DNA from: Nocardioides speluncae
Lineage (GTDB): Bacteria; Actinomycetota; Actinomycetes; Propionibacteriales; Nocardioidaceae
DNA: 64,000 nucleotides
Assembly: GCF_003121585.1 (NCBI RefSeq)
Contig: NZ_QEOO01000007.1
Coordinates: 62,001 to 126,000 of the forward strand
Direction: 5' to 3'
Made by a program: the position numbers and the translations under genes. This document shows, piece after piece, positions 1 to 64,000 of this stretch; within the stretch, counting starts at the first letter, position 1, and the number at the start of each line of letters is the position of its first letter. The notes beneath the pieces are model-generated. The model was not told the origin of the DNA, did no database searches, and was given only the letters and a program-made list of their open reading frames with translations.

Positions 1-196
1 ACACGTCGACCACGTCGCTGCGGACCTCGGTGACGCCGGCTGCCTTCAGCAGGTCGACGGTCTCGGCGAGCCCGTCGCCGTTCCAGTCGGAGATGGCCAG
101 CAGCGCACCGCGCTCGGCCGCGTTGAGGGCCAGCGCCCGGCCGATGCCGGAGCCGGCGCCGGTGATGGCGACTACCTTGCCGTCGAGCGTCTTCAT
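1..196 (-). CDS. SDR-family oxidoreductase, N-terminal part only
   Basis: The gene runs off the left edge of the window, so only about 65 N-terminal residues are visible. They begin M-K-T-L-D-G-K and carry the Rossmann cofactor motif G-A-G-S-G-I-G at about residues 14-20, the classical short-chain dehydrogenase/reductase TGxxxGxG pattern in a GAGSGIG form. The ATG at 196-194 overlaps the stop of the upstream monooxygenase by 4 nt (ATGA), so the two genes are co-transcribed and probably translationally coupled. It is inferred to act on the alcohol or ketone substrate of the same pathway. The catalytic Tyr-Lys region lies outside the window, so substrate and cofactor cannot be judged. Confidence 0.8.
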
Positions 197-1719
197 GCGA
201 ATGCGTCCTCTCGGGTGCGGGCCGGAGCCACGGTGTACGCCGTCTTGTCGAACCTACTGAGCAGGCGCCGGAAGGTGAAGGTCGCCCGCGGCCAGAGCGT
301 GGTGTTGCGGCCGTGCTCGTCGAGGTACCAGCTGGCGCAGCCCCCCGAGCTCCACACGCTGGGTTCCATCCGGCGCTGCAGGTCGTCGTTCCACGCCTGC
401 TGCACCTCCGCCCGCGGCTCCACGGTCGCCAGGCCGTCGGTCTGCATGGTCCCCAGCGCGTCGCGGATGTAGGCCAGCTGCGACTCGATCATGAACACCA
501 TCGAGGAGTGGCCGAGGCCGGTGTTGGGCCCGACGATCTGGAACAGGTTGGGGAAGCCGTGCACGGTGCAGCCCTTGTAGGCGCCCTGCCCGTTCTCCGA
601 CCACACATCGGCGAGCTTCCGGCCGTCGCGGCCGCGGATCCGCTCGGCGATCGGCGGGTCGGTGACGTGGAAGCCGGTGGCCACGACGAGTACGTCGATC
701 GGCCGCTCCACGCCGTCGGCGGTGACGATCGCGTCGCCGGTGATCTTGGCGATTCCGTCGGTGACCAGCGAGACGTTGTCGCTCGCGAGCGCCGGGTAGT
801 AGGTATTGGAGATCAGGATCCGCTTGCAGCCGATCGCGTAGTCGGGCGTGACCCGCGCGCGCAGCTCGGGGTCGGCGATGCCCCGCCGGATGTTGGACAG
901 GCCCAGCAGCCTGGCCGGCAGCGCGAGCTCCGGGCGCCGGGTGAACGCCGGGACGTACGCCTCGCGGCCCCAGTAGATCGCGGTCCGGTAGAGCTTCTGG
1001 ATCGCCGGGACGCGCTTGAACAGCGCCTTCTCGACGCCGGTGTAGGCGCGGTCGTGGCGCGGGATCACCCACGGCGCGGTGCGCTGGTAGACGTCGAGGT
1101 GGCCGACCACCTTCTGGATCTCCGGGACGATCTGGATCGACGATGCGCCGGTGCCGATCACGGCCACCCGCTTGCCGGTCAGGTCGGTGTCGTGGTCCCA
1201 CCGGGCGGAGTGGAAGACCTCGCCCTGGAAGGTGTCGATGCCGTCGATGTCGGGCAGCCGCGGCTCGCAGAGCGCGCCGGCCGCGGAGATCAGGACGTCG
1301 GTGGTGATCGTGTGCCGCTCGCCGGCCCGGGACACCTCGACCTGCCAGACCTGCCCGGCCTCGTCCCAGGCGGCCTCCTCGACCGCGGTGTCGAACGCGA
1401 ACCGGTCGAGTACGCCGGCCTCGCGCGCCACGCCCTGCAGGTACGCCTGGATCTCCGGCTGCGGCGAGAAGGACTTCGACCACGACGGGTTCGGCGCGAA
1501 CGAGTACGAGTAGAGCTGGCTCGGGACGTCGCACGCCGCGCCGGGGTAGGTGTTGTCGCGCCAGGTGCCGCCGACGTCGCCGCCCTTCTCGATCACGAGG
1601 AAGTCGCGCTCGCCGTCCTCGTCGAGCTTGATGGCCATGCCGAGGCCGCCGAAGCCGGCGCCGATCACAAGCTGGCGGACCCGGTCGGGGAGGACTCGAG
1701 GGTCGCTGTCGTGGTTCAT
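193..1719 (-). CDS. Flavin-containing (Baeyer-Villiger type) monooxygenase
   Basis: A 508-residue FAD/NADPH-dependent monooxygenase, expected to insert one oxygen atom into a ketone or oxidise a heteroatom. The FAD Rossmann motif G-A-G-F-G-G-L-G lies at residues 20-27, the NADPH motif G-T-G-A-S-S at 189-194, and the Baeyer-Villiger fingerprint FxGxxxHxxxW ([11 protein letters not shown]) at 164-174. Length is normal for the family. It is co-transcribed with the SDR gene downstream (4-nt overlap) and divergent from a TetR regulator across an 84-bp region with two inverted repeats. This points to an inducible ketone/alcohol catabolic or detoxification operon. The substrate cannot be read from the sequence. 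Confidence 0.92.
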
Positions 1720-1738
1720 GCCAACAACGGTAGGTGGG

Positions 1739-1784
1739 CTATTGAACAGGCGTCAATAGCCTGAGACAACTTATTGAAAGTTGT
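1739..1784. promoter_or_regulatory. Two inverted repeats between monooxygenase and TetR genes (probable operators)
   Basis: Two palindromes sit in the divergent intergenic region. The first has arms CTATTGA (1739-1745) and TCAATAG (1753-1759) separated by 7 nt. The second has arms ACAACTT (1766-1772) and AAGTTGT (1778-1784) separated by 5 nt. Both arm pairs are perfect and the region is AT-rich against its surroundings. TetR regulators usually bind such palindromes between themselves and their divergent target, so autoregulation together with control of the monooxygenase operon is inferred. Confidence 0.6.
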
Positions 1785-1803
1785 TCAGTAGTAGCATGGT
1801 CCG

Positions 1804-2415
1804 GTGACCACTCCGCGGATCCGCCTCAGTCCTGACACCCGACGCGAGCAGCTGCTCGATCTCGGGGTCAAGCTGCTGGCCACCCGTCCGCTGGAGAAGC
1901 TCTCGATCGACCTGCTCGCGGAGGCGGCCGGGATCTCGCGCGGGCTGCTGTACCACTACTTCGGCAACAAGCAGGACTTCCACGAAGCGGTGGTACGCCG
2001 CGCGACGGAGGACTTGTTCGCGCTCACCGCACCCACCGACGACCCGGACCCGCTCGCCCGGCTCAGCGGCTCGCTGGACGGCTACCTCGGCTTCGTCGAG
2101 ACCAACCGGCAGGGTTACCAGTCGCTGGTGCGGGCGGCGTACTCCGGCAACCCGACGATGCGTGAGATCTACGAGTCCGCCCGGGCCGCGCTCACCGACC
2201 GGATCTTCGACGAGGCCGAGCCGGGGGTCCTCGAGGAGTTCGGCATCGAGGACACCCCGGCGCTGCGGCTGATGGTGCGCGGCTGGTCGGCGATGGTCGA
2301 GCACGTCGTACTCGCCTGGGTCGAGGACTCAGGCGGCATCGACCGGCAGGCCCTTCTGGACTCGCTGAGCCAGGCGCTTTTCCAGATCATGACGACCGCG
2401 CCCAAGGCCGACTGA
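1804..2415 (+). CDS. TetR/AcrR-family transcriptional regulator
   Basis: A 203-residue regulator with a GTG start at 1804. The N-terminal helix-turn-helix spans about residues 15-60 and contains the signature A-G-I-S-R-G-L-L-Y-H-Y-F-G-N-K at about 42-56. The remainder is a helical ligand-binding/dimerisation domain with no close family signature. It is divergent from the monooxygenase/SDR operon and faces two palindromes, so it most likely represses that operon and itself. Its last 87 nt overlap, antisense, the 3' end of the FAD hydroxylase gene at 2329-3714, which is an unusually long convergent overlap. Confidence 0.92.
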   Translation: MTTPRIRLSPDTRREQLLDLGVKLLATRPLEKLSIDLLAEAAGISRGLLYHYFGNKQDFHEAVVRRATEDLFALTAPTDDPDPLARLSGSLDGYLGFVETNRQGYQSLVRAAYSGNPTMREIYESARAALTDRIFDEAEPGVLEEFGIEDTPALRLMVRGWSAMVEHVVLAWVEDSGGIDRQALLDSLSQALFQIMTTAPKAD

Positions 2416-3714
2416 GACCTTCGCGACCCGCAGCACCACCGGCAACCGCAGCAGCTGCTGCGGCGGGTCGACCAGGTGGCTGACCCGCAGGAACGCCGCC
2501 GCCAGTTCCGGGTCGTGGACAGCCGCGGCCAGCAGCCGGTCGATGTACGCCGCCATCGGCCTCGGGCCGGCGCCGACCGCGATCATCCACGGGGTGTCGA
2601 TGTGCACCGCGGCGCGCTTGTGGAAGCGGCGCGCCAGGTCGTGACGGCCGGCGTCCAGGCAGCGGCCGAGCTCCTCTGCCTCCAGCGCGGCGACCGTCAT
2701 CCCCTGGCCGTAGACCGGGTCGAACGAGCACAGCGCGTCACCGGTGACGACCAGGCCCTCCGGGAACTCGGCCAGCCGCTCGTAGCGGCGCCGCCGGCTT
2801 GCCGGGAACCGGTAGAACAGGCCGTCGTCGAGCGGCTCGAGACCGCGGAGCGCGGCCGCGACGTCGGGGCTGGCCAGGCTCCGGGCGAACCTCACGAAGC
2901 CGTCCAGCTCGCGTGGCGGGCGGTCACCTGCAGTGCTGGTGAGGGAGACCGTCCACCGATCGTCCTCGTTGCGGACCATCACGCCGGACCTCGGCTTGGT
3001 CGCAGTGGCGTTGACGGCGCGCACCACCATCCGATCGGGCTTCCGCACGCGGAACTGCCGGGTCGCGTAGTGCTTGTCGCAGCGCACGACCTCCTCCTCG
3101 GGTGCGTCGTACCCACGCCGCTGCAGCCACTCAGGTGTCCGGGCGTTGCGCCCCGAGGCGTCGACGACCAGGTCGGCGGCGAGGAGCTCGGCCCGGCCGC
3201 CGCTGCAGCCGGCGACCCGTACGCCGACGACCCGCGCCCCGTCCGCGGCGAAGGCCAGGTCGAGGACCGACGTACCCTCCGCGACCCGGATCCGTGAGTC
3301 GGCCAGCAGCCGCCGGCGCAGGTGGTGCTCCAGGAGCGGCCGGCTGACGCCCAGCATCCGCAGGCCCGACCGGCCGCTGGCGAGCCGGCCGGCCGGGAAG
3401 TTCCACCGGCCGTCGGCCAGCATGTCGCCGAGCACGGCGCCTTCGGCCACCAGTTCGTCGGTCACGCCCGGGAATAGCGACTCGATGACCTGGAGCCCGC
3501 GGACCAGCAGCCCGTGGGTGTGGCGCCCCTGCGGGACACCCCCACGGGCTGCCGGCCCATGCGGCAGCTCGTCCCGGTCGACCAGGGTGACCCGGTCGTA
3601 GTGACGGGTGAGCGACCGAGCAGCGAGCACGCCGGCGATGCTGGCGCCGATCACCACGGCGGTGCGCTCACGCGCTTGCGTGCTCGCTTGCGTGTCCGGG
3701 TGCGTGCTCGACAT
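2329..3714 (-). CDS. FAD-dependent oxidoreductase / aromatic-hydroxylase-like monooxygenase
   Basis: A 461-residue single-FAD protein of the UbiH/geranylgeranyl-reductase-like group. A dinucleotide-binding motif G-A-S-I-A-G follows the first strand at about residue 22, and an acidic R-D-E ends the second strand. The family-typical P-Q-G-R-H-T-H-G-L-L segment follows at about 60, and the second FAD motif G-D-A-L-C-S-F-D-P-V-Y-G-Q-G lies in the C-terminal half. The ATG at 3714 is only 6 nt beyond the stop of the upstream secreted calcium-repeat gene, so the two are an operon. The 3' end overlaps the TetR gene by 87 bp, with the stop at 2331-2329. The substrate is unknown. Confidence 0.85.
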   Translation of the reverse strand: MSSTHPDTQASTQARERTAVVIGASIAGVLAARSLTRHYDRVTLVDRDELPHGPAARGGVPQGRHTHGLLVRGLQVIESLFPGVTDELVAEGAVLGDMLADGRWNFPAGRLASGRSGLRMLGVSRPLLEHHLRRRLLADSRIRVAEGTSVLDLAFAADGARVVGVRVAGCSGGRAELLAADLVVDASGRNARTPEWLQRRGYDAPEEEVVRCDKHYATRQFRVRKPDRMVVRAVNATATKPRSGVMVRNEDDRWTVSLTSTAGDRPPRELDGFVRFARSLASPDVAAALRGLEPLDDGLFYRFPASRRRRYERLAEFPEGLVVTGDALCSFDPVYGQGMTVAALEAEELGRCLDAGRHDLARRFHKRAAVHIDTPWMIAVGAGPRPMAAYIDRLLAAAVHDPELAAAFLRVSHLVDPPQQLLRLPVVLRVAKVSVGLGRGRHDLEKRLAQRVQKGLPVDAA

Positions 3715-3720
3715 GGCGGA

Positions 3721-4518
3721 TCACCAGGCCGTGGGCTTGAGGATCGCGCCGACCGTGCCCGGAACCTGGCTCAGCCACACGTTGCGGAACTGCGGGTGCG
3801 CGGTGTTGAGGTAGGCGACCTTCGCCTGGCCCTTCACCGGGCTCGGGCAGAAGACCTTCTCCACGTCCTTCTGGCGCACGGTCACCGCCGGGGTGCCGTT
3901 GACGTTGAACCGGACCAGGAACTGGAAGCCGAGGTTCTCCGACCTGGGGACGGCCACGATCGTGCAGCTGAAGTTCGGCTTCTCGTCGATGTCGACCCGC
4001 GGCACCTTGCGGTCGCCGTACGAGCTGAGCACGAGCGAGCCGTCGGGCTTCTCGACGAACGGCGCGAAGATCATCGTGTCGTAGTTCTCGTTGCCGATGA
4101 ACGCGTCGCTGCCGTCGCCGGGCGCCCAGATGTTGATGTCGTTGCCGGTGTCGCCGACGAGTACGTCGCTGTTCGGCGCCGCGAAGTCCTCCGGGCCGCC
4201 GACCAGGATGTCGCTGCCGGAGCCGCCGAGCGCGGTGTCGCCGCCGAGCCTGCCGATCAGCAGGTCGTCCTTGCCGCGCCCGAACAGCACGTCGGTGTTG
4301 TCCATGTGCTGCTTGGCGGCCACGCCGGGCGGCTGGATGAAGGTGTTGTCGGCGTTGTCGTTGTCCGCGCCGACGGTGACGTCGTTGCCGTTCGTGCCGG
4401 GCGCGACGAACGCGGCGGCGCCCGTCGCGATCCCGGCGGTGAGTACGCCGACGACAGCGGCCGTGGCGAGCAGCCGACGGCCGCGGCGGCCGGTACGGGC
4501 CGGAGTGGGGTGGGTCAT
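3721..4518 (-). CDS. Secreted protein with degenerate haemolysin-type calcium-binding (RTX) repeats
   Basis: A 265-residue protein. Residues 1-36 form a signal peptide: an Arg-rich start, a hydrophobic core and an Ala-rich cleavage region ending G-A-A-A-F. Residues about 40-135 hold RTX-like nonapeptides rich in G-G-x-G-x-D, for example L-G-G-S-G-S-D-I-L-V-G-G and V-G-D-T-G-N-D, which in this family fold into a Ca2+-binding beta-roll. The C-terminal 110 residues match nothing I recognise and contain two Cys. It precedes the FAD hydroxylase by 6 bp in the same operon. An AAAGGGA ribosome site lies before the ATG. Binding or structural function outside the cell is inferred; nothing suggests an enzyme or a toxin. 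Confidence 0.75.
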   Translation of the reverse strand: MTHPTPARTGRRGRRLLATAAVVGVLTAGIATGAAAFVAPGTNGNDVTVGADNDNADNTFIQPPGVAAKQHMDNTDVLFGRGKDDLLIGRLGGDTALGGSGSDILVGGPEDFAAPNSDVLVGDTGNDINIWAPGDGSDAFIGNENYDTMIFAPFVEKPDGSLVLSSYGDRKVPRVDIDEKPNFSCTIVAVPRSENLGFQFLVRFNVNGTPAVTVRQKDVEKVFCPSPVKGQAKVAYLNTAHPQFRNVWLSQVPGTVGAILKPTAW

Positions 4519-4629
4519 TGCAGTCCCTTTCGTGGATTGTCTATGTGGGTCAAGTCAGTGGATGACACGGCCCTCACGCTAGGAATCGCGGTGCCTCAGC
4601 CACATGGGGAAGCCGCCTTAGATGCGGGC

Positions 4630-4642
4630 CTGAGGGCCTCAG
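4630..4642. promoter_or_regulatory. 13-bp palindrome in the divergent region before the LAL regulator
   Basis: CTGAGG-G-CCTCAG (4630-4642) is a perfect inverted repeat in the 217-bp gap between the divergent RTX-repeat and LuxR-type genes. It may be an operator for either gene. No clear -35/-10 pair can be assigned, and nothing else in the gap is recognisable. Confidence 0.3.
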
Positions 4643-4735
4643 ATGTGTCCGTGGGCGGTCACCGACGTCTCCTAGGGGCCCGTGGAACAAAGAATGGGAT
4701 TGGCGGCCGATCCGGCCGCGGAGGATAGTGACGCC

Positions 4736-7708
4736 ATGTCCGGTGGCGAGACTGCGATGGTCGAACTGGTCGGCCGTGACGACAGCCTGGGCGTGCTGCA
4801 AGAGGCGCTCCAGCAGGCTGCAGCGGGCCGTCCTGCGTTCGTACTTATCTCCGGCGAGACCGGCGTCGGCAAGACCTCCCTAGTCGAGGCGTTCCTTCGG
4901 CGTGCCCGGATCCAGCGGCTCGCGGGCGCCTGCGTGCCGGTGGCCGGTGAGCCGCTGCCGTACGCCGCGCTCTCGCAGGCGCTGCGCGCAGCCTCGGCCA
5001 CCGGCGTGGTCCGTCAGGAGCTGGGCCGCTCGCCAGACCTGGCCCGACTGCTGCCCGCGCCGCCGGTTGAGGAGGTCGCGCAGCGACCGACTCGAAACCA
5101 AGGCGATGAGACCGGATCGCGGCTGCGGCTGTTCCAGGCGGTGCTCGGCCTGCTCGGGCGCATGAGCGCCGCCGGGCCCGTCGTACACGTCGTCGAGGAC
5201 CTGCACTGGGCCGACCGGTCCACGCTCGACCTGCTCTCGTTCCTGGCCACCAACCTGACCAACGAGCGGGTGCTGGTGGTCCTGACCTACCGCGAGGGCG
5301 CACTCAGCCAGACCGGCGGCCCGGCCAGCTCGCTCGGCCCGTGGCTGGCCGACTTCGGCCGGCTGTGTGACCCCCGCCGGCTTCGGCTGGAGCGGCTCGA
5401 CAGGGGATCGGCGACCCGGCTGATCACCACGCTGCTCGGCGAGGTGCCGAGCCCGGAGTTCCTGGAGCGCACCCTGGAGCGCTCCGCGGGCAACCCGCTG
5501 TTCGTCGAACAGCTGGTCCGCGGCGGCGACGAGCCGGAGACCCTGCCGGCCACCCTCCACGAGCTGCTCCGGAGCCGGGTCCATGGACTGCCCGACCAGA
5601 CCCGCCGGGTGCTGCGCGCAGCATCGGTGATCGGGCGCGGCGGCTCGGTCTCGCTGCTGTCGCGGGCGACCGGTGCGGCCCCCGAGGACGTGGAGGACGC
5701 GCTCCGGCCGGCGATCGAGGCACTGGTCGCCGAGGTGCGCGCCGACGACAGCATCGGCTTCCACCACCCGGCCTTCCGCGAGGTGGTGTACGCCGAGCTG
5801 CTGCCCGGCGAGCGCACCCGGCTGCACCGCGCCGCAGCTGAGGCGCTGACGGGCGATGTCGAGGCGGCGTCGTCCGACGCCGGGCCGGAGGTGATCGGCG
5901 AGGTGGCCCGGCACTGGCACCGGGCCGGCGACCTGCCCCGCGCGCTGGACGCGGCGATCACCGCCGGCGCGGCGTACGAACGGATGTTTGCCTTCGCCGA
6001 CGCGCATGCCGCCTACGCGCGGGCCATCGAGCTGCTGGGGCAGGTGCCGGCCGACCTCGATCGGGTCGACCTGATGCGCCGTGCCGCGGATGCGGCGAGC
6101 CAGGTCGGCGAGACCGCCGCTGCTGTCCGGTTGATCCGGCAGGCCCTCGACGACGAGGAGGATGCGCGCGGACGGGCGGCCTTGTTGGAGCGGCTCGGCT
6201 CGTTCCAGTACTTCGCTGGGGACGGTGTGGCCGCCGAGGCCGCCCTTCGCGAGGCGGTCGGGCTCCTCGACCCCGACGAGAAGAGCACGCTCGCCGCACG
6301 GATCCACGCGGGCCTGGCGCTCTACGGGGCGGCCTGGTCACGTGTCGATCACGCCGAGGCCGACGGGACGCTCGCGCTGCAGCTGGCAACCGCGACCGGT
6401 GGCCGTCGCGAGGAGGGCCTGGCCCTGCACGCACTTGGACAGGTCGCCGCTACTCGCGGCGACACCGACCGCGGCGTCGAGCTGCTCGGTCAGGCACTCG
6501 AGATCGCACGCGAGGTGGGAGAGGCCAACGACCTCGGCATCGCGTACGTCGATCTCAGCCACGTCCTCAGCGTCGCCGGCCGCCTGGACGAAGGCATCGA
6601 CCTCGGTCGGCAGGGGATCGTCGAGCTTGGCCGGTTCGGGCAGGACCGGCAGACCGGCAGCCTGTTGATGGTCAACGCGAGCGATGCGCTGATCAAGGCC
6701 GGGCGGCTGCCTGAGGCAGAGGAGCTGATCGACCAGGCACTGGCCCGGCACCCGCGCGGGATCATGGCGGCGCCCGTGCTCCTACTCTCTGCGCGGCTGA
6801 CCATGGCCCTCGGCGAGCTCACCACGGCGTGGGACCGGTGCGAGCAGGCGCGCCTGGTGATCGAGTCCGAGAACGCCCCGGTCGGCTGGTTGCGCGAGGC
6901 GATCGAGACCGCGGCCGAGATCGAGCTGTGGGCCGGCCGCCCGACGGCGGCGTACGACCTGGTCATCGACGGCCTCGCTGCGATCCGAGGCACCGATGAC
7001 GCGCACTTCGGCCGGTCTCTGGTCGCGCTCGGCCTGCGCGCGCTCGCCGACGATGACGCGGTACGCCGCGACGCCAAGTCACGCTCCGAGAGGGCCGGGC
7101 GGCTCGCCGTCCTGGAGGCAGAGTGTGATGCGGTCGGCGAGCTGCTCGGCGCGAAGGCGCTGCCCGAGACGGCCGCGTGGGCGGCGCTGTGCGATGCCGA
7201 GACGGCCCGGCTGAACGTCGACCGGGCGGGTGCGGGCGACCTGTGGGCGGAGGTGGTCGAGGCGTGGACCGCCATCGACCGGCCGCTGCCCGCGGCGTAC
7301 GCCCGCTGGCGGGAGGCCGAGGCCCGGCTGATCGCGCGCGTCGACGCCGCCTCGACGGCCTCGCTGCGCGACGCGCACGCCGCCGCTCTGGAGCTGCGTG
7401 ACGCGCGGCTGACGAGCGAGGTCGAGTCGCTGGCCACCTGGTACCGAGTCGACCTGCTCCCCGCCAGCGATCCCGCTGGCGCCTGCGCGGGGGACGACGG
7501 CGCGCTGGACGCCTACGGGCTGACCGCTCGCGAGCTGGAGGTCCTCACCGCACTCGCCGCCGGCCACACCAACCGCGAGATCGCCGACGCGATGTTCATC
7601 AGTGCCAAGACCGCCTCGGTGCACGTCTCCAACATCCTGCGCAAGCTCGACGTCACCGGCCGCCAGGAGGCCGCCCGGGTCGCCCACCGTCTCGGCATCA
7701 CCGGCTGA
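4736..7708 (+). CDS. Large ATP-binding LuxR-family (LAL) transcriptional regulator
   Basis: A 990-residue regulator of the LAL/MalT-like group. The N-terminal AAA-type ATPase has Walker A G-E-T-G-V-G-K-T-S at about residues 40-48 and a Walker B V-V-E-D-L-H-W-A-D. A long helical, TPR-like middle follows, and a C-terminal LuxR helix-turn-helix occupies the last 60 residues (L-T-A-R-E-L-E-V-L ... K-T-A-S-V-H-V-S-N-I). I chose the ATG at 4736 because GAGGA lies 10 nt upstream. The frame is open from a GTG at 4682, and an ATG at 4756 is also possible. Such regulators usually sense a small ligand and activate catabolic or secondary-metabolism genes. The divergent RTX/FAD operon is a candidate target by position only. 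Confidence 0.9.
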   Translation: MSGGETAMVELVGRDDSLGVLQEALQQAAAGRPAFVLISGETGVGKTSLVEAFLRRARIQRLAGACVPVAGEPLPYAALSQALRAASATGVVRQELGRSPDLARLLPAPPVEEVAQRPTRNQGDETGSRLRLFQAVLGLLGRMSAAGPVVHVVEDLHWADRSTLDLLSFLATNLTNERVLVVLTYREGALSQTGGPASSLGPWLADFGRLCDPRRLRLERLDRGSATRLITTLLGEVPSPEFLERTLERSAGNPLFVEQLVRGGDEPETLPATLHELLRSRVHGLPDQTRRVLRAASVIGRGGSVSLLSRATGAAPEDVEDALRPAIEALVAEVRADDSIGFHHPAFREVVYAELLPGERTRLHRAAAEALTGDVEAASSDAGPEVIGEVARHWHRAGDLPRALDAAITAGAAYERMFAFADAHAAYARAIELLGQVPADLDRVDLMRRAADAASQVGETAAAVRLIRQALDDEEDARGRAALLERLGSFQYFAGDGVAAEAALREAVGLLDPDEKSTLAARIHAGLALYGAAWSRVDHAEADGTLALQLATATGGRREEGLALHALGQVAATRGDTDRGVELLGQALEIAREVGEANDLGIAYVDLSHVLSVAGRLDEGIDLGRQGIVELGRFGQDRQTGSLLMVNASDALIKAGRLPEAEELIDQALARHPRGIMAAPVLLLSARLTMALGELTTAWDRCEQARLVIESENAPVGWLREAIETAAEIELWAGRPTAAYDLVIDGLAAIRGTDDAHFGRSLVALGLRALADDDAVRRDAKSRSERAGRLAVLEAECDAVGELLGAKALPETAAWAALCDAETARLNVDRAGAGDLWAEVVEAWTAIDRPLPAAYARWREAEARLIARVDAASTASLRDAHAAALELRDARLTSEVESLATWYRVDLLPASDPAGACAGDDGALDAYGLTARELEVLTALAAGHTNREIADAMFISAKTASVHVSNILRKLDVTGRQEAARVAHRLGITG

Positions 7709-7748
7709 CCGTAGCCCTGATTGCCGCGGGCTTCCTGGCTTCAGGTGA

Positions 7749-9069
7749 CTACCGAGTTACGCGGTCACCGTCGGCGGTTGGTCGCGGTACTACTCAATGT
7801 CCGCATTTGTCTTACGCGCCGCTGTGGTCAACGGTCTGTGGTTGCGGTCTATTAGTTCCTCCGGTGGAATCGGATATCGCCGTTGGGCATTCTTTCCGTT
7901 GAATAGCGATTATCGTGTGCTCGGTGATGGTGATGTGAGCACAAGAGGATTCCGTCGGTCAGATTCGTCTTTCCTCCCCTCGACCACGGGCTCAGATGAT
8001 GGGCCTCACACCACTGTGCCGGAACCGAGCAGTTCTCGCCGCGGCATTGCTGGTCGCGGAGTCGGAGTGCCTTGCGTTGAGGCGCGTTGAACAGTCTCCT
8101 GGTGCGGCCGAGGTCGAGGATCTCGGACTTCCCGCCCAGCACCACCGGCACGATCTGGGCGGTGCAGGCCAGCCGTCGGGCCTCCGATGCGGTGATCTTG
8201 TCGTCGGTGCCGACCAGGCCAGCGGATGCGAGGTCGCGGGTGAGGGCGTCGTGGTTGATGGTGACCATGACGGTGGTGGCGTCGCCGCCGTGGTCGGGGA
8301 GCTTGGCTGGGTCGAGATGTTCCAGCAGTGCGATGAACGCCTGACCCCTGGCCCGATCCTGTGGCGCCACGGTGGCGTGCTGGCGGGGTGAGGTGAACGC
8401 ATCGAGGTAGGTCGCGAGGCGGCTTGCCGCTGCGTCAGGCAGGACGCCGGCGAGTCTGGTGGTGCCGTCTCCACGCCTGGTCAGCGTCAAACTCACTGCT
8501 TCCCAGGCTCGTTCTTCCTCGCGCGTGAGCTGCTTGGCCTCCTCGGCTTCTCCGACCTCGGGCGCGATGACGTCCAGAATCCTGCGACCCAGCACCCGTA
8601 ACTGATCCGGCCGATACTCCTTGGCGGCTTCGACCAGGTGTTCCTCAGCCTGCGCCCGCAGCGCCGGGTCGAGATCGCTGGGGAGCTCGTCGAGAGCGCG
8701 GGCGATCACTCGGGCTTGGGCCAGGTTCACCGAACCCTCGGCGACCGCCGTACCGAGTCGGGTCCACCGGCTATGCAGCGCCACCGCGAGGTGCTGCTCG
8801 GCCCGACAGGCAGCCGGGACATCGCGAGACTCATGGGCCAGCCACGCGGCCACATCCCGGGCGCCGGCCTCCTCCGCGACATCGTCAGCCGTCGCCATGA
8901 TCCGCAACCGCAACGCGGCTAGCTGGACCTCCAACCGCGACAGCGCCAGCAGGGCATCAGCCTTCTCCGAGGTCCGCATGAAAGCTGGCTCGATACCGGC
9001 CACTTCACTCAATGCGGCATCGATAGCGGCGGCACAGGAAAGCACCGGATGCGGCGCATTCACGAGCAT
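7749..9069 (-). mobile_element. DUF222-HNH (13E12-like) repeat element, copy 1
   Basis: Beyond the HNH stop at 7852, sequence from about 7749 to 7851 remains recognisably similar to the flank of copy 2 (28581-28685), although it is non-coding. Shared blocks include GAGTTACG at 7754, CGGTACTACTCAATGTC at 7785-7801, and GTGGTC plus CTGTGGTTGCGGT at about 7824-7848. The repeated unit is therefore longer than the gene. No matching inverted copy can be found on the other side (9070-9328), so this copy looks truncated or eroded at its 5' end. Whether it ever moved is an inference. Confidence 0.55.
7852..9069 (-). CDS. DUF222 and HNH endonuclease domain protein (13E12 repeat family), copy 1
   Basis: A 405-residue protein. 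The N-terminal two thirds are the helical DUF222 domain. The C-terminus is an HNH nuclease-like zinc site: C-R-G-E-N-C, then W-C-E-A-H-H-L, then L-L-C-S-H-H-H-H-R-A-H. I chose the start M-L-V-N at 9069 because GGAGGT lies 9 nt upstream and both copies share this spacing. An open frame continues to 9117. The other copy (28686-29903) has exactly the same length and most of the same residues. 13E12 proteins are dispersed repeats in actinobacteria. DNA cleavage is predicted from the HNH motif, but their biological role is not established. Confidence 0.88.
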   Translation of the reverse strand: MLVNAPHPVLSCAAAIDAALSEVAGIEPAFMRTSEKADALLALSRLEVQLAALRLRIMATADDVAEEAGARDVAAWLAHESRDVPAACRAEQHLAVALHSRWTRLGTAVAEGSVNLAQARVIARALDELPSDLDPALRAQAEEHLVEAAKEYRPDQLRVLGRRILDVIAPEVGEAEEAKQLTREEERAWEAVSLTLTRRGDGTTRLAGVLPDAAASRLATYLDAFTSPRQHATVAPQDRARGQAFIALLEHLDPAKLPDHGGDATTVMVTINHDALTRDLASAGLVGTDDKITASEARRLACTAQIVPVVLGGKSEILDLGRTRRLFNAPQRKALRLRDQQCRGENCSVPAQWCEAHHLSPWSRGGKTNLTDGILLCSHHHHRAHDNRYSTERMPNGDIRFHRRN

Positions 9070-9328
9070 TCTTCCGGCACCTCCTCCACGCTCACCGACG
9101 AGATCAACTAAGGCCATCGTAGGGGCTGTCGAACACCAGTTCGAGGTTATCCACAGGGCAATTCAAAGAGATTCTGCGAAGCCTTTCGAGACTAAGGCGC
9201 CCTGAGCCAGATCTAAGTGCTAGCCCCGATGCCCGCGCCGGCGCCCCGACCTACCGTCGTATCTACCGTCCGACCTGGACACTCTGGCTTTCCAAGACTC
9301 GACGCGAGACCACCTGAGGAGGTGAACC

Positions 9329-9838
9329 ATGTCCGAGCTTCCCGTGACCGTGCTGGCGGGCATGGTCTCCACCGCGGTGTTCGTGGTGAGCTACCTGCCG
9401 ATGCTGGTGAAGGCGTTCCGCACCCGCGACCTCACGTCGTACAGCCTCGGCAACCTAGTGCTCGCCAACGTCGGCAACGCCGTGCACTCGGTCTACGTCT
9501 TCAGCCTGCCGGTCGGCCCGATCTGGTTCCTGCACAGCTTCTACGTGCTCGCGACCGTGCTGATGCTGGTCTGGCACCGCCTGTACGCCGGGCCGCGCCG
9601 GGCCTCAGCTTCCAACAGCGCTGAGCGCCAACCGGACCAGGTCTTCGCCAGTGAGGCCGGGCCAGCCGTGGACGGCCTGCCGCCACTCGGCCGGAACGGC
9701 ACCGGCCCCGAACCTGGCTCCGAGCAGACCTCCGGCAATGGCGGCCACGGTGTCTGTGTCGTTGCCAATCCGGACCGCGTTGTGAAGAGCCGATGTGAGG
9801 CCCGCCGAGTGGGTCACGGCAGCCAGCGCCGCCTGTAG
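9329..9838 (+). CDS. SemiSWEET/PQ-loop-like small membrane protein with a questionable tail
   Basis: The first 90-95 residues form three hydrophobic segments (about 5-25, 38-58 and 62-85) with S-Y-L-P-M-L-V-K-A-F-R-T-R-D, resembling the half-unit of SemiSWEET sugar transporters. An excellent ribosome site, GAGGAGGT, lies 5 nt before the ATG. After about residue 95 the frame turns into low-complexity sequence that is the antisense of the ADP-ribosylglycohydrolase gene (9605-10546), giving a 234-bp overlap. SemiSWEETs are normally about 90-100 residues, so the true C-terminus is probably near 9610-9625 and the distal tail may be a readthrough or frameshift artefact. Membrane location is clear; sugar transport is an inference. 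Confidence 0.65.
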   Translation: MSELPVTVLAGMVSTAVFVVSYLPMLVKAFRTRDLTSYSLGNLVLANVGNAVHSVYVFSLPVGPIWFLHSFYVLATVLMLVWHRLYAGPRRASASNSAERQPDQVFASEAGPAVDGLPPLGRNGTGPEPGSEQTSGNGGHGVCVVANPDRVVKSRCEARRVGHGSQRRL

Positions 9839-10546
9839 CGCCGCCACCGTGAATCCGTTCGGCACGAACCGGCTGCCGGGCACCTCGCCTGCATGATCGC
9901 CCAGCGCATCATTGAGCCAGTCCCGCCAGGTGCTCTGTCGGGAGTCGGGCAGTAGGTCGAGACCGGCCAGTACGTCGATCTCACCACCTCGTACTGCCAG
10001 GCGGATCGCCTCGCTCCACAAGACGCAGGAGTCGCCGGCGAGCGGGTCGGCGTGGGTGAGACGAGCCACGAGTCGAGCCGCGCGTGCGCACTTGTCGCGG
10101 TCGTCGAGGTGCGCGAGCGCGACCGGCGCGGTGCGCATCAGCGCGCCGTTGCCGGCCGAGTGGGCGTGCTGAGCCGTGTAGGCCGCGGCCTCCAGCATCA
10201 TCGCATCCGCCGGACGGCCGCCTGCCCTGCTCGTGGCCGCGAGGACGGCTCGCGTCTGGATGCCGACGTCGGCCGGCCCATCGGCGTACCAGGCCAGGAA
10301 GCCGCGCGCGATCTCGTCGAGCGCATCCGCGCTGGTCAGGTCGACGCCGGTTGCGGCGACGCGCGCGATCGCGACCGCCATCGAGGTGTCGTCGCTCCAC
10401 TCGCCGGGCGCGCAGTTGCCCAGCCCGCCACCTGTCATCACCGCTTCCTCGCCGGGCAACGGCGGGACGGCGAACTCGTAGGGCACGCCAAGTGCGTCGC
10501 CGACGGCTGAGCTCAGCAGCACGCCCGCTGCTCGATCACCGATCAC
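9605..10546 (-). CDS. ADP-ribosylglycohydrolase family protein
   Basis: A 313-residue dinuclear-Mg2+ hydrolase of the DraG/ARH family, expected to remove ADP-ribose from proteins or small molecules. Family motifs are intact. G-D-A-L-G-V-P-Y-E lies near residue 18, the metal-binding W-S-D-D-T-S-M-A near 50, G-N-G-A-L-M-R-T-A-P near 136, and the second metal motif G-N-D-T-D-T-V-A-A-I-A-G-G near 265. It is divergent from the NrtR-type Nudix regulator with a perfect palindrome between them, which ties it to control by NAD/ADP-ribose status. The 3' end overlaps the tail of the SemiSWEET-like frame. Confidence 0.92.
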   Translation of the reverse strand: MIGDRAAGVLLSSAVGDALGVPYEFAVPPLPGEEAVMTGGGLGNCAPGEWSDDTSMAVAIARVAATGVDLTSADALDEIARGFLAWYADGPADVGIQTRAVLAATSRAGGRPADAMMLEAAAYTAQHAHSAGNGALMRTAPVALAHLDDRDKCARAARLVARLTHADPLAGDSCVLWSEAIRLAVRGGEIDVLAGLDLLPDSRQSTWRDWLNDALGDHAGEVPGSRFVPNGFTVAALQAALAAVTHSAGLTSALHNAVRIGNDTDTVAAIAGGLLGARFGAGAVPAEWRQAVHGWPGLTGEDLVRLALSAVGS

Positions 10547-10563
10547 ATCTGCCTCTCGTTGCT

Positions 10564-10582
10564 ACTTGTCAAGACGACAAGT
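10564..10582. promoter_or_regulatory. Perfect palindrome ACTTGTC-N5-GACAAGT, probable NrtR operator
   Basis: Arms ACTTGTC (10564-10570) and GACAAGT (10576-10582) are perfect complements separated by AAGAC. The site lies 17 bp before the ADP-ribosylglycohydrolase start and 13 bp before the regulator start, so a bound repressor would cover both promoters. NrtR regulators bind palindromes upstream of NAD/ADP-ribose metabolism genes; assigning this site to the neighbouring regulator is inferred. Confidence 0.7.
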
Positions 10583-10595
10583 TAAAGTCCGAGCC

Positions 10596-11303
10596 ATGGT
10601 TTACACCAGCGAGCACCCCATCTTCTATGTGACGACCGACATCGTGGTCCTCACGTTGATGGACGGGGTGCTCTCGGCGCTAGCGGTACGCCGCGACGAG
10701 GACCCGCACGCCGGTGAGCTGGCGCTGCCGGGCGGCTTCGTCCGCGAGGGCGAGGATCTCGACGCCGCGGCCCGGCGGCGGCTGGCCGACGAGACCGGTG
10801 TCGAGGTCGACGAGCTGGTGCTGGAGCAGCTGCGGACGTACGGCGCACCCGACCGCGACCCGACCCGCGGCCGCGTCGTCAGCGTCGCCCACCTGTCGGT
10901 GATCCCGGCCCCGCTCGCGGCCAGCCCGGGCGCGCGCACCCGGGAGGCGCTGTGGCTGCCGGTGGCCGAGCTGCCCGGCACCCTCGCCTTCGACCACAAC
11001 CAGATCCTCGACGACGCGATCGAGCGGACCAAGGCCAAGCTGGAGTACACCGCGCTCGCGACCTCGTTCCTCGACGCCGAGTTCACGCTGGCCGAGCTCC
11101 GCTCGGTCTACGAGTCGATCTGGGGCAGCGAGCTCGACCCCGGCAACTTCCAGCGCAAGATCCGCAACAGCGAGGACTTCGTCGAGCCGACCGGCCAGAC
11201 CCGCCGCTCGCCCAGCGGCCGCGGCCGCCCCGCCGAGCTGTTCCGCGCCCGGAAGCGGCGTACCGAGCAGCTGGCCAGCCCGCTCACTCGCGTCGCGCTC
11301 TAG
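10596..11303 (+). CDS. NrtR-type regulator: Nudix domain with C-terminal winged helix
   Basis: A 235-residue protein. Residues about 10-140 form a Nudix fold with the box-like run G-G-F-V-R-E-G-E-D-L-D-A-A-A-R-R-R-L. The residues after that glycine do not give the strict R-E-x-x-E-E signature, which suits a ligand-sensing rather than catalytic domain. Residues about 150-220 form the winged helix typical of NrtR (F-T-L-A-E-L-R-S-V-Y-E then F-Q-R-K-I). I chose the ATG at 10596 because the longer frame starts inside the palindrome. NrtR proteins repress NAD/ADP-ribose genes and release DNA on binding ADP-ribose. The divergent ADP-ribosylglycohydrolase fits that regulon. Confidence 0.87.
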   Translation: MVYTSEHPIFYVTTDIVVLTLMDGVLSALAVRRDEDPHAGELALPGGFVREGEDLDAAARRRLADETGVEVDELVLEQLRTYGAPDRDPTRGRVVSVAHLSVIPAPLAASPGARTREALWLPVAELPGTLAFDHNQILDDAIERTKAKLEYTALATSFLDAEFTLAELRSVYESIWGSELDPGNFQRKIRNSEDFVEPTGQTRRSPSGRGRPAELFRARKRRTEQLASPLTRVAL

Positions 11304-11305
11304 GG

Positions 11306-11860
11306 TCAGCGCCGGCCGCCGAACGTCCAGGCGTGCACCTCGATGTCGGCGTACCGGTCCGCGGTCAGTACGGCGCGGGCGGCGTCCGGGTCGGCCGCCC
11401 GGACCAGCGCGGCGGTGCCCAGCCATGCGGTGCCGTCGTCGGACAGCAGCGGGCCGTAGCCGATCAGATCGCTGGTGTCGGCGGGCAGCTCGAGGTCGGC
11501 GGCCGGGCCGGTGCCGAGGCCGAGCACCAGGTACCGGTCCTCGTCGCCGTCGCGGCCGCCGGGGAACTCCCACATGGTCCGGCCGAGCGTGTTGCGCCAG
11601 CGCCGCAGGAGTATGTCGCGGTACGCGCCGGCCTGGTAGTTCGGCTCCTCGAAGGCGAACGCGCGGGCGGCCGCAGCGTCGGGCAGGTCGACGATGTGCA
11701 CGCTGCCGGTCGGGATCTCGCCGACGAACGTCGGACCGCGGGCGATCAGCTCGGCCTCGAACCGGTCCATGTAGGCCCAGTGCGCCTCGCCCAGCTCTTC
11801 GCGCAGCGGCAGCGAGCCGACCCGGTCACGGTGGTAGCAGAAGAACTCCATGCCGATCAT
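11306..11860 (-). CDS. YCII-related domain protein (two-lobed)
   Basis: A protein of about 184 residues starting M-I-G-M-E-F-F-C-Y-H-R-D-R. Two ferredoxin-like YCII-type halves are visible. The first has H-W-A-Y-M-D-R-F-E-A-E-L-I-A-R-G-P and the second has R-A-A-D-P-D-A-A-R-A-V-L. The ATG at 11860 overlaps the stop of the broken gtrA frame by 4 nt (ATGA), which decides this start against a longer frame to 11878. YciI-like proteins are small dehydratase or isomerase-like enzymes with mostly unknown substrates. The gene converges on the NrtR-type gene with a 2-bp gap. Confidence 0.72.
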   Translation of the reverse strand: MIGMEFFCYHRDRVGSLPLREELGEAHWAYMDRFEAELIARGPTFVGEIPTGSVHIVDLPDAAAARAFAFEEPNYQAGAYRDILLRRWRNTLGRTMWEFPGGRDGDEDRYLVLGLGTGPAADLELPADTSDLIGYGPLLSDDGTAWLGTAALVRAADPDAARAVLTADRYADIEVHAWTFGGRR

Positions 11861-12173
11861 CGTGACCGGAACACCCAAAGCCGCAGGGCCAGGAAGCGGG
11901 CGACGGTGACCCCGAGGTTCACCAGCGTGAGTACGACGACCTCGGCGCCGTGCGACGCCCCGTCCATCACTGCGAGCGCCGTACTCGTCGCGACCAGGCC
12001 CATCGCGAAGACAAGCAGCCCCCCGCCTGGTGCCGGACCAGGTCGGCCCGGCCGCGGACGCCGAAGATCAGCCGCCGGTTGGCGGCGAGGTTGCCGACCG
12101 CGGTGATCAGCAGCGCCAGCACGGGCCAGCTGCCCACCACGTCACCTCGATCAGATGACGACTCCGACAACAA
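11857..12173 (-). pseudogene. GtrA-family membrane protein remnant (5'-truncated, frameshifted)
   Basis: Read on the minus strand, residues V-L-A-L-L-I-T-A-V-G-N-L-A-A-N-R-R-L-I-F-G-V-R-G-R (written here as a gapped run) match the second membrane segment and NRR loop of GtrA flippase-like proteins. After H-Q-A-G-G the frame breaks at a run of six G (near 12020). In a shifted frame it continues with two hydrophobic segments and the typical ending R-F-L-A-L-R-L-W-V-F-R to a stop at 11857. The first membrane segment is missing. Intact relatives have four segments and help move polyprenyl-linked sugars. A base error in the G-run is an alternative to real decay. Confidence 0.65.
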
Positions 12174-12282
12174 CTGAGGCGGCGAATGAGTCTCGGCGGC
12201 CGGTAGTGGACAGGTGGTTTACCGGGTGGGCGGCGGACAGCGATCCTGAGCACTGTCCGCTACCTACCTCTCGGGGGGACTC

Positions 12283-13242
12283 ATGCCGACCACGACCACT
12301 CGCCGCGCCGCGGCCTGGCTCACCGCCGTACTCACCGCCCTGGTCGCACCGCTGGCGCTGGCCGTGCCCGCCGAGGCCGCGAGCGCGTGGCCGACCGAGC
12401 AGGACTCCTCGCCACGGTCCGCCAACGTGATGGCGCTGCAGTACCTGCTCACCGCCCGCGGCATCAGCACCGCGGCCGACGGCGACTTCGGGGCGGGCAC
12501 GCTCGCCAATGTGAAGACCTTCCAGTCCCGCAACGGGCTGACCGCCGACGGCATCGTCGGCCCTGCCACCTGGTCCAAGCTGGTGGTCACTCTGAGCCAG
12601 GGCGCGACCAACACCAACGCCGTGAAGGCGCTGCAGACCGCGCTCAACAAGTACCGCTACGGCCTGGTCGTCGACGGCGCCTTCGGCAGCGGCACCAGGT
12701 CGGCGGTGGTCGCCTTCCAGCAGGCGCGCGGGCTGGCGGCCGACGGCGTCGCCGGCCAGAACACCTGGCGCGAGCTGCTCGGCTACAGCCGGACCCACGA
12801 CCAGATCTACTGCTACTACTACGGCGGTACGACGTCGACCACGGTCACCACCGCGCAGGTCGAGAACGCCAAGTCGATCATCGCCGCCGGCAAGAGCGTC
12901 GGCGTGCCGCGCGACGGCCTGATCGTCGGGCTGATGGCCGCGATGCAGGAGTCCAAGCTGTGCAACATCTCGTTCGGCGACCGGGACTCGATCGGGCTGT
13001 TCCAGCAGCGGCCGAGCCAGGGCTGGTGCAACAACCAGGTCGGCTGCTGGCACCACACCCAGTCCTCGCTCGGCTTCTTCGGGCGCTCGTCGTACACCAA
13101 CAACCGCGGCCTGCTCGACATCGCGAACTGGCAGTCGATGAGCAAGACCCTGGCCGCCGATGCCGTCCAGCGCTCCTGCTGCCCCAACGCCTACGCCAAG
13201 TGGGAGGCACTCGCCACGGCGCTGGTCAACGCGCACGGCTGA
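12283..13242 (+). CDS. Secreted peptidoglycan-binding protein with lysozyme-like C-terminal domain
   Basis: A 319-residue exported protein. The signal peptide covers residues 1-36 (A-L-A-V-P-A-E-A-A). Two tandem peptidoglycan-binding (PG_binding_1) repeats follow at about 45-95 and 110-165, each with the D-G-x-F-G-x-G-T pattern. The C-terminal 150 residues have a transglycosylase-like stretch, M-A-A-M-Q-E-S-K-L then D-S-I-G-L-F-Q-Q-R-P, in which the Glu of Q-E-S could be catalytic. Several Cys suggest disulphides. A GGGGGGA ribosome site precedes the ATG. Cell-wall cleavage or remodelling is inferred. Confidence 0.85.
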   Translation: MPTTTTRRAAAWLTAVLTALVAPLALAVPAEAASAWPTEQDSSPRSANVMALQYLLTARGISTAADGDFGAGTLANVKTFQSRNGLTADGIVGPATWSKLVVTLSQGATNTNAVKALQTALNKYRYGLVVDGAFGSGTRSAVVAFQQARGLAADGVAGQNTWRELLGYSRTHDQIYCYYYGGTTSTTVTTAQVENAKSIIAAGKSVGVPRDGLIVGLMAAMQESKLCNISFGDRDSIGLFQQRPSQGWCNNQVGCWHHTQSSLGFFGRSSYTNNRGLLDIANWQSMSKTLAADAVQRSCCPNAYAKWEALATALVNAHG

Positions 13243-13336
13243 CCCCAGCCGATCCCGCGAGTTCCCCGCCGACGGCAACGCGACCGGCCTTTGCATCGTC
13301 CTACTAGGGGAAGGGGAGCTTCGGGAAGGGGAACCC

Positions 13337-13729
13337 ATGTTGTCGGTGATGCCATCGGTGACGCTGTCGGGGCTGTTGGCGTCCGACGACGGCGAGCTCG
13401 TCGAGGTCGCAGTGTCCGACGACCCACCGGCAGTCAGCGGCCGGTGGGCCGTCGACGGTACGCCGGTCGCCGTACTCCGACTGCTGCTGCCGACGCGCGA
13501 CTCCGGGCTGGTCGGCGAGCCGCCCGCCGAGTGCGACGTGGTGATGGTCGACAACAAGGTGGTGCTGGTCTACGACCTGGCTCCCGAGGCTGCCGGGTAC
13601 CTCGTGAGCTACGGAGGACCGCGACAGTCGGTGCTCGTGGAGTGGCTGCGCCTGCCTGGGGCCACGAGCGACGGCCTGAGCCGCAAGCGCCTTGCCGAGC
13701 TCGCGTCGAGCGATCACTGGCAGGGGTGA
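13337..13729 (+). CDS. Hypothetical protein, acidic, no recognised domain
   Basis: A 130-residue protein starting M-L-S-V-M-P-S-V-T at 13337 with AAGGGGA a few bases upstream. The frame is open further upstream, but that part lies inside the preceding gene. It has no signal peptide, membrane segment or Cys. Alternating hydrophobic stretches such as V-A-V-L-R-L-L-L-P and C-D-V-V-M-V-D-N-K-V-V-L-V-Y suggest a small beta-rich soluble domain. Codon use is typical of the genome, so it is probably a real gene. It may be co-transcribed with the peptidoglycan-binding gene 94 bp upstream. I cannot assign a function. Confidence 0.6.
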   Translation: MLSVMPSVTLSGLLASDDGELVEVAVSDDPPAVSGRWAVDGTPVAVLRLLLPTRDSGLVGEPPAECDVVMVDNKVVLVYDLAPEAAGYLVSYGGPRQSVLVEWLRLPGATSDGLSRKRLAELASSDHWQG

Positions 13730-13760
13730 GTTTCCGGCCTGGGCCGCCCCGGTGCCGGTG

Positions 13761-13908
13761 GCGCGGGCGGTTCGGCCTCGGGCGTTCGCGGGCGCTGCGG
13801 CGGCGCGTCGCGCGCATGGCCGCCGCCCTTGCTTGCGCGCCGTTGGCGCGCGCCGCGGCCAAGCCGCTTGACGCCGCCCGCGAGCGCCCGAGACCGAACC
13901 ACCCGCGT
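13761..13908. repeat. Large imperfect palindrome (about 150 bp) with nested hairpins
   Basis: This element fills most of the 273-bp gap 13730-14002. Outer arms at 13771-13794 and 13875-13898 match at 22 of 24 positions as inverted repeats and can be extended by about ten weaker pairs to 13761/13908. The roughly 80-bp interior is extremely GC-rich and forms further stems (GCGCGC/GCGGC runs). It has no coding character. It could act as a strong terminator before the secreted-protein array, or be a dispersed palindromic repeat like those common in Nocardioides-type genomes. The rest of the gap holds only the leader of the 14003 gene. Confidence 0.6.
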
Positions 13909-14002
13909 GGCTAAGCCCGAACCCTCCAGGCGAGGAGGGAGTGACAAAAACGGCAAACCACCTATACTTCGCGGCGCTGGATTCTTTCTGACGGGAGACC
14001 TC

Positions 14003-14956
14003 ATGCGAATCGTCGCGTTGCTCGCGATCGTTGCTCTGACAAGCTCGGCCGTTCCGGCGCAGGCCGCCGAACCGAGCCCCCTCACGCCGTACCACCGGAG
14101 CCCAGGCCAACCCGGCGCCGCCGGGGACGAGCAACCCCCTCGCCTGTCGGTGCGCAGGTACGAGACGGCCGTCTATCCGCACCGCGACCGCTACCTCGAC
14201 CGCACCCCGGTCGACGTCGAGACCAACGAGTGGGTCCGGCTCACCATCGAGTACGTCGACAGCGCGGGCAAGGTCGCCGAGACGATCAGGCGCGAGGGCA
14301 CGATCGACGAGCGGTTCTGGCTCGACGCCCGTACGGCGGGCGGCACGATGTGGCCCGCCGGCAGGTACCTCCTGCGGGCGACCGCGGTCGACCGGGACGG
14401 CAACGTGCGGGAGACCGAGCGCCGGTTCACCGTGTCCCACAAGCGCCTGGTCAAGCGGACCTGGAGGCGGACCTTCTCCGCCGCCGATGTGCTCACCCAG
14501 GGCGGCATCGACGTCGGCGACTGCTCGACCCTCAAGCGCCCGGCTCGCTCGGACTGGCGAGAGTCGCGTGGCTACTACTCGATGACCAAGTGCGACAACG
14601 CGGACGAGGGTCAGGTGGCGTCGGTGAACGGCGTCTGGGTGCCGAAAGCGCTCGAGGGCAGGTACGACTGGCTCCAGATCTCGATGCACGGCGCGGGCGC
14701 GCGGTCCGGCGGGCTACGCAACGGCCCCGATGCCTACCTGAACTTCGGCTACTACAACAAGGCGGGCACCTTCACCGGGCGGGCGGAGTTCGACGGCCGC
14801 ATGATCGAGCACTTCGGGCCACGGGTGAAGGCCAACGGCTTCGTCCGCGACAAGGACAGCGCGCCGTACATCCTGTTCTGGACCGGCCTCGCCGGCGGCA
14901 GCCGGTACGACGTGAAGTCGTTCACGGTGCGACTGCGGCGCTCCGTGCTCCGGTAG
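14003..14956 (+). CDS. Secreted paralogue 1 of 5 (short form): FlgD-like Ig domain plus two-Cys C-terminal domain
   Basis: A 317-residue exported protein. The signal peptide is residues 1-24 (ending Q-A-A-E). One FlgD-like Ig domain lies at about 50-140 (V-Y-P-H-R-D-R-Y-L-D, then W-P-A-G-R-Y-L-L-R-A-T-A-V-D-R-D-G-N). A C-terminal domain of about 170 residues is shared with the next four genes and has Cys174 and Cys197 spaced exactly as in all paralogues. Y-D-V-K-S-F-T-V-R-L lies near the end. This member lacks the two N-terminal domains of the others. I chose the ATG at 14003 because of the signal peptide and the upstream GGGAGACC. Function is unknown; an extracellular structural or binding role is inferred. 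Confidence 0.8.
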   Translation: MRIVALLAIVALTSSAVPAQAAEPSPLTPYHRSPGQPGAAGDEQPPRLSVRRYETAVYPHRDRYLDRTPVDVETNEWVRLTIEYVDSAGKVAETIRREGTIDERFWLDARTAGGTMWPAGRYLLRATAVDRDGNVRETERRFTVSHKRLVKRTWRRTFSAADVLTQGGIDVGDCSTLKRPARSDWRESRGYYSMTKCDNADEGQVASVNGVWVPKALEGRYDWLQISMHGAGARSGGLRNGPDAYLNFGYYNKAGTFTGRAEFDGRMIEHFGPRVKANGFVRDKDSAPYILFWTGLAGGSRYDVKSFTVRLRRSVLR

Positions 14957-15060
14957 CCGCTGGCGCGGGTTATCCACAGCTTCGCGGATTTTTACTTTGC
15001 GGAGGCGAAGTTCCGCATAGGCTCCCCTCGCCACTTTGCATTTCTCAAGGGGGAGTTCCC

Positions 15061-16551
15061 ATGCGCATCTCTGCGCTCATCGCTGTGCCCATGGCCCTGG
15101 TGGGCCTCGCCGTGCCGGCGTCCGCCGAAGACCCGGGCCTGACAGTCACCTGGCCGACGACGACCGAGGTCGAGGTGCCGACGACGTCGTACACGATCAC
15201 CGTCGCCGACGAGGCCGCCGAGCCGCAGGGCACTCTGTACGCCGAGTGGCAGGGCGAGCGTCAGGAGATCCCGCACGCCGGCAACTACGCGATGCAGTTC
15301 GCCAAGGGCGGCGTCGGCAGCATCAAGGTGATCCGCTGCGTGCCGGCCGACCCTGAGCCCGTCTGCACCGACACCGGCGTCACCTCGCCGGAACTGACAG
15401 TGTGGAAGCAGGCGTCGGTCACCCTCAGTGACGTCGGCGGTGTCGTCCGTCCGGGCACCAGGACCGCTGGCATTCGGCTCGACTACGTACCGAGCACGCC
15501 GGTGCAGGTGACCTGGTCGGTGTGGACCGCCGGCGGCGTGGCGAAAGCCGCCGGCGGGGCCACCTTCGTCCCGAATGGGGAGGGCTACGGGGAGTTCAGC
15601 TACCCGGTCCCCAACCTGGCAAACGGTTGGTACTACGTCCAGGCGAGCGTGGAGTTCGACATGGCGCCGTTCGGCCCGTTCAAGGGTGCCTCGGACAATG
15701 TGGTGGCCTTCTATCTCGACGCGACTGCGCCGCGGCTGTCACTCGGCCTGAGCGCGTCCTCGTTCTACCCGGCGACCGACGGCTATCGAGACCAGCTGTC
15801 AATCCGCGCTGCGACCAACGAGCAGGTCAAGCAGAGCCTCACTGTGCTCAATTCCTCGGGCGCCGTCGTCCGCACGCTCGGGTCCGGAAGGCTGGGCTTC
15901 CGCGACTCGGGCGCTTCGGTCGTGAAGACCTGGAATGGCCGCGACTCGCAGGCACGACTGGTGCGTGGCGGCACCTACACGATTCGATTCGAGGGCACTG
16001 ACCGTGTTGGCCGCAAGACGACGACGAGCAAGGAGGTCTTCGTCTCCGGCAAGCGTCTGCAGCGGGTGACCTGGAAGCGGACCTTCGCCGCGGCCCGGAC
16101 CATTGTCCGCAACGGCGCGTTCGTCCAGGCCTGCTCGACGCTGCGCAAGCCGTCGCTGCGCGGCTGGTCCGGGTCGCTGGGCTACTACTCGCGCACCAAG
16201 TGCAACCGGAACAACGCCGACATCGTGGCGACCAACAACGGCGTGTACGTGCCGAAGGCGTTCCAGAACCGGTACGGCACCTATCAGGTGAGCTTCTACG
16301 GTGGCGGCGCCCGCGGTGCGCGGAGCAAGTACATCGTGATGGGCTACCTCAACAACAAGGGCGACTTCACCCACCGGATCCAGGGCGGCGCCGCGGTTCG
16401 GACCTACGCCGGCAAGGTGGCCAGCGCCGGCAACTTCGTCCGCGCGAAGACGACCAAGCCGTACGTCCTGTGGACCGCCGGCCTCACCGACGGCAGCAGG
16501 TACGACGTGAAGTCGTTCACGGTGAGGCTGACCTACACCGTTCTGCGATAA
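15061..16551 (+). CDS. Secreted paralogue 2 of 5: three beta domains plus two-Cys C-terminal domain
   Basis: A 496-residue protein. The signal peptide covers residues 1-22 (V-P-A-S-A-E). Domain 1 (about 25-115) contains L-Y-A-E-W-Q-G-E-R-Q and a Cys pair before T-D-T-G. Domain 2 is Ig-like (about 120-220). Domain 3 is FlgD-like (about 225-325), with F-Y-P-A-T-D-G-Y-R-D and W-N-G-R-D. The conserved C-terminal domain carries Cys358 and Cys381, G-G-G-A-R-G and R-Y-D-V-K-S-F-T-V. GGGGGAGTTCCC precedes the ATG and recurs in nearly the same form before paralogue 4. The gap from paralogue 1 is 104 bp and holds a TGCGGA-N8-TCCGCA hairpin at 14998-15017. Paralogue 3 follows after 6 bp. Function is unknown. 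Confidence 0.82.
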   Translation: MRISALIAVPMALVGLAVPASAEDPGLTVTWPTTTEVEVPTTSYTITVADEAAEPQGTLYAEWQGERQEIPHAGNYAMQFAKGGVGSIKVIRCVPADPEPVCTDTGVTSPELTVWKQASVTLSDVGGVVRPGTRTAGIRLDYVPSTPVQVTWSVWTAGGVAKAAGGATFVPNGEGYGEFSYPVPNLANGWYYVQASVEFDMAPFGPFKGASDNVVAFYLDATAPRLSLGLSASSFYPATDGYRDQLSIRAATNEQVKQSLTVLNSSGAVVRTLGSGRLGFRDSGASVVKTWNGRDSQARLVRGGTYTIRFEGTDRVGRKTTTSKEVFVSGKRLQRVTWKRTFAAARTIVRNGAFVQACSTLRKPSLRGWSGSLGYYSRTKCNRNNADIVATNNGVYVPKAFQNRYGTYQVSFYGGGARGARSKYIVMGYLNNKGDFTHRIQGGAAVRTYAGKVASAGNFVRAKTTKPYVLWTAGLTDGSRYDVKSFTVRLTYTVLR

Positions 16552-16557
16552 GGGCCG

Positions 16558-18078
16558 GTGGTTCGCGGTTACCATCCATCGGTGCAGGGTCTCGGCTGGT
16601 TGTTGGCCGCCGGGCTGGCTCTGGCCGGCCTCGCGGTGCCGGCGTACGCCGAGCGCGACGAGCTGACGATCGACTGGACGGGGTGCCCCCTCGCAGTCGC
16701 GGTGCCGAGCACCGCGTGCACGTTCACGATCGAGGACTCCGCCGATCCGCAGGGTGACCTGTTCGCCGCCTGGCAGGACGACCCTCTGGAACCGCTACCG
16801 CACCTCGGTCAGCACACGATGAACTTCGACTCCGGTACCGAGCTCGGTGGCGTGATCTCGATCGTTCGCTGCGTCGATGGCTGTGCCCCGACCGGTGTCA
16901 GCTCACCCGAGCTCACGGTGTGGAAGGAGTCGCCGATGACCCTCGGCGGCGTGAGCGGCGTGGTGCGGCCGGGGGAGCGGACTGCCGAGGTCGACCTGCC
17001 GGACGCGCCGGACACGGAGCTCGAGCTGACCTGGAAGCTCTCCTACGGCGGGACGTCGTACGGCGACGGGACGGTGCCGGTGACCACCGACGACGACGGG
17101 CACGCCACCTTCCCCTACACCGTCCCGACCGGGCGCAGCGGCCGGCTGGGGCTGACCGCGAGGACGTCGTTCGACCAGCCGCCGTTCGGGCCGCACCGAG
17201 CCGTGGCGTCGCCGGCGTACTTCGACGTCGACCAGGCCGCGCCGACGCTGTCCCTCAGCCTCGGCACCACCTCGGTCTACCCGGCCACCGACGGCTACCG
17301 AGACCGGCTCACGATCCGCTACGGCACCAGCGAGCAGGTCAGCCAGCGGGTCGATATCCGCAACGCGGCCGGCACCGTCGTCCGCACGCTGGCGACCGGC
17401 ACGCTCGGCTCCGGCCACTCCGGCGCCGCCCGGACCATCACCTGGAACGGCCGCGACTCCGCCGACAACGTGGTGCCCGCCGGTAGCTACACCGTGCGCT
17501 TCGATGGCGTCGACCGCGTTGGCCGCTCCGCGACGGTGGCCAGGTCGGTGACGGTCTCCCACAAGAAGCTGGTGCAGAAGACCTGGCAGCGCGTGGTCAG
17601 GGCCGGCGACGCGGTCGCGCGCGGCGGCGCGATCGTCGGCTCCTGCTCGTCGCTGCGCCGCCCGGCCCGCTCGGACTGGCCCGGCTCCCTCGGCCTGCAC
17701 TCGCGGACCAAGTGTCAGCGCGCGGCCGACAGCCCGGTCACCGTGCTCCAGCGGGCCGCGGTGCCGAAGGCGTTCGAGGGCCGCTACGGCAGGCTCCAGA
17801 TCTGGCTGTACGGCGGCGGTGCACGCGGTCTGTCCGGCGGCGGCCGAGGCGCCCGGATCGACCTGGGCTACGCGTCGACCGCCGGCCCGCTCGCCCAGCG
17901 GGTGCGGTTCGGTGGCACCGTCGGCAGCCACGCCGGCCGCTCGGCGTACGCCCCCAACTTCGTCCACGCCAAGTTCGGCTCGCCGTACGTCAAATGGCTG
18001 GTGGGCGTTAACGGCGGCAGCAAGTACGACGTCCGCTCCTACACCCTCAAGCTGACCTACTTCCTCCTACAGGAGTAG
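16558..18078 (+). CDS. Secreted paralogue 3 of 5
   Basis: A 506-residue protein with the same order of domains: signal peptide (core L-L-A-A-G-L-A-L-A-G-L-A-V-P-A-Y-A), N-terminal beta domain, Ig-like domain, FlgD-like domain (V-Y-P-A-T-D-G-Y-R-D, W-N-G-R-D) and the C-terminal domain with Cys363 and Cys386. The start is the GTG at 16558, 6 bp after paralogue 2. A GTG at 16582 would give a more ordinary signal peptide and is a real alternative. Codon use is slightly more GC-rich than in its neighbours. It lacks the A-E-W-Q-G-E-R-Q form of the first domain (A-A-W-Q-D-D instead), so it has diverged most there. Confidence 0.8.
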   Translation: MVRGYHPSVQGLGWLLAAGLALAGLAVPAYAERDELTIDWTGCPLAVAVPSTACTFTIEDSADPQGDLFAAWQDDPLEPLPHLGQHTMNFDSGTELGGVISIVRCVDGCAPTGVSSPELTVWKESPMTLGGVSGVVRPGERTAEVDLPDAPDTELELTWKLSYGGTSYGDGTVPVTTDDDGHATFPYTVPTGRSGRLGLTARTSFDQPPFGPHRAVASPAYFDVDQAAPTLSLSLGTTSVYPATDGYRDRLTIRYGTSEQVSQRVDIRNAAGTVVRTLATGTLGSGHSGAARTITWNGRDSADNVVPAGSYTVRFDGVDRVGRSATVARSVTVSHKKLVQKTWQRVVRAGDAVARGGAIVGSCSSLRRPARSDWPGSLGLHSRTKCQRAADSPVTVLQRAAVPKAFEGRYGRLQIWLYGGGARGLSGGGRGARIDLGYASTAGPLAQRVRFGGTVGSHAGRSAYAPNFVHAKFGSPYVKWLVGVNGGSKYDVRSYTLKLTYFLLQE

Positions 18079-18175
18079 CCACCCAAGGTGGGCTAGACCA
18101 CCCGGATAGGTGATTTCGCCGTACATCCTTTCCTGCTTATGCTTCGGCGACTTTCGACAACTACGGGGGAGTTCC

Positions 18176-19663
18176 ATGCGTCTTCGCGCAGTCCTGATTG
18201 CCGTCCCACTTGCCGTCATCGGCCTTGCCGTACCGGCGTACGCCGAGCCGACCGTCACCGTCGACTGGGGTACGACCTCCGAGTTCAACGCCGACTACTA
18301 CGGCTACACGTTCCAGATCACCGATGCGGTCGCGGAACCTGAGCGGGGCACCCTGTACGCCGAGTGGCAGGGCGAGCGGCAGGCAATTCCCCACAACGGC
18401 CGCTACACCATGGACTTCGTCACCGGTGGGATCGGGACCGTCAAGATCGTGCGCTGCGTGGGCGAGCCGGAGATCTGCACGGATACCGGGGCCATCTCAC
18501 CGACCATCGAGGTCTTCAAGTACGCAAGCCTCGACGTGGAGGACTTCGACGACTGGTTGCTGCGAGACGGCGCACAGACCGCGCAGCTGAGGTCCTGGGA
18601 CTCCAGGATGCGCGGCGCCACCGTCGACCTCACCTGGTACGTGCGACTCGGGGAGGAGGGCGAGCCGGCGAGCTCGGGTACCGCTCAGGTCGTGGTGGGT
18701 GACAACGACCGGGCGAGTCTGCCGTTCACGATCTCGAAGACGACCACGGGCTACCAGGAGCTCTGGATCGAGGGAACCGTAGACATCGGGTCCTTCGGGC
18801 GGCACCGCGTCAGAGGCCACACCGAGCACTTCGAGGTCGACGCGACCGCCCCGCGAGTGTGGACTGGAGCCTCGGCGACTGCCGTCTACCCTGTGCGCGA
18901 CGGCTACCGCGACTCGATCAACCTCAAGGCGACGACGAACGAGTGGACCTCCGGTCGGCTGGAGATCCTGCGCGGCAGCAGCATGCTTCGCCGGATCTGG
19001 CTGACCGACCGCAGCGACCACGTCGTGCGCTACGACGGCCGCTCGTCAAGCGGCAAGGTGCTCGCCGCCGGCACCTACACCGCGAGGTTCACGCTGAAGG
19101 ACCGGGTTGGCCATGAGGTGACCGCCAGCCGGTCGTTCACGGTCTCCGGGAAGCGGCTGGTCACCCGGCACTTCCGGCGTACCTACAGCGCTGCGAGCAC
19201 CGTCGTCCGCAATGGCGCAACGGTGGGCCGCTGTTCGACGTTGGCGAAGCCGTCGGCGCGCGGCTGGGCGGGCTCACTCGGGTTCTATTCACAGACCAAG
19301 TGCCGGCGGCTCAACGACAGCCTGGTGGCCACCGTCAACGGCGTCTACGTGCCGAAGTCGGTCCAGGCGCGCTACGGCAAGCTCCGGGTCACGATGTACG
19401 GCGGCGGCGCCACGCGCGGCGTACGGCACGGCCGCAACGCCTACATTGTGATGTCATACATCAACCGGGCCGACGACTTCGCTGCGCGTGCCCAGTTCAA
19501 CGGCAGCCTCGGACAGCACGCGGGCCGAACGGTCAACGCTGGCGGCTTCGTCTGGAAGAAGACGACCAAGCCGTACGTCCTCTGGTTCACGGGCCTGACT
19601 GAGGGCAGCAACTACGACGTCAAGTCCTACACCGTTGATCTCGACTACACCGTCCTGCGTTGA
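18176..19663 (+). CDS. Secreted paralogue 4 of 5
   Basis: A 495-residue protein. The signal peptide covers residues 1-22 (G-L-A-V-P-A-Y-A). Domain 1 has L-Y-A-E-W-Q-G-E-R-Q and the Cys/C-T-D-T-G pair. An Ig-like domain, a FlgD-like domain (V-Y-P-V-R-D-G-Y-R-D) and the C-terminal domain with Cys353 and Cys376 follow. I chose the ATG at 18176 because of its ribosome site GGGGGAGTTCC and the signal peptide; upstream frame to 18110 is not coding-like. The 97-bp gap before it could hold a separate promoter. Paralogue 5 starts 22 bp after its stop. The product is predicted to be extracellular. Confidence 0.82.
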   Translation: MRLRAVLIAVPLAVIGLAVPAYAEPTVTVDWGTTSEFNADYYGYTFQITDAVAEPERGTLYAEWQGERQAIPHNGRYTMDFVTGGIGTVKIVRCVGEPEICTDTGAISPTIEVFKYASLDVEDFDDWLLRDGAQTAQLRSWDSRMRGATVDLTWYVRLGEEGEPASSGTAQVVVGDNDRASLPFTISKTTTGYQELWIEGTVDIGSFGRHRVRGHTEHFEVDATAPRVWTGASATAVYPVRDGYRDSINLKATTNEWTSGRLEILRGSSMLRRIWLTDRSDHVVRYDGRSSSGKVLAAGTYTARFTLKDRVGHEVTASRSFTVSGKRLVTRHFRRTYSAASTVVRNGATVGRCSTLAKPSARGWAGSLGFYSQTKCRRLNDSLVATVNGVYVPKSVQARYGKLRVTMYGGGATRGVRHGRNAYIVMSYINRADDFAARAQFNGSLGQHAGRTVNAGGFVWKKTTKPYVLWFTGLTEGSNYDVKSYTVDLDYTVLR

Positions 19664-19685
19664 GCCGGTCCGAAAGGTGAACTCG

Positions 19686-21131
19686 ATGACCAGAATCGCT
19701 GCGCTCCTCCTCGCACCGCTAGTGCTGCTCGGTGCCCTTACCTCGCCGACCCACGCGGACGACCCCGACCTGCGGGTGGACTTCCCCTGGGACCAGAGCT
19801 ACGTGAACGCCCACAGCGACCAGTACCAGATCTACATCGAGGACCGAGGGGTCGGACAGGTGTACGCCGAGTGGCAGGGCGCGCGCCAGCTGCTTCCTCG
19901 CTCGGGCTGGCACACCATGACCTTCGACAAGGGTGGCGAGGGCCGGATCTCCATCGTTCGCTGCTCGGGGGAGCCGCAGGAGTGCGTGGACACCGGACGG
20001 AAGTCGCCGGAGCTCACGGTGGTGGGCTCCCTGGAGTCGACGGCCACCGGCATCCCCGAGGCGGTTCCGAGCGGCGCGGTCGCGCCTATCGAGATCACCT
20101 CACCGCACCTCGCCGGCATCGATGTCGCCGTCGCCTGGACGGTGAGTCGAGGAGGTGGGTGGTCGCCGGTGACGGGCCGGTCCGAGACGCTACGCGCCGA
20201 CGAATCCGGCCGGGTCGCTTTCGACGTACGCTTCCCGCGCTCTACGCCCGAGGACGACTACGACGTGTCGATCCGCCTCGAGGCCGACGTCGCGCCGTTC
20301 GGTACCCGGGTCGGCCGGCACGGCGGCACCGTCCGGGTGGACAGCACCAAGCCACGGGTCAGTCTCAAGCTCCCGCCCGAGGTCTACCCGATTCGCGATG
20401 AGTACCTGGACACGGTGACCGCTCTTGCCGAGTTCTCCGAGCAGGCCGACAGCACCGTCGAGCTGCTCCGCGGCGACGAGGTGATCCGACGGTTCACGCA
20501 CAGGGACAAGTGGGGTGCGACGCAGCTGATCACGGGCCGGACCGCCTCAGGTGGTCTGCTGCCCGCGGGCAGCTACACCGTCCGGGTGACGGCCATCGAC
20601 CCGATGGGCAACACCGGATCTGCCTCCAGGTCGCTAGTGATCTCCCACAAGCGGCTGGTGAAGAAGACCTGGGAGCGCACGATCTCCGCGCAGGCCGCGA
20701 TGCAGCAGAGCACAGTTGCCCCATGCTCGACGCTCCGCCGCGGGAGCTCCCGCGGCTGGTCCGGCTCGCTCGGGCTCTACTCGCAGTCCAAGTGCCGCAA
20801 GGGCGCCGACCAGGTTCGCGTGGTCAATGCGATCGAGGTGCCCGACGCGTTCCAGTTCCAGTCGGTGCGGGTATCGACGTATGGCGGCGGAGCCACGGGT
20901 CGCGGTGGCGGGACAACCGCGTCGCTGTCGCAACTGCTCATCGAGGACTGGAGCACGGCCGGAGTGAGCCGCTTCAACGGCAAGGTCGGCCTCCATCATG
21001 GCGGCTGGGGTGCCGCATTCAAGCGCATCGACGGCAAGTGGCTGGTCCGCTGGCGTGTCTGGGCCGAGCACGGCAGCCGATACGACGTGAAGTCGTACAC
21101 CGTCCGCCTCATCTACACCGCGCTGCAGTAA
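19686..21131 (+). CDS. Secreted paralogue 5 of 5
   Basis: A 481-residue protein. The signal peptide covers residues 1-22 (L-T-S-P-T-H-A-D). The N-terminal domain has V-Y-A-E-W-Q-G-A-R-Q and a Cys pair. Ig-like and FlgD-like domains follow (V-Y-P-I-R-D-E-Y-L-D), then the C-terminal domain with Cys347 and Cys370. The FlgD-like domain carries G-R-T-A-S-G-G in place of the W-N-G-R-D turn, and an insertion of about five residues interrupts the Gly-rich turn of the C-terminal domain. AAAGGTGA precedes the ATG at 19686. It ends the array, and hrpA begins 45 bp later on the same strand but is functionally unrelated. The five genes are best explained by serial duplication. Confidence 0.82.
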   Translation: MTRIAALLLAPLVLLGALTSPTHADDPDLRVDFPWDQSYVNAHSDQYQIYIEDRGVGQVYAEWQGARQLLPRSGWHTMTFDKGGEGRISIVRCSGEPQECVDTGRKSPELTVVGSLESTATGIPEAVPSGAVAPIEITSPHLAGIDVAVAWTVSRGGGWSPVTGRSETLRADESGRVAFDVRFPRSTPEDDYDVSIRLEADVAPFGTRVGRHGGTVRVDSTKPRVSLKLPPEVYPIRDEYLDTVTALAEFSEQADSTVELLRGDEVIRRFTHRDKWGATQLITGRTASGGLLPAGSYTVRVTAIDPMGNTGSASRSLVISHKRLVKKTWERTISAQAAMQQSTVAPCSTLRRGSSRGWSGSLGLYSQSKCRKGADQVRVVNAIEVPDAFQFQSVRVSTYGGGATGRGGGTTASLSQLLIEDWSTAGVSRFNGKVGLHHGGWGAAFKRIDGKWLVRWRVWAEHGSRYDVKSYTVRLIYTALQ

Positions 21132-21176
21132 ACCGGTTCGCACGAGCTCAGGTGGGCCAGGCAGAATTGCGCCGTT

Positions 21177-24100
21177 GTGCGTATCTCCTACCCACCCGAG
21201 CTCCCGGTCAGCGGGCGCCGTGACGACATCGCTGCGGCGATCCGGGACCATCAGGTGGTCATCGTCGCGGGCGAGACCGGGTCGGGGAAGACCACCCAGA
21301 TCCCCAAGATCTGCCTCGAGCTCGGCCGCGGGCTGGGGCAGGCCGAGGGCGGCAAGCTGATCGGACACACCCAGCCGCGCCGGATCGCGGCGCGATCGGT
21401 GGCCGAGCGGATCGCTGAGGAGCTCGGGACCGAGCTGGGCGACGTGGTCGGCTACCAGGTCAGGTTCACCGACCGGACCTCGCGCAGCAGCCGGGTCAAG
21501 CTGATGACCGACGGCATCCTGCTCGCCGAACTGCAGCGCGACCGGCAGCTGCAGAAGTACGACACGATCATCATCGACGAGGCCCACGAGCGCTCGCTCA
21601 ACATCGACTTCATCCTCGGCTACCTCAAGCGGCTGCTGCCGCGCCGGCCGGACCTCAAGGTGATCATCACCTCGGCCACGATCGACCCGGAGCGGTTCGC
21701 CGAGCACTTCGCCGACAAGCGCGGCCGGCCCGCTCCGATCATCGAGGTGAGCGGCCGGACCTACCCGGTCGACATCCGCTACCGGCCGCTGGTCGAGCTG
21801 CCAGAGGAGGACGAGGAGGGCGAGGCGGTCGTCCGCGACCAGACCGAGGCGATCCTCGACGCCGTCCGCGAGCTCTCCGCCGAGGGCCAGGGCGACATCC
21901 TGGTCTTCCTGCCCGGTGAGCGAGAGATCCGGGACACCGCCGACGCGCTCAAGCCGCTCACGACCGGCCGGTCGGCGGTCGAGGTGGTGCCGCTCTACTC
22001 GCGACTGTCGGCGGCCGAGCAGCACAAGGTCTTCGAGCGGCACACCGGGCGCCGCGTCGTACTGTCCACCAACGTCGCCGAGACCTCGCTGACCGTCCCC
22101 GGCATCCGGTACGTCGTCGACACCGGCGTCGCCCGGATCAGCCGCTACTCCGCGCGGACCAAGGTGCAGCGACTGCCGATCGAGCCGATCAGCCAGGCCT
22201 CCGCCAACCAGCGTTCCGGTCGCTGCGGCCGGGTCGAAGCGGGCATCGCGATCCGGCTGTACGGCGAGGAGGAGTTTGCCGCGCGCCCGGAGTTCACCGA
22301 TCCCGAGATCCTGCGCACCAACCTCGCCAGCGTCATTCTGCAGATGACCTCGCTCGGGTTGGGCGACCTGGCGCGGTTCCCGTTCGTCGACCCGCCCGAC
22401 AAGCGCAACGTGGCCGCCGGCGTACAGCTGCTGGAGGAGTTGGGCGCCCTTGGCGACCAACGCCTCACCAAGTTGGGGCGGCGCCTGGCGCGGCTGCCGA
22501 TCGACCCTCGGCTGGGCCGGATGATCCTCGAGGCCGAGCGGCTCGGCTGCGTGCGCGAGGTGATCGTGATCGCGGCGGCGCTCTCGCTGCAGGACCCGCG
22601 GGAGCGGCCGGTGGAGTTCCGGCCGCAGGCCGACCAGCAGCACGCCCGGTTCAAGGACGAGACGAGCGACTTCATCACCTGGCTCAACCTGTGGCGCTAC
22701 CTCAAACAGCAGCAGCGCGAGCTGTCCTCGAGCGCCTTCCGGCGGATGTGCAAGGCCGAGTACCTCAACTACCTGCGGGTGCGCGAGTGGCAGGACTTCG
22801 AGTCCCAGCTCCGCCAGGTCTGCAAGGAGATGAAGATCCAGGTCGGTACGCCGGCCGACCTGCCCGACGCCGACGGCATCCACCAGTCGCTGCTCTCCGG
22901 GCTGCTCTCGCACATCGGGCTGCTGGAGGAGCGCGAGCGGCGGGTCGAGAAGGGCCAGCGCCCGGCGATGCGGGAGTACCTCGGCGCCCGTGGCGCGAGG
23001 TTCGCGATCTTCCCGGGCAGCGGCCTGAAGGGCAAGAACCCGCAGTTCCTGATGGCCGGCGAGCTGGTCGAGACCGGTCGGCTCTGGGCCCGCCAGAACG
23101 CCGCGATCAACCCCGAGTGGGCCGAGCGGCTCGGCTCGCACCTGGTCAAGCGCACCTACAGCGAGCCGCACTGGTCGAAGAAGCGTGCGGCGGTGATGGC
23201 CGTCGAGCGGGTCACGCTGTACGGCGTACCGATCATCGCCGACCGCCCCGTCAACTTCGGCCGGATCGACCCGGAGCTGAGCCGCGAGCTGTTCATCCGG
23301 CACGCGCTCGTCTACGGCGAGTGGTCGACCCTTCACAAGTTCTACGCCAAGAACCTGCGCCTCCTCGACGAGGCCGCCGAGCTGGAACACCGGGCCCGGC
23401 GCCGCGACCTGGTGGTCGACGAGCACACGCTGTTCGACTTCTACGACGCCCGGATCCCGGCCGACGTGGTCAGCGGGGCGCACTTCGACCAGTGGTGGAA
23501 GAAGGAGCGGCAACAGCGCGGCAACCTGCTCACCTTCGACCCCGCGATGCTCACCCACGACACCATCGCCGAGGTCCAGGAGGCGGACTTCCCGACCACC
23601 TGGGAGGCGGCCGGGGCCGACGGTGGGATGACGTTCCCGATCGGCTACCACTTCGAGCCCGGTGCGGCCGACGACGGCCTGACCATCGACGTACCCGTGG
23701 CCACGCTCAACCAGGTCGACGCCGCCGACTTCTCGTGGAACGTGCCGGGCCTGCGCGAGGAGCTGGTCACCTCGCTGATCCGCAGCCTGCCCAAGCCGCT
23801 CCGGGTCCACTTCGTGCCGGCGCCCAACCATGCGCGGGACTTCCTGGCCAAGGTGCCGGCGGGGGAGGAGCCGCTGCTGGACGCGTTGGAGCGGCACTTC
23901 CGCTCGACCACCGGTGTCGTGGTGCCGCGCGAGGCGTGGGACTGGACCAAGGTCGCCGACCACCTCAAGCCGACCTTCCGGGTGCTGTCGGAGCAGGGCG
24001 CCGAGGTCGGGCGCGGCAAGGACCTGGAGGCGCTGAAGGCGCCGCTGCGGCCGCGGTTCGCGCAGGCGATGCGCGAGGTCGCCGCGGAGACCGGACGGAC

Positions 24101-24950
24101 GGTGACCGGCCAGACGACGTGGACGTTCGGCACGATCGAGCGGTCCTTCACCCAGAAGCGCGCCGGGCACGAGGTCCGCGGCTACCCGGCCCTGGTCGAC
24201 GAGGGCGAGTCGGTGGGGCTGCAGGTGTTCGGCTCCGAGGATGAGGCGGACGCCCGGCACCGGCTCGGAGTACGAAGGCTGCTCCTCCTCGAGACGGCGT
24301 CGCCGGTCAAGGCGGTGCTGGACTCACTGACCAACCTCGAGAAGCTGTCCCTTGCGAGCACGCCGTACGCGGGTGTCGGTGAGCTGCTCGACGACTGCCG
24401 TGCCGCAGTCGTCGGCGAGACCGTCGACGCTCGGCCCGCCGTGCGCAGTACCGAAGAGTACGACGCCCTGCTGGCCGCCGCTGGCGCCGATCAGGAGGCG
24501 CGGCTGCGCGGGGTGCTCGCCGACGTGATCCGGGTGCTGGCCGCGTGGCGGCATACCGACAAGCTGCTCAGCGGCCGCGCGGACATGCTGATGCTGCCGG
24601 CGCTCGCGGACATGAAGGCCCAGCTGGGCCGGCTGATGGACCGCGGCTTCATCGGCGAGGCGGGACCCACGCAGCTGCGCCGCTACCCGGTCTGCCTCGC
24701 CGCGCTCGACTACCGCCGCGAACGCCTCGACGGCCAGGTCAACCGGGACCGCCAGCTGATGGACCAGATCGGCGACCTGCAGGACGCCTACCTGCACCAG
24801 ATCGACGCCCTCCCCGACGGCCGTCCGCCGTCCGCCGCGCTGCGGCAGGTGCGCTGGATGCTGGAGGAGTACCGCATCTCGTTGTGGGCGCAGCACCTCG
24901 GCACAGCGGGCTCGGTCAGCGACGCCCGGATCCGCAAGGCCCTCGGGTGA
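21177..24950 (+). CDS. hrpA: ATP-dependent RNA helicase HrpA
   Basis: A 1257-residue DEAH-box helicase, close to the usual HrpA length of about 1300. The GTG start at 21177 begins M-R-I-S-Y-P-P-E-L-P-V. Walker A is G-E-T-G-S-G-K-T-T at about residues 32-40, followed by the DEAH box (I-I-D-E-A-H-E-R-S) and motif III S-A-T-I-D. Motif VI follows as Q-R-S-G-R-C-G-R. The helicase-associated domain, OB-fold region and the long HrpA-specific DUF3418 C-terminal part are all present. In bacteria HrpA remodels mRNA and resolves stalled ribosomes. The gene is monocistronic and converges on a sigma factor gene 13 bp away. Confidence 0.96.
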   Translation: MRISYPPELPVSGRRDDIAAAIRDHQVVIVAGETGSGKTTQIPKICLELGRGLGQAEGGKLIGHTQPRRIAARSVAERIAEELGTELGDVVGYQVRFTDRTSRSSRVKLMTDGILLAELQRDRQLQKYDTIIIDEAHERSLNIDFILGYLKRLLPRRPDLKVIITSATIDPERFAEHFADKRGRPAPIIEVSGRTYPVDIRYRPLVELPEEDEEGEAVVRDQTEAILDAVRELSAEGQGDILVFLPGEREIRDTADALKPLTTGRSAVEVVPLYSRLSAAEQHKVFERHTGRRVVLSTNVAETSLTVPGIRYVVDTGVARISRYSARTKVQRLPIEPISQASANQRSGRCGRVEAGIAIRLYGEEEFAARPEFTDPEILRTNLASVILQMTSLGLGDLARFPFVDPPDKRNVAAGVQLLEELGALGDQRLTKLGRRLARLPIDPRLGRMILEAERLGCVREVIVIAAALSLQDPRERPVEFRPQADQQHARFKDETSDFITWLNLWRYLKQQQRELSSSAFRRMCKAEYLNYLRVREWQDFESQLRQVCKEMKIQVGTPADLPDADGIHQSLLSGLLSHIGLLEERERRVEKGQRPAMREYLGARGARFAIFPGSGLKGKNPQFLMAGELVETGRLWARQNAAINPEWAERLGSHLVKRTYSEPHWSKKRAAVMAVERVTLYGVPIIADRPVNFGRIDPELSRELFIRHALVYGEWSTLHKFYAKNLRLLDEAAELEHRARRRDLVVDEHTLFDFYDARIPADVVSGAHFDQWWKKERQQRGNLLTFDPAMLTHDTIAEVQEADFPTTWEAAGADGGMTFPIGYHFEPGAADDGLTIDVPVATLNQVDAADFSWNVPGLREELVTSLIRSLPKPLRVHFVPAPNHARDFLAKVPAGEEPLLDALERHFRSTTGVVVPREAWDWTKVADHLKPTFRVLSEQGAEVGRGKDLEALKAPLRPRFAQAMREVAAETGRTVTGQTTWTFGTIERSFTQKRAGHEVRGYPALVDEGESVGLQVFGSEDEADARHRLGVRRLLLLETASPVKAVLDSLTNLEKLSLASTPYAGVGELLDDCRAAVVGETVDARPAVRSTEEYDALLAAAGADQEARLRGVLADVIRVLAAWRHTDKLLSGRADMLMLPALADMKAQLGRLMDRGFIGEAGPTQLRRYPVCLAALDYRRERLDGQVNRDRQLMDQIGDLQDAYLHQIDALPDGRPPSAALRQVRWMLEEYRISLWAQHLGTAGSVSDARIRKALG

Positions 24951-24963
24951 TCGGCTTAGTCAT

Positions 24964-25959
24964 CTAGGCGAGCGTCCGGGGCAGGCCGAAGGACGGCGCG
25001 AGCGTCGTCTCGAACCGAGTGAGCTCGCGGACGCGGTCGCCAGCGAGGGCGACGACGAGAATGCCCGTGAGATGCAGGCCACCGGTGACGGGGTCAGCGA
25101 CGTACTCACCCCAGGCCAGGTGGCGGTTGGCCCGCACCGGCACCAGGTGGCTGACCTCGCGCCAGTGAGCGTCGATCGCGGTGAAGAAGCGATGCGCGTC
25201 CGCGATGCCGCGATACTCGAACGGCAGCGGTGGCATCCGCACCCAGACGTCGTCGGTCATCAGGGCGACCAGGGCGTCGATGTCGTGGGCGGTGAAGGCC
25301 GCGACGAAGGCGTCGGCCAGCGCCCGCTCCTCCGGACTTCCGGTCGCCGGCGGCGGCGGGCCCGGCGCGTGGGTTGCTGCCATCGTCGCGCGAGCCCGCT
25401 TGAGCGCGCTGGTGACGGCGTCCTCGGTCAGGCCGAGCAGCGCAGCGGTCTCCTTCGCCCGATATCCGAGTACGTCGCGCAACAGCAGCACCGCACGCTG
25501 GTTGGGTGGCAGCAGCTGTACGGCGCTGACGAACGCAAGCGAGATCGCCTCCCGGGTCTCGACCTGGGCGTCCGGTCCCGGGACCGCGTCGGGTAGCCCG
25601 TCCAGCAGGATGTCCGGGTACGGCTGCAGCCACGGCACCTCGCCCAGGCGGCTCGGCTCGGAAGGAGCGACGGGCAGGGGTGCGGCGGTCACCGGCCTCC
25701 GCGACGACGACCGCAGCAGGTTGAGGCACCGGTTGGTGGCGATCCGGTAGAGCCAGGTGCGCAGCGACGCGCGTCCTTCGAAACCCGCGAGACCGAGCCA
25801 GGCGGCGAGGAGGCTCTCCTGCAGCGTGTCCTCGGCGTCCTGAAGCGAACCGAGCATCCGGTAGCAGTGCACCTGCAGCTCACTGCAGTGCGGCTCCACC
25901 AGAGCGGTGAACGCGTTGCGGTCACCGGCCCGTGCCCGCTCGAGCAACTCTGCTGTCAT
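24964..25959 (-). CDS. ECF-like RNA polymerase sigma factor with C-terminal SnoaL-like domain
   Basis: A 331-residue protein. Sigma region 2 is at about 5-75 (F-T-A-L-V-E-P-H, D-A-E-D-T-L-Q-E) and region 4 at about 140-195 (L-P-P-N-Q-R-A-V-L-L-L-R-D-V-L-G). A SnoaL/NTF2-like domain of about 120 residues follows (F-T-A-H-D-I-D-A-L-V-A-L-M-T-D-D-V). This layout is that of sigma factors whose fused C-terminal domain, rather than a separate anti-sigma factor, tunes activity. The ATG at 25959 has GGAGGT just upstream; the longer frame to 26115 is rejected. It is divergent from an SDR gene, with a 29-bp palindrome between them, so that SDR is the likely target. Confidence 0.9.
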   Translation of the reverse strand: MTAELLERARAGDRNAFTALVEPHCSELQVHCYRMLGSLQDAEDTLQESLLAAWLGLAGFEGRASLRTWLYRIATNRCLNLLRSSSRRPVTAAPLPVAPSEPSRLGEVPWLQPYPDILLDGLPDAVPGPDAQVETREAISLAFVSAVQLLPPNQRAVLLLRDVLGYRAKETAALLGLTEDAVTSALKRARATMAATHAPGPPPPATGSPEERALADAFVAAFTAHDIDALVALMTDDVWVRMPPLPFEYRGIADAHRFFTAIDAHWREVSHLVPVRANRHLAWGEYVADPVTGGLHLTGILVVALAGDRVRELTRFETTLAPSFGLPRTLA

Positions 25960-26027
25960 CGGCCACCTCCATCTCGCCGCTGTCTCGCCTCTGTTTCCTT
26001 GCAACGTACTGACACCGGCGCCGTACC

Positions 26028-26056
26028 GAACTGGGCGCCGCCGGCGCGCCCAGTTC
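26028..26056. promoter_or_regulatory. Perfect inverted repeat in the sigma/SDR divergent region
   Basis: GAACTGGGCGC (26028-26038) and GCGCCCAGTTC (26046-26056) are perfect complements with a 7-nt spacer. The site lies about midway in the 173-bp gap between the sigma factor and SDR starts. It may be an operator, or a hairpin in one leader. C-C-G-A-A repeats on both outer sides. Confidence 0.45.
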
Positions 26057-26132
26057 CGAACGGGCGTCGTGTCTTCTCCAGTGCAGGCCAACCGTCGGCA
26101 AGCCAGCGCCGGCAATCACCTCAGGAGGACAC

Positions 26133-26894
26133 ATGACACCCGACGACCTGACGAGCAGAACCGCGGTGGTGGTCGGCGCGAGCCGCGGCCTCGGTGCCGG
26201 GATCGCCACGGCGCTGGCGGGAGTCGGCGCACGGGTCGTGGCGGTGTCCCGCACCGCAGCCGTCACTGCCGGCCCAGGCGACGGCGACGGTGATATCCGG
26301 GATATCCGGCACGAGACCGCCGATGCCGGAGAAGCGACCGTCGCAGGACGCCTGCTCGACCGCTACGACCCGGAGATCGTCGTGTTGGTGGCCGGTGCCA
26401 GCCCGCACATGCGGGCGCTTCAGCAGCAGACCTGGGAGACGTTCTCGGTCAACTGGGAGACCGATGTGAAGATCGCATTCCACTGGCTCCGGGAGGCGCT
26501 GCTCAGGCCGCTTCGCCGTGGTGGCCGGGTCATCGTGGTCAGCAGCGGTGCCGCACTCGCCGGGTCACCGCTCAGCGGAGGGTACGCCGGAGCGAAGGCG
26601 ACCCAGCGGCTTATCACCGGCTACGCCCAGGCCGAGGCCGAGCGCGCCGGACTCGATCTCACCTTCACCGTCGTGCTGCCCAGATTCGCGCCGGAGACCG
26701 ACTTGGGCCGGTCGGCGGTCCAGGCGTACGCCGCCCGCGCCGGCCGTTCGGTGGCGGAGTTTCTCCAGCCCATGGGCCCGCTGGTCACCCCCGAGATCGC
26801 GGGAGCGGCGGTGGTCCGGCTGTCGACGACCGACCACGCTGCGGTTGCCCAGGCGTACCTGCTGACCGGTGCGGGCCTCCAGGAGCTCAGCTGA
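26133..26894 (+). CDS. SDR-family NAD(P)-dependent oxidoreductase
   Basis: A 253-residue short-chain dehydrogenase/reductase. The cofactor motif G-A-S-R-G-L-G lies at about residues 16-22, V-A-G-A-S-P replaces the usual N-N-A-G, and the catalytic Ser and Y-A-G-A-K lie around 140-158. An AGGAGG ribosome site lies directly before the ATG. The segment after the first strand is Gly/Asp-rich and carries a short duplicated GATATCCGG at the DNA level. It is divergent from the sigma factor with the fused SnoaL domain, an arrangement in which such sigma factors often drive the adjacent oxidoreductase. The substrate is unknown. Confidence 0.9.
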   Translation: MTPDDLTSRTAVVVGASRGLGAGIATALAGVGARVVAVSRTAAVTAGPGDGDGDIRDIRHETADAGEATVAGRLLDRYDPEIVVLVAGASPHMRALQQQTWETFSVNWETDVKIAFHWLREALLRPLRRGGRVIVVSSGAALAGSPLSGGYAGAKATQRLITGYAQAEAERAGLDLTFTVVLPRFAPETDLGRSAVQAYAARAGRSVAEFLQPMGPLVTPEIAGAAVVRLSTTDHAAVAQAYLLTGAGLQELS

Positions 26895-26967
26895 GGAGGC
26901 CGGAGCGGGTGTGGACGGCGCTGGACCACGTGCGGGACTGTCGGTGACCTGTGACAGATTTCGTCTC

Positions 26968-27342
26968 GTGGCCGAACGTCCTGACCTTCCGCTCGCCTGG
27001 GTGGAGCGCCTGCGCGGCGTACTCGACGCGTTCCCGGAGTGCGAGGAGGACTCGGCCTGGGTCGGCCTGCGGTGGCGGGTCGGGCAGGCGACGGTCGCGC
27101 ACGCCTTCGGTGGCGAGGACCAGCTGTTCCGGATCACGTTCCGCGCCGAGCCCGACGAGGTGGTCGCGTTCATGCATCTGGGCGCGCCGTACTTCAGGTG
27201 CGACTGGGGCCGCGACGTCGTCGGGTTGTTCCTGGACGAGGACACCGATTGGGACGAGCTCGGCGAGCTGCTCACCGACTCCTACTGCATCCAGGCGCCT
27301 CCGCGCCTGGCCGACCTGGTCGAGCGGCCCGCAGTCAGCTGA
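26968..27342 (+). CDS. MmcQ/YjbR-family small protein
   Basis: A 124-residue protein with the CyaY-like fold pattern of the MmcQ/YjbR family. Visible features are an early L-P-L-A-W-V-E-R-L-R-G-V, the central R-W-R-V-G, and a C-terminal G-A-P-Y-F-R-C-D-W-G-R followed by D-W-D-E-L-G-E-L-L-T-D-S-Y. The family is often labelled DNA-binding, but direct evidence is thin. I chose the GTG at 26968 because it gives the normal family length; a GTG at 26944 would add eight residues. It converges on the next gene with 4 bp between the stops. Confidence 0.72.
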   Translation: MAERPDLPLAWVERLRGVLDAFPECEEDSAWVGLRWRVGQATVAHAFGGEDQLFRITFRAEPDEVVAFMHLGAPYFRCDWGRDVVGLFLDEDTDWDELGELLTDSYCIQAPPRLADLVERPAVS

Positions 27343-27346
27343 GCCG

Positions 27347-27934
27347 TCAGCTGAGGTGGCCCTCGAGCTCGGCGTGGCCGGCGTGCTCGAGCTGCTCGGA
27401 GACCAGCAGCATCCGGTTGGCGTCCTCGCGGCCCTGGAGCGCACGGCCGTGGGCGATCACCCGGGCGAAGGCGGCGGCGCGGAGGAGTACGTCGGCGAAC
27501 TCGCGCTCGGCGATGCCGCGCAGCACCTCGTCGATCATCACCCGGACCTCGTCCGGGCCGGGCGGTTCGGCGACGCCGGCGACCACGTGGGCGACGTCGG
27601 CGTGGACCCTGCCTTCCTCGAACTGGCTCGCGGCCAGCAGCGGGTCGGCGTACACCCAGCTGCGCAGCGCATAGAGCCGCCACAGGCAGCCCGCCACCGA
27701 CTCCGGCGGCGCACCGGACCAGAGCTCGGCGAGCTGGTCCAGGCCTTCCGACTCGGCCAGCCGGAGCACCCGGCCGGCGATCTCCGGGTCGTCGCTGGCC
27801 TGCGCGCCGCGGACGATCAGAGTGGCCACGGTGTCGGCGGCCTCGCGGAGGGCACCCGCGTCCGCACCGGTGGTCGCGTCCTCGAAGTACGTCGAGTCGC
27901 GCAGCATCGGTCGGTGGTGCGGGCGGTCGGTCAC
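27347..27934 (-). CDS. Hypothetical helical protein
   Basis: A 195-residue, Ala/Leu-rich, largely alpha-helical soluble protein. It has no signal peptide and no recognised motif. It starts M-T-D-R-P-H-H-R-P-M-L-R-D-S-T-Y-F-E-D and ends in a helical tail. Codon bias is normal and the frame is long, so it is probably expressed. It sits alone, converging on the YjbR-like gene, with its promoter in the 198-bp gap that also holds the structured repeat at 28028-28108. The helix pattern would suit a small scaffold or regulatory protein, but I assign no function. Confidence 0.65.
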   Translation of the reverse strand: MTDRPHHRPMLRDSTYFEDATTGADAGALREAADTVATLIVRGAQASDDPEIAGRVLRLAESEGLDQLAELWSGAPPESVAGCLWRLYALRSWVYADPLLAASQFEEGRVHADVAHVVAGVAEPPGPDEVRVMIDEVLRGIAEREFADVLLRAAAFARVIAHGRALQGREDANRMLLVSEQLEHAGHAELEGHLS

Positions 27935-28027
27935 CGCTCCAGAGTACGTGCCGTTTGGGGAGGGCCGAACCCGGCCGATATGTCAAGACTTGTCTCGATG
28001 CCGGGGTAGCGCCGTACACTCGCAAGT

Positions 28028-28108
28028 GCGTCGGGCCGCGGCAGCCCCGGGTCCCAAAATTAGCCGCTGCGAGCGGCCACGCGCCGTGAGGCGCTCCCGG
28101 CCCGACGC
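28028..28108. repeat. 81-bp multi-hairpin element closed by a perfect 10-bp stem
   Basis: GCGTCGGGCC (28028-28037) pairs perfectly with GGCCCGACGC (28099-28108). Inside it are two further perfect hairpins: GCCGCT-GCG-AGCGGC (28063-28077) and GCGCC-GTGA-GGCGC (28081-28094). A short CCCAAAATTA single-stranded stretch precedes the first. The whole resembles a multibranch RNA or a dispersed palindromic repeat. It lies between divergent genes (27934 minus, 28133 plus), so it is not a convergent-gene terminator. It could be in the leader of the toxin-like gene, 25 bp downstream. Confidence 0.6.
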
Positions 28109-28132
28109 GCCAACTCTTCTAGGCTGACTGTC

Positions 28133-28519
28133 ATGGTCGAGCCCACGTATGCGCCCAAGGCCGACGGCCGCCCCGATCCCGGCGAGGTCGTCTGGGGCTG
28201 GGTCCCGTACGAGGAGAACGACGGCCGCGGCAAGGACCGGCCTGTGCTCCTGCTGGCCAGTGCGGGCGCCCACGTCTATGGGCTCCAGCTCAGCAGCAAG
28301 GACCACGACCGCGACGCTGCCGACGAGGAAGCCCACGGCCGGCACTGGATGGATGTCGGCAGTGGCGGCTGGGACCCCGAAGGCCGGCCGAGCGAGGTGC
28401 GGCTCGACCGGCTGCTCACTCTCGACGCCGCGACCGTACGCCGCGAGGGCGCCGCCCTGGACCGTGAGATCTTCGATGCCGTCGTTGCCGCTGCGCGGGA
28501 GTTCCACGACTTCGGCTGA
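28133..28519 (+). CDS. PemK/MazF-family toxin-like protein, no antitoxin beside it
   Basis: A 128-residue protein with the PemK/MazF start pattern P-D-P-G-E-V-V-W-G-W-V-P-Y-E-E-N-D-G-R-G-K-D (given with gaps), then R-P-V-L-L-L, the usual SH3-like barrel opening of these mRNA endonucleases. The rest contains L-Q-L-S-S-K-D-H-D and W-M-D-V-G. Typical MazF toxins are 100-120 residues and follow a short antitoxin gene. Here the upstream 198 bp hold only the structured repeat, and the downstream side is the HNH element. It is either an orphan, paired with a remote antitoxin, or a repurposed MazF-like protein. Nuclease activity is not proven by the sequence. Confidence 0.75.
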   Translation: MVEPTYAPKADGRPDPGEVVWGWVPYEENDGRGKDRPVLLLASAGAHVYGLQLSSKDHDRDAADEEAHGRHWMDVGSGGWDPEGRPSEVRLDRLLTLDAATVRREGAALDREIFDAVVAAAREFHDFG

Positions 28520-28580
28520 GGTCCGGCCGGCGGCCGACGGCCGTGGTGGCATTCTGGTAGGGCTGACTCTGCTCTAGAGT

Positions 28581-28681
28581 TTATTGAGTTACGTGGTTAC
28601 CGTCTGCTTTGGTTGCGGTACTACTCAATGTCGGCGCCTATTCTTGCGCGCCGCTGTGGTCATCGTTCTGTGGTTGCGGTT
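28581..28681 (+). repeat. Left inverted repeat of DUF222-HNH element 2
   Basis: Outer block 28586-28622 (starts GAGTTACGTGG, ends TTGCGGTACT) and inner block 28656-28681 (starts GTGGTC, ends TGGTTGCGGTT). The pairing weakens to TTAxxGA at 28581. It lies immediately 3' of the HNH stop codon. Confidence 0.65.
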
Positions 28682-28685
28682 CGGT

Positions 28686-29903
28686 TTATGTTCGGCGGTG
28701 GAATCGGAGATCGCCGTTGGGCATTCTTTCCGTGGAATAGCGGATGTCGTGGGCTCGGTGATGATGATGCGAACACAAGAGGGTTCCGTCCGCGAGGTTG
28801 GTCTTTCCGCCTTTTGACCACGGCTTCAAATGATGCGCCTCACACCACGATGCCGGGATCGTGCAATTCTCGCCGCGGCACCGCTGGTCGCGCAGCCGCA
28901 TCGCCTTGTGCTGGGCGAAGGAGAAGAGTCGCCGGGTGCGGCCGAAGTCCACGATCTCGGACTTGCCACCGAGGACGACGGGGATGATCTCGGCGGTGCA
29001 GGCCAGGCGTCGTGCCTCGCCGGCGGTGATCTTGTCGTCGGTGCCGACGAGGCCCCCGCTGGCAAGACCGCGTGTCAGTGACTCGCGGTCGATGGTGACC
29101 ATGACCGTGGTCGCGGCTCCGCCATGGTCAGGCAGCTTGCTCGGGTCGAGGTGTTCCAGCAGAGCACAGAAGGCTTGGCCACGAGCCCGGTGCTGAGGTG
29201 TGGCGGTGGTCTGTTGGCGAGGTGAGGTGTACGCGTCCAGGTAGGTCGCCAGCCTGGTCGCCGCTGCATCCGGCAGCAGCCCGCTCAGCCGGGTCGTGCC
29301 GTCGCCGCGCCTGGTTAGGGTGAGGCTGGTGGTCTCCCAGGCCCGTGCTTCCTCGCGCTGCAGTTGTTTCGCTTCTTCGGCTTCGCCGACCTCGGGCGCG
29401 ACCACGTCGAGGATCCGCCGGCCGAGCACCCGCAGCTGCTCCGGTCCGTGGTGCTCGGCCGCGTCGACCAGGTGCTCCTCGGCCTGCACCAGCAGCTCAG
29501 GGTCGAGATCGGCAGGGAGCTCGTCCAGCGCCCGCGCGATCACCCGGGCCTGCGCGAGATTCACCACGCCGTCGGCGACCGCCGTACCGAGCCGGGTCCA
29601 CCGGGTGTCGAGCCCGACCGCGAGGTGCTGCTCCGCGCGACACGACTTCGGGCTCGCCTGGGTCTCATGGGCCAGCCACGCCGCCACATCCCGGGCGCCG
29701 GCGTCGACGGCCACGTCGTCCGCGGCGGCCATCACCTTCAGCCGCAGGGCGGCCAACTGGACCTCCAACCGAGCGAGCGTAAGCAGGGCATCAGCCTTCT
29801 CGCTGGTACGCATGAAAGCGGGCTCGACCCCGGCCACCTCACCCAGCGCGGCTTCGATAGCGGCGGCACAGAAAAGCACCGGATGTGGCGGATTGACAAG
29901 CAT
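28686..29903 (-). CDS. DUF222 and HNH endonuclease domain protein (13E12 repeat family), copy 2
   Basis: A 405-residue protein, the same length as copy 1 and similar along its whole length, down to F-M-R-T-S-E-K-A-D-A-L-L and the C-terminal Y-S-T-E-R-M-P-N-G-D. The HNH zinc site is intact: C-R-G-E-N-C, W-C-E-A-H-H-L, L-L-C-S-H-H-H-H-R-A-H. I chose the start at 29903 because GGAGGT lies 9 nt upstream as in copy 1. The open frame runs on to 30029, but that start lies inside the right inverted repeat. The nuclease is predicted; targets are unknown. Confidence 0.88.
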   Translation of the reverse strand: MLVNPPHPVLFCAAAIEAALGEVAGVEPAFMRTSEKADALLTLARLEVQLAALRLKVMAAADDVAVDAGARDVAAWLAHETQASPKSCRAEQHLAVGLDTRWTRLGTAVADGVVNLAQARVIARALDELPADLDPELLVQAEEHLVDAAEHHGPEQLRVLGRRILDVVAPEVGEAEEAKQLQREEARAWETTSLTLTRRGDGTTRLSGLLPDAAATRLATYLDAYTSPRQQTTATPQHRARGQAFCALLEHLDPSKLPDHGGAATTVMVTIDRESLTRGLASGGLVGTDDKITAGEARRLACTAEIIPVVLGGKSEIVDFGRTRRLFSFAQHKAMRLRDQRCRGENCTIPASWCEAHHLKPWSKGGKTNLADGTLLCSHHHHRAHDIRYSTERMPNGDLRFHRRT

Positions 29904-30003
29904 TCTTCCGGCACCTCCCCCGAAGCACGCCGATTGACTGAATAAGACCATCGTACATACGTTCGAGCGAGAGATCAAGAAATGCAACCGAGTTATCCGA
30001 GGA

Positions 30004-30105
30004 AACCGCAACCATAGAAAGTCGACCACGGGCGGCCGTTAGCCGGCAGCCAACCGCAACCAAGTACCGCAACAAGAAGCAGACGGTAGCCACGTAATTC
30101 GCTAA
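30004..30105 (-). repeat. Right inverted repeat of DUF222-HNH element 2
   Basis: Inner block 30004-30029 and outer block 30063-30100 are the reverse complement of the left end with a few mismatches and one 1-nt indel. AACCGCAACCA occurs twice within it (30004 and 30052). It separates the HNH gene from the aldo/keto reductase promoter region; the remaining 67 bp to 30172 carry no other recognisable feature. Confidence 0.65.
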
Positions 30106-30172
30106 CCGAAGCCCCGGCCCGAAGCAGCCCGCAGCGCACGGCGCGCCGGAGAGACGGAGTAGGTTCGACGTC

Positions 30173-31042
30173 ATGGAGACCAGGAAGCTGGGAGACGTAG
30201 AGGTCAGCGCGATCGGGCTGGGCGCGATGCAGCTGTCGACGCGCGGCGCCGACGGCACCCTCCCGGACCGCGACCGCGCGTTTGCGACGGTCCACGAGGC
30301 GCTGGACCGTGGCGTGACGCTCATCGACGTCGCCGACTGCTACGCACCGAACAACCACCCGAAGGACAACGGGCTGGGCCACAACGAGGAGCTGGTCGCC
30401 GACGCGCTCCGCGGCCGCAGCGAGGACGTCATCGTCGCCACCAAGGGCGGCATCCGGCGACGCGGCGGTGAGTGGCCGGTCGACGGCCGGCCCGAGTGGA
30501 TCCGCGAGGCGGTCGAAGGTTCGCTGCGCCGGCTCGGCGTCGACGTGATCGACCTCTACCAGAGCCACCGGCCGGACCCGACCGTGCCGTACGCTGAGAC
30601 GATCGGCGCCTTCAAGGAGCTGTACGACGCCGGGAAAGTGCAGAGGGTCGGCCTGTCGAACGCCAACCCCGCGATGATCCACGAGGCCCACGGCATCCTT
30701 GGTGACGCCCTGGTGAGCGTTCAGAACCAGTTCAGCCCGAGCTTCCGCAGCAGCGAGCCGGAGCTGGAAGTGTGCGAGGAGCTCGGCCTGGCGTTCCTGC
30801 CGTGGGAGCCGCTCGGCGGGATGCGGCACGCCGCGGACCTGGGATCGGACTTCGCGGCGTTCGGTGAGCTGGCGGCCAAGTACGACGCCAGCCCGCAGCA
30901 GGTCTGCCTCGCCTGGATGCTGGCGAAGTCTCCGAGCATCATCCCGATCCCGGGCGCCAGCCGGCCGGCGTCGGCGGCGGGCTCTGCGGACGCCGTACAC
31001 CTCAAGCTCGAGCCGGAGGACTTCGCCCGCCTCGATGGGTAG
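30173..31042 (+). CDS. Aldo/keto reductase
   Basis: A 289-residue NADPH-dependent aldo/keto reductase with a TIM-barrel pattern. The family tetrad is visible: Asp in L-I-D-V-A-D, Tyr in D-C-Y-A-P, Lys in V-A-T-K-G-G and His in Y-Q-S-H-R-P-D. The cofactor region is I-P-I-P-G-A-S-R near residue 262. Residues M-Q-L-S near the N-terminus fit the general 'pyridoxal-reductase-like' AKR group. It is a single gene with its promoter in the short gap after the right inverted repeat of the HNH element. The physiological substrate is unknown. Confidence 0.92.
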   Translation: METRKLGDVEVSAIGLGAMQLSTRGADGTLPDRDRAFATVHEALDRGVTLIDVADCYAPNNHPKDNGLGHNEELVADALRGRSEDVIVATKGGIRRRGGEWPVDGRPEWIREAVEGSLRRLGVDVIDLYQSHRPDPTVPYAETIGAFKELYDAGKVQRVGLSNANPAMIHEAHGILGDALVSVQNQFSPSFRSSEPELEVCEELGLAFLPWEPLGGMRHAADLGSDFAAFGELAAKYDASPQQVCLAWMLAKSPSIIPIPGASRPASAAGSADAVHLKLEPEDFARLDG

Positions 31043-31151
31043 GGGTTTGACAGGTCAGTCACACCGGCGGAAAGCCGGGTTTGCCGCGGCTGCGAGTTGG
31101 CTATGGTGTCAGGGTGCGGCTGAGGAACGACCCCAGCTGAGAGAGGCTGTG

Positions 31152-32495
31152 GTGAGTTCTCGACGGACGTCGATGTTGGTGTCTGTGTGCGCGTTGGCCG
31201 TGGTCGCCGCCTGTAGCGGTGACACGGACCCGAAGTCCGACCCGACCAAGCCGACGAGTTCGTCGGCCACCCCGATCGACCTGACCTTCGGAGTGTACGG
31301 CGAGCCCGATGAGGTCGCGGCGTACCAGGAGGTCGCCGACGCCTACAACGCCGAGCACCCCGAGGTGACTGTCAAGATCGAGGCCACGAGGTCCGAGGCC
31401 GAGTCGATGACCGCGGTCGAGACGGGCGCCGCTCCCGACATCTACCTCGCCAACAGCCGCAACCTGCACAAGCTGCAGACCGAGGAGCTGACCCAGCCGG
31501 TCGACGAGCTGCTCGACGAGCGCGGCGTGGACTTCGGCGACGGCTACCAGCGCGGTGCCCTGCTGGCGTTCAGCGGCAACAACGCGCTCCAGTGCATGCC
31601 CTACGCGATCTCGCCGATGGTCATCTACTACAACACTGACCTGATCAACTTCCAGGCGATGCGCAACCGCGACATCGACGCGCCGTCCGAGCACAGCACC
31701 TGGACGCTCGCGCAGTTCGCGGCCGCCGCTCAGTGGGCGACCCAGCCGAAGAAGAAGGCGCGCGGGGTGCACATCGACCCGACACTCGACGGGCTGGCGC
31801 CGTTCGTCTACTCCGGCGGCGGCACGGTCTTCGACGACGACCTGGAGCCGACCGCGACCTCGTTCTCGAGCGACGGCTCCCGCGGCGCCCTGGAGGAGAC
31901 GCTCGAGGTGCTCCGCAACCCACACGTCACCCTCACCGACAAGCAGCTCCAGCGTCGGTCGGCGGTGGAGTGGTTCGAGGCCGGCCGGCTCGGGATGATC
32001 GCCGGCTACCGCGACCTGGTGCCGGAGCTGCGGAAGGCCAAGGGCCTGAACTTCGACGTGATGGCGATGCCGGTGCTCGACGACAAGACGACCGTGGGCG
32101 ACGTGACCGGCATCTGCCTGTCCGCGGAGACCGACCACGACGCGGCGGCCGACTTCCTGGTGCACCTGCTGTCGGTGGAGTCGGTGACCACCGTCGCCGA
32201 GGCGGGCTACATCGTGCCGGCCAACCTCGAGGTCGCGGTCTCCGACGCGTTCATCCAGCCGTCGCTGCTGCCCGCCCACGGCAGCACCTTCAACGCCACG
32301 ATTCGGCACATCATCCCGCCGCCGATGGTCCCCGACTGGACCGCGGTGGACGAGGCGGTCGCGCAGGGCCTGCAGGAGCTGATGGACGTCCCGGTCCTCG
32401 ACGCCGAGGAGATCACGACCACGACCGAGGAGATCGACGAAGCCTCGCGGGCGATCCTGAGCCCCGAGGACGAGTCCGAGTCGCCGAGCGACTAG
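31152..32495 (+). CDS. ABC-transporter solute-binding lipoprotein (family 1), no permease nearby
   Basis: A protein of about 447 residues. The N-terminal signal ends in a lipobox V-A-A-C at about residue 22, so it is a membrane-anchored lipoprotein. The mature part has the two-lobe family 1 (sugar-type) binding-protein pattern: I-D-L-T-F-G-V-Y-G, then A-A-Y-Q-E-V-A-D-A-Y-N, A-P-D-I-Y-L-A-N, P-M-V-I-Y-Y-N-T-D-L and W-T-L-A-Q-F. GAGAGG lies 5 nt before the GTG at 31152 (a GTG at 31149 is equally in frame). No permease or ATPase gene is adjacent, so it uses a transporter encoded elsewhere or serves as a sensor. Its stop overlaps that of ribonuclease D by 4 bp. Confidence 0.88.
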   Translation: MSSRRTSMLVSVCALAVVAACSGDTDPKSDPTKPTSSSATPIDLTFGVYGEPDEVAAYQEVADAYNAEHPEVTVKIEATRSEAESMTAVETGAAPDIYLANSRNLHKLQTEELTQPVDELLDERGVDFGDGYQRGALLAFSGNNALQCMPYAISPMVIYYNTDLINFQAMRNRDIDAPSEHSTWTLAQFAAAAQWATQPKKKARGVHIDPTLDGLAPFVYSGGGTVFDDDLEPTATSFSSDGSRGALEETLEVLRNPHVTLTDKQLQRRSAVEWFEAGRLGMIAGYRDLVPELRKAKGLNFDVMAMPVLDDKTTVGDVTGICLSAETDHDAAADFLVHLLSVESVTTVAEAGYIVPANLEVAVSDAFIQPSLLPAHGSTFNATIRHIIPPPMVPDWTAVDEAVAQGLQELMDVPVLDAEEITTTTEEIDEASRAILSPEDESESPSD

Positions 32496-33772
32496 TCGGT
32501 CTCGGGTTCCTGGTCGGCGGTGAGGATGGCGTCGACCAGCACCGGGCCGACGAGTGAGATCTGCCAGGGGCGGGCGCCGTACGCCGCGAGGGCGACGCCG
32601 ATCTCGTCGGTCAACGCGGGCTCGTCGCGAGTCTCGGGCGGAGTCCACAGCACCCGGCGCAGGTAGTCAGGGGTCAGCAGGTTCTCGGCCGGCACGTTCT
32701 GCTCGGTCGACAGCGCGGCCAGCGCGGCCCGGGCCAGGGTGAGTCGCCGGGCGGCGACCGGGTCCTTCTCCGCCCACGCCCGGGGGATCGGCGGGCCGTC
32801 GTTGCGGGGAGCGCGAGTCGGCAGCTGCTCCTCGGGCATCTCCTTGGCCTGCTTGATCGCGGCCGCCCACCTGTTGGCGTAGCGCTCGGCGCCGCGGCCG
32901 TGGAAGCCCTTGGTCTTCAGCAGCGCCCCGCGGTCCGGCGGCATCGCCAGCGCGGCCTCCACGATCGCGGAGTCCGGGAGGATCCGGGTCGGCGTGACGT
33001 CGCGGTCCGAGGCGATCCGGTCGCGCAGCTCCCACAGCGCCCGGACCGCGCCCAGGCCGCGGCGGCCGCGGACCTTGTGCAGCCCGGAGGTACGGCGCCA
33101 CGGGTCGGTGCGCACCGTGACCTGGTGCCCGAGCAGGTAGTCGAACTCCTGGCGCGCCCACTCGTCCTTGCCGGCCTCGGCCAGCTCCTTGGACAGCACC
33201 TCGCGCAGCTCGATCAGCACCTCGACGTCGAGGGCGGCGTACTCACACCACGGCTTGGGCAGCGGGCGGGTGGACCAGTCGACCGCGGAGTGCTCCTTGC
33301 GCAGTGACTTGCCGAGCGTGGTCTCGACCAGCGTGGCCAGCCCGACCCGCGGATAGCCAAGGAGCCGGCCGGCGAGCTCGGTGTCGAACAGGGACGACGG
33401 GATCAGCCCGACCTCGGCCAGGCAGGGCAGGTCCTGGGTGGCGGCGTGCAGGATCCACTCGACGCCGTCGAGGGCGGTCTGGAGTGGCGCCATCGACTCG
33501 AACGCGGTCGGGTCGATCAGTGCGGTGGCGGCGCCGTCGCGGCGGATCTGGATCAGATAGGCGCGCGCGGAGTAGCGGTAGCCGGAGGCGCGCTCTGCGT
33601 CGATCGCGACCGGCCCGGTCGCCGCGGCGAAGGTGCGGCAGACCTCGGCCAGGGCGGCCTCGGTCTCGACCACGTCCGGCAGCCCGTCGCGGAGCGTGAG
33701 CAGTGGGACCGGGGTGGGTTCGGCAGCGGCCTCAGCGTCGGCGGCGGCGCTTGTGTTGTCTTCGACCGACAT
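32492..33772 (-). CDS. rnd: Ribonuclease D-like 3'-5' exonuclease (DEDDy, HRDC)
   Basis: A 426-residue protein. The exonuclease domain spans about residues 40-215 with the first DEDD motif V-A-I-D-A-E-R-A-S-G, the second in H-A-A-T-Q-D-L-P-C-L and the third Y-A-A-L-D-V-E-V-L, where the Tyr marks the DEDDy class. An HRDC domain and C-terminal extension follow. I chose the ATG at 33772 (M-S-V-E-D-N-T); it overlaps the DUF3000 stop by 1 nt (TGATG). RNase D trims the 3' ends of tRNA and other stable RNAs. The DUF3000-rnd pair next to hemE is a recurring actinobacterial neighbourhood. Confidence 0.92.
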   Translation of the reverse strand: MSVEDNTSAAADAEAAAEPTPVPLLTLRDGLPDVVETEAALAEVCRTFAAATGPVAIDAERASGYRYSARAYLIQIRRDGAATALIDPTAFESMAPLQTALDGVEWILHAATQDLPCLAEVGLIPSSLFDTELAGRLLGYPRVGLATLVETTLGKSLRKEHSAVDWSTRPLPKPWCEYAALDVEVLIELREVLSKELAEAGKDEWARQEFDYLLGHQVTVRTDPWRRTSGLHKVRGRRGLGAVRALWELRDRIASDRDVTPTRILPDSAIVEAALAMPPDRGALLKTKGFHGRGAERYANRWAAAIKQAKEMPEEQLPTRAPRNDGPPIPRAWAEKDPVAARRLTLARAALAALSTEQNVPAENLLTPDYLRRVLWTPPETRDEPALTDEIGVALAAYGARPWQISLVGPVLVDAILTADQEPETD

Positions 33773-34380
33773 CAGCCTCGCCCGCGCTGTCCGCGCCGGC
33801 TCGGCATCGCGGCCACTCCGTCCGGGACCGGGGGCAGCCCCGCGGCGGTACACAGCAGCTCGCCCCACGCCTCGACGTGGGCGGCGAGTGCCAGGTCATC
33901 AGGTGTCCAGGACACCCGGATCTCGATCTGGGCGGTGGTGGCCTCCTCGGCCATGCCACCGAAACTCTCGGTTGCCACCCGGGTGATAGTGCCAGACGGC
34001 GCGGAGTACGCGGCACCGTGTTCAGCCAGTGCCTCGGTCAGCCAGGACCAGCCGACCTCGCCGAGCATCGGGTCGGCGGCCAGCTCGGGGTCGATCTCGG
34101 CGCGGACGTAGCCCACGCACCGGAACGTCCCGCCCCAGGCGTCGTTGCCGGCGGGGTCGTGCAGCAGGATGATCCGGCCGGTGGCCACGTCGTCGCCGTC
34201 GATGGTCACGTCGGCCGACAGCGCCGATGCGTACGGCGCGATCCTCTGGGGCGCCGGCATGTCCTCGCAGAGCACCTCGGGCCGCAGGCGTGCGGACTGC
34301 ATGCTGGCCACTGCCGTGCGGAACTCCGACGGCTCCATGCCCGCACCCGAACCCGGGTGCGCCTCCTGGCGGACGACCAT
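33772..34380 (-). CDS. DUF3000 family protein
   Basis: A 202-residue protein matching the actinobacteria-specific DUF3000 family, with F-R-T-A-V-A-S-M, R-I-A-P-Y-A-S-A-L-S-A-D-V and G-R-I-I-L-L-H-D-P-A-G-N near the middle. It is soluble, with no signal peptide. It is translated just ahead of ribonuclease D with a 1-nt overlap and is divergent from hemE across 71 bp. Function is not established; constant linkage to rnd suggests a role in RNA metabolism, but that is an inference from position only. An internal ATG gives a shorter alternative start at M-E-P-S-E-F. Confidence 0.88.
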   Translation of the reverse strand: MVVRQEAHPGSGAGMEPSEFRTAVASMQSARLRPEVLCEDMPAPQRIAPYASALSADVTIDGDDVATGRIILLHDPAGNDAWGGTFRCVGYVRAEIDPELAADPMLGEVGWSWLTEALAEHGAAYSAPSGTITRVATESFGGMAEEATTAQIEIRVSWTPDDLALAAHVEAWGELLCTAAGLPPVPDGVAAMPSRRGQRGRG

Positions 34381-34451
34381 GGGACCACACTAGATGGCCG
34401 CGGAGATTCCCGATGCGAAGCCACGCCGCCTGACCTGGGAGGATTCAGCCC

Positions 34452-35495
34452 GTGACCGCTCCCAACGCCGAATTGTCCGCCAGTCCGTTCCTCCGCGCCG
34501 CCCGTGGCGAGCCGGTCGACCGGGTGCCGGTGTGGTACATGCGGCAGGCGGGCCGCTCGCTCCCGGAGTACCTCAAGGTGCGCGAGGGGATCGGCATGCT
34601 CGAGTCCTGCATGGACCCCGAGCTCGTCGTCGAGATCACCCTGCAGCCGGTACGCCGCTACGGCGTGGACGCCGCGATCTTCTTCTCCGACATCGTGCTG
34701 CCGCTCAAGGCTGTCGGCGTCGACCTCGACATCAAGCCGGGCGTCGGCCCGGTCGTCGCCTCACCGGTGCGCACCCTCGCCGACGTCAAGGCGATCCCGG
34801 ACCTGACGCCGGAGCACGTCCCCTTCATCACCGAGGCCGTCCAGGGTCTGGTCGGCGAGCTCGGCGGTACGCCGCTGATCGGCTTCGCGGGCGCGCCGTT
34901 CACGGTCGCGTCGTACCTCGTCGAGGGCGGGCCGTCCAAGGAGCACGCACTGACCAAGGCGCTGATGTTCGGCGCTCCCGATGTCTGGGACGCGCTGATG
35001 CGCAAGATCGCCTCGATCTCGGCCGCCTACCTCGAGGTCCAGGTCGCGGCCGGGGCGTCGGCGGTGCAGCTGTTCGACTCCTGGGCCGGTGCCCTGACGC
35101 CGGCCGACTACGAGGCGCACGTGATGCCGCACTCGGCCCGGGTACTGGCGGCGGCCGGGGCGCTTGGCGTACCCCGGATCCACTTCGGCGTCGGCACCGC
35201 CAACCTGCTCGGGCTGATGGGGGAGGCCGGCGCGGACGTGGTCGGCGTGGACTGGCGGACGCCGCTGGACCGGGCGATCCCGCTGGTCGGCGACCGCTCG
35301 GTGCAGGGCAACCTCGACCCGACGCTGGTCTTCGCGCCACCCGCGGTGATGACCGAGCGCGCCGCGCAGATCATCGACGCCGGCCGGGCCGCCCGTGGCC
35401 ACATCTTCAACCTCGGCCACGGCGTGATCCCGTCGACCGACCCCGACCAGCTGAAGCGGCTCACCGAGTTCGTCCAGTCGTATGAGCTCGGCTGA
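34452..35495 (+). CDS. hemE: Uroporphyrinogen decarboxylase
   Basis: A 347-residue enzyme that removes four carboxyl groups from uroporphyrinogen III to give coproporphyrinogen III in haem synthesis. The N-terminal signature P-V-W-Y-M-R-Q-A-G-R-S-L-P-E-Y at about residues 24-38 carries the substrate-binding arginines. The catalytic Asp follows in F-F-S-D-I-V-L-P near 80. G-F-A-G-A-P-F-T and G-H-G-V at the C-terminal end are also typical. GTG start at 34452. Its last 14 bp overlap the GH25 lysozyme gene. It belongs with hemY (37217) and hemQ (38577). Confidence 0.97.
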   Translation: MTAPNAELSASPFLRAARGEPVDRVPVWYMRQAGRSLPEYLKVREGIGMLESCMDPELVVEITLQPVRRYGVDAAIFFSDIVLPLKAVGVDLDIKPGVGPVVASPVRTLADVKAIPDLTPEHVPFITEAVQGLVGELGGTPLIGFAGAPFTVASYLVEGGPSKEHALTKALMFGAPDVWDALMRKIASISAAYLEVQVAAGASAVQLFDSWAGALTPADYEAHVMPHSARVLAAAGALGVPRIHFGVGTANLLGLMGEAGADVVGVDWRTPLDRAIPLVGDRSVQGNLDPTLVFAPPAVMTERAAQIIDAGRAARGHIFNLGHGVIPSTDPDQLKRLTEFVQSYELG

Positions 35496-36219
35496 GTCAG
35501 GCCCGAAGCGGCGACTCGGGCGGCGCCTGGCGATCGGCGTACTCGTCGGTCTGGTGGTTCTCGGCGTTGTCGCCCTTGTCGCCCTTGTCGGCTGGCGCTG
35601 GTTCGCGACCTGGGAGCCGGACCGCGACCGCTACCCGCTGCGCGGGATCGACGTCTCCCATCACCAAGGACCGATCGACTGGCCGACGGTCGCGAAGGAC
35701 GACGTCGCCTTCGCCTACATCAAGGCGACCGAGGGCGGCGGCCACGTCGACGACCGGTTCGCCACCAACTGGGAGCAGGCGCGGGCCGCCGATGTTCCGG
35801 CCGGCGCCTACCACTTCTTCACGTTCTGCAGAACCGGCGCCGAGCAGGGCCGCAACTTCGTGGACACCGTCCCGGTCGAGACCGACGCGCTGCCGCCGGC
35901 GGTCGACCTGGAGTTCGACGGTCAATGCAGCGACCGCCCCTCTGGCGACGCGCTGCGCGCGGAGCTGGAGGCCTACCTCGCTGTCGTGGAGAAGGTATAC
36001 GGCAAGCCCGCGATCCTCTACGTGACGCCGGACTTCCTCGACGAGTACGGCGACTCCCTGCCGGAGCGGGACCTGTGGTGGCGCGCGATCGTCAGCTCAC
36101 CCGACGGCGACTGGCGGATCTGGCAGTACCACTTCCGCGCCAGCGTCGACGGCATCGACGGCCCGGTCGACCTCAACGTCTTCGAGGGCGACCGGGACGC
36201 GTTCGAGGCCTGGCGCTAG
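35482..36219 (+). CDS. Membrane-anchored GH25 lysozyme-like muramidase
   Basis: A 245-residue protein. A basic N-terminus and one hydrophobic segment at about residues 16-40 anchor it in the membrane. Residues about 50-245 form a glycoside hydrolase family 25 barrel with the opening G-I-D-V-S-H-H-Q-G, A-F-A-Y-I-K-A-T-E-G and the catalytic V-D-L-E-F-D motif near 138-143. Expected to cleave peptidoglycan between MurNAc and GlcNAc. The start overlaps hemE by 14 bp, so the two are probably co-transcribed even though the functions differ. The stop overlaps that of the DUF4349 gene by 4 bp. Confidence 0.9.
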   Translation: MSSAESGPKRRLGRRLAIGVLVGLVVLGVVALVALVGWRWFATWEPDRDRYPLRGIDVSHHQGPIDWPTVAKDDVAFAYIKATEGGGHVDDRFATNWEQARAADVPAGAYHFFTFCRTGAEQGRNFVDTVPVETDALPPAVDLEFDGQCSDRPSGDALRAELEAYLAVVEKVYGKPAILYVTPDFLDEYGDSLPERDLWWRAIVSSPDGDWRIWQYHFRASVDGIDGPVDLNVFEGDRDAFEAWR

Positions 36220-37160
36220 CTCTCTGCGGCGACCTCGGCCGGCTCCGGACGGCGCCGGGAGGTACGGCGTACCAACAGGGCCACGGGTACGCCCACCAGG
36301 GCGAGCACTACGGCGAAGGGGAGTACGGCGCCGGCGACGGTCGCGGCAGCGGTGCCGGTCTTCACCAGCCCGGACCAGCCGGCGTCCAGGCCGGCCAGGA
36401 AGCCGCTGTCGTCGTCGTCCTTCTTCTCCTTCTTCTTCTCGGTCTGCTCCAGGTAGACCGTGATCGTGGACAGCGAGGTCTGGTCCTTGAGGTAAGCCTG
36501 CTGCGACTTCAGCGAGTCCAGGTCGGCCTGCCGCCGCGACAGCTGCGACTCGATCGAGATCACCTCGGCCAGCGTCTGCGCCTGGGCGAGCAGGGCCTCG
36601 ATCCGGGCCAGGCTCTTCTCCTGCGCCCGCACCCGGACCTGGTTGTCGATCACCTTGGTCGTGACGTCCTTGGCGGTCTGGCTGGACGACTCGACCTTGG
36701 CGATGCCTTCGAGGGCCTTCATCGCGTCGTCGAACCGGTTGCTGGGGATCCGCAGCACCATTCGCGAGCTATGGGTCTTGCCGTCGTCGTCGACCGCGGT
36801 CTCCTCGTCGGAGACCTGGCCGCCGTAGGTGTCGACCATCTTCTTCACATCCAGCCGAGCCTTGGCGACGTCGTCGCCGCTGAGCGAGATGGTGCCGGTG
36901 GCGATGATCGCCTGGGTCGCGGCGGGCGGCCGCGCGGGCGCCTGGTTGCCGGCTGCGCGACCGGCGTCATCGCCTTCCAGGTAGTCGGCTGGGGCCTCGG
37001 CCTCGTCGGCGGCGGCCTTGCCGGCCACGGTGGTGCCGCCCGCGTCGTCGGAGTCGGAGCCGCCGCTGGCGCAGCCGGCAAGGACGACCGCAGCGGCCGC
37101 CATGGTGGCGAGTACGACGCCGAGCCGGCGCCGGTGGTGGGTTCGCGTTGTCGAGGTCAT
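36216..37160 (-). CDS. DUF4349 lipoprotein with coiled coil and C-terminal membrane anchor
   Basis: A 314-residue protein. The signal sequence ends in the lipobox L-A-G-C at about residue 30. The DUF4349 region includes A-I-I-A-T-G-T-I-S-L then Y-G-G-Q-V-S and L-R-I-P-S-N-R-F-D-D-A-M near 120-140. A coiled coil follows at about 175-240 (K-S-L-A-R-I-E-A-L-L-A-Q-A), then a very charged E-K-K-K-E-K-K-D-D-D-D stretch and a hydrophobic segment near 270-295 with a basic tail. Both ends are therefore membrane-associated. Function is unknown; envelope stress or structural roles are guesses from topology. Confidence 0.85.
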   Translation of the reverse strand: MTSTTRTHHRRRLGVVLATMAAAAVVLAGCASGGSDSDDAGGTTVAGKAAADEAEAPADYLEGDDAGRAAGNQAPARPPAATQAIIATGTISLSGDDVAKARLDVKKMVDTYGGQVSDEETAVDDDGKTHSSRMVLRIPSNRFDDAMKALEGIAKVESSSQTAKDVTTKVIDNQVRVRAQEKSLARIEALLAQAQTLAEVISIESQLSRRQADLDSLKSQQAYLKDQTSLSTITVYLEQTEKKKEKKDDDDSGFLAGLDAGWSGLVKTGTAAATVAGAVLPFAVVLALVGVPVALLVRRTSRRRPEPAEVAAES

Positions 37161-37216
37161 AAGCGTCGGACGCCCCTGCTAGGGGACGGGTTCCGCACCG
37201 TTGTCAGACTGAGACC

Positions 37217-38572
37217 ATGACGCGGGTCGTGGTGGTGGGTGCCGGGATCGCCGGCCTGACGGTGGCTCACGACCTTGCCCGCGACCCGGATCTCGACGTC
37301 CTCGTCCTCGAGGGCGCGCCGCGGGTCGGCGGCAAGCTGCTCACCGCGGAGGTCGGCGGGGTGAGCGTCGACGTCGGCGCCGAGGCGATGCTGGCCCGGC
37401 GACCCGAGGGGGTGGCGCTGGCCCGCGAGCTCGGGCTCCCCGTCGTACACCCGGCCACCACCTCGTCCCGGCTGTGGCTCGGCGGTGAGCTGCGGCCGCT
37501 GCCGCGGTCGGTGCTCGGCGTACCCGTCGACCTCGACCAGCTCGCGGCGTCCGGCGTACTCACCCCGGCCGGGCTGAACCGGGTCCGGGCCGAGCCGTCG
37601 CTGCCGCCGACCGAGCTGGCCGGCGACGTCTCGGTCGCCGAGCTGGTCGGCTCCCGGCTCGGCGCCGAGGTGGTGGACCGGCTGGTGGAGCCGCTGCTCG
37701 GCGGCGTGTACGCCGGCCACGCCCGCGCTCTGTCCGCCCGGGCGACGGTGCCGCAGGTGGTGTCGATGCTGGACCGCGGCTCGCTGGTCGAGGCGGCGGC
37801 CGCGCTGCCGGTCACCGATACCCCGGTCTTCGCCGGCATCGAGGGCGGCGTTGGCCGGCTGCCGCTGGCGCTGGCCGAGGGGCTGACCGTCCGTACCGGC
37901 GCCACGGTCCGCGAGCTGCGGCGGCGCGCCGAGGGCGGGTTCGAGCTGGTCGTGGGCTCGGCCGCCGCGCCCGAGCTGATCGCCGCCGACCGCGTCGTAC
38001 TCGCCACCCCGGCCGCGCCCACCGCGCGCCTGCTCGCCGACCTCGCGCCGACCGCGGCCGCCGAGCTGGCCGCGGTCGAGTACGCCTCGATGGCGATCGT
38101 GACCCTCGCCTTCCGAGCCGCCGACGCCGCTCTGCTCGGGACCGACGTGTCCGGCTTCCTGGTCCCGCCGGTCGAGGGCCGCACGATCAAGGCGTCGACG
38201 TTCTCCTTCGCCAAGTGGGACTGGGTCCGGGCTGCCGGGGGAGACGTCGCCGTGCTGCGCACCTCGCTCGGCCGGCACCGCGAGGAAGCCGTCCTGCAGG
38301 CGGCCGACGACGAGCTCGTCACCGCCTCGCTCGCCGACCTGAAGGCCGCCACCGGCCTCGCCGCGACGCCGGTGGCCAGCCAGGTCCAGCGCTGGGGCGG
38401 CGGCCTGCCGCAGTACGCCGTCGGTCACCTGGACAAGGTGGCCAGGATCCGGACCGCGATCGCGGAGGTGCCCGGCCTCGCGGTCTGCGGCGCGGCGTAC
38501 GACGGCGTCGGCATCCCGGCCGTCATCGCCTCCGCCCACCGCGCTGCGGCTGAGGTGGGCCAGGCAGAATAG
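37217..38572 (+). CDS. hemY: Coproporphyrinogen/protoporphyrinogen oxidase (HemY/CgoX type)
   Basis: A 451-residue FAD-dependent oxidase. The N-terminal FAD motif is [16 protein letters not shown]. The following E-G-A-P-R-V-G-G-K and the G-A-E-A-M-L segment fit the HemY family. The C-terminus has the closing FAD contact [10 protein letters not shown]. In actinobacteria this enzyme oxidises coproporphyrinogen III to coproporphyrin III in the coproporphyrin-dependent pathway (hence also CgoX). hemQ follows after 4 bp, so the two form an operon that supplies the last steps of haem formation, apart from ferrochelatase, which is not in this window. Confidence 0.94.
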
Positions 38573-38576
38573 GCGC

Positions 38577-39275
38577 ATGTCCAAGGCAGCCAAGGCCCGC
38601 GAGATCAACGACACCATCCGCTACACGATGTGGTCGGTCTTCCAGCTCGGCGACGTGCTCGGCGACGACGCCGACCGCGCGGCCGAGGCGGCGGAGGTGG
38701 AGGCGCTGTTCGAGAAGCTGGGCGGCGAGGACACCGTGGTCCGCGGCACCTACGACGTCTCCGGCCTGCGCGCCGACGCCGACGTGATGGTCTGGTGGCA
38801 CGCCGAGACCAGCGAGCAGCTACAGGACGCCTACAACCGATTCCGGCGTACGACGTTCGGCCAGCGGCTGCTGCCGGTCTGGAGCCAGCTCGCGCTGCAC
38901 CGGCCGGCGGAGTTCAACAAGAGCCACGTCCCGGCGTTCCTGAACGACGAGGACCCGAAGGCGCACATCTGCGTCTACCCGTTCGTCCGCTCCTTCGAGT
39001 GGTACCTCCTCGAGGACGCCGAGCGGCGCCGGATGCTGGCCGAGCACGGCAAGATGGCGCGCGACTACCCCGACGTCCGCGCCAACACCGTGGCCAGCTT
39101 CGCGCTCGGCGACTATGAGTGGATGCTGGCGTTCGAGGCGGACGAGCTCTACCGGATCGTCGACCTGATGCGGCACCTGCGCGCCTCCGACGCCCGCCGC
39201 CACGTCCGCGAGGAGGTGCCGTTCTTCACCGGCGCCCGCACCTCGGTCGCGGACCTGCTCGACCGGCTGCCGTAG
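38577..39275 (+). CDS. hemQ: Coproheme decarboxylase HemQ (chlorite-dismutase fold)
   Basis: A 232-residue protein of the chlorite dismutase-like family. It matches HemQ/ChdC: the catalytic Tyr in I-C-V-Y-P-F near residue 136, the proximal haem-ligand His in L-A-E-H-G-K-M-A-R near 160, and D-Y-E-W-M-L-A-F-E at about 180. It lacks the true chlorite-dismutase Arg context as far as I can judge. HemQ converts coproheme to haem b with peroxide in Gram-positive bacteria. It lies 4 bp after hemY, which confirms the coproporphyrin-dependent route here. Confidence 0.95.
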
Positions 39276-39311
39276 CGGGAACCGGCGTGGCGGGGTGCTC
39301 GTCGTACCCCT

Positions 39312-40211
39312 ATGAAGCGCACTCTCGCCCTCGCGGCACTCCTCTTGCTCGTCGCCGCCTGTGGCAGCGAGACCACCTCCGGATCCGACGGCCCGGGCAA
39401 CGCGCCGTCCGACCCCGACCACCCGCCGCTGCCGATCTCGGTCGACCCGCCCAAGACGGCGGTGACCGGCATCGGCACGGTCATGGACACCGGCCGACCC
39501 GAGCTCTGTCTCGGCGCGGTCGCCGAGTCGTACCCGCCGCAGTGCGGCGGCATTCCGCTGACCGACTGGGACTGGGCCCGGCAGCGTGGCCAGTTCGAGC
39601 ACCAGGGCGACGTCCGCTGGGGCAGCTTCGTGGTCACCGGGATGTACGACGGCACGACGATGAAGGTCACCAAGGTTGTCTCGTCGGCGCTCTACGACCC
39701 GCCGGCCGATCCGGGCGCCGAGGAGGACCCGTTCGCCACGCCGTGTCCGGAGCCGGACGGCGGCTGGCGGGTCGTCGACGAGACCAAGGCTGACGAGACG
39801 GCGATGGAGGCGGCGTTCACCGAGGCTGCCGAGCTCGACGGGTACGGCGGTGCCTGGATGGACCAGCACCTCGATCCGCAGCAGAGCAACGACCCCAGCA
39901 AGGCGATCGTGAACGTCGCGGTGACCGGCGACCCCGCCGCGGCGGAGGCCGAGCTGCGCAAGGTCTGGGGCGGGGCACTGTGCGTCAGCAAGGCCAGGTA
40001 CACCGAGGCCGAGCTGACCCGGATCCAGGACGAGCTGATGGACCTGCCCGATGCCTACAGCGCTGGCAGCGGGCGCGACCAGGTCACCGTCGACGTGCTC
40101 TGGGACGACGGGTCGCTGCAGAAGTGGGCCGATGACGCGTACGGCGCCGGGCTGGTCAAGGTCACGTCCGCTCTGAGGCCGACCCAGCAGCGAGTCCAGC
40201 CGGCGGGATAG
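39312..40211 (+). CDS. Hypothetical lipoprotein
   Basis: A 299-residue protein with a signal peptide ending in the lipobox V-A-A-C-G-S at residue 17. A Pro/Asp-rich linker (about 20-45) follows, then a soluble domain with four further Cys. G-I-G-T-V-M-D, P-P-Q-C-G-G-I-P-L-T-D-W-D-W and G-S-F-V-V-T-G-M-Y-D-G are recognisable in several actinobacterial secreted lipoproteins of unknown function. It follows hemQ by 36 bp and may be in the same transcript. Membrane attachment on the outer face is expected; I assign no reaction. Confidence 0.75.
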   Translation: MKRTLALAALLLLVAACGSETTSGSDGPGNAPSDPDHPPLPISVDPPKTAVTGIGTVMDTGRPELCLGAVAESYPPQCGGIPLTDWDWARQRGQFEHQGDVRWGSFVVTGMYDGTTMKVTKVVSSALYDPPADPGAEEDPFATPCPEPDGGWRVVDETKADETAMEAAFTEAAELDGYGGAWMDQHLDPQQSNDPSKAIVNVAVTGDPAAAEAELRKVWGGALCVSKARYTEAELTRIQDELMDLPDAYSAGSGRDQVTVDVLWDDGSLQKWADDAYGAGLVKVTSALRPTQQRVQPAG

Positions 40212-40247
40212 TCGCTAAAATACAGTAAGTTAGTACACAATGGAGGC

Positions 40248-40700
40248 ATGGCCACCCTCACCGTGCTGCCCTTGCTGCAGCTTCTCCGCGACCACGCAGA
40301 CGACGCCGACCTGCTTGAGCTGCTTGACCCGGACGACCACGAGCGGTCCTGGTCCGAGCTGCTGAGGACCGATGACGCCCAGCTCTGGCTGATCTCCTGG
40401 CCGCCCGGCGCCCGCACCGGCTGGCACGACCACGGCACCGCGACCGGCGCGTTCACCGTGCTGCGCGGCCGCCTGGTCGAGCACAGCTGGTCCGACGGCG
40501 GCGTCGTGGTCCGCGCCCAGGAGGCCGGCGACGCGCACGCGTTCGCCGGCGGCCACATCCACGAGGTACGCAACGAGGACGACCGGCCCGCGCTCTCGCT
40601 GCACGCCTACTCGCCGCGGCTGGCCACCATGACCCGGTACGCCGTCAAGGGCGGCCAGCTCGAGATCGCCGGCGTGGAGCAGACGGGCGTCGACTGGTGA
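40248..40700 (+). CDS. Cysteine dioxygenase-family cupin
   Basis: A 150-residue cupin of the cysteine dioxygenase family. Iron-binding His residues are in W-P-P-G-A-R-T-G-W-H-D-H-G and in G-G-H-I-H-E-V-R-N, as in bacterial Cdo enzymes that oxidise cysteine to cysteine sulfinate. A rhodanese gene overlaps by 4 nt (GTGA), the common bacterial Cdo-rhodanese pair. The 36 bp before it are AT-rich and contain TAAAAT at 40216-40221, a likely -10 element, and TGGAGG as ribosome site. The overlap with the rhodanese supports a joint role in thiol or sulfane-sulfur metabolism. Confidence 0.88.
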   Translation: MATLTVLPLLQLLRDHADDADLLELLDPDDHERSWSELLRTDDAQLWLISWPPGARTGWHDHGTATGAFTVLRGRLVEHSWSDGGVVVRAQEAGDAHAFAGGHIHEVRNEDDRPALSLHAYSPRLATMTRYAVKGGQLEIAGVEQTGVDW

Positions 40701-41173
40701 GCCCGATCTACACCGATGCCGTCTACTTCGACGGCATCGACGCGATGCTCGACGACGCCCGCTCCCGGTTGCGCCGGGTCAGCGCCCGGACGGCGTACCA
40801 GGAGGCGCTGTGGGACCGCTCGGTGCTGCTGGTCGACATCCGGCCGGCGGCCCAGCGGGCGGCCGAGGGCGAGCTGCACGAGGTGATGCGGCCGCTGGTG
40901 ATCGAGCGGAACGTGCTCGAGTGGCGGCTGGACCCGCGCAGCAGCGCGAAGATCCCGCAGGCGGCGTACGACGCACGCGTGATCGTGGTCTGCCAGGAGG
41001 GCTACACGTCCTCGCTCGCCGCCGACGCGCTGGTCCGGCTCGGTGTCTCGCGCGCGACCGATCTGGTCGGCGGGTTCGCGGCCTGGCGGCAGGCCGGGCT
41101 GCCGATCAGCTCGGCTGTGACTGCTCCTGACCTGCGGTCGGCCCATCAGCCTGCTCGACTGGCTCAAGCGTGA
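40697..41173 (+). CDS. Rhodanese-like sulfurtransferase domain protein
   Basis: A 158-residue single rhodanese domain. V-L-L-V-D-I-R-P lies near residue 44 and the active-site loop C-Q-E-G-Y-T-S-S near 99-106, with the catalytic Cys present. V-G-G-F-A-A-W near 125 is the usual ending motif. GTG start overlapping the Cdo stop by 4 nt. Its last 68 bp overlap the msrB gene on the other strand, so the C-terminal 22 residues (A-P-D-L-R-S-A-H-Q-P) are encoded opposite the msrB tail. It likely passes sulfur from cysteine oxidation or persulfides. Confidence 0.88.
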   Translation: MSPIYTDAVYFDGIDAMLDDARSRLRRVSARTAYQEALWDRSVLLVDIRPAAQRAAEGELHEVMRPLVIERNVLEWRLDPRSSAKIPQAAYDARVIVVCQEGYTSSLAADALVRLGVSRATDLVGGFAAWRQAGLPISSAVTAPDLRSAHQPARLAQA

Positions 41174-41549
41174 TCGCGATCGAGTTGATGCAGAAGCGGT
41201 CGCCGGTGGGCGTGCCGTACCCGTCGGGGAAGACGTGGCCCAGGTGTGAGCCGCAGTTGGCGCAGCGCACCTCGACCCGCTTCATCCCGTGGGAGCTGTC
41301 CTCGATGTACTCGATCGTGTCCGTGATCGGCTGGTAGAAGCTCGGCCAGCCACACCCGGAGTGGAACTTCGTCTCGCTCCGGAACAGCTCGGTCTGGCAC
41401 GCCTTGCAGCGGTAGACGCCGACCGTCTCGGTGTCGGTGTACTCGCCGGTGAAGGCCCGCTCGGTGCCGGCCTTGCGGAGTACGGCGTACTCTTCCGGCG
41501 AGAGCTGTGCGCGCCACTCCTCGTCGGTCTTCTCGACCTGGTATCCCAT
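41106..41549 (-). CDS. msrB: Peptide-methionine (R)-S-oxide reductase MsrB
   Basis: A 147-residue enzyme that repairs methionine-R-sulfoxide. Zinc-binding pairs C-K-A-C and C-A-N-C and the catalytic Cys in R-F-C-I-N-S are present, with S-G-C-G-W-P-S-F and G-H-V-F-P-D-G. I chose the ATG at 41549 (M-G-Y-Q-V-E-K-T); the longer frame to 41732 has no coding look. The C-terminal tail (A-D-G-P-T-A-G-Q-E-Q) goes beyond the family core and forms the 68-bp convergent overlap with the rhodanese gene. Cytoplasmic. Confidence 0.95.
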   Translation of the reverse strand: MGYQVEKTDEEWRAQLSPEEYAVLRKAGTERAFTGEYTDTETVGVYRCKACQTELFRSETKFHSGCGWPSFYQPITDTIEYIEDSSHGMKRVEVRCANCGSHLGHVFPDGYGTPTGDRFCINSIAITLEPVEQADGPTAGQEQSQPS

Positions 41550-41746
41550 GGCGCCAACGGTAGCCGCGCCCGCCAGCGACCGGGGAGCGGCGGTCAAGTC
41601 GTAAGAATTCGGAAATCTAGAAAGATCTCGGGACATATGTAACGCCTCGCCCAAGTCATGACATGTGGAGGGTAAGGCGCCCGGTGGTGCGGAGTCCCCC
41701 GCTCGCACCACCGGCGCGCCTGACCAAGACAAACGAGGAGAGCGAG

Positions 41747-42376
41747 ATGGATCCGGAGGCCGACAACCCGCTACGGGTAGTCATCCCGGATCTGGCGCCC
41801 GATCCGGAGTTCATCGGCTTGCTTGCAGCGCGCGCGGCCGCCTCCAGATCGAGCGCGCCGTCACCGCTGGCGGGGCCCGGCCTGGGGGTCCGGGTCGCCG
41901 CCGCGGCGGCCGGCGTCGTGCTGGTCATCACTGGTGCGGCCGTTGCCGCGGCCAAGCTTGCCGGTGATGGATCTGCCCCATCGCCCACCGGGCCGCCGCC
42001 CACTGCCGCCCCTACGGAGGGGATGACGGCGCCGGCCGACGCCGAGGGCGGCCCGGCGCGGAACGCCTCCCCACCCAAGCCGCCGGTGGACCGTGGGGGG
42101 ACGCCGGCCGGCACACTTGATGACGGGCCCGAGTCGAGTGACCCGGAGCCCAGCTCGACACCGTCCACGCCGTCCGAATGGCCGGACACCTGCGAGGAGT
42201 GGCTCGACTGGTTCGAGGAGCGCGGCTACGACGTGAGCAGCTACGACTGCGACCGGATGCGCGACCGGAACTGGGACCGCGACTGGTACCGCGACAGCGG
42301 CCGCGACCGGGACGGTGACTACGGCGGCCGTGACCGCCACAATGACGACTTGGGACGGGAGCCCCAGGGTGAATGA
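41747..42376 (+). CDS. Single-pass membrane protein with Asp/Arg-rich tail, next to a sigma factor
   Basis: A 209-residue protein. A short cytoplasmic N-terminus (M-D-P-E-A-D-N-P) is followed by one membrane segment at about residues 48-68 (V-A-A-A-A-A-G-V-V-L-V-I-T-G). A long Pro/Thr/Ser-rich linker then leads to a compact W-P-D-T-C-E-E-W-L-D-W-F-E-E-R-G-Y-D segment and a C-terminal tail of D-R/R-D repeats. GAGGAG precedes the ATG. It is 41 bp ahead of an ECF-type sigma gene, the position of an anti-sigma or sensor partner, but no zinc-binding anti-sigma motif is visible. The 197-bp upstream gap (41550-41746) has AT-rich stretches around TCTAGAAAGATCT and no clear promoter. Confidence 0.72.
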   Translation: MDPEADNPLRVVIPDLAPDPEFIGLLAARAAASRSSAPSPLAGPGLGVRVAAAAAGVVLVITGAAVAAAKLAGDGSAPSPTGPPPTAAPTEGMTAPADAEGGPARNASPPKPPVDRGGTPAGTLDDGPESSDPEPSSTPSTPSEWPDTCEEWLDWFEERGYDVSSYDCDRMRDRNWDRDWYRDSGRDRDGDYGGRDRHNDDLGREPQGE

Positions 42377-42417
42377 AGAGAGTCCAATGATCGGGAGGGT
42401 GGCAATCAGGGTGCCGG

Positions 42418-42975
42418 GTGAGTGTTGACGATCTGATACTGCGCGCGAAGGACGGCGACCCGCAGGCCTGGCGTGAGCTGTACGCAGCTCACGCCGGGCG
42501 CCTTGTCGTCTGGCTCCGAACGCTGCCGACCGGCGACACCGCCGTGGCACCGGACGACCTGGCCGCCGAGGCCTGGCTGACCGCTGCCGAGAAAATTGCC
42601 GGCTTCTCGGGCTCCCGCTCGGAGTTCGCCGGCTGGCTGTTCGGGATCGCCCGCCTGCTCGCCACGAACGCGCGCCGCCGCAGCAACCGGCGCGCCACCT
42701 CACCGAGCGACCTGCTGCACGGACACGCCAGCGACCATCACCACCTCGCGCCGGTCCCGGACGTCGGCCACCAGGTGATCGGCGAGGAGTGGGTGCGCGG
42801 CGTACTCGCCGACCTGCCCCGCCGTGAGCGCGAGGTCGTCGCCTGCATGGATGTGGTCGGGCTGGACGTGGAGGGCACGGCCGTGGCGCTGGGCATGAGC
42901 CGTACGGCGGTGCGGGTCGCCCGGCACCGCGCGCTCACCCGGCTGCGCCGTACCGTCGTCCTCGCCCCGTCCTGA
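42418..42975 (+). CDS. ECF-type RNA polymerase sigma factor
   Basis: A 185-residue sigma-70-like protein. Region 2 is at about 8-75 (D-G-D-P-Q-A-W-R-E-L-Y, F-A-G-W-L-F-G-I-A-R) and region 4 at about 125-175 (L-P-R-R-E-R-E-V-V-A-C-M, then T-A-V-A-L-G-M-S-R-T-A-V-R-V). A His-rich linker, H-G-H-A-S-D-H-H-H-L, joins them and may bind metal. GTG start at 42418 with only a weak upstream ribosome site, which could mean coupling to the membrane protein gene 41 bp upstream. It probably governs that gene and others elsewhere. Confidence 0.88.
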   Translation: MSVDDLILRAKDGDPQAWRELYAAHAGRLVVWLRTLPTGDTAVAPDDLAAEAWLTAAEKIAGFSGSRSEFAGWLFGIARLLATNARRRSNRRATSPSDLLHGHASDHHHLAPVPDVGHQVIGEEWVRGVLADLPRREREVVACMDVVGLDVEGTAVALGMSRTAVRVARHRALTRLRRTVVLAPS

Positions 42976-42998
42976 ACCCCACTCGGTAGGTTGGCGCC

Positions 42999-44093
42999 AT
43001 GGCCACGCCACCTGCCGCAGAGGTCGACGCCGACGGCACTCCTGTACGCGTTTCCAGCCCGGACCGGGTGATCTACGAGGCGACCGGGCGCACGCCCGAG
43101 GTCACCAAGCTGATGGTCGCGGAGTACTACGCGAGCGTCGGCGACGGGATCATGCGGGCGCTGCGGAACCGGCCGACCGCGCTGGAGCGCTGGCCGTCCG
43201 GCGTACGCGAGGGGATGAAGCTCGCGACCGGTCCGCAGGACCGCAACGCCGAGGCGTTCTACCAGAAGCGGGTGCCCAAGGGCGCGCCCGACTACCTCGA
43301 GACCGCGACGATCACCTTCCCCTCCGGCCGGACCGCCGACGAGATCTGCCCGACCTCGCTCGCCGTCCCGGTGTGGTGCGCCCACATGGGCACGATCACC
43401 TTCCACCCATGGCCGGTCCGGTCCAGCGATGTCGACCGGCCCGACGAGCTGCGGATCGACCTCGACCCGCACGGCGACACGACCTGGTCCGACGTACTCC
43501 GGGTCGCCGGCGTCGCCCGGGAGCTGTTCGACGAGCTCGGCCTGGTGGCGTTCGCGAAGACCTCCGGCAAGGCCGGCGTCCATATCTACGTCCGGATCGA
43601 GCCGAAGTGGGAGTTCGTCGACGTCCGGCACGCCGCGATCGGCTTCGGCCGCGAGCTGGAGAAGCGCGACGCCGGCGTCACCACGGCCTGGTGGAAGGAG
43701 GAGCGGGGCGACCGGATCTTCGTGGACTTCAACCAGAACTGCCGCGACCGCACCATCGCCTCGGCGTACTCGCTGCGCCCGGCGCCCGGTGCGCCGGTCT
43801 CCACGCCGCTGACCTGGGAGGAGCTGGCAGAGGTCACCGACCCACGCGAGCTCAACCTGTTCACGGTCCCGGAACGGCTCGCCGCGCAGGGCGATGCCTG
43901 GGCCGCGATCGACGACGTGCACTCCTCGATCGAGCCGCTGCTGGCGCTGTTCGAGGAGCAGGGCTCGGTGGAGCTGAACTACCCACCCGACTACCCGAAG
44001 ATGCCCGGTGAGCCGCCGCGCGTGCAGCCGTCGAAGAAGGTCGAGGCGCACTGGGACGCCGACGGAAACCGAATCGAGGACGTGAGCCGATGA
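42999..44093 (+). CDS. LigD-type DNA polymerase/primase domain protein (stand-alone)
   Basis: A 364-residue archaeo-eukaryotic primase-like polymerase of the LigD family. The metal-binding pair is in L-R-I-D-L-D-P-H-G-D near residue 150, the nucleotide-binding region is F-A-K-T-S-G-K-A-G-V-H near 190, and a third Asp is in I-F-V-D-F-N-Q-N near 245. In bacterial end joining this activity adds or fills nucleotides at breaks. Here it is a separate gene without ligase or nuclease domains. A LigC-type ligase lies 3.7 kb downstream on the other strand, but no Ku gene is in the window. It overlaps the DUF664 gene by 4 nt. Confidence 0.92.
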   Translation: MATPPAAEVDADGTPVRVSSPDRVIYEATGRTPEVTKLMVAEYYASVGDGIMRALRNRPTALERWPSGVREGMKLATGPQDRNAEAFYQKRVPKGAPDYLETATITFPSGRTADEICPTSLAVPVWCAHMGTITFHPWPVRSSDVDRPDELRIDLDPHGDTTWSDVLRVAGVARELFDELGLVAFAKTSGKAGVHIYVRIEPKWEFVDVRHAAIGFGRELEKRDAGVTTAWWKEERGDRIFVDFNQNCRDRTIASAYSLRPAPGAPVSTPLTWEELAEVTDPRELNLFTVPERLAAQGDAWAAIDDVHSSIEPLLALFEEQGSVELNYPPDYPKMPGEPPRVQPSKKVEAHWDADGNRIEDVSR

Positions 44094-44650
44094 CCGAGGA
44101 CAACCGCAAGGCGCGCAACCCTGGCGAGCCGCCGAAGAGCGGGCCGGCGGGCGCCGAGCGCTGGGTGGGATTTCTGGACTGGGTGCGCGAGGAGATGATC
44201 GACGGCGTCCTCGGGCTGTCGGCTGCCGAGCAGCGGACCACCCGGCTGCGCTCCAGATGGACGCCGATCGAGCTGCTCTCGCATGTGACGCACATGGAGC
44301 AGCGGTGGTTCGTCTGGGGCTTCCTCGGCGAGCCGGTCGACGACCCGTGGGGCGACTGGTCGGTCGACGACCCGACCATCTCCAACCCCGACGGCCGCTG
44401 GGTGGTCGCCGACGAGGTCACCGCCGAGGAGCTGGTCGCGCGGCTGCGGGCGATCGGCGAGCGGACCCGGGCCATCCTCGCCGAGCACCCGCTGGACGCG
44501 ACCGGCGCGACGGGTGGGCGGTTCACCGAGAACCCGCCCACGCTGGAGTGGATCTGCTTCCACGTGCTCGCCGAGTACGCCCGGCACGCCGGCCACCTCG
44601 ACATCGCGGTCGAGCTCGGGCGCGGTCAGGCGCCCTCGACCACCTCGTAG
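44090..44650 (+). CDS. DinB/DUF664-family protein
   Basis: A 186-residue four-helix protein of the DinB-like DUF664 group. Potential metal His residues are in L-L-S-H-V-T-H-M-E and near the C-terminus in F-H-V-L-A-E-Y-A-R-H-A-G-H-L-D. Members of this superfamily in actinobacteria include mycothiol-dependent enzymes. The reaction here is unknown. It overlaps the polymerase gene by 4 nt (ATGA), so it is translated from the same message, although no repair role is evident. Its last 25 bp overlap the DUF4242 gene convergently. Confidence 0.85.
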   Translation: MTEDNRKARNPGEPPKSGPAGAERWVGFLDWVREEMIDGVLGLSAAEQRTTRLRSRWTPIELLSHVTHMEQRWFVWGFLGEPVDDPWGDWSVDDPTISNPDGRWVVADEVTAEELVARLRAIGERTRAILAEHPLDATGATGGRFTENPPTLEWICFHVLAEYARHAGHLDIAVELGRGQAPSTTS

Positions 44651-44880
44651 ATCTTGTCGGCGACCAGGCCGTGCGCCTCCCGGTGTACGGCGATCGCGGC
44701 GTCGGCGTCGGGCGCCTCGACCAGGCAGAAGACCTTCCCGTTGGCCTCGTCGACCCAGTAGCGCTGGTAGCTCACGCCGTACTCGCCCTGCGTGCCGAGG
44801 TCCGCCTGGTGGGCGCCGGCGACGTCGGCGACGGTCGCGCCGTCGGGCAGCTGCTCGTGTACATCCATGAAGAGTGGCAT
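44626..44880 (-). CDS. DUF4242 (SCO4226-like) small protein
   Basis: An 84-residue protein with a ferredoxin-like pattern: M-P-L-F-M-D-V-H-E, then A-D-V-A-G-A-H-Q-A-D, V-S-Y-Q-R-Y-W-V-D and V-F-C-L-V-E-A-P-D-A-D-A-A. SCO4226 of Streptomyces coelicolor, a member of this family, binds nickel; whether this one does is unknown, although the His and Asp of H-E and H-Q-A-D are present. I chose the ATG at 44880 (family length). It is divergent from the AraC regulator. Confidence 0.85.
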   Translation of the reverse strand: MPLFMDVHEQLPDGATVADVAGAHQADLGTQGEYGVSYQRYWVDEANGKVFCLVEAPDADAAIAVHREAHGLVADKIYEVVEGA

Positions 44881-44900
44881 CTGAGTTCTCCTTCTTGTTC

Positions 44901-44914
44901 GGCACTCGGGTGCC
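44901..44914. promoter_or_regulatory. Inverted repeat GGCAC-TCGG-GTGCC in the DUF4242/AraC gap
   Basis: Perfect 5-bp arms at 44901-44905 and 44910-44914 in the 59-bp divergent region. This is a plausible operator for the adjacent AraC regulator. No other signal in the gap is clear. Confidence 0.35.
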
Positions 44915-44939
44915 GGTTCTCGGTGACACACTGAGTCTC

Positions 44940-45953
44940 ATGCCGGGGCCGCTGGCGGGCCATGACCGAGCGCCCGCCGTACCTGACCCAGACCCCACGT
45001 CCGCACTCGCGGACGCGCTGGCCCGGCTGCGCCTGGAGGGCGCGATCTTCCTACGCGGCGAGTACTCCGAGGCGTGGGCCTACGAGTCCCTGCCTTCGGC
45101 CGACGCCGCCGCTGTCCTGGCGCCGGGCGGCGCCCGGGTCCTGCTGTTCCACGTGGTCGCGGCGGGCCGCTGCTGGGTCGAGGCGGGCGGTGAGCGGCAC
45201 TGGGCGCAGGCGGGCGACGTCGTCGTGCTGCCCTACAACGACGAGCACCGGATGGGTGGGGTGGCGCCCGCGAGCTGTGTGCCGATCGCTGCCCTGATCG
45301 ACGATCCGCCGTGGGAGCGGATGCCGGTGATCGAGCACGGCGAGGGCGGCGCCCGGACGTCGGTCGTGTGCGGCTACCTGACCTGCGAGGATCCGCTCTT
45401 CGACCCACGGCTGCGCGCCTTCCCACCGCTGTTCGTGGTGAGCCCGCCCGACGGCCCCGGCCGGGACTGGGTGCGCGCGAGCATCGACTACGCGATGGCG
45501 CAGACCGCCCAGATCTCGCCCGCCCGGTTCGAGGCGCCGGCCCGGGTGCCGGAGCTGCTCCTCGTCGAGATCCTCCGGCTGCACCTGGCCAGCGCGCCGG
45601 CCGCCGAGCGCGGCTGGGTCCGCGCGCTCCGCGACCCGGTCCTCGCGCCGGCACTCGCGGCGATCCATGGCTCGCCCGACCGTAAGTGGCGGGTGGCCAC
45701 CCTGGCCCGCGAGGCCAGCGTGTCGGAGTCACTGCTCGACGAGCGCTTCCGGGCGGTGCTCGGGGTCGCGCCGATCCGGTACCTCACCGAGTGGCGGATG
45801 CATCTGGCCGAAGATCTGCTCCGGTCGACCGAGCTGGGCCTGGCCGCGGTCGCGCGGCGGGTGGGCTACGACTCCGAGGTGGCGTTCAGCCGGGCGTTCA
45901 AGCGCGCCCACGGCGAGGCGCCGAGTGCCTGGCGTGTACGCCGGCCCCGGTAA
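44940..45953 (+). CDS. AraC-family regulator with N-terminal cupin
   Basis: A 337-residue regulator. Residues about 15-130 form a cupin-like sensing domain (F-L-R-G-E-Y-S-E-A-W, G-D-V-V-V-L-P-Y-N-D-E-H). Residues about 235-335 hold two AraC helix-turn-helix units (V-A-T-L-A-R-E-A-S-V-S-E-S, R-V-G-Y-D-S-E-V-A-F-S-R-A-F-K-R). I chose the ATG at 44940. This group commonly controls a neighbouring oxidoreductase or cupin gene. Here the divergent DUF4242 gene is the nearest target, across a small inverted repeat. Confidence 0.9.
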   Translation: MPGPLAGHDRAPAVPDPDPTSALADALARLRLEGAIFLRGEYSEAWAYESLPSADAAAVLAPGGARVLLFHVVAAGRCWVEAGGERHWAQAGDVVVLPYNDEHRMGGVAPASCVPIAALIDDPPWERMPVIEHGEGGARTSVVCGYLTCEDPLFDPRLRAFPPLFVVSPPDGPGRDWVRASIDYAMAQTAQISPARFEAPARVPELLLVEILRLHLASAPAAERGWVRALRDPVLAPALAAIHGSPDRKWRVATLAREASVSESLLDERFRAVLGVAPIRYLTEWRMHLAEDLLRSTELGLAAVARRVGYDSEVAFSRAFKRAHGEAPSAWRVRRPR

Positions 45954-45964
45954 CCCGAGGGCCC

Positions 45965-46330
45965 TCAGCCGAACGTCGCCAGCGCCAGGCCGACCAGCGG
46001 CGCGAGCACGGCGAGCCCGGCAAGTCCGGCCAGCCAGGCAACCAGCCCCTGCCGGACCGGGCCGCGATCGGCGAAGGCCGGGCGCCGGCGCAGCACGACC
46101 AGCGCGATGTACGCCGCACCCGCCAGCGCGACGAACAGCAGCACCGCGATGTACGCCGCGAGCGGCAGGCCGTCGGTCCAGGAACCGTCGCGCGCGTTGC
46201 CGGCGGCGTCCGGGTAGGAGTCCCGCCAGGTGTCGATCGCGAGCACGAACAGCAGCCCGAGCGCGGTACCGATCATCGCCGAGGCCGCGCCGATCACGCC
46301 GAGCGCGGCGCGCAGCGGATGAGCCGTCAT
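45965..46330 (-). CDS. Small integral membrane protein, three to four segments
   Basis: A 121-residue protein, mostly hydrophobic. Segments lie at about residues 8-32, 55-80 and 95-118, joined by short polar loops (W-R-D-S-Y-P-D-A-A-G-N and R-R-R-P-A-F-A-D-R). It starts M-T-A-H-P-L-R-A. It has no recognised family and converges on the AraC gene with 11 bp between stops. Two other small membrane genes follow upstream on the same strand, which suggests a common role in the membrane, but nothing more can be said. Confidence 0.65.
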   Translation of the reverse strand: MTAHPLRAALGVIGAASAMIGTALGLLFVLAIDTWRDSYPDAAGNARDGSWTDGLPLAAYIAVLLFVALAGAAYIALVVLRRRPAFADRGPVRQGLVAWLAGLAGLAVLAPLVGLALATFG

Positions 46331-46387
46331 GACCCGCAGTCTTCCGTGTTCTCGTTGCTCGAGCCGGACTTTGTCAGGGACCGGCCA

Positions 46388-46735
46388 CTAGCTGGCGGCG
46401 AACCAGACCAGGACGACGGCGAAGGTGAGCGGTGCGCTGGCGAGCACCGCGACGGCACCCTGTCGCGGCCCGGACATCGCGTCGAACGAGGCTCGTGCGC
46501 GCAGTGCCCAGAGGGCGAGATTGCTGGTCACCCAGGAGACCGGCAGCCAGGCGAGGCCGGCGGCGGCGAGGGCCAGCGGCAGCAGCGGGTCGAGCTGGCT
46601 GGTGGAGCCGGGCTCGAACCTGGCGACGGCGAGGGCGAGCAGCAGCCAGGCGAGGGTGCCGAGGATCGAGAGGTTGACGATCGCGTGCTGAGTGCCGCGT
46701 ACCGAGCGCGCCGCCGGGCTGGCCTGAGTGGCCAT
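46388..46735 (-). CDS. Small membrane protein
   Basis: A 115-residue protein with three hydrophobic segments (about 20-40, 48-70 and 92-112), starting M-A-T-Q-A-S-P-A-A-R-S-V. The ATG at 46735 overlaps the stop of the upstream membrane gene by 1 nt (TGATG), so both are translated from one message. A longer frame to 47161 exists but is the shadow of that upstream gene. Not assigned to a family. The 57-bp gap to the next gene carries no clear signal. Confidence 0.65.
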   Translation of the reverse strand: MATQASPAARSVRGTQHAIVNLSILGTLAWLLLALAVARFEPGSTSQLDPLLPLALAAAGLAWLPVSWVTSNLALWALRARASFDAMSGPRQGAVAVLASAPLTFAVVLVWFAAS

Positions 46736-47127
46736 CACTGGTGCATCGCGATCATGATCGGCACGCCGACGACACCGCCGGCGAGGAAGGCGAGCAGTCC
46801 CTGGACGAAGCCCGGCATCGCGGCGTACCAGGCGATCCGGCGCAGACCCGCCAGCAGCGCGCCGCCCAGCAGCCCGGACATGACCGCGGCCGCGGCGAGC
46901 AAGACGAGGGCGGCGACGCCGAGGATGGGGAGCAGCAGGATGTAGCCCTCCTCGCCCTCCGGCTGCATCGCCACCGCGAGACCGAGGACGGCCATGGCAG
47001 TAGCGATGGTGACCAGCACCGGGACGGCGGAGAGCGAGATCAGCGTCAGCACCGCCGAGCGCAGCGAGCGCGCGTTGGGGTCGGCGATGTGCAGTGGCGG
47101 GTGGACGGCGAGGTGCGGCTGGCTCAT
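46735..47127 (-). CDS. Small membrane protein
   Basis: A 130-residue protein. A polar N-terminus (M-S-Q-P-H-L-A-V-H-P-P-L) is followed by three or four hydrophobic segments from about residue 25 to 128. I chose the ATG at 47127 because upstream codons to 47175 look like leader. It is the first gene of a two-gene unit with the membrane protein at 46388. No motif is recognised. The paired arrangement of two small multi-segment proteins suggests a two-subunit membrane complex, but this is only an inference. Confidence 0.65.
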   Translation of the reverse strand: MSQPHLAVHPPLHIADPNARSLRSAVLTLISLSAVPVLVTIATAMAVLGLAVAMQPEGEEGYILLLPILGVAALVLLAAAAVMSGLLGGALLAGLRRIAWYAAMPGFVQGLLAFLAGGVVGVPIMIAMHQ

Positions 47128-47210
47128 GCAGGACAGCCTGTACCGGCGGCGCGCCGGCCAAACCGGTGCGCGCACCCGACCTGCCTAGTGCGCGCTACTC
47201 AGATCAGGGC

Positions 47211-47759
47211 TCAGACGCCGCTGATGCCCTCGCCCTCGCTGCCGGCCTGCTCGTCGAAGTTCTCGTGCTCCAGCAGGTGCAGCACGGGTACGCCGAGATG
47301 GCGGCGCGCGCGTGAGGTCCAGTCGACGTGGAAGAACTCGGCGACGACGTGCGGCCGGGTGAGGATGATCGCCTCGCGGCCGTCGACCTCCTTGACCTTG
47401 GTGGCCAGCGCGTCGACCGGACGGTCGTGGACCACCTGGCCGGTCGCGGTCGCCCCGGTCTCCTGCAGCCGCTTGAGCGTGGAGTCGAGGCAGGTGTTGG
47501 AGCGCTCCAGGCACTCGCGGCGTACCTCGGCGAGATCGACCTCGCGCAGCGCCAGCGCCGGGGCGGCCAGCACCTCGCCGGCAGCCAGCGACCCCATCGC
47601 TGCCTCGACCCGGCCCGCGGCGTCCTCGACCGGGATCAGCACGTGGTAGTGGACGGGCTGATCGAGGCCTTCGTGCAGCGATCTGACCTGTTGGGCGTCG
47701 GCGGCAGAGAGCTCCTGCTCCACCAGCAGGACTACGTCATAGTGCTCTTCATCAGTCAT
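47211..47759 (-). CDS. Hypothetical protein, possibly Usp/Rossmann-like
   Basis: A 182-residue soluble protein starting M-T-D-E-E-H-Y-D-V-V-L-L-V-E-Q-E-L. The first strand-helix unit, H-Y-H-V-L-I-P-V, and the C-terminal A-I-I-L-T-R-P-H ... L-G-V-P-V-L-H-L-L-E-H-E resemble the universal-stress-protein arrangement, but the G-x-x-G-x(9)-G ATP motif is not visible. It lies 22 bp from ligC on the same strand and may be its downstream partner. Function unknown. Confidence 0.65.
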   Translation of the reverse strand: MTDEEHYDVVLLVEQELSAADAQQVRSLHEGLDQPVHYHVLIPVEDAAGRVEAAMGSLAAGEVLAAPALALREVDLAEVRRECLERSNTCLDSTLKRLQETGATATGQVVHDRPVDALATKVKEVDGREAIILTRPHVVAEFFHVDWTSRARRHLGVPVLHLLEHENFDEQAGSEGEGISGV

Positions 47760-47781
47760 CCGAACCGCCTCCTCGCGGGGT

Positions 47782-48879
47782 TCAGCCGATACCGAGAATC
47801 TTACCCAGTTCGTAGCTCACAGGCTCCTCCAACTGCTCGTATCCGCAGGATTCCGGATCGCGGTCGGTGCGCCAGCGCTTGAAGTGCGCGGTGTGCCGGA
47901 ACCGCCGTCCCTCCATGTGGTCGTAGGCGACCTCGAGCACCCGCTCCGGCCGCAGCGGAATGAAGGAGAGGTCCTTGCCGGCGCTCCATCGGCTCTGGGT
48001 GCCGGGGACCCGGTCGGGGTTGGCGATCGCCCACTCCTGCCACTGCCCCCACGGGTGCTCGTCGAACCCGCACTCCAGCGGCTTCAGCTCCTCGATCAGC
48101 TCGGCTCGCCTGGCCCCGGTGAAGCTGGCGGAAACGCCGATGTGCTGGAGCTGGCCGTCGGCGTACAGGCCGAGCAGCAGGCTGCCGAGCAGCGGCTCCT
48201 CGGGCGTGGAGTTCTTGTGGTGGCGGTAGCCGGCGAGGACGACGTCGGCGGTGCGGTCGTGCTTGATCTTGAGCATGGTCCGCGAGTTGGGGGAGTACGG
48301 CGCGGTCAGCGGCTTGGCGACCACCCCGTCGAGCCCCGCCCCTTCGAACTGGGTGAACCACTCCTCCGCGACGGCCGGGTCGGTCGTCGTACGCGTCAGG
48401 TAGCAGGGACCATCGAGCCCTTGAAGCACTGTCTCCAGCTTGGCCCGGCGGTCGCTGAACGGCTGCTCGGTGTAGTCGGTGTCGTCGAGCGCCAGCAGGT
48501 CGAACGCCACGAAGCTCGCCGGCGTCTGCTCCGCCAGCAGGTCGACCCGCGACTTTGCCGGGTGGATCCGCTCCTGCAGCGTCTCGAACTCCAGCTTCGG
48601 CCCGATCGCGACGAACAGCTCGCCGTCCAGCACGCACCTGGCGGGAAGCTGGGCCCTGGCCGCCTCGACGACCTCGGGGAAGTAGCGGGTCAGCGGCTTG
48701 GTGTTGCGGCTGGCCAGCTCGACCTCGTCGCCGTCCTTGAACAGGATGCACCGGAACCCGTCCCACTTCGGCTCGAAGCTGAGCCCGCCGTACTTCCCCG
48801 GGTCCGCCAAGCTCGTGATCGGTCCCTTCACGCTCTTCGCCAGCATCGGCAGCACGGGCGGCATCACAGGTAGGTCCAC
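47782..48879 (-). CDS. ligC: ATP-dependent DNA ligase LigC
   Basis: A 365-residue ligase. The adenylated Lys is in motif I F-E-P-K-W-D-G-F-R near residue 33. Motif III is F-V-A-F-D-L-L-A-L, motif IV G-L-D-G-V-V-A-K and motif V M-L-K-I-K-H. An OB-fold region follows. I chose the GTG at 48879 (M-D-L-P-V-M-P-P-V-L-P-M-L-A-K), which matches the usual start of LigC proteins. An ATG at 48864 is an alternative. LigC is a back-up ligase that seals nicks, notably in base-excision or end-joining contexts with a LigD-type polymerase, as found at 42999. Confidence 0.93.
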   Translation of the reverse strand: MDLPVMPPVLPMLAKSVKGPITSLADPGKYGGLSFEPKWDGFRCILFKDGDEVELASRNTKPLTRYFPEVVEAARAQLPARCVLDGELFVAIGPKLEFETLQERIHPAKSRVDLLAEQTPASFVAFDLLALDDTDYTEQPFSDRRAKLETVLQGLDGPCYLTRTTTDPAVAEEWFTQFEGAGLDGVVAKPLTAPYSPNSRTMLKIKHDRTADVVLAGYRHHKNSTPEEPLLGSLLLGLYADGQLQHIGVSASFTGARRAELIEELKPLECGFDEHPWGQWQEWAIANPDRVPGTQSRWSAGKDLSFIPLRPERVLEVAYDHMEGRRFRHTAHFKRWRTDRDPESCGYEQLEEPVSYELGKILGIG

Positions 48880-48932
48880 GATTGGCCAGCGTAGCCGGGC
48901 GACCGGCCTCACGCCCCACGCTATGGTCAGCC

Positions 48933-51338
48933 ATGGTTTCGCGTCGGATCCTCATTTCGTTGTTGGCCGGGGTGCTCGTTTCGCCCCTCCTGATCTCGGC
49001 GTCCGGGTCTGCCCAGAGCTCGACCGAGCCCGCCGCCCGGCCTTCGCGCTACGCCGCGACGATCACCTGGACCAAGCACGGCATCCCGCACATCAAGGCG
49101 CGGGACTTCGGCTCCCTCGGCTTCGGCAGCGGCTATGCGGTCGCCCGGACCTCGGCCTGCACCCTGGCCGACACCATCATCACCGCCCGCGGCCAGCGCT
49201 CTCGGTACTTCGGTCCGGAGGCGGCGTACGACGACCAGGTGTCGATGAGCGGCAGCAATCTGCAGATCGACGCACTGGTCACCGACCTGCGCAACCGCCG
49301 GGTCGTGGAGAAGCTCCTCGCGGACCCGCGCCGCGGCCCGAGCGCTCGAGCGCGGCAGCTGGTGCGCGGCTACGTCGCGGGCGGGAACGCCTGGCTTCGC
49401 AAGGTCGGCCCGGACGGGGTCAAGGACCCCGCGTGCCGCGGCGCCAGCTACCTGCGGACGCGGACCGCCGAGCTGGACCTGTGGTACGGCGTGTACCTGT
49501 CCAACATCCTCGCGTCGAGCGGGCGTTTCGTGAAGGAGATCGTGGACGCGGCGCCGCCGCTGGCCGGTGCGCTAGTGCCGGCGCTGCCCAAGGCGGGCGA
49601 GGTCGACCGCGACGCACTGCGCAAGGCGCTGGGCCGGGACCCGGAGGCGACGTTCGGGTCCAACGCGACCGCCGTCGGCGGCAAGCACACCACGAGCGGG
49701 CGCGGCATGCTCCTGGGCAACCCGCACTTCCCGTGGCGGGGTCGCTACCGGTTCACCCAGCAGCACCTCACGATCCCGGGCCGGTACGACGTGGCCGGCG
49801 CCTCGCTGGTCGGCTCGCCGGCGATCAACATCGGCTGGAACAAGCAGGTCGCGTGGAGCCACACGGTGTCCACGGCGTACCGGTTCACGCCGTACGAGTA
49901 CAAGCTGGTCGCCCCGACGACCTACCTCTCCACCGATGGCCCGAAGAAGATGACGCGCCGCGTCGTGGCCGTCACCGTGCGCAAGCCGGACGGTTCGCTG
50001 GGCAGGGTGACCGAGGACCTCTACCGAACCCGTGAGGGGTACGTCGTCAGCTCGCCCGCGACGCTGATGCCGTGGACGCCGGTGAGCGCCTGGGCCCTCC
50101 GCGACGCCAACGCCGAGCATCTGCGCACCATCGACACCTTCCTCGCCATGGGCGAGGCGCGCGGGGCTGCCGACTTGTTGCGACGGCAGGACCGCTGGGG
50201 CGGCATGCCATGGGTCAACACGATCGCGGCCGGACGCGGTGGCGGGGTGCTGTACGCCGATCACTCCGTCGTACCCAATGTCCCGAACTCGCTCGCCAAC
50301 CGCTGCCTCACGCCGACCGGTGCGCTGCTGTTCCAGCTCGTCGGGCTGCCCGGCCTCGACGGCACGCGCGCCGGCAGCGACTGCGCGTGGCGCTCTGACG
50401 CCGACGCGTCGCGGCCGGGGATCTTCGGCCCTGCCAACCTGCCCAAGACGCAGCGTCGTGACTGGGTGATCAACGCCAACGACTCGTACTGGCTGCCCAA
50501 CCCGGCCGTGCCGTTGGAGGGCTATGCCCGGATCATCGGCTGCGAGCGGTGCGAGCGGTCGCTGCGCACCAGGATGGTCTACCGCTATGTCGTCGACCGG
50601 ATCGCGGGGGTCGACGGCCTGGCGCCTGGGCGTCGGATGTCACCGCGCTCGTTGCGGGCGACCCAACATGCCAACCGTGTGTACGGCGCGGAGCTGATGC
50701 GCGAGGGCGACGCGCTCGACCGGGTCTGTCAGCTGGCGCAGGGCGGCCAGGCATGCGACGTACTCTCCGCATGGGACGGCCGCTCCGACACCACCTCGGT
50801 CGGCACGCACATCTTCGAGCAGTTCGTGGCGCGGATGCCTGCTGCCGGAGTCTGGCTGACGCCGTTCTCCGCAGCCGACCCGGTCAACACGCCACGCGAC
50901 CTGAACTTCGCCAACCCGCTGGTGATCAAGGCGATGTCCGACGCGATCGCCTTCCTGAAGTCGAAGGGTGTCGCGATGGACGCGCGCTGGGGCACCCTCC
51001 AGGTCGCCGGTGACCGAGGCGCGCGGCCCATCCCGATCGGCGGCGGCAGTGGCGCGGCCGGCAACGCCAACGCCGTCGCGAGCCGTACGCCGCAGGACAA
51101 CGTCGGCCACCTGTCGCCGGTGACGTTCGGCTCCTCCCACATCCAGGCGGTCGCCTTCCTCCGCGACGGACGGGTGCAGGCGCACACGATCCTGACCTAC
51201 TCGCAGTCCGAGAACCCGCGCTCTCCGTGGTCCGCCGACCAGACCCGGCTCTTCACCCGCGAGCGGTGGGTAGCCTTCCCCTGGACGCCACGCCAGATCG
51301 CCGCCGCCCGAATCTCGCGGATAACGGTCAGGGGTTAG
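48933..51338 (+). CDS. Secreted penicillin-acylase family Ntn-hydrolase
   Basis: An 801-residue precursor. The signal peptide covers about 1-30 (L-L-A-G-V-L-V-S-P-L-L-I-S-A-S-G-S-A). An alpha-chain region extends to about 242. The nucleophile Ser243 sits in F-G-S-N-A-T-A-V-G, where autocatalytic cleavage creates the N-terminal Ser of the beta chain. N-P-H-F-P-W just after and the beta-chain Asn in V-I-N-A-N-D-S-Y-W-L are further family marks. Relatives cleave amide bonds of penicillins, lipopeptides or acyl-homoserine lactones. The long acyl-binding type is most likely, but the substrate cannot be read. ATG at 48933, divergent from ligC across 53 bp. Confidence 0.9.
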   Translation: MVSRRILISLLAGVLVSPLLISASGSAQSSTEPAARPSRYAATITWTKHGIPHIKARDFGSLGFGSGYAVARTSACTLADTIITARGQRSRYFGPEAAYDDQVSMSGSNLQIDALVTDLRNRRVVEKLLADPRRGPSARARQLVRGYVAGGNAWLRKVGPDGVKDPACRGASYLRTRTAELDLWYGVYLSNILASSGRFVKEIVDAAPPLAGALVPALPKAGEVDRDALRKALGRDPEATFGSNATAVGGKHTTSGRGMLLGNPHFPWRGRYRFTQQHLTIPGRYDVAGASLVGSPAINIGWNKQVAWSHTVSTAYRFTPYEYKLVAPTTYLSTDGPKKMTRRVVAVTVRKPDGSLGRVTEDLYRTREGYVVSSPATLMPWTPVSAWALRDANAEHLRTIDTFLAMGEARGAADLLRRQDRWGGMPWVNTIAAGRGGGVLYADHSVVPNVPNSLANRCLTPTGALLFQLVGLPGLDGTRAGSDCAWRSDADASRPGIFGPANLPKTQRRDWVINANDSYWLPNPAVPLEGYARIIGCERCERSLRTRMVYRYVVDRIAGVDGLAPGRRMSPRSLRATQHANRVYGAELMREGDALDRVCQLAQGGQACDVLSAWDGRSDTTSVGTHIFEQFVARMPAAGVWLTPFSAADPVNTPRDLNFANPLVIKAMSDAIAFLKSKGVAMDARWGTLQVAGDRGARPIPIGGGSGAAGNANAVASRTPQDNVGHLSPVTFGSSHIQAVAFLRDGRVQAHTILTYSQSENPRSPWSADQTRLFTRERWVAFPWTPRQIAAARISRITVRG

Positions 51339-51383
51339 CCGGTTCCTGACTGCAGAGGCCACTCCGACCTGCAGGTTGGTCGC

Positions 51384-51407
51384 GACACGCCGCAGCCGCG
51401 GCGTGTC
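51384..51407 (+). terminator. Perfect hairpin after the acylase gene
   Basis: GACACGCCGC (51384-51393), loop AGCC, GCGGCGTGTC (51398-51407), starting 45 bp after the acylase stop. One more C-G pair closes it, and TGCAG/CTGCA (51370/51417) can form an outer stem. There is no T-tract, as is common in actinobacterial terminators. Confidence 0.65.
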
Positions 51408-51483
51408 GGGCTGGATCTGCACGTCGGTGTGGCCCCTCGGCCCTCGCCAAGTAACCTGTGTGCGCGCCCTTTCGAGGGAGCGT

Positions 51484-51601
51484 TCCCCGGTTGGTCTGCC
51501 GGGCGGGACATAGAGCCCCGCCAGGCGGGCCGGTTGGGGCAATCCCCGGTTGGTCTGCCGGGCGGGACATAGAGCCCCGCCAGGCGGGCCGGTTGGGGCA
51601 A
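51484..51601 (+). repeat. Two perfect 59-bp tandem repeats that begin with the tRNA 5' sequence
   Basis: Unit 1 is 51484-51542 and unit 2 is 51543-51601; they are identical over 59 bp. Each starts TCCCCGGTTGGTCTGCCGG, the same 19 nt that begin the tRNA gene directly after (51602). They then diverge from the tRNA into a GC-rich stretch with CCGCCAGGCGGG and end GGTTGGGGCAA. The array behaves like serial duplication of the tRNA 5' end plus its upstream flank. A hairpin CCCT-TTCG-AGGG lies just upstream (51467-51478). Confidence 0.85.
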
Positions 51602-51680
51602 TCCCCGGTTGGTCTGCCGGCAGGGCCCGCCTGACTTTGAATCAGGATTAGCGACGTAGGTTCGACTCCTACCCGGGGAG
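51602..51680 (+). tRNA. tRNA-Gln(TTG)
   Basis: A 79-nt cloverleaf. The acceptor stem TCCCCGG pairs perfectly with CCGGGGA at the end, and a G discriminator follows at 51680. The anticodon stem CCTGA/TCAGG encloses the loop CTTTGAA, giving anticodon TTG. The T-arm is GTAGG-TTCGACT-CCTAC. The D-arm (GGTC/GGCC) and the 9-nt variable region are larger than usual, so the secondary structure is a little irregular. CCA is not encoded; only CC follows before GAG. The gene is preceded by two 59-bp repeats of its own 5' end and followed by a hairpin terminator. Confidence 0.78.
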
Positions 51681-51696
51681 CCGAGTTTTCGAGCAA

Positions 51697-51737
51697 CGCG
51701 GTGGATTGCAGTCATCCTGTGGCTGGAATCCACCGCG
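51697..51737 (+). terminator. Hairpin terminator after the tRNA gene
   Basis: CGCGGTGGATT (51697-51707) pairs perfectly with AATCCACCGCG (51727-51737) around a 19-nt loop. It lies 16 nt beyond the tRNA and ends 17 bp before the lipoprotein ATG. Confidence 0.7.
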
Positions 51738-51754
51738 CTGTCTAGCCTTGCCGG

Positions 51755-52521
51755 ATGAGACTGGGACCCTTGGCGCTGGCGGCCATGTCGCTCCTGCTGG
51801 TCGGCTGCGCGACCTCGCCCGAGTCCCTCGAGAACGCCGTCAAGGACAAGCCGGGCGTGATCAAGGTCGAGGCCACGGAACATGAAGGCGACGACGGTCT
51901 TCCGTGGGTGAAGATCGCGAAGCGCGTCGAGGTCCTGATGGACTCCGATGCCTCGGCGAAGCAGATCATGGCCGTCTTCGACGCGTACGACGGAGAGATC
52001 GACGACGGCGACGTCTACGCGGTCGAGGTGATGCTGAAGGGCCGAAGCGCGCCACCCTGTCGGCGGGGACGGATGTCTACGTGACCCAGCGGATGGTCGA
52101 CGAGCTCGTCGAGGCCCAGCACGACGACGACATCATTGAGTATCGCCGGGAGGCGCATCCGGTGCTGCCGTCTGTGTACGTCACCTTGGCTGCCGCCGAC
52201 TACGAGGGCGTCGTTGCCGTTGCCGATCGTTACCGCGACGTCGAGGAGATCGAGTATGTGTCGGTGGTATCCGGCGGCTTCACCCTGAGCCGGGACAAGG
52301 TCAACGACCCCCAGTCGCGCGCCCGCGCCAGGGAGCGTTTCGCGCTCGACGTGAACCGCCGCTTCCGGCTGACCGGCGCGGTCGTAGTCGGACGCGGACC
52401 GCTCAGGCTCGCAGTCCCGCGGGAAGAGCGGGCAGCCTTGCGCGCGTACGTGAAGCGTCACGCCGCCGAGCAGAATCTCGGTCGGGTGATCGTCGGAGCG
52501 AAGGCGACTCTCAGACCATGA
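51755..52521 (+). pseudogene. Small lipoprotein gene split by a frameshift near 52040
   Basis: The first frame starts M-R-L-G-P-L at 51755 with a signal and lipobox L-V-G-C near residue 18, and runs through V-Y-A-V-E-V-M-L-K-G. At AAGGGCC (52037-52043) the coding character passes to another frame, which continues P-K-R-A-T-L-S-A-G-T-D-V-Y-V-T-Q-R to a stop at 52521. Inserting one G in the G-run joins the two halves into one protein of about 256 residues. The tail has normal codon use, so the break is recent, or a sequencing error. The joined protein has no known domain. The 3' end overlaps the aminotransferase gene by 11 bp. Confidence 0.7.
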
Positions 52522-53410
52522 CCGTGCCGGACTCGGCGGTGAGGGCGGCGTAGGCGTCGACGAGGCGGGCGGTCATCGGGCCTGGCTTGCCGTCGGCTAT
52601 CGGACGGCCGTCGACGGCGACGACGGGGGTGAGGCCGCCCATGGTGCCGGTCACGAAGACCTCGTCGGCGGCGTACACCTGGGTGAGCGAGAAGTCGCCG
52701 ACCTCAACTGGGACCTCCTCGGCAGCGCAGACCGCGAGGATCGTCTCGCGGGTGATGCCCTCGGGGCAGGCGCGGGTGGTGGGCGTGCGGACGACGCCGT
52801 CATTGACGTGGAAGACGTGGGTGGCGTTGGTCTCGGCGACGAAACCGTTGTCGTCGAGCATCAGCGCGTCGTCGGCGCCGGCGACGTTGGCCTCGATCTT
52901 GGCGAGGATCGAGGTGAGCAGGTTGTTGTGGTGGATCTTGGGGTCGAGCGAGTCGGGGCGGTGCCGCCGTACCGACGAGGTGACCAGGGTGATCCCGGCG
53001 TCGTCGTAGACCGGTGACTTGAACTCGGCCAGCACGATCAGCGTCGGCCCGGCCTGGTTGAGCCGCGGGTCCATGCCGCTGGTGATCTTGACGCCGCGGG
53101 TCAGCGTGAGCCGGATGTGGACGTCGTCGGTCATCTGGTTGGCCGCGAGCGTGGCCCGGATCTGCGCGACGATCTCGTCGTCGCTCGGGATCTCGGCGAA
53201 CGCCAGCGCCTGTGCCGACCGCCGCAGCCGGGCGAGGTGCTCGTCGAGCTTGAAGATCCGGCCCTGGTGCAGCCGCAGCCCCTCCCACACGCCGTCGCCG
53301 CCCTGCACCACCGAGTCGAACGGGCTGACCCCGGCCTGGTCGCGGTGGGTGAGCTCGCCGTTGATGTTGACGATCAGGTCGCGGTTGCGTTCGTCGTACT
53401 TCTGCTGCAC
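52511..53410 (-). CDS. Class IV (branched-chain/D-amino acid type) aminotransferase
   Basis: A 299-residue PLP enzyme of aminotransferase class IV, which includes branched-chain aminotransferase, D-amino acid aminotransferase and aminodeoxychorismate lyase. G-D-G-V-W-E-G-L-R, the Lys in D-P-K-I-H-H-N-N-L-L near 160 (probable PLP Lys) and G-F-V-A-E-T-N-A-T-H are characteristic, with the late phosphate-binding F-V-T-G-T-M-G-G. The GTG start is 1 nt after the sulfotransferase stop, so the two are one operon. It is not typical IlvE, and its substrate is undefined. Confidence 0.88.
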   Translation of the reverse strand: MQQKYDERNRDLIVNINGELTHRDQAGVSPFDSVVQGGDGVWEGLRLHQGRIFKLDEHLARLRRSAQALAFAEIPSDDEIVAQIRATLAANQMTDDVHIRLTLTRGVKITSGMDPRLNQAGPTLIVLAEFKSPVYDDAGITLVTSSVRRHRPDSLDPKIHHNNLLTSILAKIEANVAGADDALMLDDNGFVAETNATHVFHVNDGVVRTPTTRACPEGITRETILAVCAAEEVPVEVGDFSLTQVYAADEVFVTGTMGGLTPVVAVDGRPIADGKPGPMTARLVDAYAALTAESGTVMV

Positions 53411-53411
53411 G

Positions 53412-54158
53412 TCAGGACTCCTCGGGGTTGGTCTGGAGGCGGTACGGCGCGAGCGCGTCGTAGTAGGGCCGGCACTGGTCGAGCAGCGGCCACAGTCTTT
53501 CGGGCAGCGGGTCGCCGCTGCCGGGGGAGTACGGCGCGAAGCCGGTCGAGGCCTCGACGCCGGCGTACCAGTGCGGCGCCCACACGCCGTCGGTGTCGCG
53601 CGGGCCGGCCGGCCACGACAGCATCGCCTCGTCGAAGCCGACGCCGAGCGCCTCGCAGAGCAGGCTCAGCGTGCCGCGCGGGTCGCGAAGCACGTCGGCC
53701 GCGTCGACCACCGGTCCGCCGTACGTCTCGAACAGCTCGACCTGCTGCGGCAGGCCGAGGTCGGCAAGCGTCGGCTCCTCGCGCACCTTGGCGTAGGAGG
53801 TCAGCACCCGCTCCGGGTCGCGCACCAGGAACGCGTGCCGGAGCCCGTCGAGCAGGCCACGATCGATGCCGGGGAGCAGGTGGTGGGTCATGTGCTTCTG
53901 GTACTGCAGCGGCGTCGGCAGCGTGCCTCGCGTGAGCTGGTCCAGCACCTCCCGCCAGTCCCTGGGCTGCGAGGCGAGCACGTCGTCGCGGCCCGGATGG
54001 TCGAGACCGGTCTGGTCGAGGTACGCCGCGTACAGCGGCTCGTCGACCACCGAGCAGTCCGCACGGTTCTCGAAACTGCGCATCAGCGCGGTCGACAGGT
54101 TGCGGGGACCGGACCACATCGCGATCCGGGTCGTGTCGGTGGCGGCTGTGGGGGTCAT
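53412..54158 (-). CDS. Sulfotransferase-family (P-loop) protein
   Basis: A 248-residue protein with the PAPS/phosphate-binding N-terminus I-A-M-W-S-G-P-R-N-L-S-T-A-L-M at about residues 12-26. H-A-F-L-V-R-D-P-E near 108 is the sulfotransferase 3'-phosphate motif region (R-D-P). The downstream aminotransferase gene follows after 1 nt. The substrate is unknown. A small amino-alcohol or amino-acid-derived acceptor is suggested by the operon partner, but this is an inference. It is divergent from glmU across 55 bp. Confidence 0.85.
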   Translation of the reverse strand: MTPTAATDTTRIAMWSGPRNLSTALMRSFENRADCSVVDEPLYAAYLDQTGLDHPGRDDVLASQPRDWREVLDQLTRGTLPTPLQYQKHMTHHLLPGIDRGLLDGLRHAFLVRDPERVLTSYAKVREEPTLADLGLPQQVELFETYGGPVVDAADVLRDPRGTLSLLCEALGVGFDEAMLSWPAGPRDTDGVWAPHWYAGVEASTGFAPYSPGSGDPLPERLWPLLDQCRPYYDALAPYRLQTNPEES

Positions 54159-54213
54159 CGCCGCGACTCTAGCCGGGTGCCGCCAAGGCTGGCGCCCGGA
54201 CTACGCTGGCGCG

Positions 54214-55632
54214 GTGCCTAGTGAGCTGACCGTGATCGTGCTGGCCGCAGGCGGCGGCACGCGGATGAAGTCGAAGACGATGAAGGTGCTGCACCCGGTT
54301 GCCGGGCGGAGCATGATCGGCCACGTGCTGACCGCGGTCCGGGCGATGGAGCCGCAGCGGGTGGTGGCGGTGGTCGGCACCCAGCGCGAGCAGGTTGGAC
54401 CGCACATCCAGGAGCTGCTCCCGGACGTCGTGCTCGCGGTCCAGGAGACCCAGGACGGCACCGGCCACGCGGTGCGGGTGGCGATCGAGGCCGCCGGTAC
54501 GACGCACGGCACGGTCGTGGTCGTCACCGGCGATACTCCGCTGCTGCGCGGCGAGACGCTCGCCGAGTTCGCGGCCGACCACGAGCAGTCGGGCCGGGCG
54601 GTCAGCATCCTGAGCGGCGTCGTACCCAACCCGTTCGGCTATGGCCGGATCGTGCGCGACGCCGACGGCAACGTCGAGGGCATCGTCGAGGAGAAGGACG
54701 CGAGCGACGAGCAGCGCGCGATCCAGGAGATCAACTCGGGGATCCTGGCGTTCGACGGCGCGTTCCTGGCCGACGCCGTCCACAAGATCACCAACGACAA
54801 CGCCAAGGGCGAGTACTACCTGACCGACACCGTGCACCTGGCGCGCGAGGCGGGGCAGACGGTCGGCGCGCACCCGATCGACGACGTGATGCAGACTTCA
54901 GGAGCGAACGACCGGGCACAGCTGGCAGAGCTCGGGCGCGAGATGAACAGCCGGATCGTGACCCAGTGGATGAAGGACGGCGTCACCGTGATGGACCCGG
55001 CCACCACCTGGATCGAGGCGGACGTGGTGCTGGCGCCGGACGTGACCATCCTGCCCGGCACCCAGCTGCTCGGCACGACCGTGGTCGGGGAGGACGCCGT
55101 GATCGGACCGGACACCACGCTGAAGGACTGCGAGATCGGCGTCGGGGCACGCGTCGTACGCACTCACGGCGAGCTCGCGGTGATCGGCGACGGGGCAAAC
55201 GTCGGGCCGTTCGCCTACGTCCGGCCCAACACCCAGCTCGGTGAGGGCGGCAAGATCGGCGCCTTCGTGGAGACCAAGAACGCCCAGATCGGACGCGGTT
55301 CGAAGGTCCCGCACCTGTCGTACGTCGGCGACGCCGAGATCGGCGAGGCTTCCAACATCGGAGCCGGCACGATCTTCGCGAACTACGACGGCGAGAAGAA
55401 GCACCGCACCAAGGTCGGCAGCCGGACGAAGACGGGCGCGAACAACACGTTTGTGGCGCCGGTGGAGATCGGCGACGACGCCGGCACCGGCGGTGGCACG
55501 ACCGTACGCCGCGACGTACCGTCCGGCGCGCTGGCCGTCTCGGCCGGCCCGCAGCGCAACCTGGAGGACTGGAAGGCACGGAAAGCCGGACTGTCCAGTA
55601 AGCAAACAGAGGATGGCCCCGAGTCGCGATAG
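54214..55632 (+). CDS. glmU: Bifunctional GlmU (GlcNAc-1-P uridyltransferase / GlcN-1-P acetyltransferase)
   Basis: A 472-residue enzyme that makes UDP-GlcNAc for peptidoglycan and glycans. The N-terminal nucleotidyltransferase starts V-L-A-A-G-G-G-T-R-M-K-S. G-D-T-P-L-L and Y-G-R-I-V-R-D follow, and N-D-N-A-K-G-E-Y-Y-L-T-D closes this half. The C-terminal half is a left-handed beta-helix of hexapeptides with the catalytic region N-I-G-A-G-T-I-F-A-N-Y-D-G. I chose the GTG at 54214. It is followed after 70 bp by prs, the widespread glmU-prs order. Confidence 0.97.
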   Translation: MPSELTVIVLAAGGGTRMKSKTMKVLHPVAGRSMIGHVLTAVRAMEPQRVVAVVGTQREQVGPHIQELLPDVVLAVQETQDGTGHAVRVAIEAAGTTHGTVVVVTGDTPLLRGETLAEFAADHEQSGRAVSILSGVVPNPFGYGRIVRDADGNVEGIVEEKDASDEQRAIQEINSGILAFDGAFLADAVHKITNDNAKGEYYLTDTVHLAREAGQTVGAHPIDDVMQTSGANDRAQLAELGREMNSRIVTQWMKDGVTVMDPATTWIEADVVLAPDVTILPGTQLLGTTVVGEDAVIGPDTTLKDCEIGVGARVVRTHGELAVIGDGANVGPFAYVRPNTQLGEGGKIGAFVETKNAQIGRGSKVPHLSYVGDAEIGEASNIGAGTIFANYDGEKKHRTKVGSRTKTGANNTFVAPVEIGDDAGTGGGTTVRRDVPSGALAVSAGPQRNLEDWKARKAGLSSKQTEDGPESR

Positions 55633-55702
55633 TGGCGGTTGCCAAGGCAGAATCAGGGTGACCCGAACATCGACCCGCGCATCGACGCAAGAGGGGCCCG
55701 GC

Positions 55703-56683
55703 GTGAACGGATTGAAGCGGACCACCGAGAAGAACCTGATGGTCTTCAGTGGCCGAGCACACCCCGATCTCGCCGAGGAGGTGGCGGCTGATCTCGGCGT
55801 CCAGCTGGTTCCCACCGAGGCCCGCGGGTTCGCGAACTCCGAGATCTACGTGCGCTACGAGGAGTCCGTCCGCGGGTCCGACGCCTTCGTGATCCAGAGC
55901 CACACCGCTCCGATCAACGAGTGGATCATGGAGCACCTGATCATGGTCGACGCGCTCAAGCGGGCGAGCGCGAAGCGGATCACCGTCGTGATGCCGTTCT
56001 ACGGCTACAGCCGCCAGGACAAGAAGCACCGCGGCCGCGAGCCGATCTCCGCGCGCCTGGTCGCCGACCTGTTCAAGACCGCCGGCGCCGACCGCCTGAT
56101 CACCGTCGACCTGCACGCCGACCAGATCCAGGGCTTCTTCGACGGCCCGGTTGACCACCTGATGGCGCTGCCGATCCTGACCGACTACGTCAAGAAGAAG
56201 TACGGCGGCGAGGACCTCGCCGTGGTCTCGCCGGACGCCGGCCGGATCAAGGTGGCCGAGCGCTGGTCGGCCCGCCTCGGCGGTGCGCCGCTGGCGTTCA
56301 TCCACAAGACCCGTCGCATCGACCGGCCCAACGAAGCGGTCGCCAACCGCGTGGTCGGTGACGTCAAGGACCGGATCTGCGTCCTGGCCGACGACATGAT
56401 CGACACCGGCGGCACGATCGTGAAGGCCGCCGAGGCCATCGTTGACGCCGGCGCCGCGGGCGTGATCATCGCGGCCACCCACCCGATCCTCTCCGACCCG
56501 GCCGTCGACCGGCTGAAGAACTCGTCGGCCGTCGAGGTCATCGTCACCAACACCCTGCCGCTCGCCGAGGACCAGAGGTTCGACAAGCTCACCTGCCTCT
56601 CGATCGCGCCGCTGATCTCCCGCGCGATCAAGGAGGTCTTCGAGGACGGCTCGGTCACCTCGATGTTTGACGGGCACGCGTAA
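55703..56683 (+). CDS. prs: Ribose-phosphate pyrophosphokinase (PRPP synthetase)
   Basis: A 326-residue enzyme making PRPP from ribose 5-phosphate and ATP. F-S-G-R-A-H-P-D-L-A-E-E near residue 15, the ATP-binding F-Y-G-Y-S-R-Q-D-K-K and V-D-L-H-A-D-Q-I-Q-G-F-F are family marks, and the PRPP loop D-D-M-I-D-T-G-G-T lies near 232. GTG start at 55703 with AGAGGGG upstream. It is likely co-transcribed with glmU. All catalytic segments are intact. Confidence 0.97.
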   Translation: MNGLKRTTEKNLMVFSGRAHPDLAEEVAADLGVQLVPTEARGFANSEIYVRYEESVRGSDAFVIQSHTAPINEWIMEHLIMVDALKRASAKRITVVMPFYGYSRQDKKHRGREPISARLVADLFKTAGADRLITVDLHADQIQGFFDGPVDHLMALPILTDYVKKKYGGEDLAVVSPDAGRIKVAERWSARLGGAPLAFIHKTRRIDRPNEAVANRVVGDVKDRICVLADDMIDTGGTIVKAAEAIVDAGAAGVIIAATHPILSDPAVDRLKNSSAVEVIVTNTLPLAEDQRFDKLTCLSIAPLISRAIKEVFEDGSVTSMFDGHA

Positions 56684-56736
56684 GCGTTCTCCAGCACCCA
56701 CGTTTGCATCTGCGAATTTGCGGATAGACGTGGGTC

Positions 56737-57141
56737 ATGACCTACGACGACGCGCAGTGGCACGGTGACGCGGTCGCGCACCTCGGCCTCGACGAGACCG
56801 CCGGCGGCACGCATATCGCGATGTTCATGACCTGGCTGGTGCTGCACGGCTTCGCGGCCGCCGCGTGGACGGCAAGCGGAGCGGGCCTGGCAGATCGGTC
56901 GATCACGCCAGGGGAGTACCTGTTCGACGTGTGCGACGAACAGCTCGACCCGGTGATGCTCACCGCTGCCGGCAACGAGTTCGTCGCGGCTCGCTACGTT
57001 CACTACGTGAGCGGGTACGTCGACGTCCCGGAGCTGTCCTCCCTCAGGTCGCTCTACGAGGCAGAGGACTCGTGGGCGACGTACGACGCGGTGGCGCCGA
57101 TGATCGACCGGCTGTTCAGCGACTGGCGGGCAGCCGCCTAA
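56737..57141 (+). CDS. Small protein of the DUF7832-like kind
   Basis: A 134-residue soluble protein starting M-T-Y-D-D-A-Q-W-H-G-D-A-V, with G-G-T-H-I-A-M-F-M-T-W near residue 27. This opening (YDDxxWH, then THI[AG]MFxxW) is shared by a family of small bacterial proteins of unknown function that I recall as DUF7832; the name should be checked. A mixed-charge C-terminus ends D-W-R-A-A-A. It overlaps the mycothiol-dependent gene by 4 bp, convergently. Confidence 0.7.
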   Translation: MTYDDAQWHGDAVAHLGLDETAGGTHIAMFMTWLVLHGFAAAAWTASGAGLADRSITPGEYLFDVCDEQLDPVMLTAAGNEFVAARYVHYVSGYVDVPELSSLRSLYEAEDSWATYDAVAPMIDRLFSDWRAAA

Positions 57142-57767
57142 GTGGAAACCAGTTCGAGCCCGTCCCCGCTGAGCAGCGCTGGGTCGCCCGCGCGGCCGGC
57201 ACAGAGCATCAACAGCTCCCGCATTGGGCCCTCGACGGTGGGGCCGCGGCCACGCGTCCAGTCGACGTCGGTCGCAACCATCCGCACGCCCTTCACCACC
57301 CGCCGGCTGCCGAACAGCAGCGACAGTGTCCGGCACCGGTCGGCGGCAACGGCAGCGGCCGCCGGGTCCGGCTCGCGAATGATGCCGAGCGGGCGCACGA
57401 TGTCCTGGTGGTGGACGATCGCGTCGATCAGTGGCTCGATCACCGTCACTGTCGGCACCTTGCGAGTCGAGGTTGCGTACGTCGTGTAGTCGGCCAGGAT
57501 CTGCTCCACCGACTGCTGGTGTGACAGTCGCTTGACCTCGCGGAAGATCATCTTGTTGTAGCCGCGACCGAGGTTGCGCCCCATGATGCCGACCATGTCG
57601 GCGGGCTTGATCTTGGCGGTCGAGATGACGTGGGCCGCGACGTCCTTGACCGTCCACCCGGCGCACAGCGACTCGTGCTCCCACTGCTCCGCGGTGAGTG
57701 AGCCGAGGGTGTCGGCGAGTGCGGCGCGCTCCGCGTGGATGTGCCGCCACACGTTCTCGCGCTCCAT
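57138..57767 (-). CDS. Maleylpyruvate isomerase-family mycothiol-dependent enzyme
   Basis: A 209-residue protein with the MDMPI N-terminal fold. An early helix pair, L-G-S-L-T-A-E-Q-W-E, is followed by C-A-G-W-T-V-K-D-V-A-A-H-V at about residues 35-47. A metal His is in V-H-H-Q-D-I-V-R-P near 117. In actinobacteria such proteins use mycothiol as cofactor. The reaction here is unknown. It is divergent from the MarR gene across a perfect palindrome and is its likely target. Confidence 0.88.
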   Translation of the reverse strand: MERENVWRHIHAERAALADTLGSLTAEQWEHESLCAGWTVKDVAAHVISTAKIKPADMVGIMGRNLGRGYNKMIFREVKRLSHQQSVEQILADYTTYATSTRKVPTVTVIEPLIDAIVHHQDIVRPLGIIREPDPAAAAVAADRCRTLSLLFGSRRVVKGVRMVATDVDWTRGRGPTVEGPMRELLMLCAGRAGDPALLSGDGLELVST

Positions 57768-57795
57768 CGCGCACCTCCGAACTTGGTAAGATTGC

Positions 57796-57812
57796 CTGAC
57801 TAAAATAGTCAG
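57796..57812. promoter_or_regulatory. Palindrome CTGACT-AAAAT-AGTCAG, probable MarR operator
   Basis: Perfect 6-bp arms at 57796-57801 and 57807-57812 around an AT core, in the 84-bp region between the divergent mycothiol-enzyme and MarR genes. The core TAAAAT may also be a -10 element. A second, weaker CTGATCAG lies at 57818. MarR proteins typically bind such sites to repress both directions. Confidence 0.65.
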
Positions 57813-57851
57813 TCTGCCTGATCAGTTTGTCAAGCGACCCGAAGGAGCCCG

Positions 57852-58283
57852 ATGGTCCGGCCGCACCCCGCGCTGCTGATGTTCATCTCCTTTCGGCATG
57901 CCGAGGAGCGGATCGTTGCCGCGATCCAGGAGGCCGGGTATGACGACATCACGCTGGCTCAGGCCAGGCTGATGGCCCGGGTCGGCCCGGACGGCACCCG
58001 GCTCACCGACCTGGCGGAACAGGCCCAGGTGACCAAGCAGACGGCGGGCCAGATGGTCGACCAGCTGGTGCGGATGGGGTACGCCGAGCGCCGGCCCGAC
58101 CCGTCCGACGGCCGTGCCCGGCTGGTCTGCATCGCCGCTCGTGGTCTCGAGGTGCAGGAGGTGGCGCGGCGTACCGAGAAGGTGCTCGAGTGGGAGTGGG
58201 CCGCCCACCTTGGCAAGGAGCGGATGGCCGCACTACGCGAGGCGCTGGAGGACCTGCGCGAGGTCACCGACCCGTATGCCTGA
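57852..58283 (+). CDS. MarR-family transcriptional regulator
   Basis: A 143-residue winged-helix regulator. The recognition helix region is L-T-D-L-A-E-Q-A-Q-V-T-K-Q-T-A at about 55-70, and the wing is R-R-P-D-P-S-D-G-R-A-R-L-V near 87-99. GAAGGAG precedes the ATG. The N-terminus, M-V-R-P-H-P-A-L-L-M-F-I, is unusually hydrophobic for a MarR. It probably controls itself and the divergent mycothiol-dependent gene through the palindrome at 57796. The next gene (Uma2) converges with 3 bp between stops. Confidence 0.92.
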   Translation: MVRPHPALLMFISFRHAEERIVAAIQEAGYDDITLAQARLMARVGPDGTRLTDLAEQAQVTKQTAGQMVDQLVRMGYAERRPDPSDGRARLVCIAARGLEVQEVARRTEKVLEWEWAAHLGKERMAALREALEDLREVTDPYA

Positions 58284-58286
58284 GGG

Positions 58287-58856
58287 TCACCGTCGGGTGA
58301 GGGCCGCAAGATCGATGGTGAGGCGTGCCCAGTCGGTGTCGATCTGGGCAACGGTGTCGAACTCACCTGCGGCCTCGTAGGTGCGGTGCTCGGTGAGGCG
58401 GTGGCAGGTCAGCAGCGGCGCGTCGATGTCGAGAATCCAGTAGTGGGCGATCTCGGCTTCGGCGTACTCGCTGAACTTCGTCACTCGATCGATCCGCCGG
58501 CTGCCGGGCGACAGGATCTCGACGACCAGGAGAACGTCCTTCGTCCTGAGGCGGACGGGGTTGGCCTCGCCGATGTCGGTCGACGTGACGGTCACGTCAG
58601 GCGCACGCACGGTCAGCGGATCTTCGGCGAACAGCACGTCGATGTCAGACACGGCCGTGAGGTGCGCTGGGAGTTGGCCGTCGAGGAGGACCATCAAACG
58701 AGACGTTGCCCGCTGATGCTTGAAGTGCGGGTTGGGCGTCACGTACAGCACTCCTTCGCCGCACTCCACATGGTGCAGCTCGTCCTCGGGCAACTGCTCC
58801 CAGTCGGCAAGGGTCACCAGCCGGTCTGGAAAGCCGATCGTCGTCATCGCCGTCAT
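58287..58856 (-). CDS. Uma2-family endonuclease-like protein
   Basis: A 189-residue protein with the Uma2/DUF820 PD-(D/E)xK nuclease-like fold. P-D-V-T-V-T-S near residue 100 provides the Asp, and V-V-E-I-L-S-P-G-S near 122 the Glu, with a downstream Lys in R-V-T-K-F-S-E-Y. Y-W-I-L-D-I-D follows. I chose the ATG at 58856 with GAGGTGG upstream; 58847 (M-T-T-I-G-F) is possible. The family is abundant in actinobacteria and cyanobacteria and its biological role is not settled. Confidence 0.88.
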   Translation of the reverse strand: MTAMTTIGFPDRLVTLADWEQLPEDELHHVECGEGVLYVTPNPHFKHQRATSRLMVLLDGQLPAHLTAVSDIDVLFAEDPLTVRAPDVTVTSTDIGEANPVRLRTKDVLLVVEILSPGSRRIDRVTKFSEYAEAEIAHYWILDIDAPLLTCHRLTEHRTYEAAGEFDTVAQIDTDWARLTIDLAALTRR

Positions 58857-59160
58857 CGGATCACCACCTCGGGTCCAGTTTGACACGGGGCGCGCTGACA
58901 GCAGGCTCGACATGTGTCCAGCGTCCCTGACGTCGCAGGACTGTCCAACCGCGACCGGCGCCGGTTGTGGATAACGCGCAGATTCGCGTCGTACCGCGGG
59001 CCTGGCATAGGATCTGCAGGTTGCCTCGGCGAGGGAGCTGGACTCCGTGATCGACAGGGCAGGCCTCACCGCCGCGCCTCCTGTCCGGATGCGCGGCGTC
59101 GCTGCTTCTCGACGAGACGACGTCCCCCCAACAAGGAACGTACGTACGAGGAGACACCGC
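58857..59160 (+). promoter_or_regulatory. 304-bp leader region of rplY, no gene
   Basis: I see no coding signal here. The sequence CATAGGATCT around 59009-59018 gives a plausible -10 (TAGGAT) for rplY with a poorly conserved -35, leaving a leader of about 140 nt. ACGAGGAGA before the ATG at 59161 is the ribosome site. No riboswitch or attenuator is recognised. Confidence 0.4.
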
Positions 59161-59805
59161 ATGTCTGCGGAGAAGATTCAGGCCGAGACTCGCAGCGAGT
59201 TCGGCAAGGGTGCGGCCCGCCGCATCCGTCGCGACAACAAGGTCCCCGCGGTCATCTACGGCCACGGCAACGACCCGATCCACGTGACCCTCCCGGGTCA
59301 CGCCACCATGATGGCGCTCAAGCACGGCGGCGCGAACGCCCTGCTGGAGCTCGACATCGAGGGCAAGAGCCAGCTCGCGCTGACCAAGCAGGTCCAGGTC
59401 GACCCGCTGAAGCGGACCCTCGAGCACATCGACTTCGTGGCGGTACGCCGCGGCGAGAAGGTCACTGTCGACGTCCCGATCCACGTGGTCGGCGAGGCGG
59501 TGAGGGAGACCCTGGTGGTCACCGAGAACGCCACCGTCCAGGTCGAGGCCGAGGCGACCCACATCCCCGAGTTCATCGAGGTGTCGGTGGAGGGCGCCGA
59601 GGTCGGCACCCAGATCCTTGCCTCCGACCTCGCGCTGCCGCAGGGCACCACGCTGATCGTCGACCCGGAGACGCTGATCGTCAACGTCACCCAGCAGCAG
59701 GCCGCCGAGCCTGAGCCGGAGGCCGAGGGTGAGGCTGCCGAGGCTGCCGAGGGCGAGGCCGCCGCCGCGGAGGCTCCGGCCGAGGAGGCTCCCGCCGCGG
59801 AGTGA
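59161..59805 (+). CDS. rplY: 50S ribosomal protein L25 / general stress protein Ctc
   Basis: A 214-residue protein of the long (CTC) form of L25. The N-terminal 5S rRNA-binding domain is about residues 1-95 ([21 protein letters not shown]). The C-terminal beta domain is about 96-180, and an acidic Ala/Glu-rich tail follows from about 185. It binds 5S rRNA in the large subunit. A terminator hairpin and a palindromic repeat lie downstream, ahead of pth. The rplY-pth order is widely conserved in actinobacteria. Confidence 0.96.
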
Positions 59806-59810
59806 CCGCC

Positions 59811-59850
59811 TTGGTTTCGAGACGGTTGCTAGCGCAACCTCCTCAACCAG
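59811..59850 (+). repeat. Short palindromic repeat of the Nocardioides type (TTTCGAGACGG...CCTCAACC)
   Basis: The sequence TTGGTTTCGAGACGG leads into the hairpin GGTTGC-TAGC-GCAACC (59824-59839) and then TCCTCAACCAGCG. From memory, very similar short palindromes recur between genes in Nocardioides genomes. Copy number cannot be tested here, as this is the only copy seen in the window. Confidence 0.5.
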
Positions 59851-59865
59851 CGCCGGCAGCATGAG

Positions 59866-59892
59866 GTGGGGCCAGCGATACGCTGGCCCCAC
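59866..59892 (+). terminator. Strong hairpin terminator after rplY
   Basis: GTGGGGCCAGCG (59866-59877) and CGCTGGCCCCAC (59881-59892) are perfect 12-bp arms around the 3-nt loop ATA. No T-run follows. It lies 40 bp before the pth start, so read-through or a promoter inside the hairpin flank would be needed for pth. Confidence 0.75.
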
Positions 59893-59932
59893 TCTGCATT
59901 TCACGACCGATCCGACGAGCAGGAGACCAGGC

Positions 59933-60535
59933 ATGGGCGACACCGCAGCCGACGTGTGGCTGGTCGTCGGCCTGGGCAACCCCGGACCGGCGTACGCCGG
60001 CCACCGGCACAACGTCGGCTATCTGGTCGCCGACGAGCTCGCGGACCGAATGGGCTCGCCGTTCCGGGCCCACAAGTCCGGTCGCGCCGAGGTGGTCGAG
60101 GGTCGGATCGGTACGCCGGGCGTCGGGCCCACGCCGCGCGTGGTCCTTGCTCGCACTCGGTCGTACATGAACGAATCGGGTGGCCCAGTTTCGTCATTGG
60201 CAAACTTCTATTCGATCCCCAAAGACCGCATAGTGGCCATTCACGACGAACTGGACATTGGATTCGGGACACTTCGGGTGAAATTTGGCGGTGGCGATAA
60301 TGGACATAACGGTCTGCGGTCGCTACGTGCGTCATTAGGCACCGGCGATTTCTACAGATTGCGGGTCGGAATCGGTCGCCCGCCGGGCCGTCAGCAGGTC
60401 ACCGACTTCGTGCTCGGGAACTACTCCACCAACGAGCGGAAAGAGCTTCCACTGCAGGTCAGCGACGCTGCCGACGCCGTGGAGTCACTGCTGACCGAGG
60501 GTCTTGAGAAGACCCAGTCGCGCTTCAACTCCTAG
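59933..60535 (+). CDS. pth: Peptidyl-tRNA hydrolase
   Basis: A 200-residue enzyme that releases tRNA from peptidyl-tRNA drop-off products. [10 protein letters not shown] carries the substrate-binding Asn, and the catalytic His is in H-R-H-N-V-G-Y near 24. T-Y/S-Y-M-N-E-S-G and D-E-L-D-I with G-G-D-N-G-H-N-G-L near 120 complete the site. ATG at 59933. By hand count, 60181-60360 is about 52% GC while the first 60 bp shown at 59941-60000 are 77%. The codon change begins near residue 82 with no change of frame or motif. It is likely functional despite this patch. Confidence 0.95.
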
Positions 60536-60609
60536 TTCATTGACTGTTCACTGAATGTGCACAGCTCGTCGAGCGAGTGACCCCAGAACGCGACACTAGG
60601 GGCAATGGC

Positions 60610-60634
60610 GTAGTTGTAACTACTACACAACTAC
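60610..60634. promoter_or_regulatory. Overlapping palindromes upstream of the glycan locus
   Basis: GTAGTTGT (60610-60617) pairs with ACAACTAC (60627-60634). An inner GTAGT-TGTA-ACTAC (60610-60623) uses the same left arm, so two alternative hairpins compete. They sit midway in the 220-bp AT-richer region between pth and the sugar transferase. This may be an operator or a switching leader structure. The rest of the gap shows no other feature. Confidence 0.45.
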
Positions 60635-60755
60635 CCGGCCAGCACACCCAAGTTGCGTATCAATTGTCATTACGGAACGACCTGATAAAGGCGACGCTTT
60701 AACCCGTGCGTTACCCGGGGGGGAAGCGCTATTCAACTTGAGGATCGGGGGGACC

Positions 60756-62193
60756 GTGTCCGAAGGAGAGTCTGCGCAGATCGACGGCGATCTGCGTCTG
60801 CTCGTCGAACGCGCCGCGCCGCGGCGGCGTCACAGTGCCGCTCCCGCGCGCCGCCCGGCCCGTATCTTGCTCACCTCACTGCCGGCCGAGATTGCGGTCG
60901 CCGTCGGTGTCGCCTTCCCGATCGGGCTGGCCGCGCATCTGCCCGCGTACGCCGTCCTCGGCGTACTCGCGGTCTGGGTTGCCGTTGCCTATCGCAGCGG
61001 CAATGCCCTGGTCGCGCCCGGCACCGAGCCCACCCGCGGGCTACCGGCCGCCTTCTCCCCGCCGATTGCCGTCGCTGCGCTCGCGGTCGGCTACACCGGG
61101 GGGGGAGCCCGATGTCGTGGCCGGCGTACTCGCCGCGGTCGCGGCCGCGACCTTGAGCGCCCTGATCTTCCGCGTGGCGCGGGCCCGCGCCACGCGGACC
61201 TGCCGTGTCGTCGTCGTCGGCGACCGTGACGCCATCGAGAGCGCGGTCTCCCGCTGGCCCGGTACGGCGAGTGTCGAGACCGTCGGCGGCTGCCTGGTCG
61301 TGCCGGACCCGGACCTCGGCATCCCGCCGGACGACGTCCTCGGTGTCCCGGTGGTCCTCGGACCTGCGGACTTGGTGACACTGGCCAGGTCCACTCGAGC
61401 CGATCTCGTGGTCGTCGTGCCCGGGCCGACCGTGACCAGTCGTGCCCTCGCCGAGGTCTCGTGGCACCTGGAGGACCGCGGTCCGTCGGTCGCCGTACTC
61501 GGTCCGCTCGACCTGGTCGCGCCTTACCGGGTCAGCCCGGGTGCCCTCGGCGGCGCCACCCTGGTCCACGTCGAGCCCAGCACCCGCTCGGTGCTGACCC
61601 GCTCGCTCAAGGGCGCGCTGGACCGGGCCAGCGGACTGGTGCTGCTGACGGTGAGCGCGCCGCTGCTGGTGGTGCTGGCCGTGGTGATCCGGCTCGACTC
61701 CCGCGGTCCGGCCATCTTCCGGCAGACCCGGGTCGGCCGTGACGGTCGCGAGTTCACCATGAACAAGCTGCGCACCATGTGCGAGGACGCCGAGCAACAG
61801 AAGGCGGCGCTCAGCGACGACAACGAGGTCGACGGCGCGCTGTTCAAGATCAAGCGCGACCCGCGGATCACCCGGGTCGGCCACTTCCTGCGCCGATCCT
61901 CGCTGGACGAGCTGCCGCAGCTCATCAACGTGGTCAAGGGCGAGATGTCGCTGATCGGCCCGCGGCCGGCGCTGCCGGGCGAGGTCGCGACGTACAACGC
62001 GGGGGCCCGCCGCCGGCTCGCGGTCAAGCCCGGCATCACCGGACTGTGGCAGGTGAGCGGCCGCTCCGACCTGCCGTGGGACGAGGCGATGCGGCTCGAC
62101 CTCCACTACGCCGACAACTGGCGGCTCACCGACGACGTACTGATCGCGCTGCGGACGGTGAAAGCGGTGGCGAGCTCCAAGGGGGCGTACTGA
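60756..62193 (+). pseudogene. Polyprenyl glycosylphosphotransferase (sugar transferase), broken by a G8 tract
   Basis: The start is GTG at 60756 after GGGGGGA. The first frame encodes an N-terminal domain with membrane segments (L-P-A-E-I-A-V-A-V-G-V-A, Y-A-V-L-G-V-L-A) up to V-G-Y-T-G-G. At the run of eight G (61098-61105) coding passes to another frame, G-E-P-D-V-V-A-G, which continues to 62193 through the bacterial sugar transferase domain (F-R-Q-T-R-V-G-R-D-G, K-L-R-T-M, R-S-S-L-D-E-L-P-Q, G-P-R-P-A-L-P). With seven G the protein would be about 478 residues and would put the first sugar phosphate onto undecaprenyl phosphate. The tract could be phase-variable, a mutation or a base-call error. 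Confidence 0.8.
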
Positions 62194-62194
62194 C

Positions 62195-63070
62195 ATGGGC
62201 CGGTCGCCCCGCCCGCGGAAGCCGCTCGCCGGCGTGGTGATCCCCGCTCACAACGAGGAGCGGGACGTTCTGCGTACCCTGGCCGCTCTCCACGACGGCC
62301 TCCAGCCCGGAGACCTCGACATCGTCGTGGTCTGCAACGGCTGCACCGACCGCACCGCCGAGGTGGTGCGGGAGGCGTACCCCGAGATCAGGGTGCTGGA
62401 GATCCCGCAGCCGTCGAAGGCGGTCGCGGTCGCGGTCGGCAACGCCGCCAGCAGCGTCTTCCCGCGGGTCCACCTCGACGCCGACGTCCGGATCAGCGGC
62501 GTCGGGATCATGCGGCTGGTGGCACCGCTGGTGACCGGCGCCGAGGGCGACGTACTCGCGACCGCGCCGCACCGGGTGCTGGACAGCAAGGCCTCCGCGC
62601 TCCTGGTGCGGTCCTACTACGACGTGTGGGAGCACCTCCCTCAGGTGCGCGACGGGCTGTTCGGACGGGGCGTGGTCGCGCTGTCCGAGCGCGGTGAGGC
62701 CCGGGTCGCCGCGCTGTCCAAGCTGGTGAGCGACGACCCGGCCGTCTCCGAGGCGTTCGCACCCCACGAGCGGCTGGTGGTGCGCTCGGCCCAGGTGGTG
62801 GTGGTCCCGCCGCGCACGATGCGTGACTTGGTACGCCGCCGGGTCCGGGTGGCGACCGGCAATGCGCAGGCCTCCGCGGCCGGCGCCCGCAGCGAGGCAT
62901 CCGCGACGAGCATGCGGATGCTGGCGAAGCTGTCGCTGTCCCGGCCCGCGCTGGCGATCCGGATGCCGGTCTTCGTGGGCGTAACCCTGGTCGCGAAGAG
63001 CCGCTCCCGGAAGGCGGTCCGGGATGGCGACTTCCACCTTTGGCTCCGAGACAAGTCGTCCCATGCCTAG
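62195..63070 (+). CDS. Glycosyltransferase family 2
   Basis: A 291-residue GT-A fold transferase. It opens V-V-I-P-A-H-N-E-E near residue 17. V-V-V-C-N-G-C-T-D near 48 and the metal motif L-D-A-D near 90 follow. There is no strong membrane segment until a weak one near the C-terminus. It starts 1 bp after the sugar transferase stop, so they are one operon for surface glycan assembly. The sugar and acceptor are unknown. Everything after its stop (63071-63354) is made of gene fragments. Confidence 0.9.
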   Translation: MGRSPRPRKPLAGVVIPAHNEERDVLRTLAALHDGLQPGDLDIVVVCNGCTDRTAEVVREAYPEIRVLEIPQPSKAVAVAVGNAASSVFPRVHLDADVRISGVGIMRLVAPLVTGAEGDVLATAPHRVLDSKASALLVRSYYDVWEHLPQVRDGLFGRGVVALSERGEARVAALSKLVSDDPAVSEAFAPHERLVVRSAQVVVVPPRTMRDLVRRRVRVATGNAQASAAGARSEASATSMRMLAKLSLSRPALAIRMPVFVGVTLVAKSRSRKAVRDGDFHLWLRDKSSHA

Positions 63071-63083
63071 GCTGAGCGGGGCT

Positions 63084-63206
63084 GTCGCCCCGGTCCACAA
63101 GCGGCTTGCCGGCGCGGCCGACCCAGCGAAGGTGGCGGGCAGGGACTCCCGCCGCCGTTGCGAGGTCGGAGACGTCAGCGGTCACCACCGCGCCGGCGGC
63201 CACCAC
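63084..63206 (-). pseudogene. C-terminal fragment of a hexapeptide acyltransferase
   Basis: Read on the minus strand, C-V-V-A-A-G-A-V-V-T-A-D-V-S-D and then A-G-V-P-A-R-H-L-R-W-V-G-R-A-G-K-P-L match the ending of sugar O/N-acetyltransferases (left-handed beta-helix: A-G-S-V-V, V-P-A). A stop lies eight codons upstream, and no start or N-terminal part is found. The downstream frame continues into sequence without similarity. The fragment is inverted relative to the locus. It is best read as a remnant of a gene lost by rearrangement. Confidence 0.5.
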
Positions 63207-63226
63207 ACAATCCTCGGGAGCGTCTC

Positions 63227-63358
63227 ATGGAGTGGTTTGCGAAGCTGGACATTTCGCCCAGTCGGGGGATCATGGCAGCGCACCGGCAGCCGGCGTACTC
63301 GGACTGGGATGGCCAGCTGCCGGTGACCAATCACGGCACTGCGGCCGGGCAGCCATGA
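63227..63358 (+). pseudogene. Short frame carrying a fragment of a DegT/DnrJ-type aminotransferase
   Basis: A 43-residue frame. The middle, R-G-I-M-A-A-H-R-Q-P-A-Y and then L-P-V-T-N, matches the region near the C-terminus of DegT/DnrJ/EryC1 sugar aminotransferases, where H-x-Q-P-A-Y is followed by L-P-V-T and the last catalytic stretch. The rest of that enzyme is missing. GGGAG precedes the ATG and the stop overlaps the next gene by 4 nt (ATGA), so it may still be translated as a leader that couples to the acetyltransferase. Confidence 0.5.
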
Positions 63359-64000
63359 ACCGCCTCCTCCTGATCGCCGCGAGTGGGCTGGCGCGCGAGG
63401 CGCTGGCTGTCGAGCGCGCGCTCGGCCGCTTCGCCCGGATCCGGGTGCTCGACGACGACCCTGATCTGTGGGGCAGCAGCCTCGACGGCGAGCCGGTCGT
63501 CGGCGGGCTGGAACTGGTCCGGGAGGACGACGACCACCGGGTGCTGGTCTGCGCCAGCAAGGGCCCGACCCGCCGCGCGATCGTGGACCGGCTGACCGAC
63601 ATGGGCGTGACCCACGACCGCTTCGCCCGCACCGTGCACCCCGATGTCGACATCCCGCCGGGCTGCTCGGTCGGCGCCGGGAGCATCCTGCTGGCCGGCG
63701 TCGTACTCACCGCCAACGTACGGATGGGCAACCACGTCGTGGTGATGCCGAACGTCAGCCTCACCCACGACGACATGGTCGCCGACTTCGCGACGATCTG
63801 CGCCGGCGTGGCGCTGGGCGGCGGTGTCCACGTCGGCTCCGGCGCCTACCTCGGCATGAACAGTAGTGTCCGTGAGGGGCTCTCCATCGGGCACGACGCG
63901 GTCCTCGGCATGGGCTCGGTGCTGCTCACCGAGCTGCCCGCGGGCCAGACCTGGGCCGGCGTACCCGCGCGGCCCGTCGAGGCGATTCCCGTTCAGAAAG
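63355..64000 (+). CDS. NeuD/PglD-family sugar acetyltransferase, C-terminus cut by the window edge
   Basis: At least 215 residues, open to the end of the window. The N-terminus is a small nucleotide-binding-like domain (L-L-L-I-A-A-S-G-L-A-R-E-A) as in NeuD/PglD enzymes. The rest is a left-handed beta-helix of hexapeptides (V-G-A-G-S-I-L-L-A-G, C-A-G-V-A-L-G-G-G) with the catalytic His in S-L-T-H-D-D-M near 140. It ends with the A-G-V-P-A-R-P-V closing motif, so little is missing. The ATG overlaps the preceding short frame by 4 nt. It probably O- or N-acetylates a nucleotide sugar of the glycan locus. Confidence 0.88.
   Translation, partial: MNRLLLIAASGLAREALAVERALGRFARIRVLDDDPDLWGSSLDGEPVVGGLELVREDDDHRVLVCASKGPTRRAIVDRLTDMGVTHDRFARTVHPDVDIPPGCSVGAGSILLAGVVLTANVRMGNHVVVMPNVSLTHDDMVADFATICAGVALGGGVHVGSGAYLGMNSSVREGLSIGHDAVLGMGSVLLTELPAGQTWAGVPARPVEAIPVQK

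What the first reader, a model, noticed from the sequence alone, without database searches (positions are those of the whole stretch)
14003..21131. Tandem array of five secreted paralogues with a shared C-terminal domain I cannot place in any family
Five consecutive genes encode exported proteins. All share a FlgD-like Ig domain and a C-terminal domain of about 150-170 residues in which two Cys lie exactly 23 positions apart with no indel in any copy (C174/C197, C358/C381, C363/C386, C353/C376, C347/C370), followed by Gly-rich turns and an almost invariant Y-D-V-[KR]-S-[FY]-T closing strand. Four copies add two more N-terminal beta domains with a second Cys pair. No enzyme motif, anchor or partner gene is visible. 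Local amplification with divergent N-terminal domains and a fixed C-terminal core resembles a variable surface or matrix adhesin set.
Basis: partly seen in the sequence, partly recalled or inferred. Interest (0 to 1): 0.78.

Follow-up and report, generated by a model that had tools for sequence, protein, structure and literature searches.

The report
Mosaic secreted proteins with conserved tail
A bacterium that is probably a soil Nocardioides carries five neighbouring genes for proteins predicted to be exported, which share a conserved, positively charged tail domain while relatives with nearly the same tail differ strongly in their middle domains; the tail likely holds the proteins to the cell envelope and recombination likely swaps the middles, which would make them a set of changeable surface proteins.

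The parts
14003..14956 (+). g1, 317 aa: signal-peptide-like start, Ig-like domain (FlgD_ig below cut-off), CTD
15061..16551 (+). g2, 496 aa: signal-peptide-like start, D1, D2, D3 (FlgD-like Ig), CTD
16582..18078 (+). g3, 498 aa (possible upstream GTG start at 16558): D1, D2, D3 (FlgD_ig over cut-off), CTD
18176..19663 (+). g4, 495 aa: D1, D2, D3, CTD
19686..21131 (+). g5, 481 aa: D1, D2, D3, CTD
15412..15717 (+). D2 of g2 (residues 118-219), the most variable domain: 19-37% identity among g2 and four relatives
15718..16053 (+). D3 of g2 (residues 220-331), FlgD-like Ig domain, partly variable; its tree conflicts with that of the CTD
16054..16548 (+). CTD of g2 (residues 332-496), Cys358/Cys381; predicted CBM-like jelly roll
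14453..14953 (+). CTD of g1
17575..18072 (+). CTD of g3
19166..19660 (+). CTD of g4
20661..21128 (+). CTD of g5
21177..24950 (+). hrpA-type helicase gene (DEAD, Helicase_C, OB_NTP_bind, DUF3418), conserved neighbour of CTD genes; context, not part of the set

Best explanation
The five genes encode proteins predicted to be secreted, which likely stay on the cell envelope through a conserved, basic C-terminal domain of predicted carbohydrate-binding-module fold, and whose Ig-like middle domains are likely exchanged as modules by recombination between conserved ends, so that the cell would present a changeable set of surface domains. Shown by the calls: the gene array, the CTD's terminal position, Cys pair and charge, the site beside hrpA in relatives, and conserved ends with a divergent middle together with conflicting D3 and CTD trees. 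Predicted: secretion and the folds. Inferred: the disulfide, envelope binding (my best guess is an anionic wall polymer or glycan), recombination as the cause, and an antagonist such as phage or competitors as the driver.
For: CTD is the last domain: 93 of 110 distinct matches end within 5 residues of the C-terminus, at most 43 beyond. It is basic: mean +8.2 per 100 aa, positive in 100 of 110, against -3.1 for the preceding region; controls -2.2 (166 conserved neighbours, 2% at or above 8.2) and -1.8 (41 secreted-like, 7%). CBM-type fold. The same CTD ends S8 proteases in three genomes outside the family and in 6 of 6 proteins of a region-limited search, the query's own included. Cys pair in 52 of 52 CTDs. 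Mosaic: g2 group CTD 82-96%, D2 19-37%; P0010/P0015 CTD 93%, D2 34%, D3 33%; AU test rejects the CTD groups in D3 (p 0.0017, 0.0032). L049/L052: upstream 95-99% DNA identity, middle 33-57%, D2 dS 1.21 and D3 0.90 against 0.05-0.29 in 11 neighbours; L052's D2-D3 is no closer to L049 (36%) than to window g3 (35%).
Against: Nothing shows that the proteins reach the surface or bind anything; the jelly roll is common and implies no function. 10 of 110 CTDs are not positive and 11 of 110 are not more positive than what precedes them. The strongest mosaics come from proteins held only under source code lgn, which I take to be Logan read-archive assemblies (recalled), so chimeric assembly is possible. 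D1 does not conflict with the CTD group of g2 (p 0.19). Among the reference-genome pairs only L049/L052 (and its sister comparison L047/L052) is strong; L074/L065 and L068/L069 are milder, L047/L049 shows nothing, four further pairs little or nothing. The fum-site trio shows no tree conflict. In g3 and its relatives D2 is conserved (74-83%). No donor of a swapped middle was found.
Confidence: 0.45

Rival explanations
1. Reversed adhesins: the CTD is the ligand-binding tip for an environmental or host glycan, and the Ig-like domains are only a stalk that diverges freely.
For: CBM and lectin fold neighbours; stalk-like Ig domains; terminal position fits a tip as well as an anchor.
Against: No other anchor is visible; a stalk under weak constraint does not explain raised dS in L049/L052 or the D3/CTD tree conflict; the CTD also ends soluble-type proteases, although there too it could bind substrate.
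Confidence: 0.25
2. No exchange: the middle domains diverge fast in place, by relaxed or positive selection, around conserved ends.
For: dN/dS is high in the family's domains (0.22-0.96 over nine pairs) against mostly under 0.35 in neighbours; most reference-genome pairs show little excess of dS; the fum-site trio shows no tree conflict.
Against: dS of 0.9-1.2 in D2-D3 beside neighbours at 0.05-0.29 in L049/L052 and CTD groups rejected in D3 are not expected from divergence in place. Frames stay open and the Cys pair is kept in 52 of 52 CTDs, against plain decay.
Confidence: 0.15
3. Secreted matrix or exoprotease accessory proteins: stand-alone C-terminal halves of subtilases that bind a substrate or matrix polymer in the medium.
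For: Shared FlgD-Ig plus CTD ending in S8 proteases of other families.
Against: No protease domain in the five, none of the eight CTD genes seen in this genome was recognised as a protease (for seven of eight by Pfam, the eighth by reading), and no protease gene among the conserved neighbours named.
Confidence: 0.12

Closest known systems
Fibrillar adhesins and FA-like proteins (PMC8286594, passages read; PMC9210967, listing only)
   Same: Multi-domain surface-type proteins with Ig-like stalk domains; many listed FA-like proteins have no known anchor; they are said to evolve quickly.
   Different: No known adhesive domain; the conserved domain is C-terminal, whereas actinobacterial FA-like proteins mostly carry the adhesive domain N-terminally; the variability lies between two conserved parts.
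Carbohydrate-binding modules of families 36, 6, 35 and others
   Different: No Pfam match in 52 of 52 CTDs and no profile similarity to CBM_6 from this family of bacteria; a disulfide-type Cys pair; binding unknown.
C-terminal halves of actinobacterial S8 subtilases (Big_7, FlgD_ig, CTD)
   Same: Same order FlgD-type Ig then CTD at the C-terminus.
   Different: No S8 domain in the window proteins.
Domain-shuffled Csh-type adhesins (PMC10952558, abstract and outline read)
   Same: Exchange of domains is proposed to drive diversity of surface proteins.
   Different: Different domains; here the exchange is seen between nearly matching copies at one site.

Membership tests
Fibrillar adhesin / FA-like protein | Stalk of Ig-like domains | tested here: met
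   Predicted beta domains D1-D3; FlgD_ig over cut-off in g3 only
Fibrillar adhesin / FA-like protein | A known adhesive domain family | tested here: not met
   No adhesive domain in Pfam scans of the five proteins or of 52 CTDs
Fibrillar adhesin / FA-like protein | Known cell-surface anchor | tested here: not met
   No LPxTG-like motif or TM-like stretch in five of five; PMC8286594 reports that most FA-like proteins also lack one
Fibrillar adhesin / FA-like protein | Surface exposure and adhesion | not testable with these tools
   Needs fractionation and binding assays
CBM6/35/36-type carbohydrate-binding module | Jelly-roll fold | tested here: met
CBM6/35/36-type carbohydrate-binding module | Sequence membership | tested here: not met
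   Pfam 0 of 52; hhalign to eight CBM_6 sequences probability 0.1%; CBM36 and CBM35 profiles not compared separately
CBM6/35/36-type carbohydrate-binding module | Glycan binding, calcium site | not testable with these tools
   No coordinates or ligands available
P/Homo B (P_proprotein) domain | Sequence membership | tested here: not met
   Pfam 0 of 52; hhalign to 11 P domains of the own genome and family probability 0.1%
P/Homo B (P_proprotein) domain | Fold | tested here: inconclusive
   No such entry in the rows shown, which excludes nothing
S8 subtilase | Peptidase_S8 catalytic domain | tested here: not met
   Absent from the five; present in L112-L114
Antigenic-variation system with silent cassettes or invertase | Silent copies, recombinase or phase-variable repeat | not tested
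   Only direct repeats inside the array were listed

The most novel reading that the evidence does not exclude
A recombination-fed recognition repertoire in soil actinobacteria: a wall-binding CBM-fold tail displays Ig-like domains whose variable module is exchanged between strains and paralogues, serving as self/non-self tags or as moving targets for phages and competitors, a free-living counterpart of antigenic variation.
Probability: 0.25. Interest if true: 0.8.

Novelty: new variant of a known kind. Interest (0 to 1): 0.58.

Why it matters
It describes a terminal domain family absent from the libraries searched here, links it to secreted proteases elsewhere in the class, and points to a spot of domain replacement at a conserved chromosomal site in free-living actinobacteria, where variable surface proteins are, as far as I recall, little studied. 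Two questions become directly testable: what the CTD binds, and what selects for new middle domains.

Tried and rejected
Set aside: enzyme (no domain in the five); known defence protein (PADLOC 0 of 5); phage origin (PHROGs 0 of 52; no match of g2 in the phage or plasmid records; viral fold matches are tail-fibre-like and weak in TM); P/Homo B domain by sequence; CHU_C sorting domain (below cut-off in g2). Fresh local amplification was rejected because four of five copies have their own counterparts; g1 has no close one. The full-length Foldseek search returned mostly multi-Ig proteins such as complement C3 and C5a peptidase with query TM of 0.16-0.28 in the 50 rows shown, uninformative for the CTD. 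A swapped CTD suggested by identities in L048/L058 was not borne out by trees. Papers: FlgD Ig-like domain + Nocardioides, FlgD Ig-like + serine protease + actinobacteria, and FlgD Ig-like domain + subtilase gave none; FlgD_ig gave three, seen as listing only, none by title on this family; two broader searches gave one unrelated paper each; a phage-receptor search gave three general papers. Absence from print is claimed only for these searches.

Rows dropped before counts: P0016 (the window's g3 again) and P0030 (28% identity over 29% of the query) were left out of A2 and of the tree; in the tree L115 (cut by a stop) and the weak members L099-L104 were left out; g1 was missed by my gene caller and added to A4 by hand. 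The first protein search scored only 7998 candidates.

Full report
What is there. Five consecutive + strand genes, 14003-21131, separated by 104, 30 (6 with the upstream start), 97 and 22 bases, encode proteins of 317, 496, 498, 495 and 481 aa. All start with a signal-peptide-like segment; none shows LPxTG, lipobox or a later TM-like stretch. The last 155-170 residues (CTD) are shared, with Cys spacing 23 in 5 of 5. An HrpA-type helicase gene starts 45 bases downstream.

Organism. So the window is probably from Nocardioides in a broad sense; inference.

Family. Pfam, NCBIfam, PHROGs, PADLOC and PDB sequence searches do not place the CTD. A 20-row profile matched 52 of 341 genomes of the family; a 52-row profile 62 of 341, in 3 of 26 genera. 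At most 10 or 11 candidates per genome were scored, so these are lower bounds. An order sample gave 26 of 391 genomes, all 26 in the same family. A class sample gave 16 of 394 genomes in 9 of 137 genera, 9 of the 16 outside the family. I fetched 7 of these 9; five gave a frame with the CTD (L112-L116; L115 ends early at a stop), two did not (L117, L118). Three of the five (L112, L113, L114) carry Peptidase_S8, Ig-like and FlgD_ig domains before the CTD; L116 has no S8 domain, L115 was not scanned. A region-limited search with the L113 CTD gave 6 proteins, its own included, all with Peptidase_S8. The own genome has 8 CTD genes: five here, two on either side of a sucCD-like gene pair on contig 4 (my reading of the translations), one on contig 20. 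No other genome listed shows more than 3.

Site. I examined 38 CTD-bearing stretches (window, L010, L043-L078), chosen from the hits and not at random. 14 of 38 have the hrpA gene near, 9 of these immediately next to a CTD gene; 8 of 38 have a class I fumarase gene next to one (names). At the hrpA site relatives hold one or two copies.

Age. In the CTD tree (86 rows, quick search, SH-aLRT only) g2 groups with P0006-P0009 (99), g4 with P0010, P0012, P0013, P0015 (85), g3 with P0014 (98) and then P0011 (91), g5 with P0021 (99); g1 has no close partner. These paralogues therefore seem to predate the split of those lineages. P0009/P0011 and P0012/P0014 are reported with the same longest contig length (5230, 6769), which hints at arrays there; not verified.

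Charge. Over 110 distinct CTD matches the net charge averages +8.2 per 100 aa and is positive in 100; the preceding up to 320 residues average -3.1; in 99 of 110 the CTD is the more positive. In the same stretches 51 CTDs average +9.4, the last 160 residues of 166 conserved neighbours -2.2 (2% at or above 8.2) and of 41 secreted-like proteins -1.8 (7%). The 110 are distinct sequences, not independent events, and the secreted-like set was picked by a crude rule.

Constant ends, variable middle. Among g2 and P0006-P0009 the CTDs are 82-96% identical, D1 56-77%, D3 35-60%, D2 19-37%. P0010 and P0015: CTD 93%, D1 89%, D2 34%, D3 33%. In contrast g3, P0011 and P0014 keep D2 at 74-83% with CTD 60-72%. 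In D3 the CTD group of g2 and the pair P0010/P0015 are rejected (AU p 0.0017, 0.0032); two groups seen in D3 are rejected in the CTD (p below 1e-49) and in D1 (p 0.0006, 0.005); the CTD group of g2 is not rejected in D1 (p 0.19). The two D3 groups were named after looking at the D3 identities. P0006-P0015 are held only under source code lgn, which I take to be Logan read-archive assemblies (recalled); assembly chimeras are possible.

Reference genomes. L049 (G216, one contig) against L052 (G176, about 90 contigs): shared neighbour proteins have median identity 97% (n 11). DNA identity per 150 bases, counted from the first possible start codon (the likely ATG lies about 200 bases in), is 95-99% from -1300 to +50, 85% and 73% to +350, 33-57% in the middle, 70-77% in the CTD, 52-85% for about 800 bases past the gene, then 91-100%. 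dS is 1.21 in D2, 0.90 in D3, 0.47 in D1 and CTD, against 0.05-0.29 in 11 neighbours. The signal peptide letters are the same, yet L052's D2-D3 is 36% identical to L049 and 35% to window g3. L047/L052 behaves alike. L074/L065 is milder (D2 dS 0.63; six neighbours 0.18-0.45), L068/L069 too (D3 0.73, D2 0.92; 0.29-0.59). L047/L049 shows nothing; L044/L048 and L048/L058 exceed their neighbours slightly in D2; L056/L071 and L067/L078 show little or nothing. In the window D2 is 18-35% identical between g2-g5, D1 41-55%, and the CTDs of all five 37-59%; dS is 0.5-1.1 throughout, so no recent conversion is visible.

Mechanism. The CTD is last, mostly basic, of CBM-like predicted fold, and shared by S8 proteases and protease-free Ig proteins. 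The simplest reading is a non-covalent retention module for the envelope or its matrix with Ig-like domains in front. Signal peptide, D1 and CTD offer homology on both sides of the variable middle, so recombination among paralogues or strains could replace it; the array would be store and substrate. What selects for change is unknown; phage, competitors or kin recognition are guesses.

Literature. PMC8286594 (passages): FA-like proteins pair adhesive with stalk domains, for most no known anchor was found, and in Actinobacteria the adhesive domain tends to be N-terminal. PMC10952558 (abstract and outline): domain shuffling in Csh adhesins. PMC9210967 (start of abstract in the listing): fibrillar adhesins evolve quickly.

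Noticed in passing
own genome, contigs C1, C3, C4, C11, C12, C19, C26, C42, C50: 15 matches to the P/Homo B domain (PF01483) in this genome, while only 2 of the 60 other family genomes searched have any (one each).
   Followed up: no
L010 4515-6392 and 8662-10611 (own genome, contig C4): Two distant CTD paralogues lie on either side of a sucCD-like gene pair; in 8 other stretches CTD genes lie next to a class I fumarase gene. Whether the TCA-cycle neighbourhood means anything is unknown.
   Followed up: partly
L098 4386-6173 (own genome, contig C20): A third distant CTD gene of the own genome, found only with the enriched profile.
   Followed up: partly
L099-L104: Weak CTD relatives in other genomes of the genus whose N-terminal part contains FlgD_ig-type domains and whose Cys-rich loop looks different; possibly a sister family.
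   Followed up: partly
12283-13242: Secreted-type protein with two PG_binding_1 domains upstream of the array; by reading, its C-terminal half is Cys-rich.
   Followed up: no
3721-4518 (- strand): Secreted-type protein with Gly/Asp-rich repeats that look like calcium-binding repeats (by reading).
   Followed up: no
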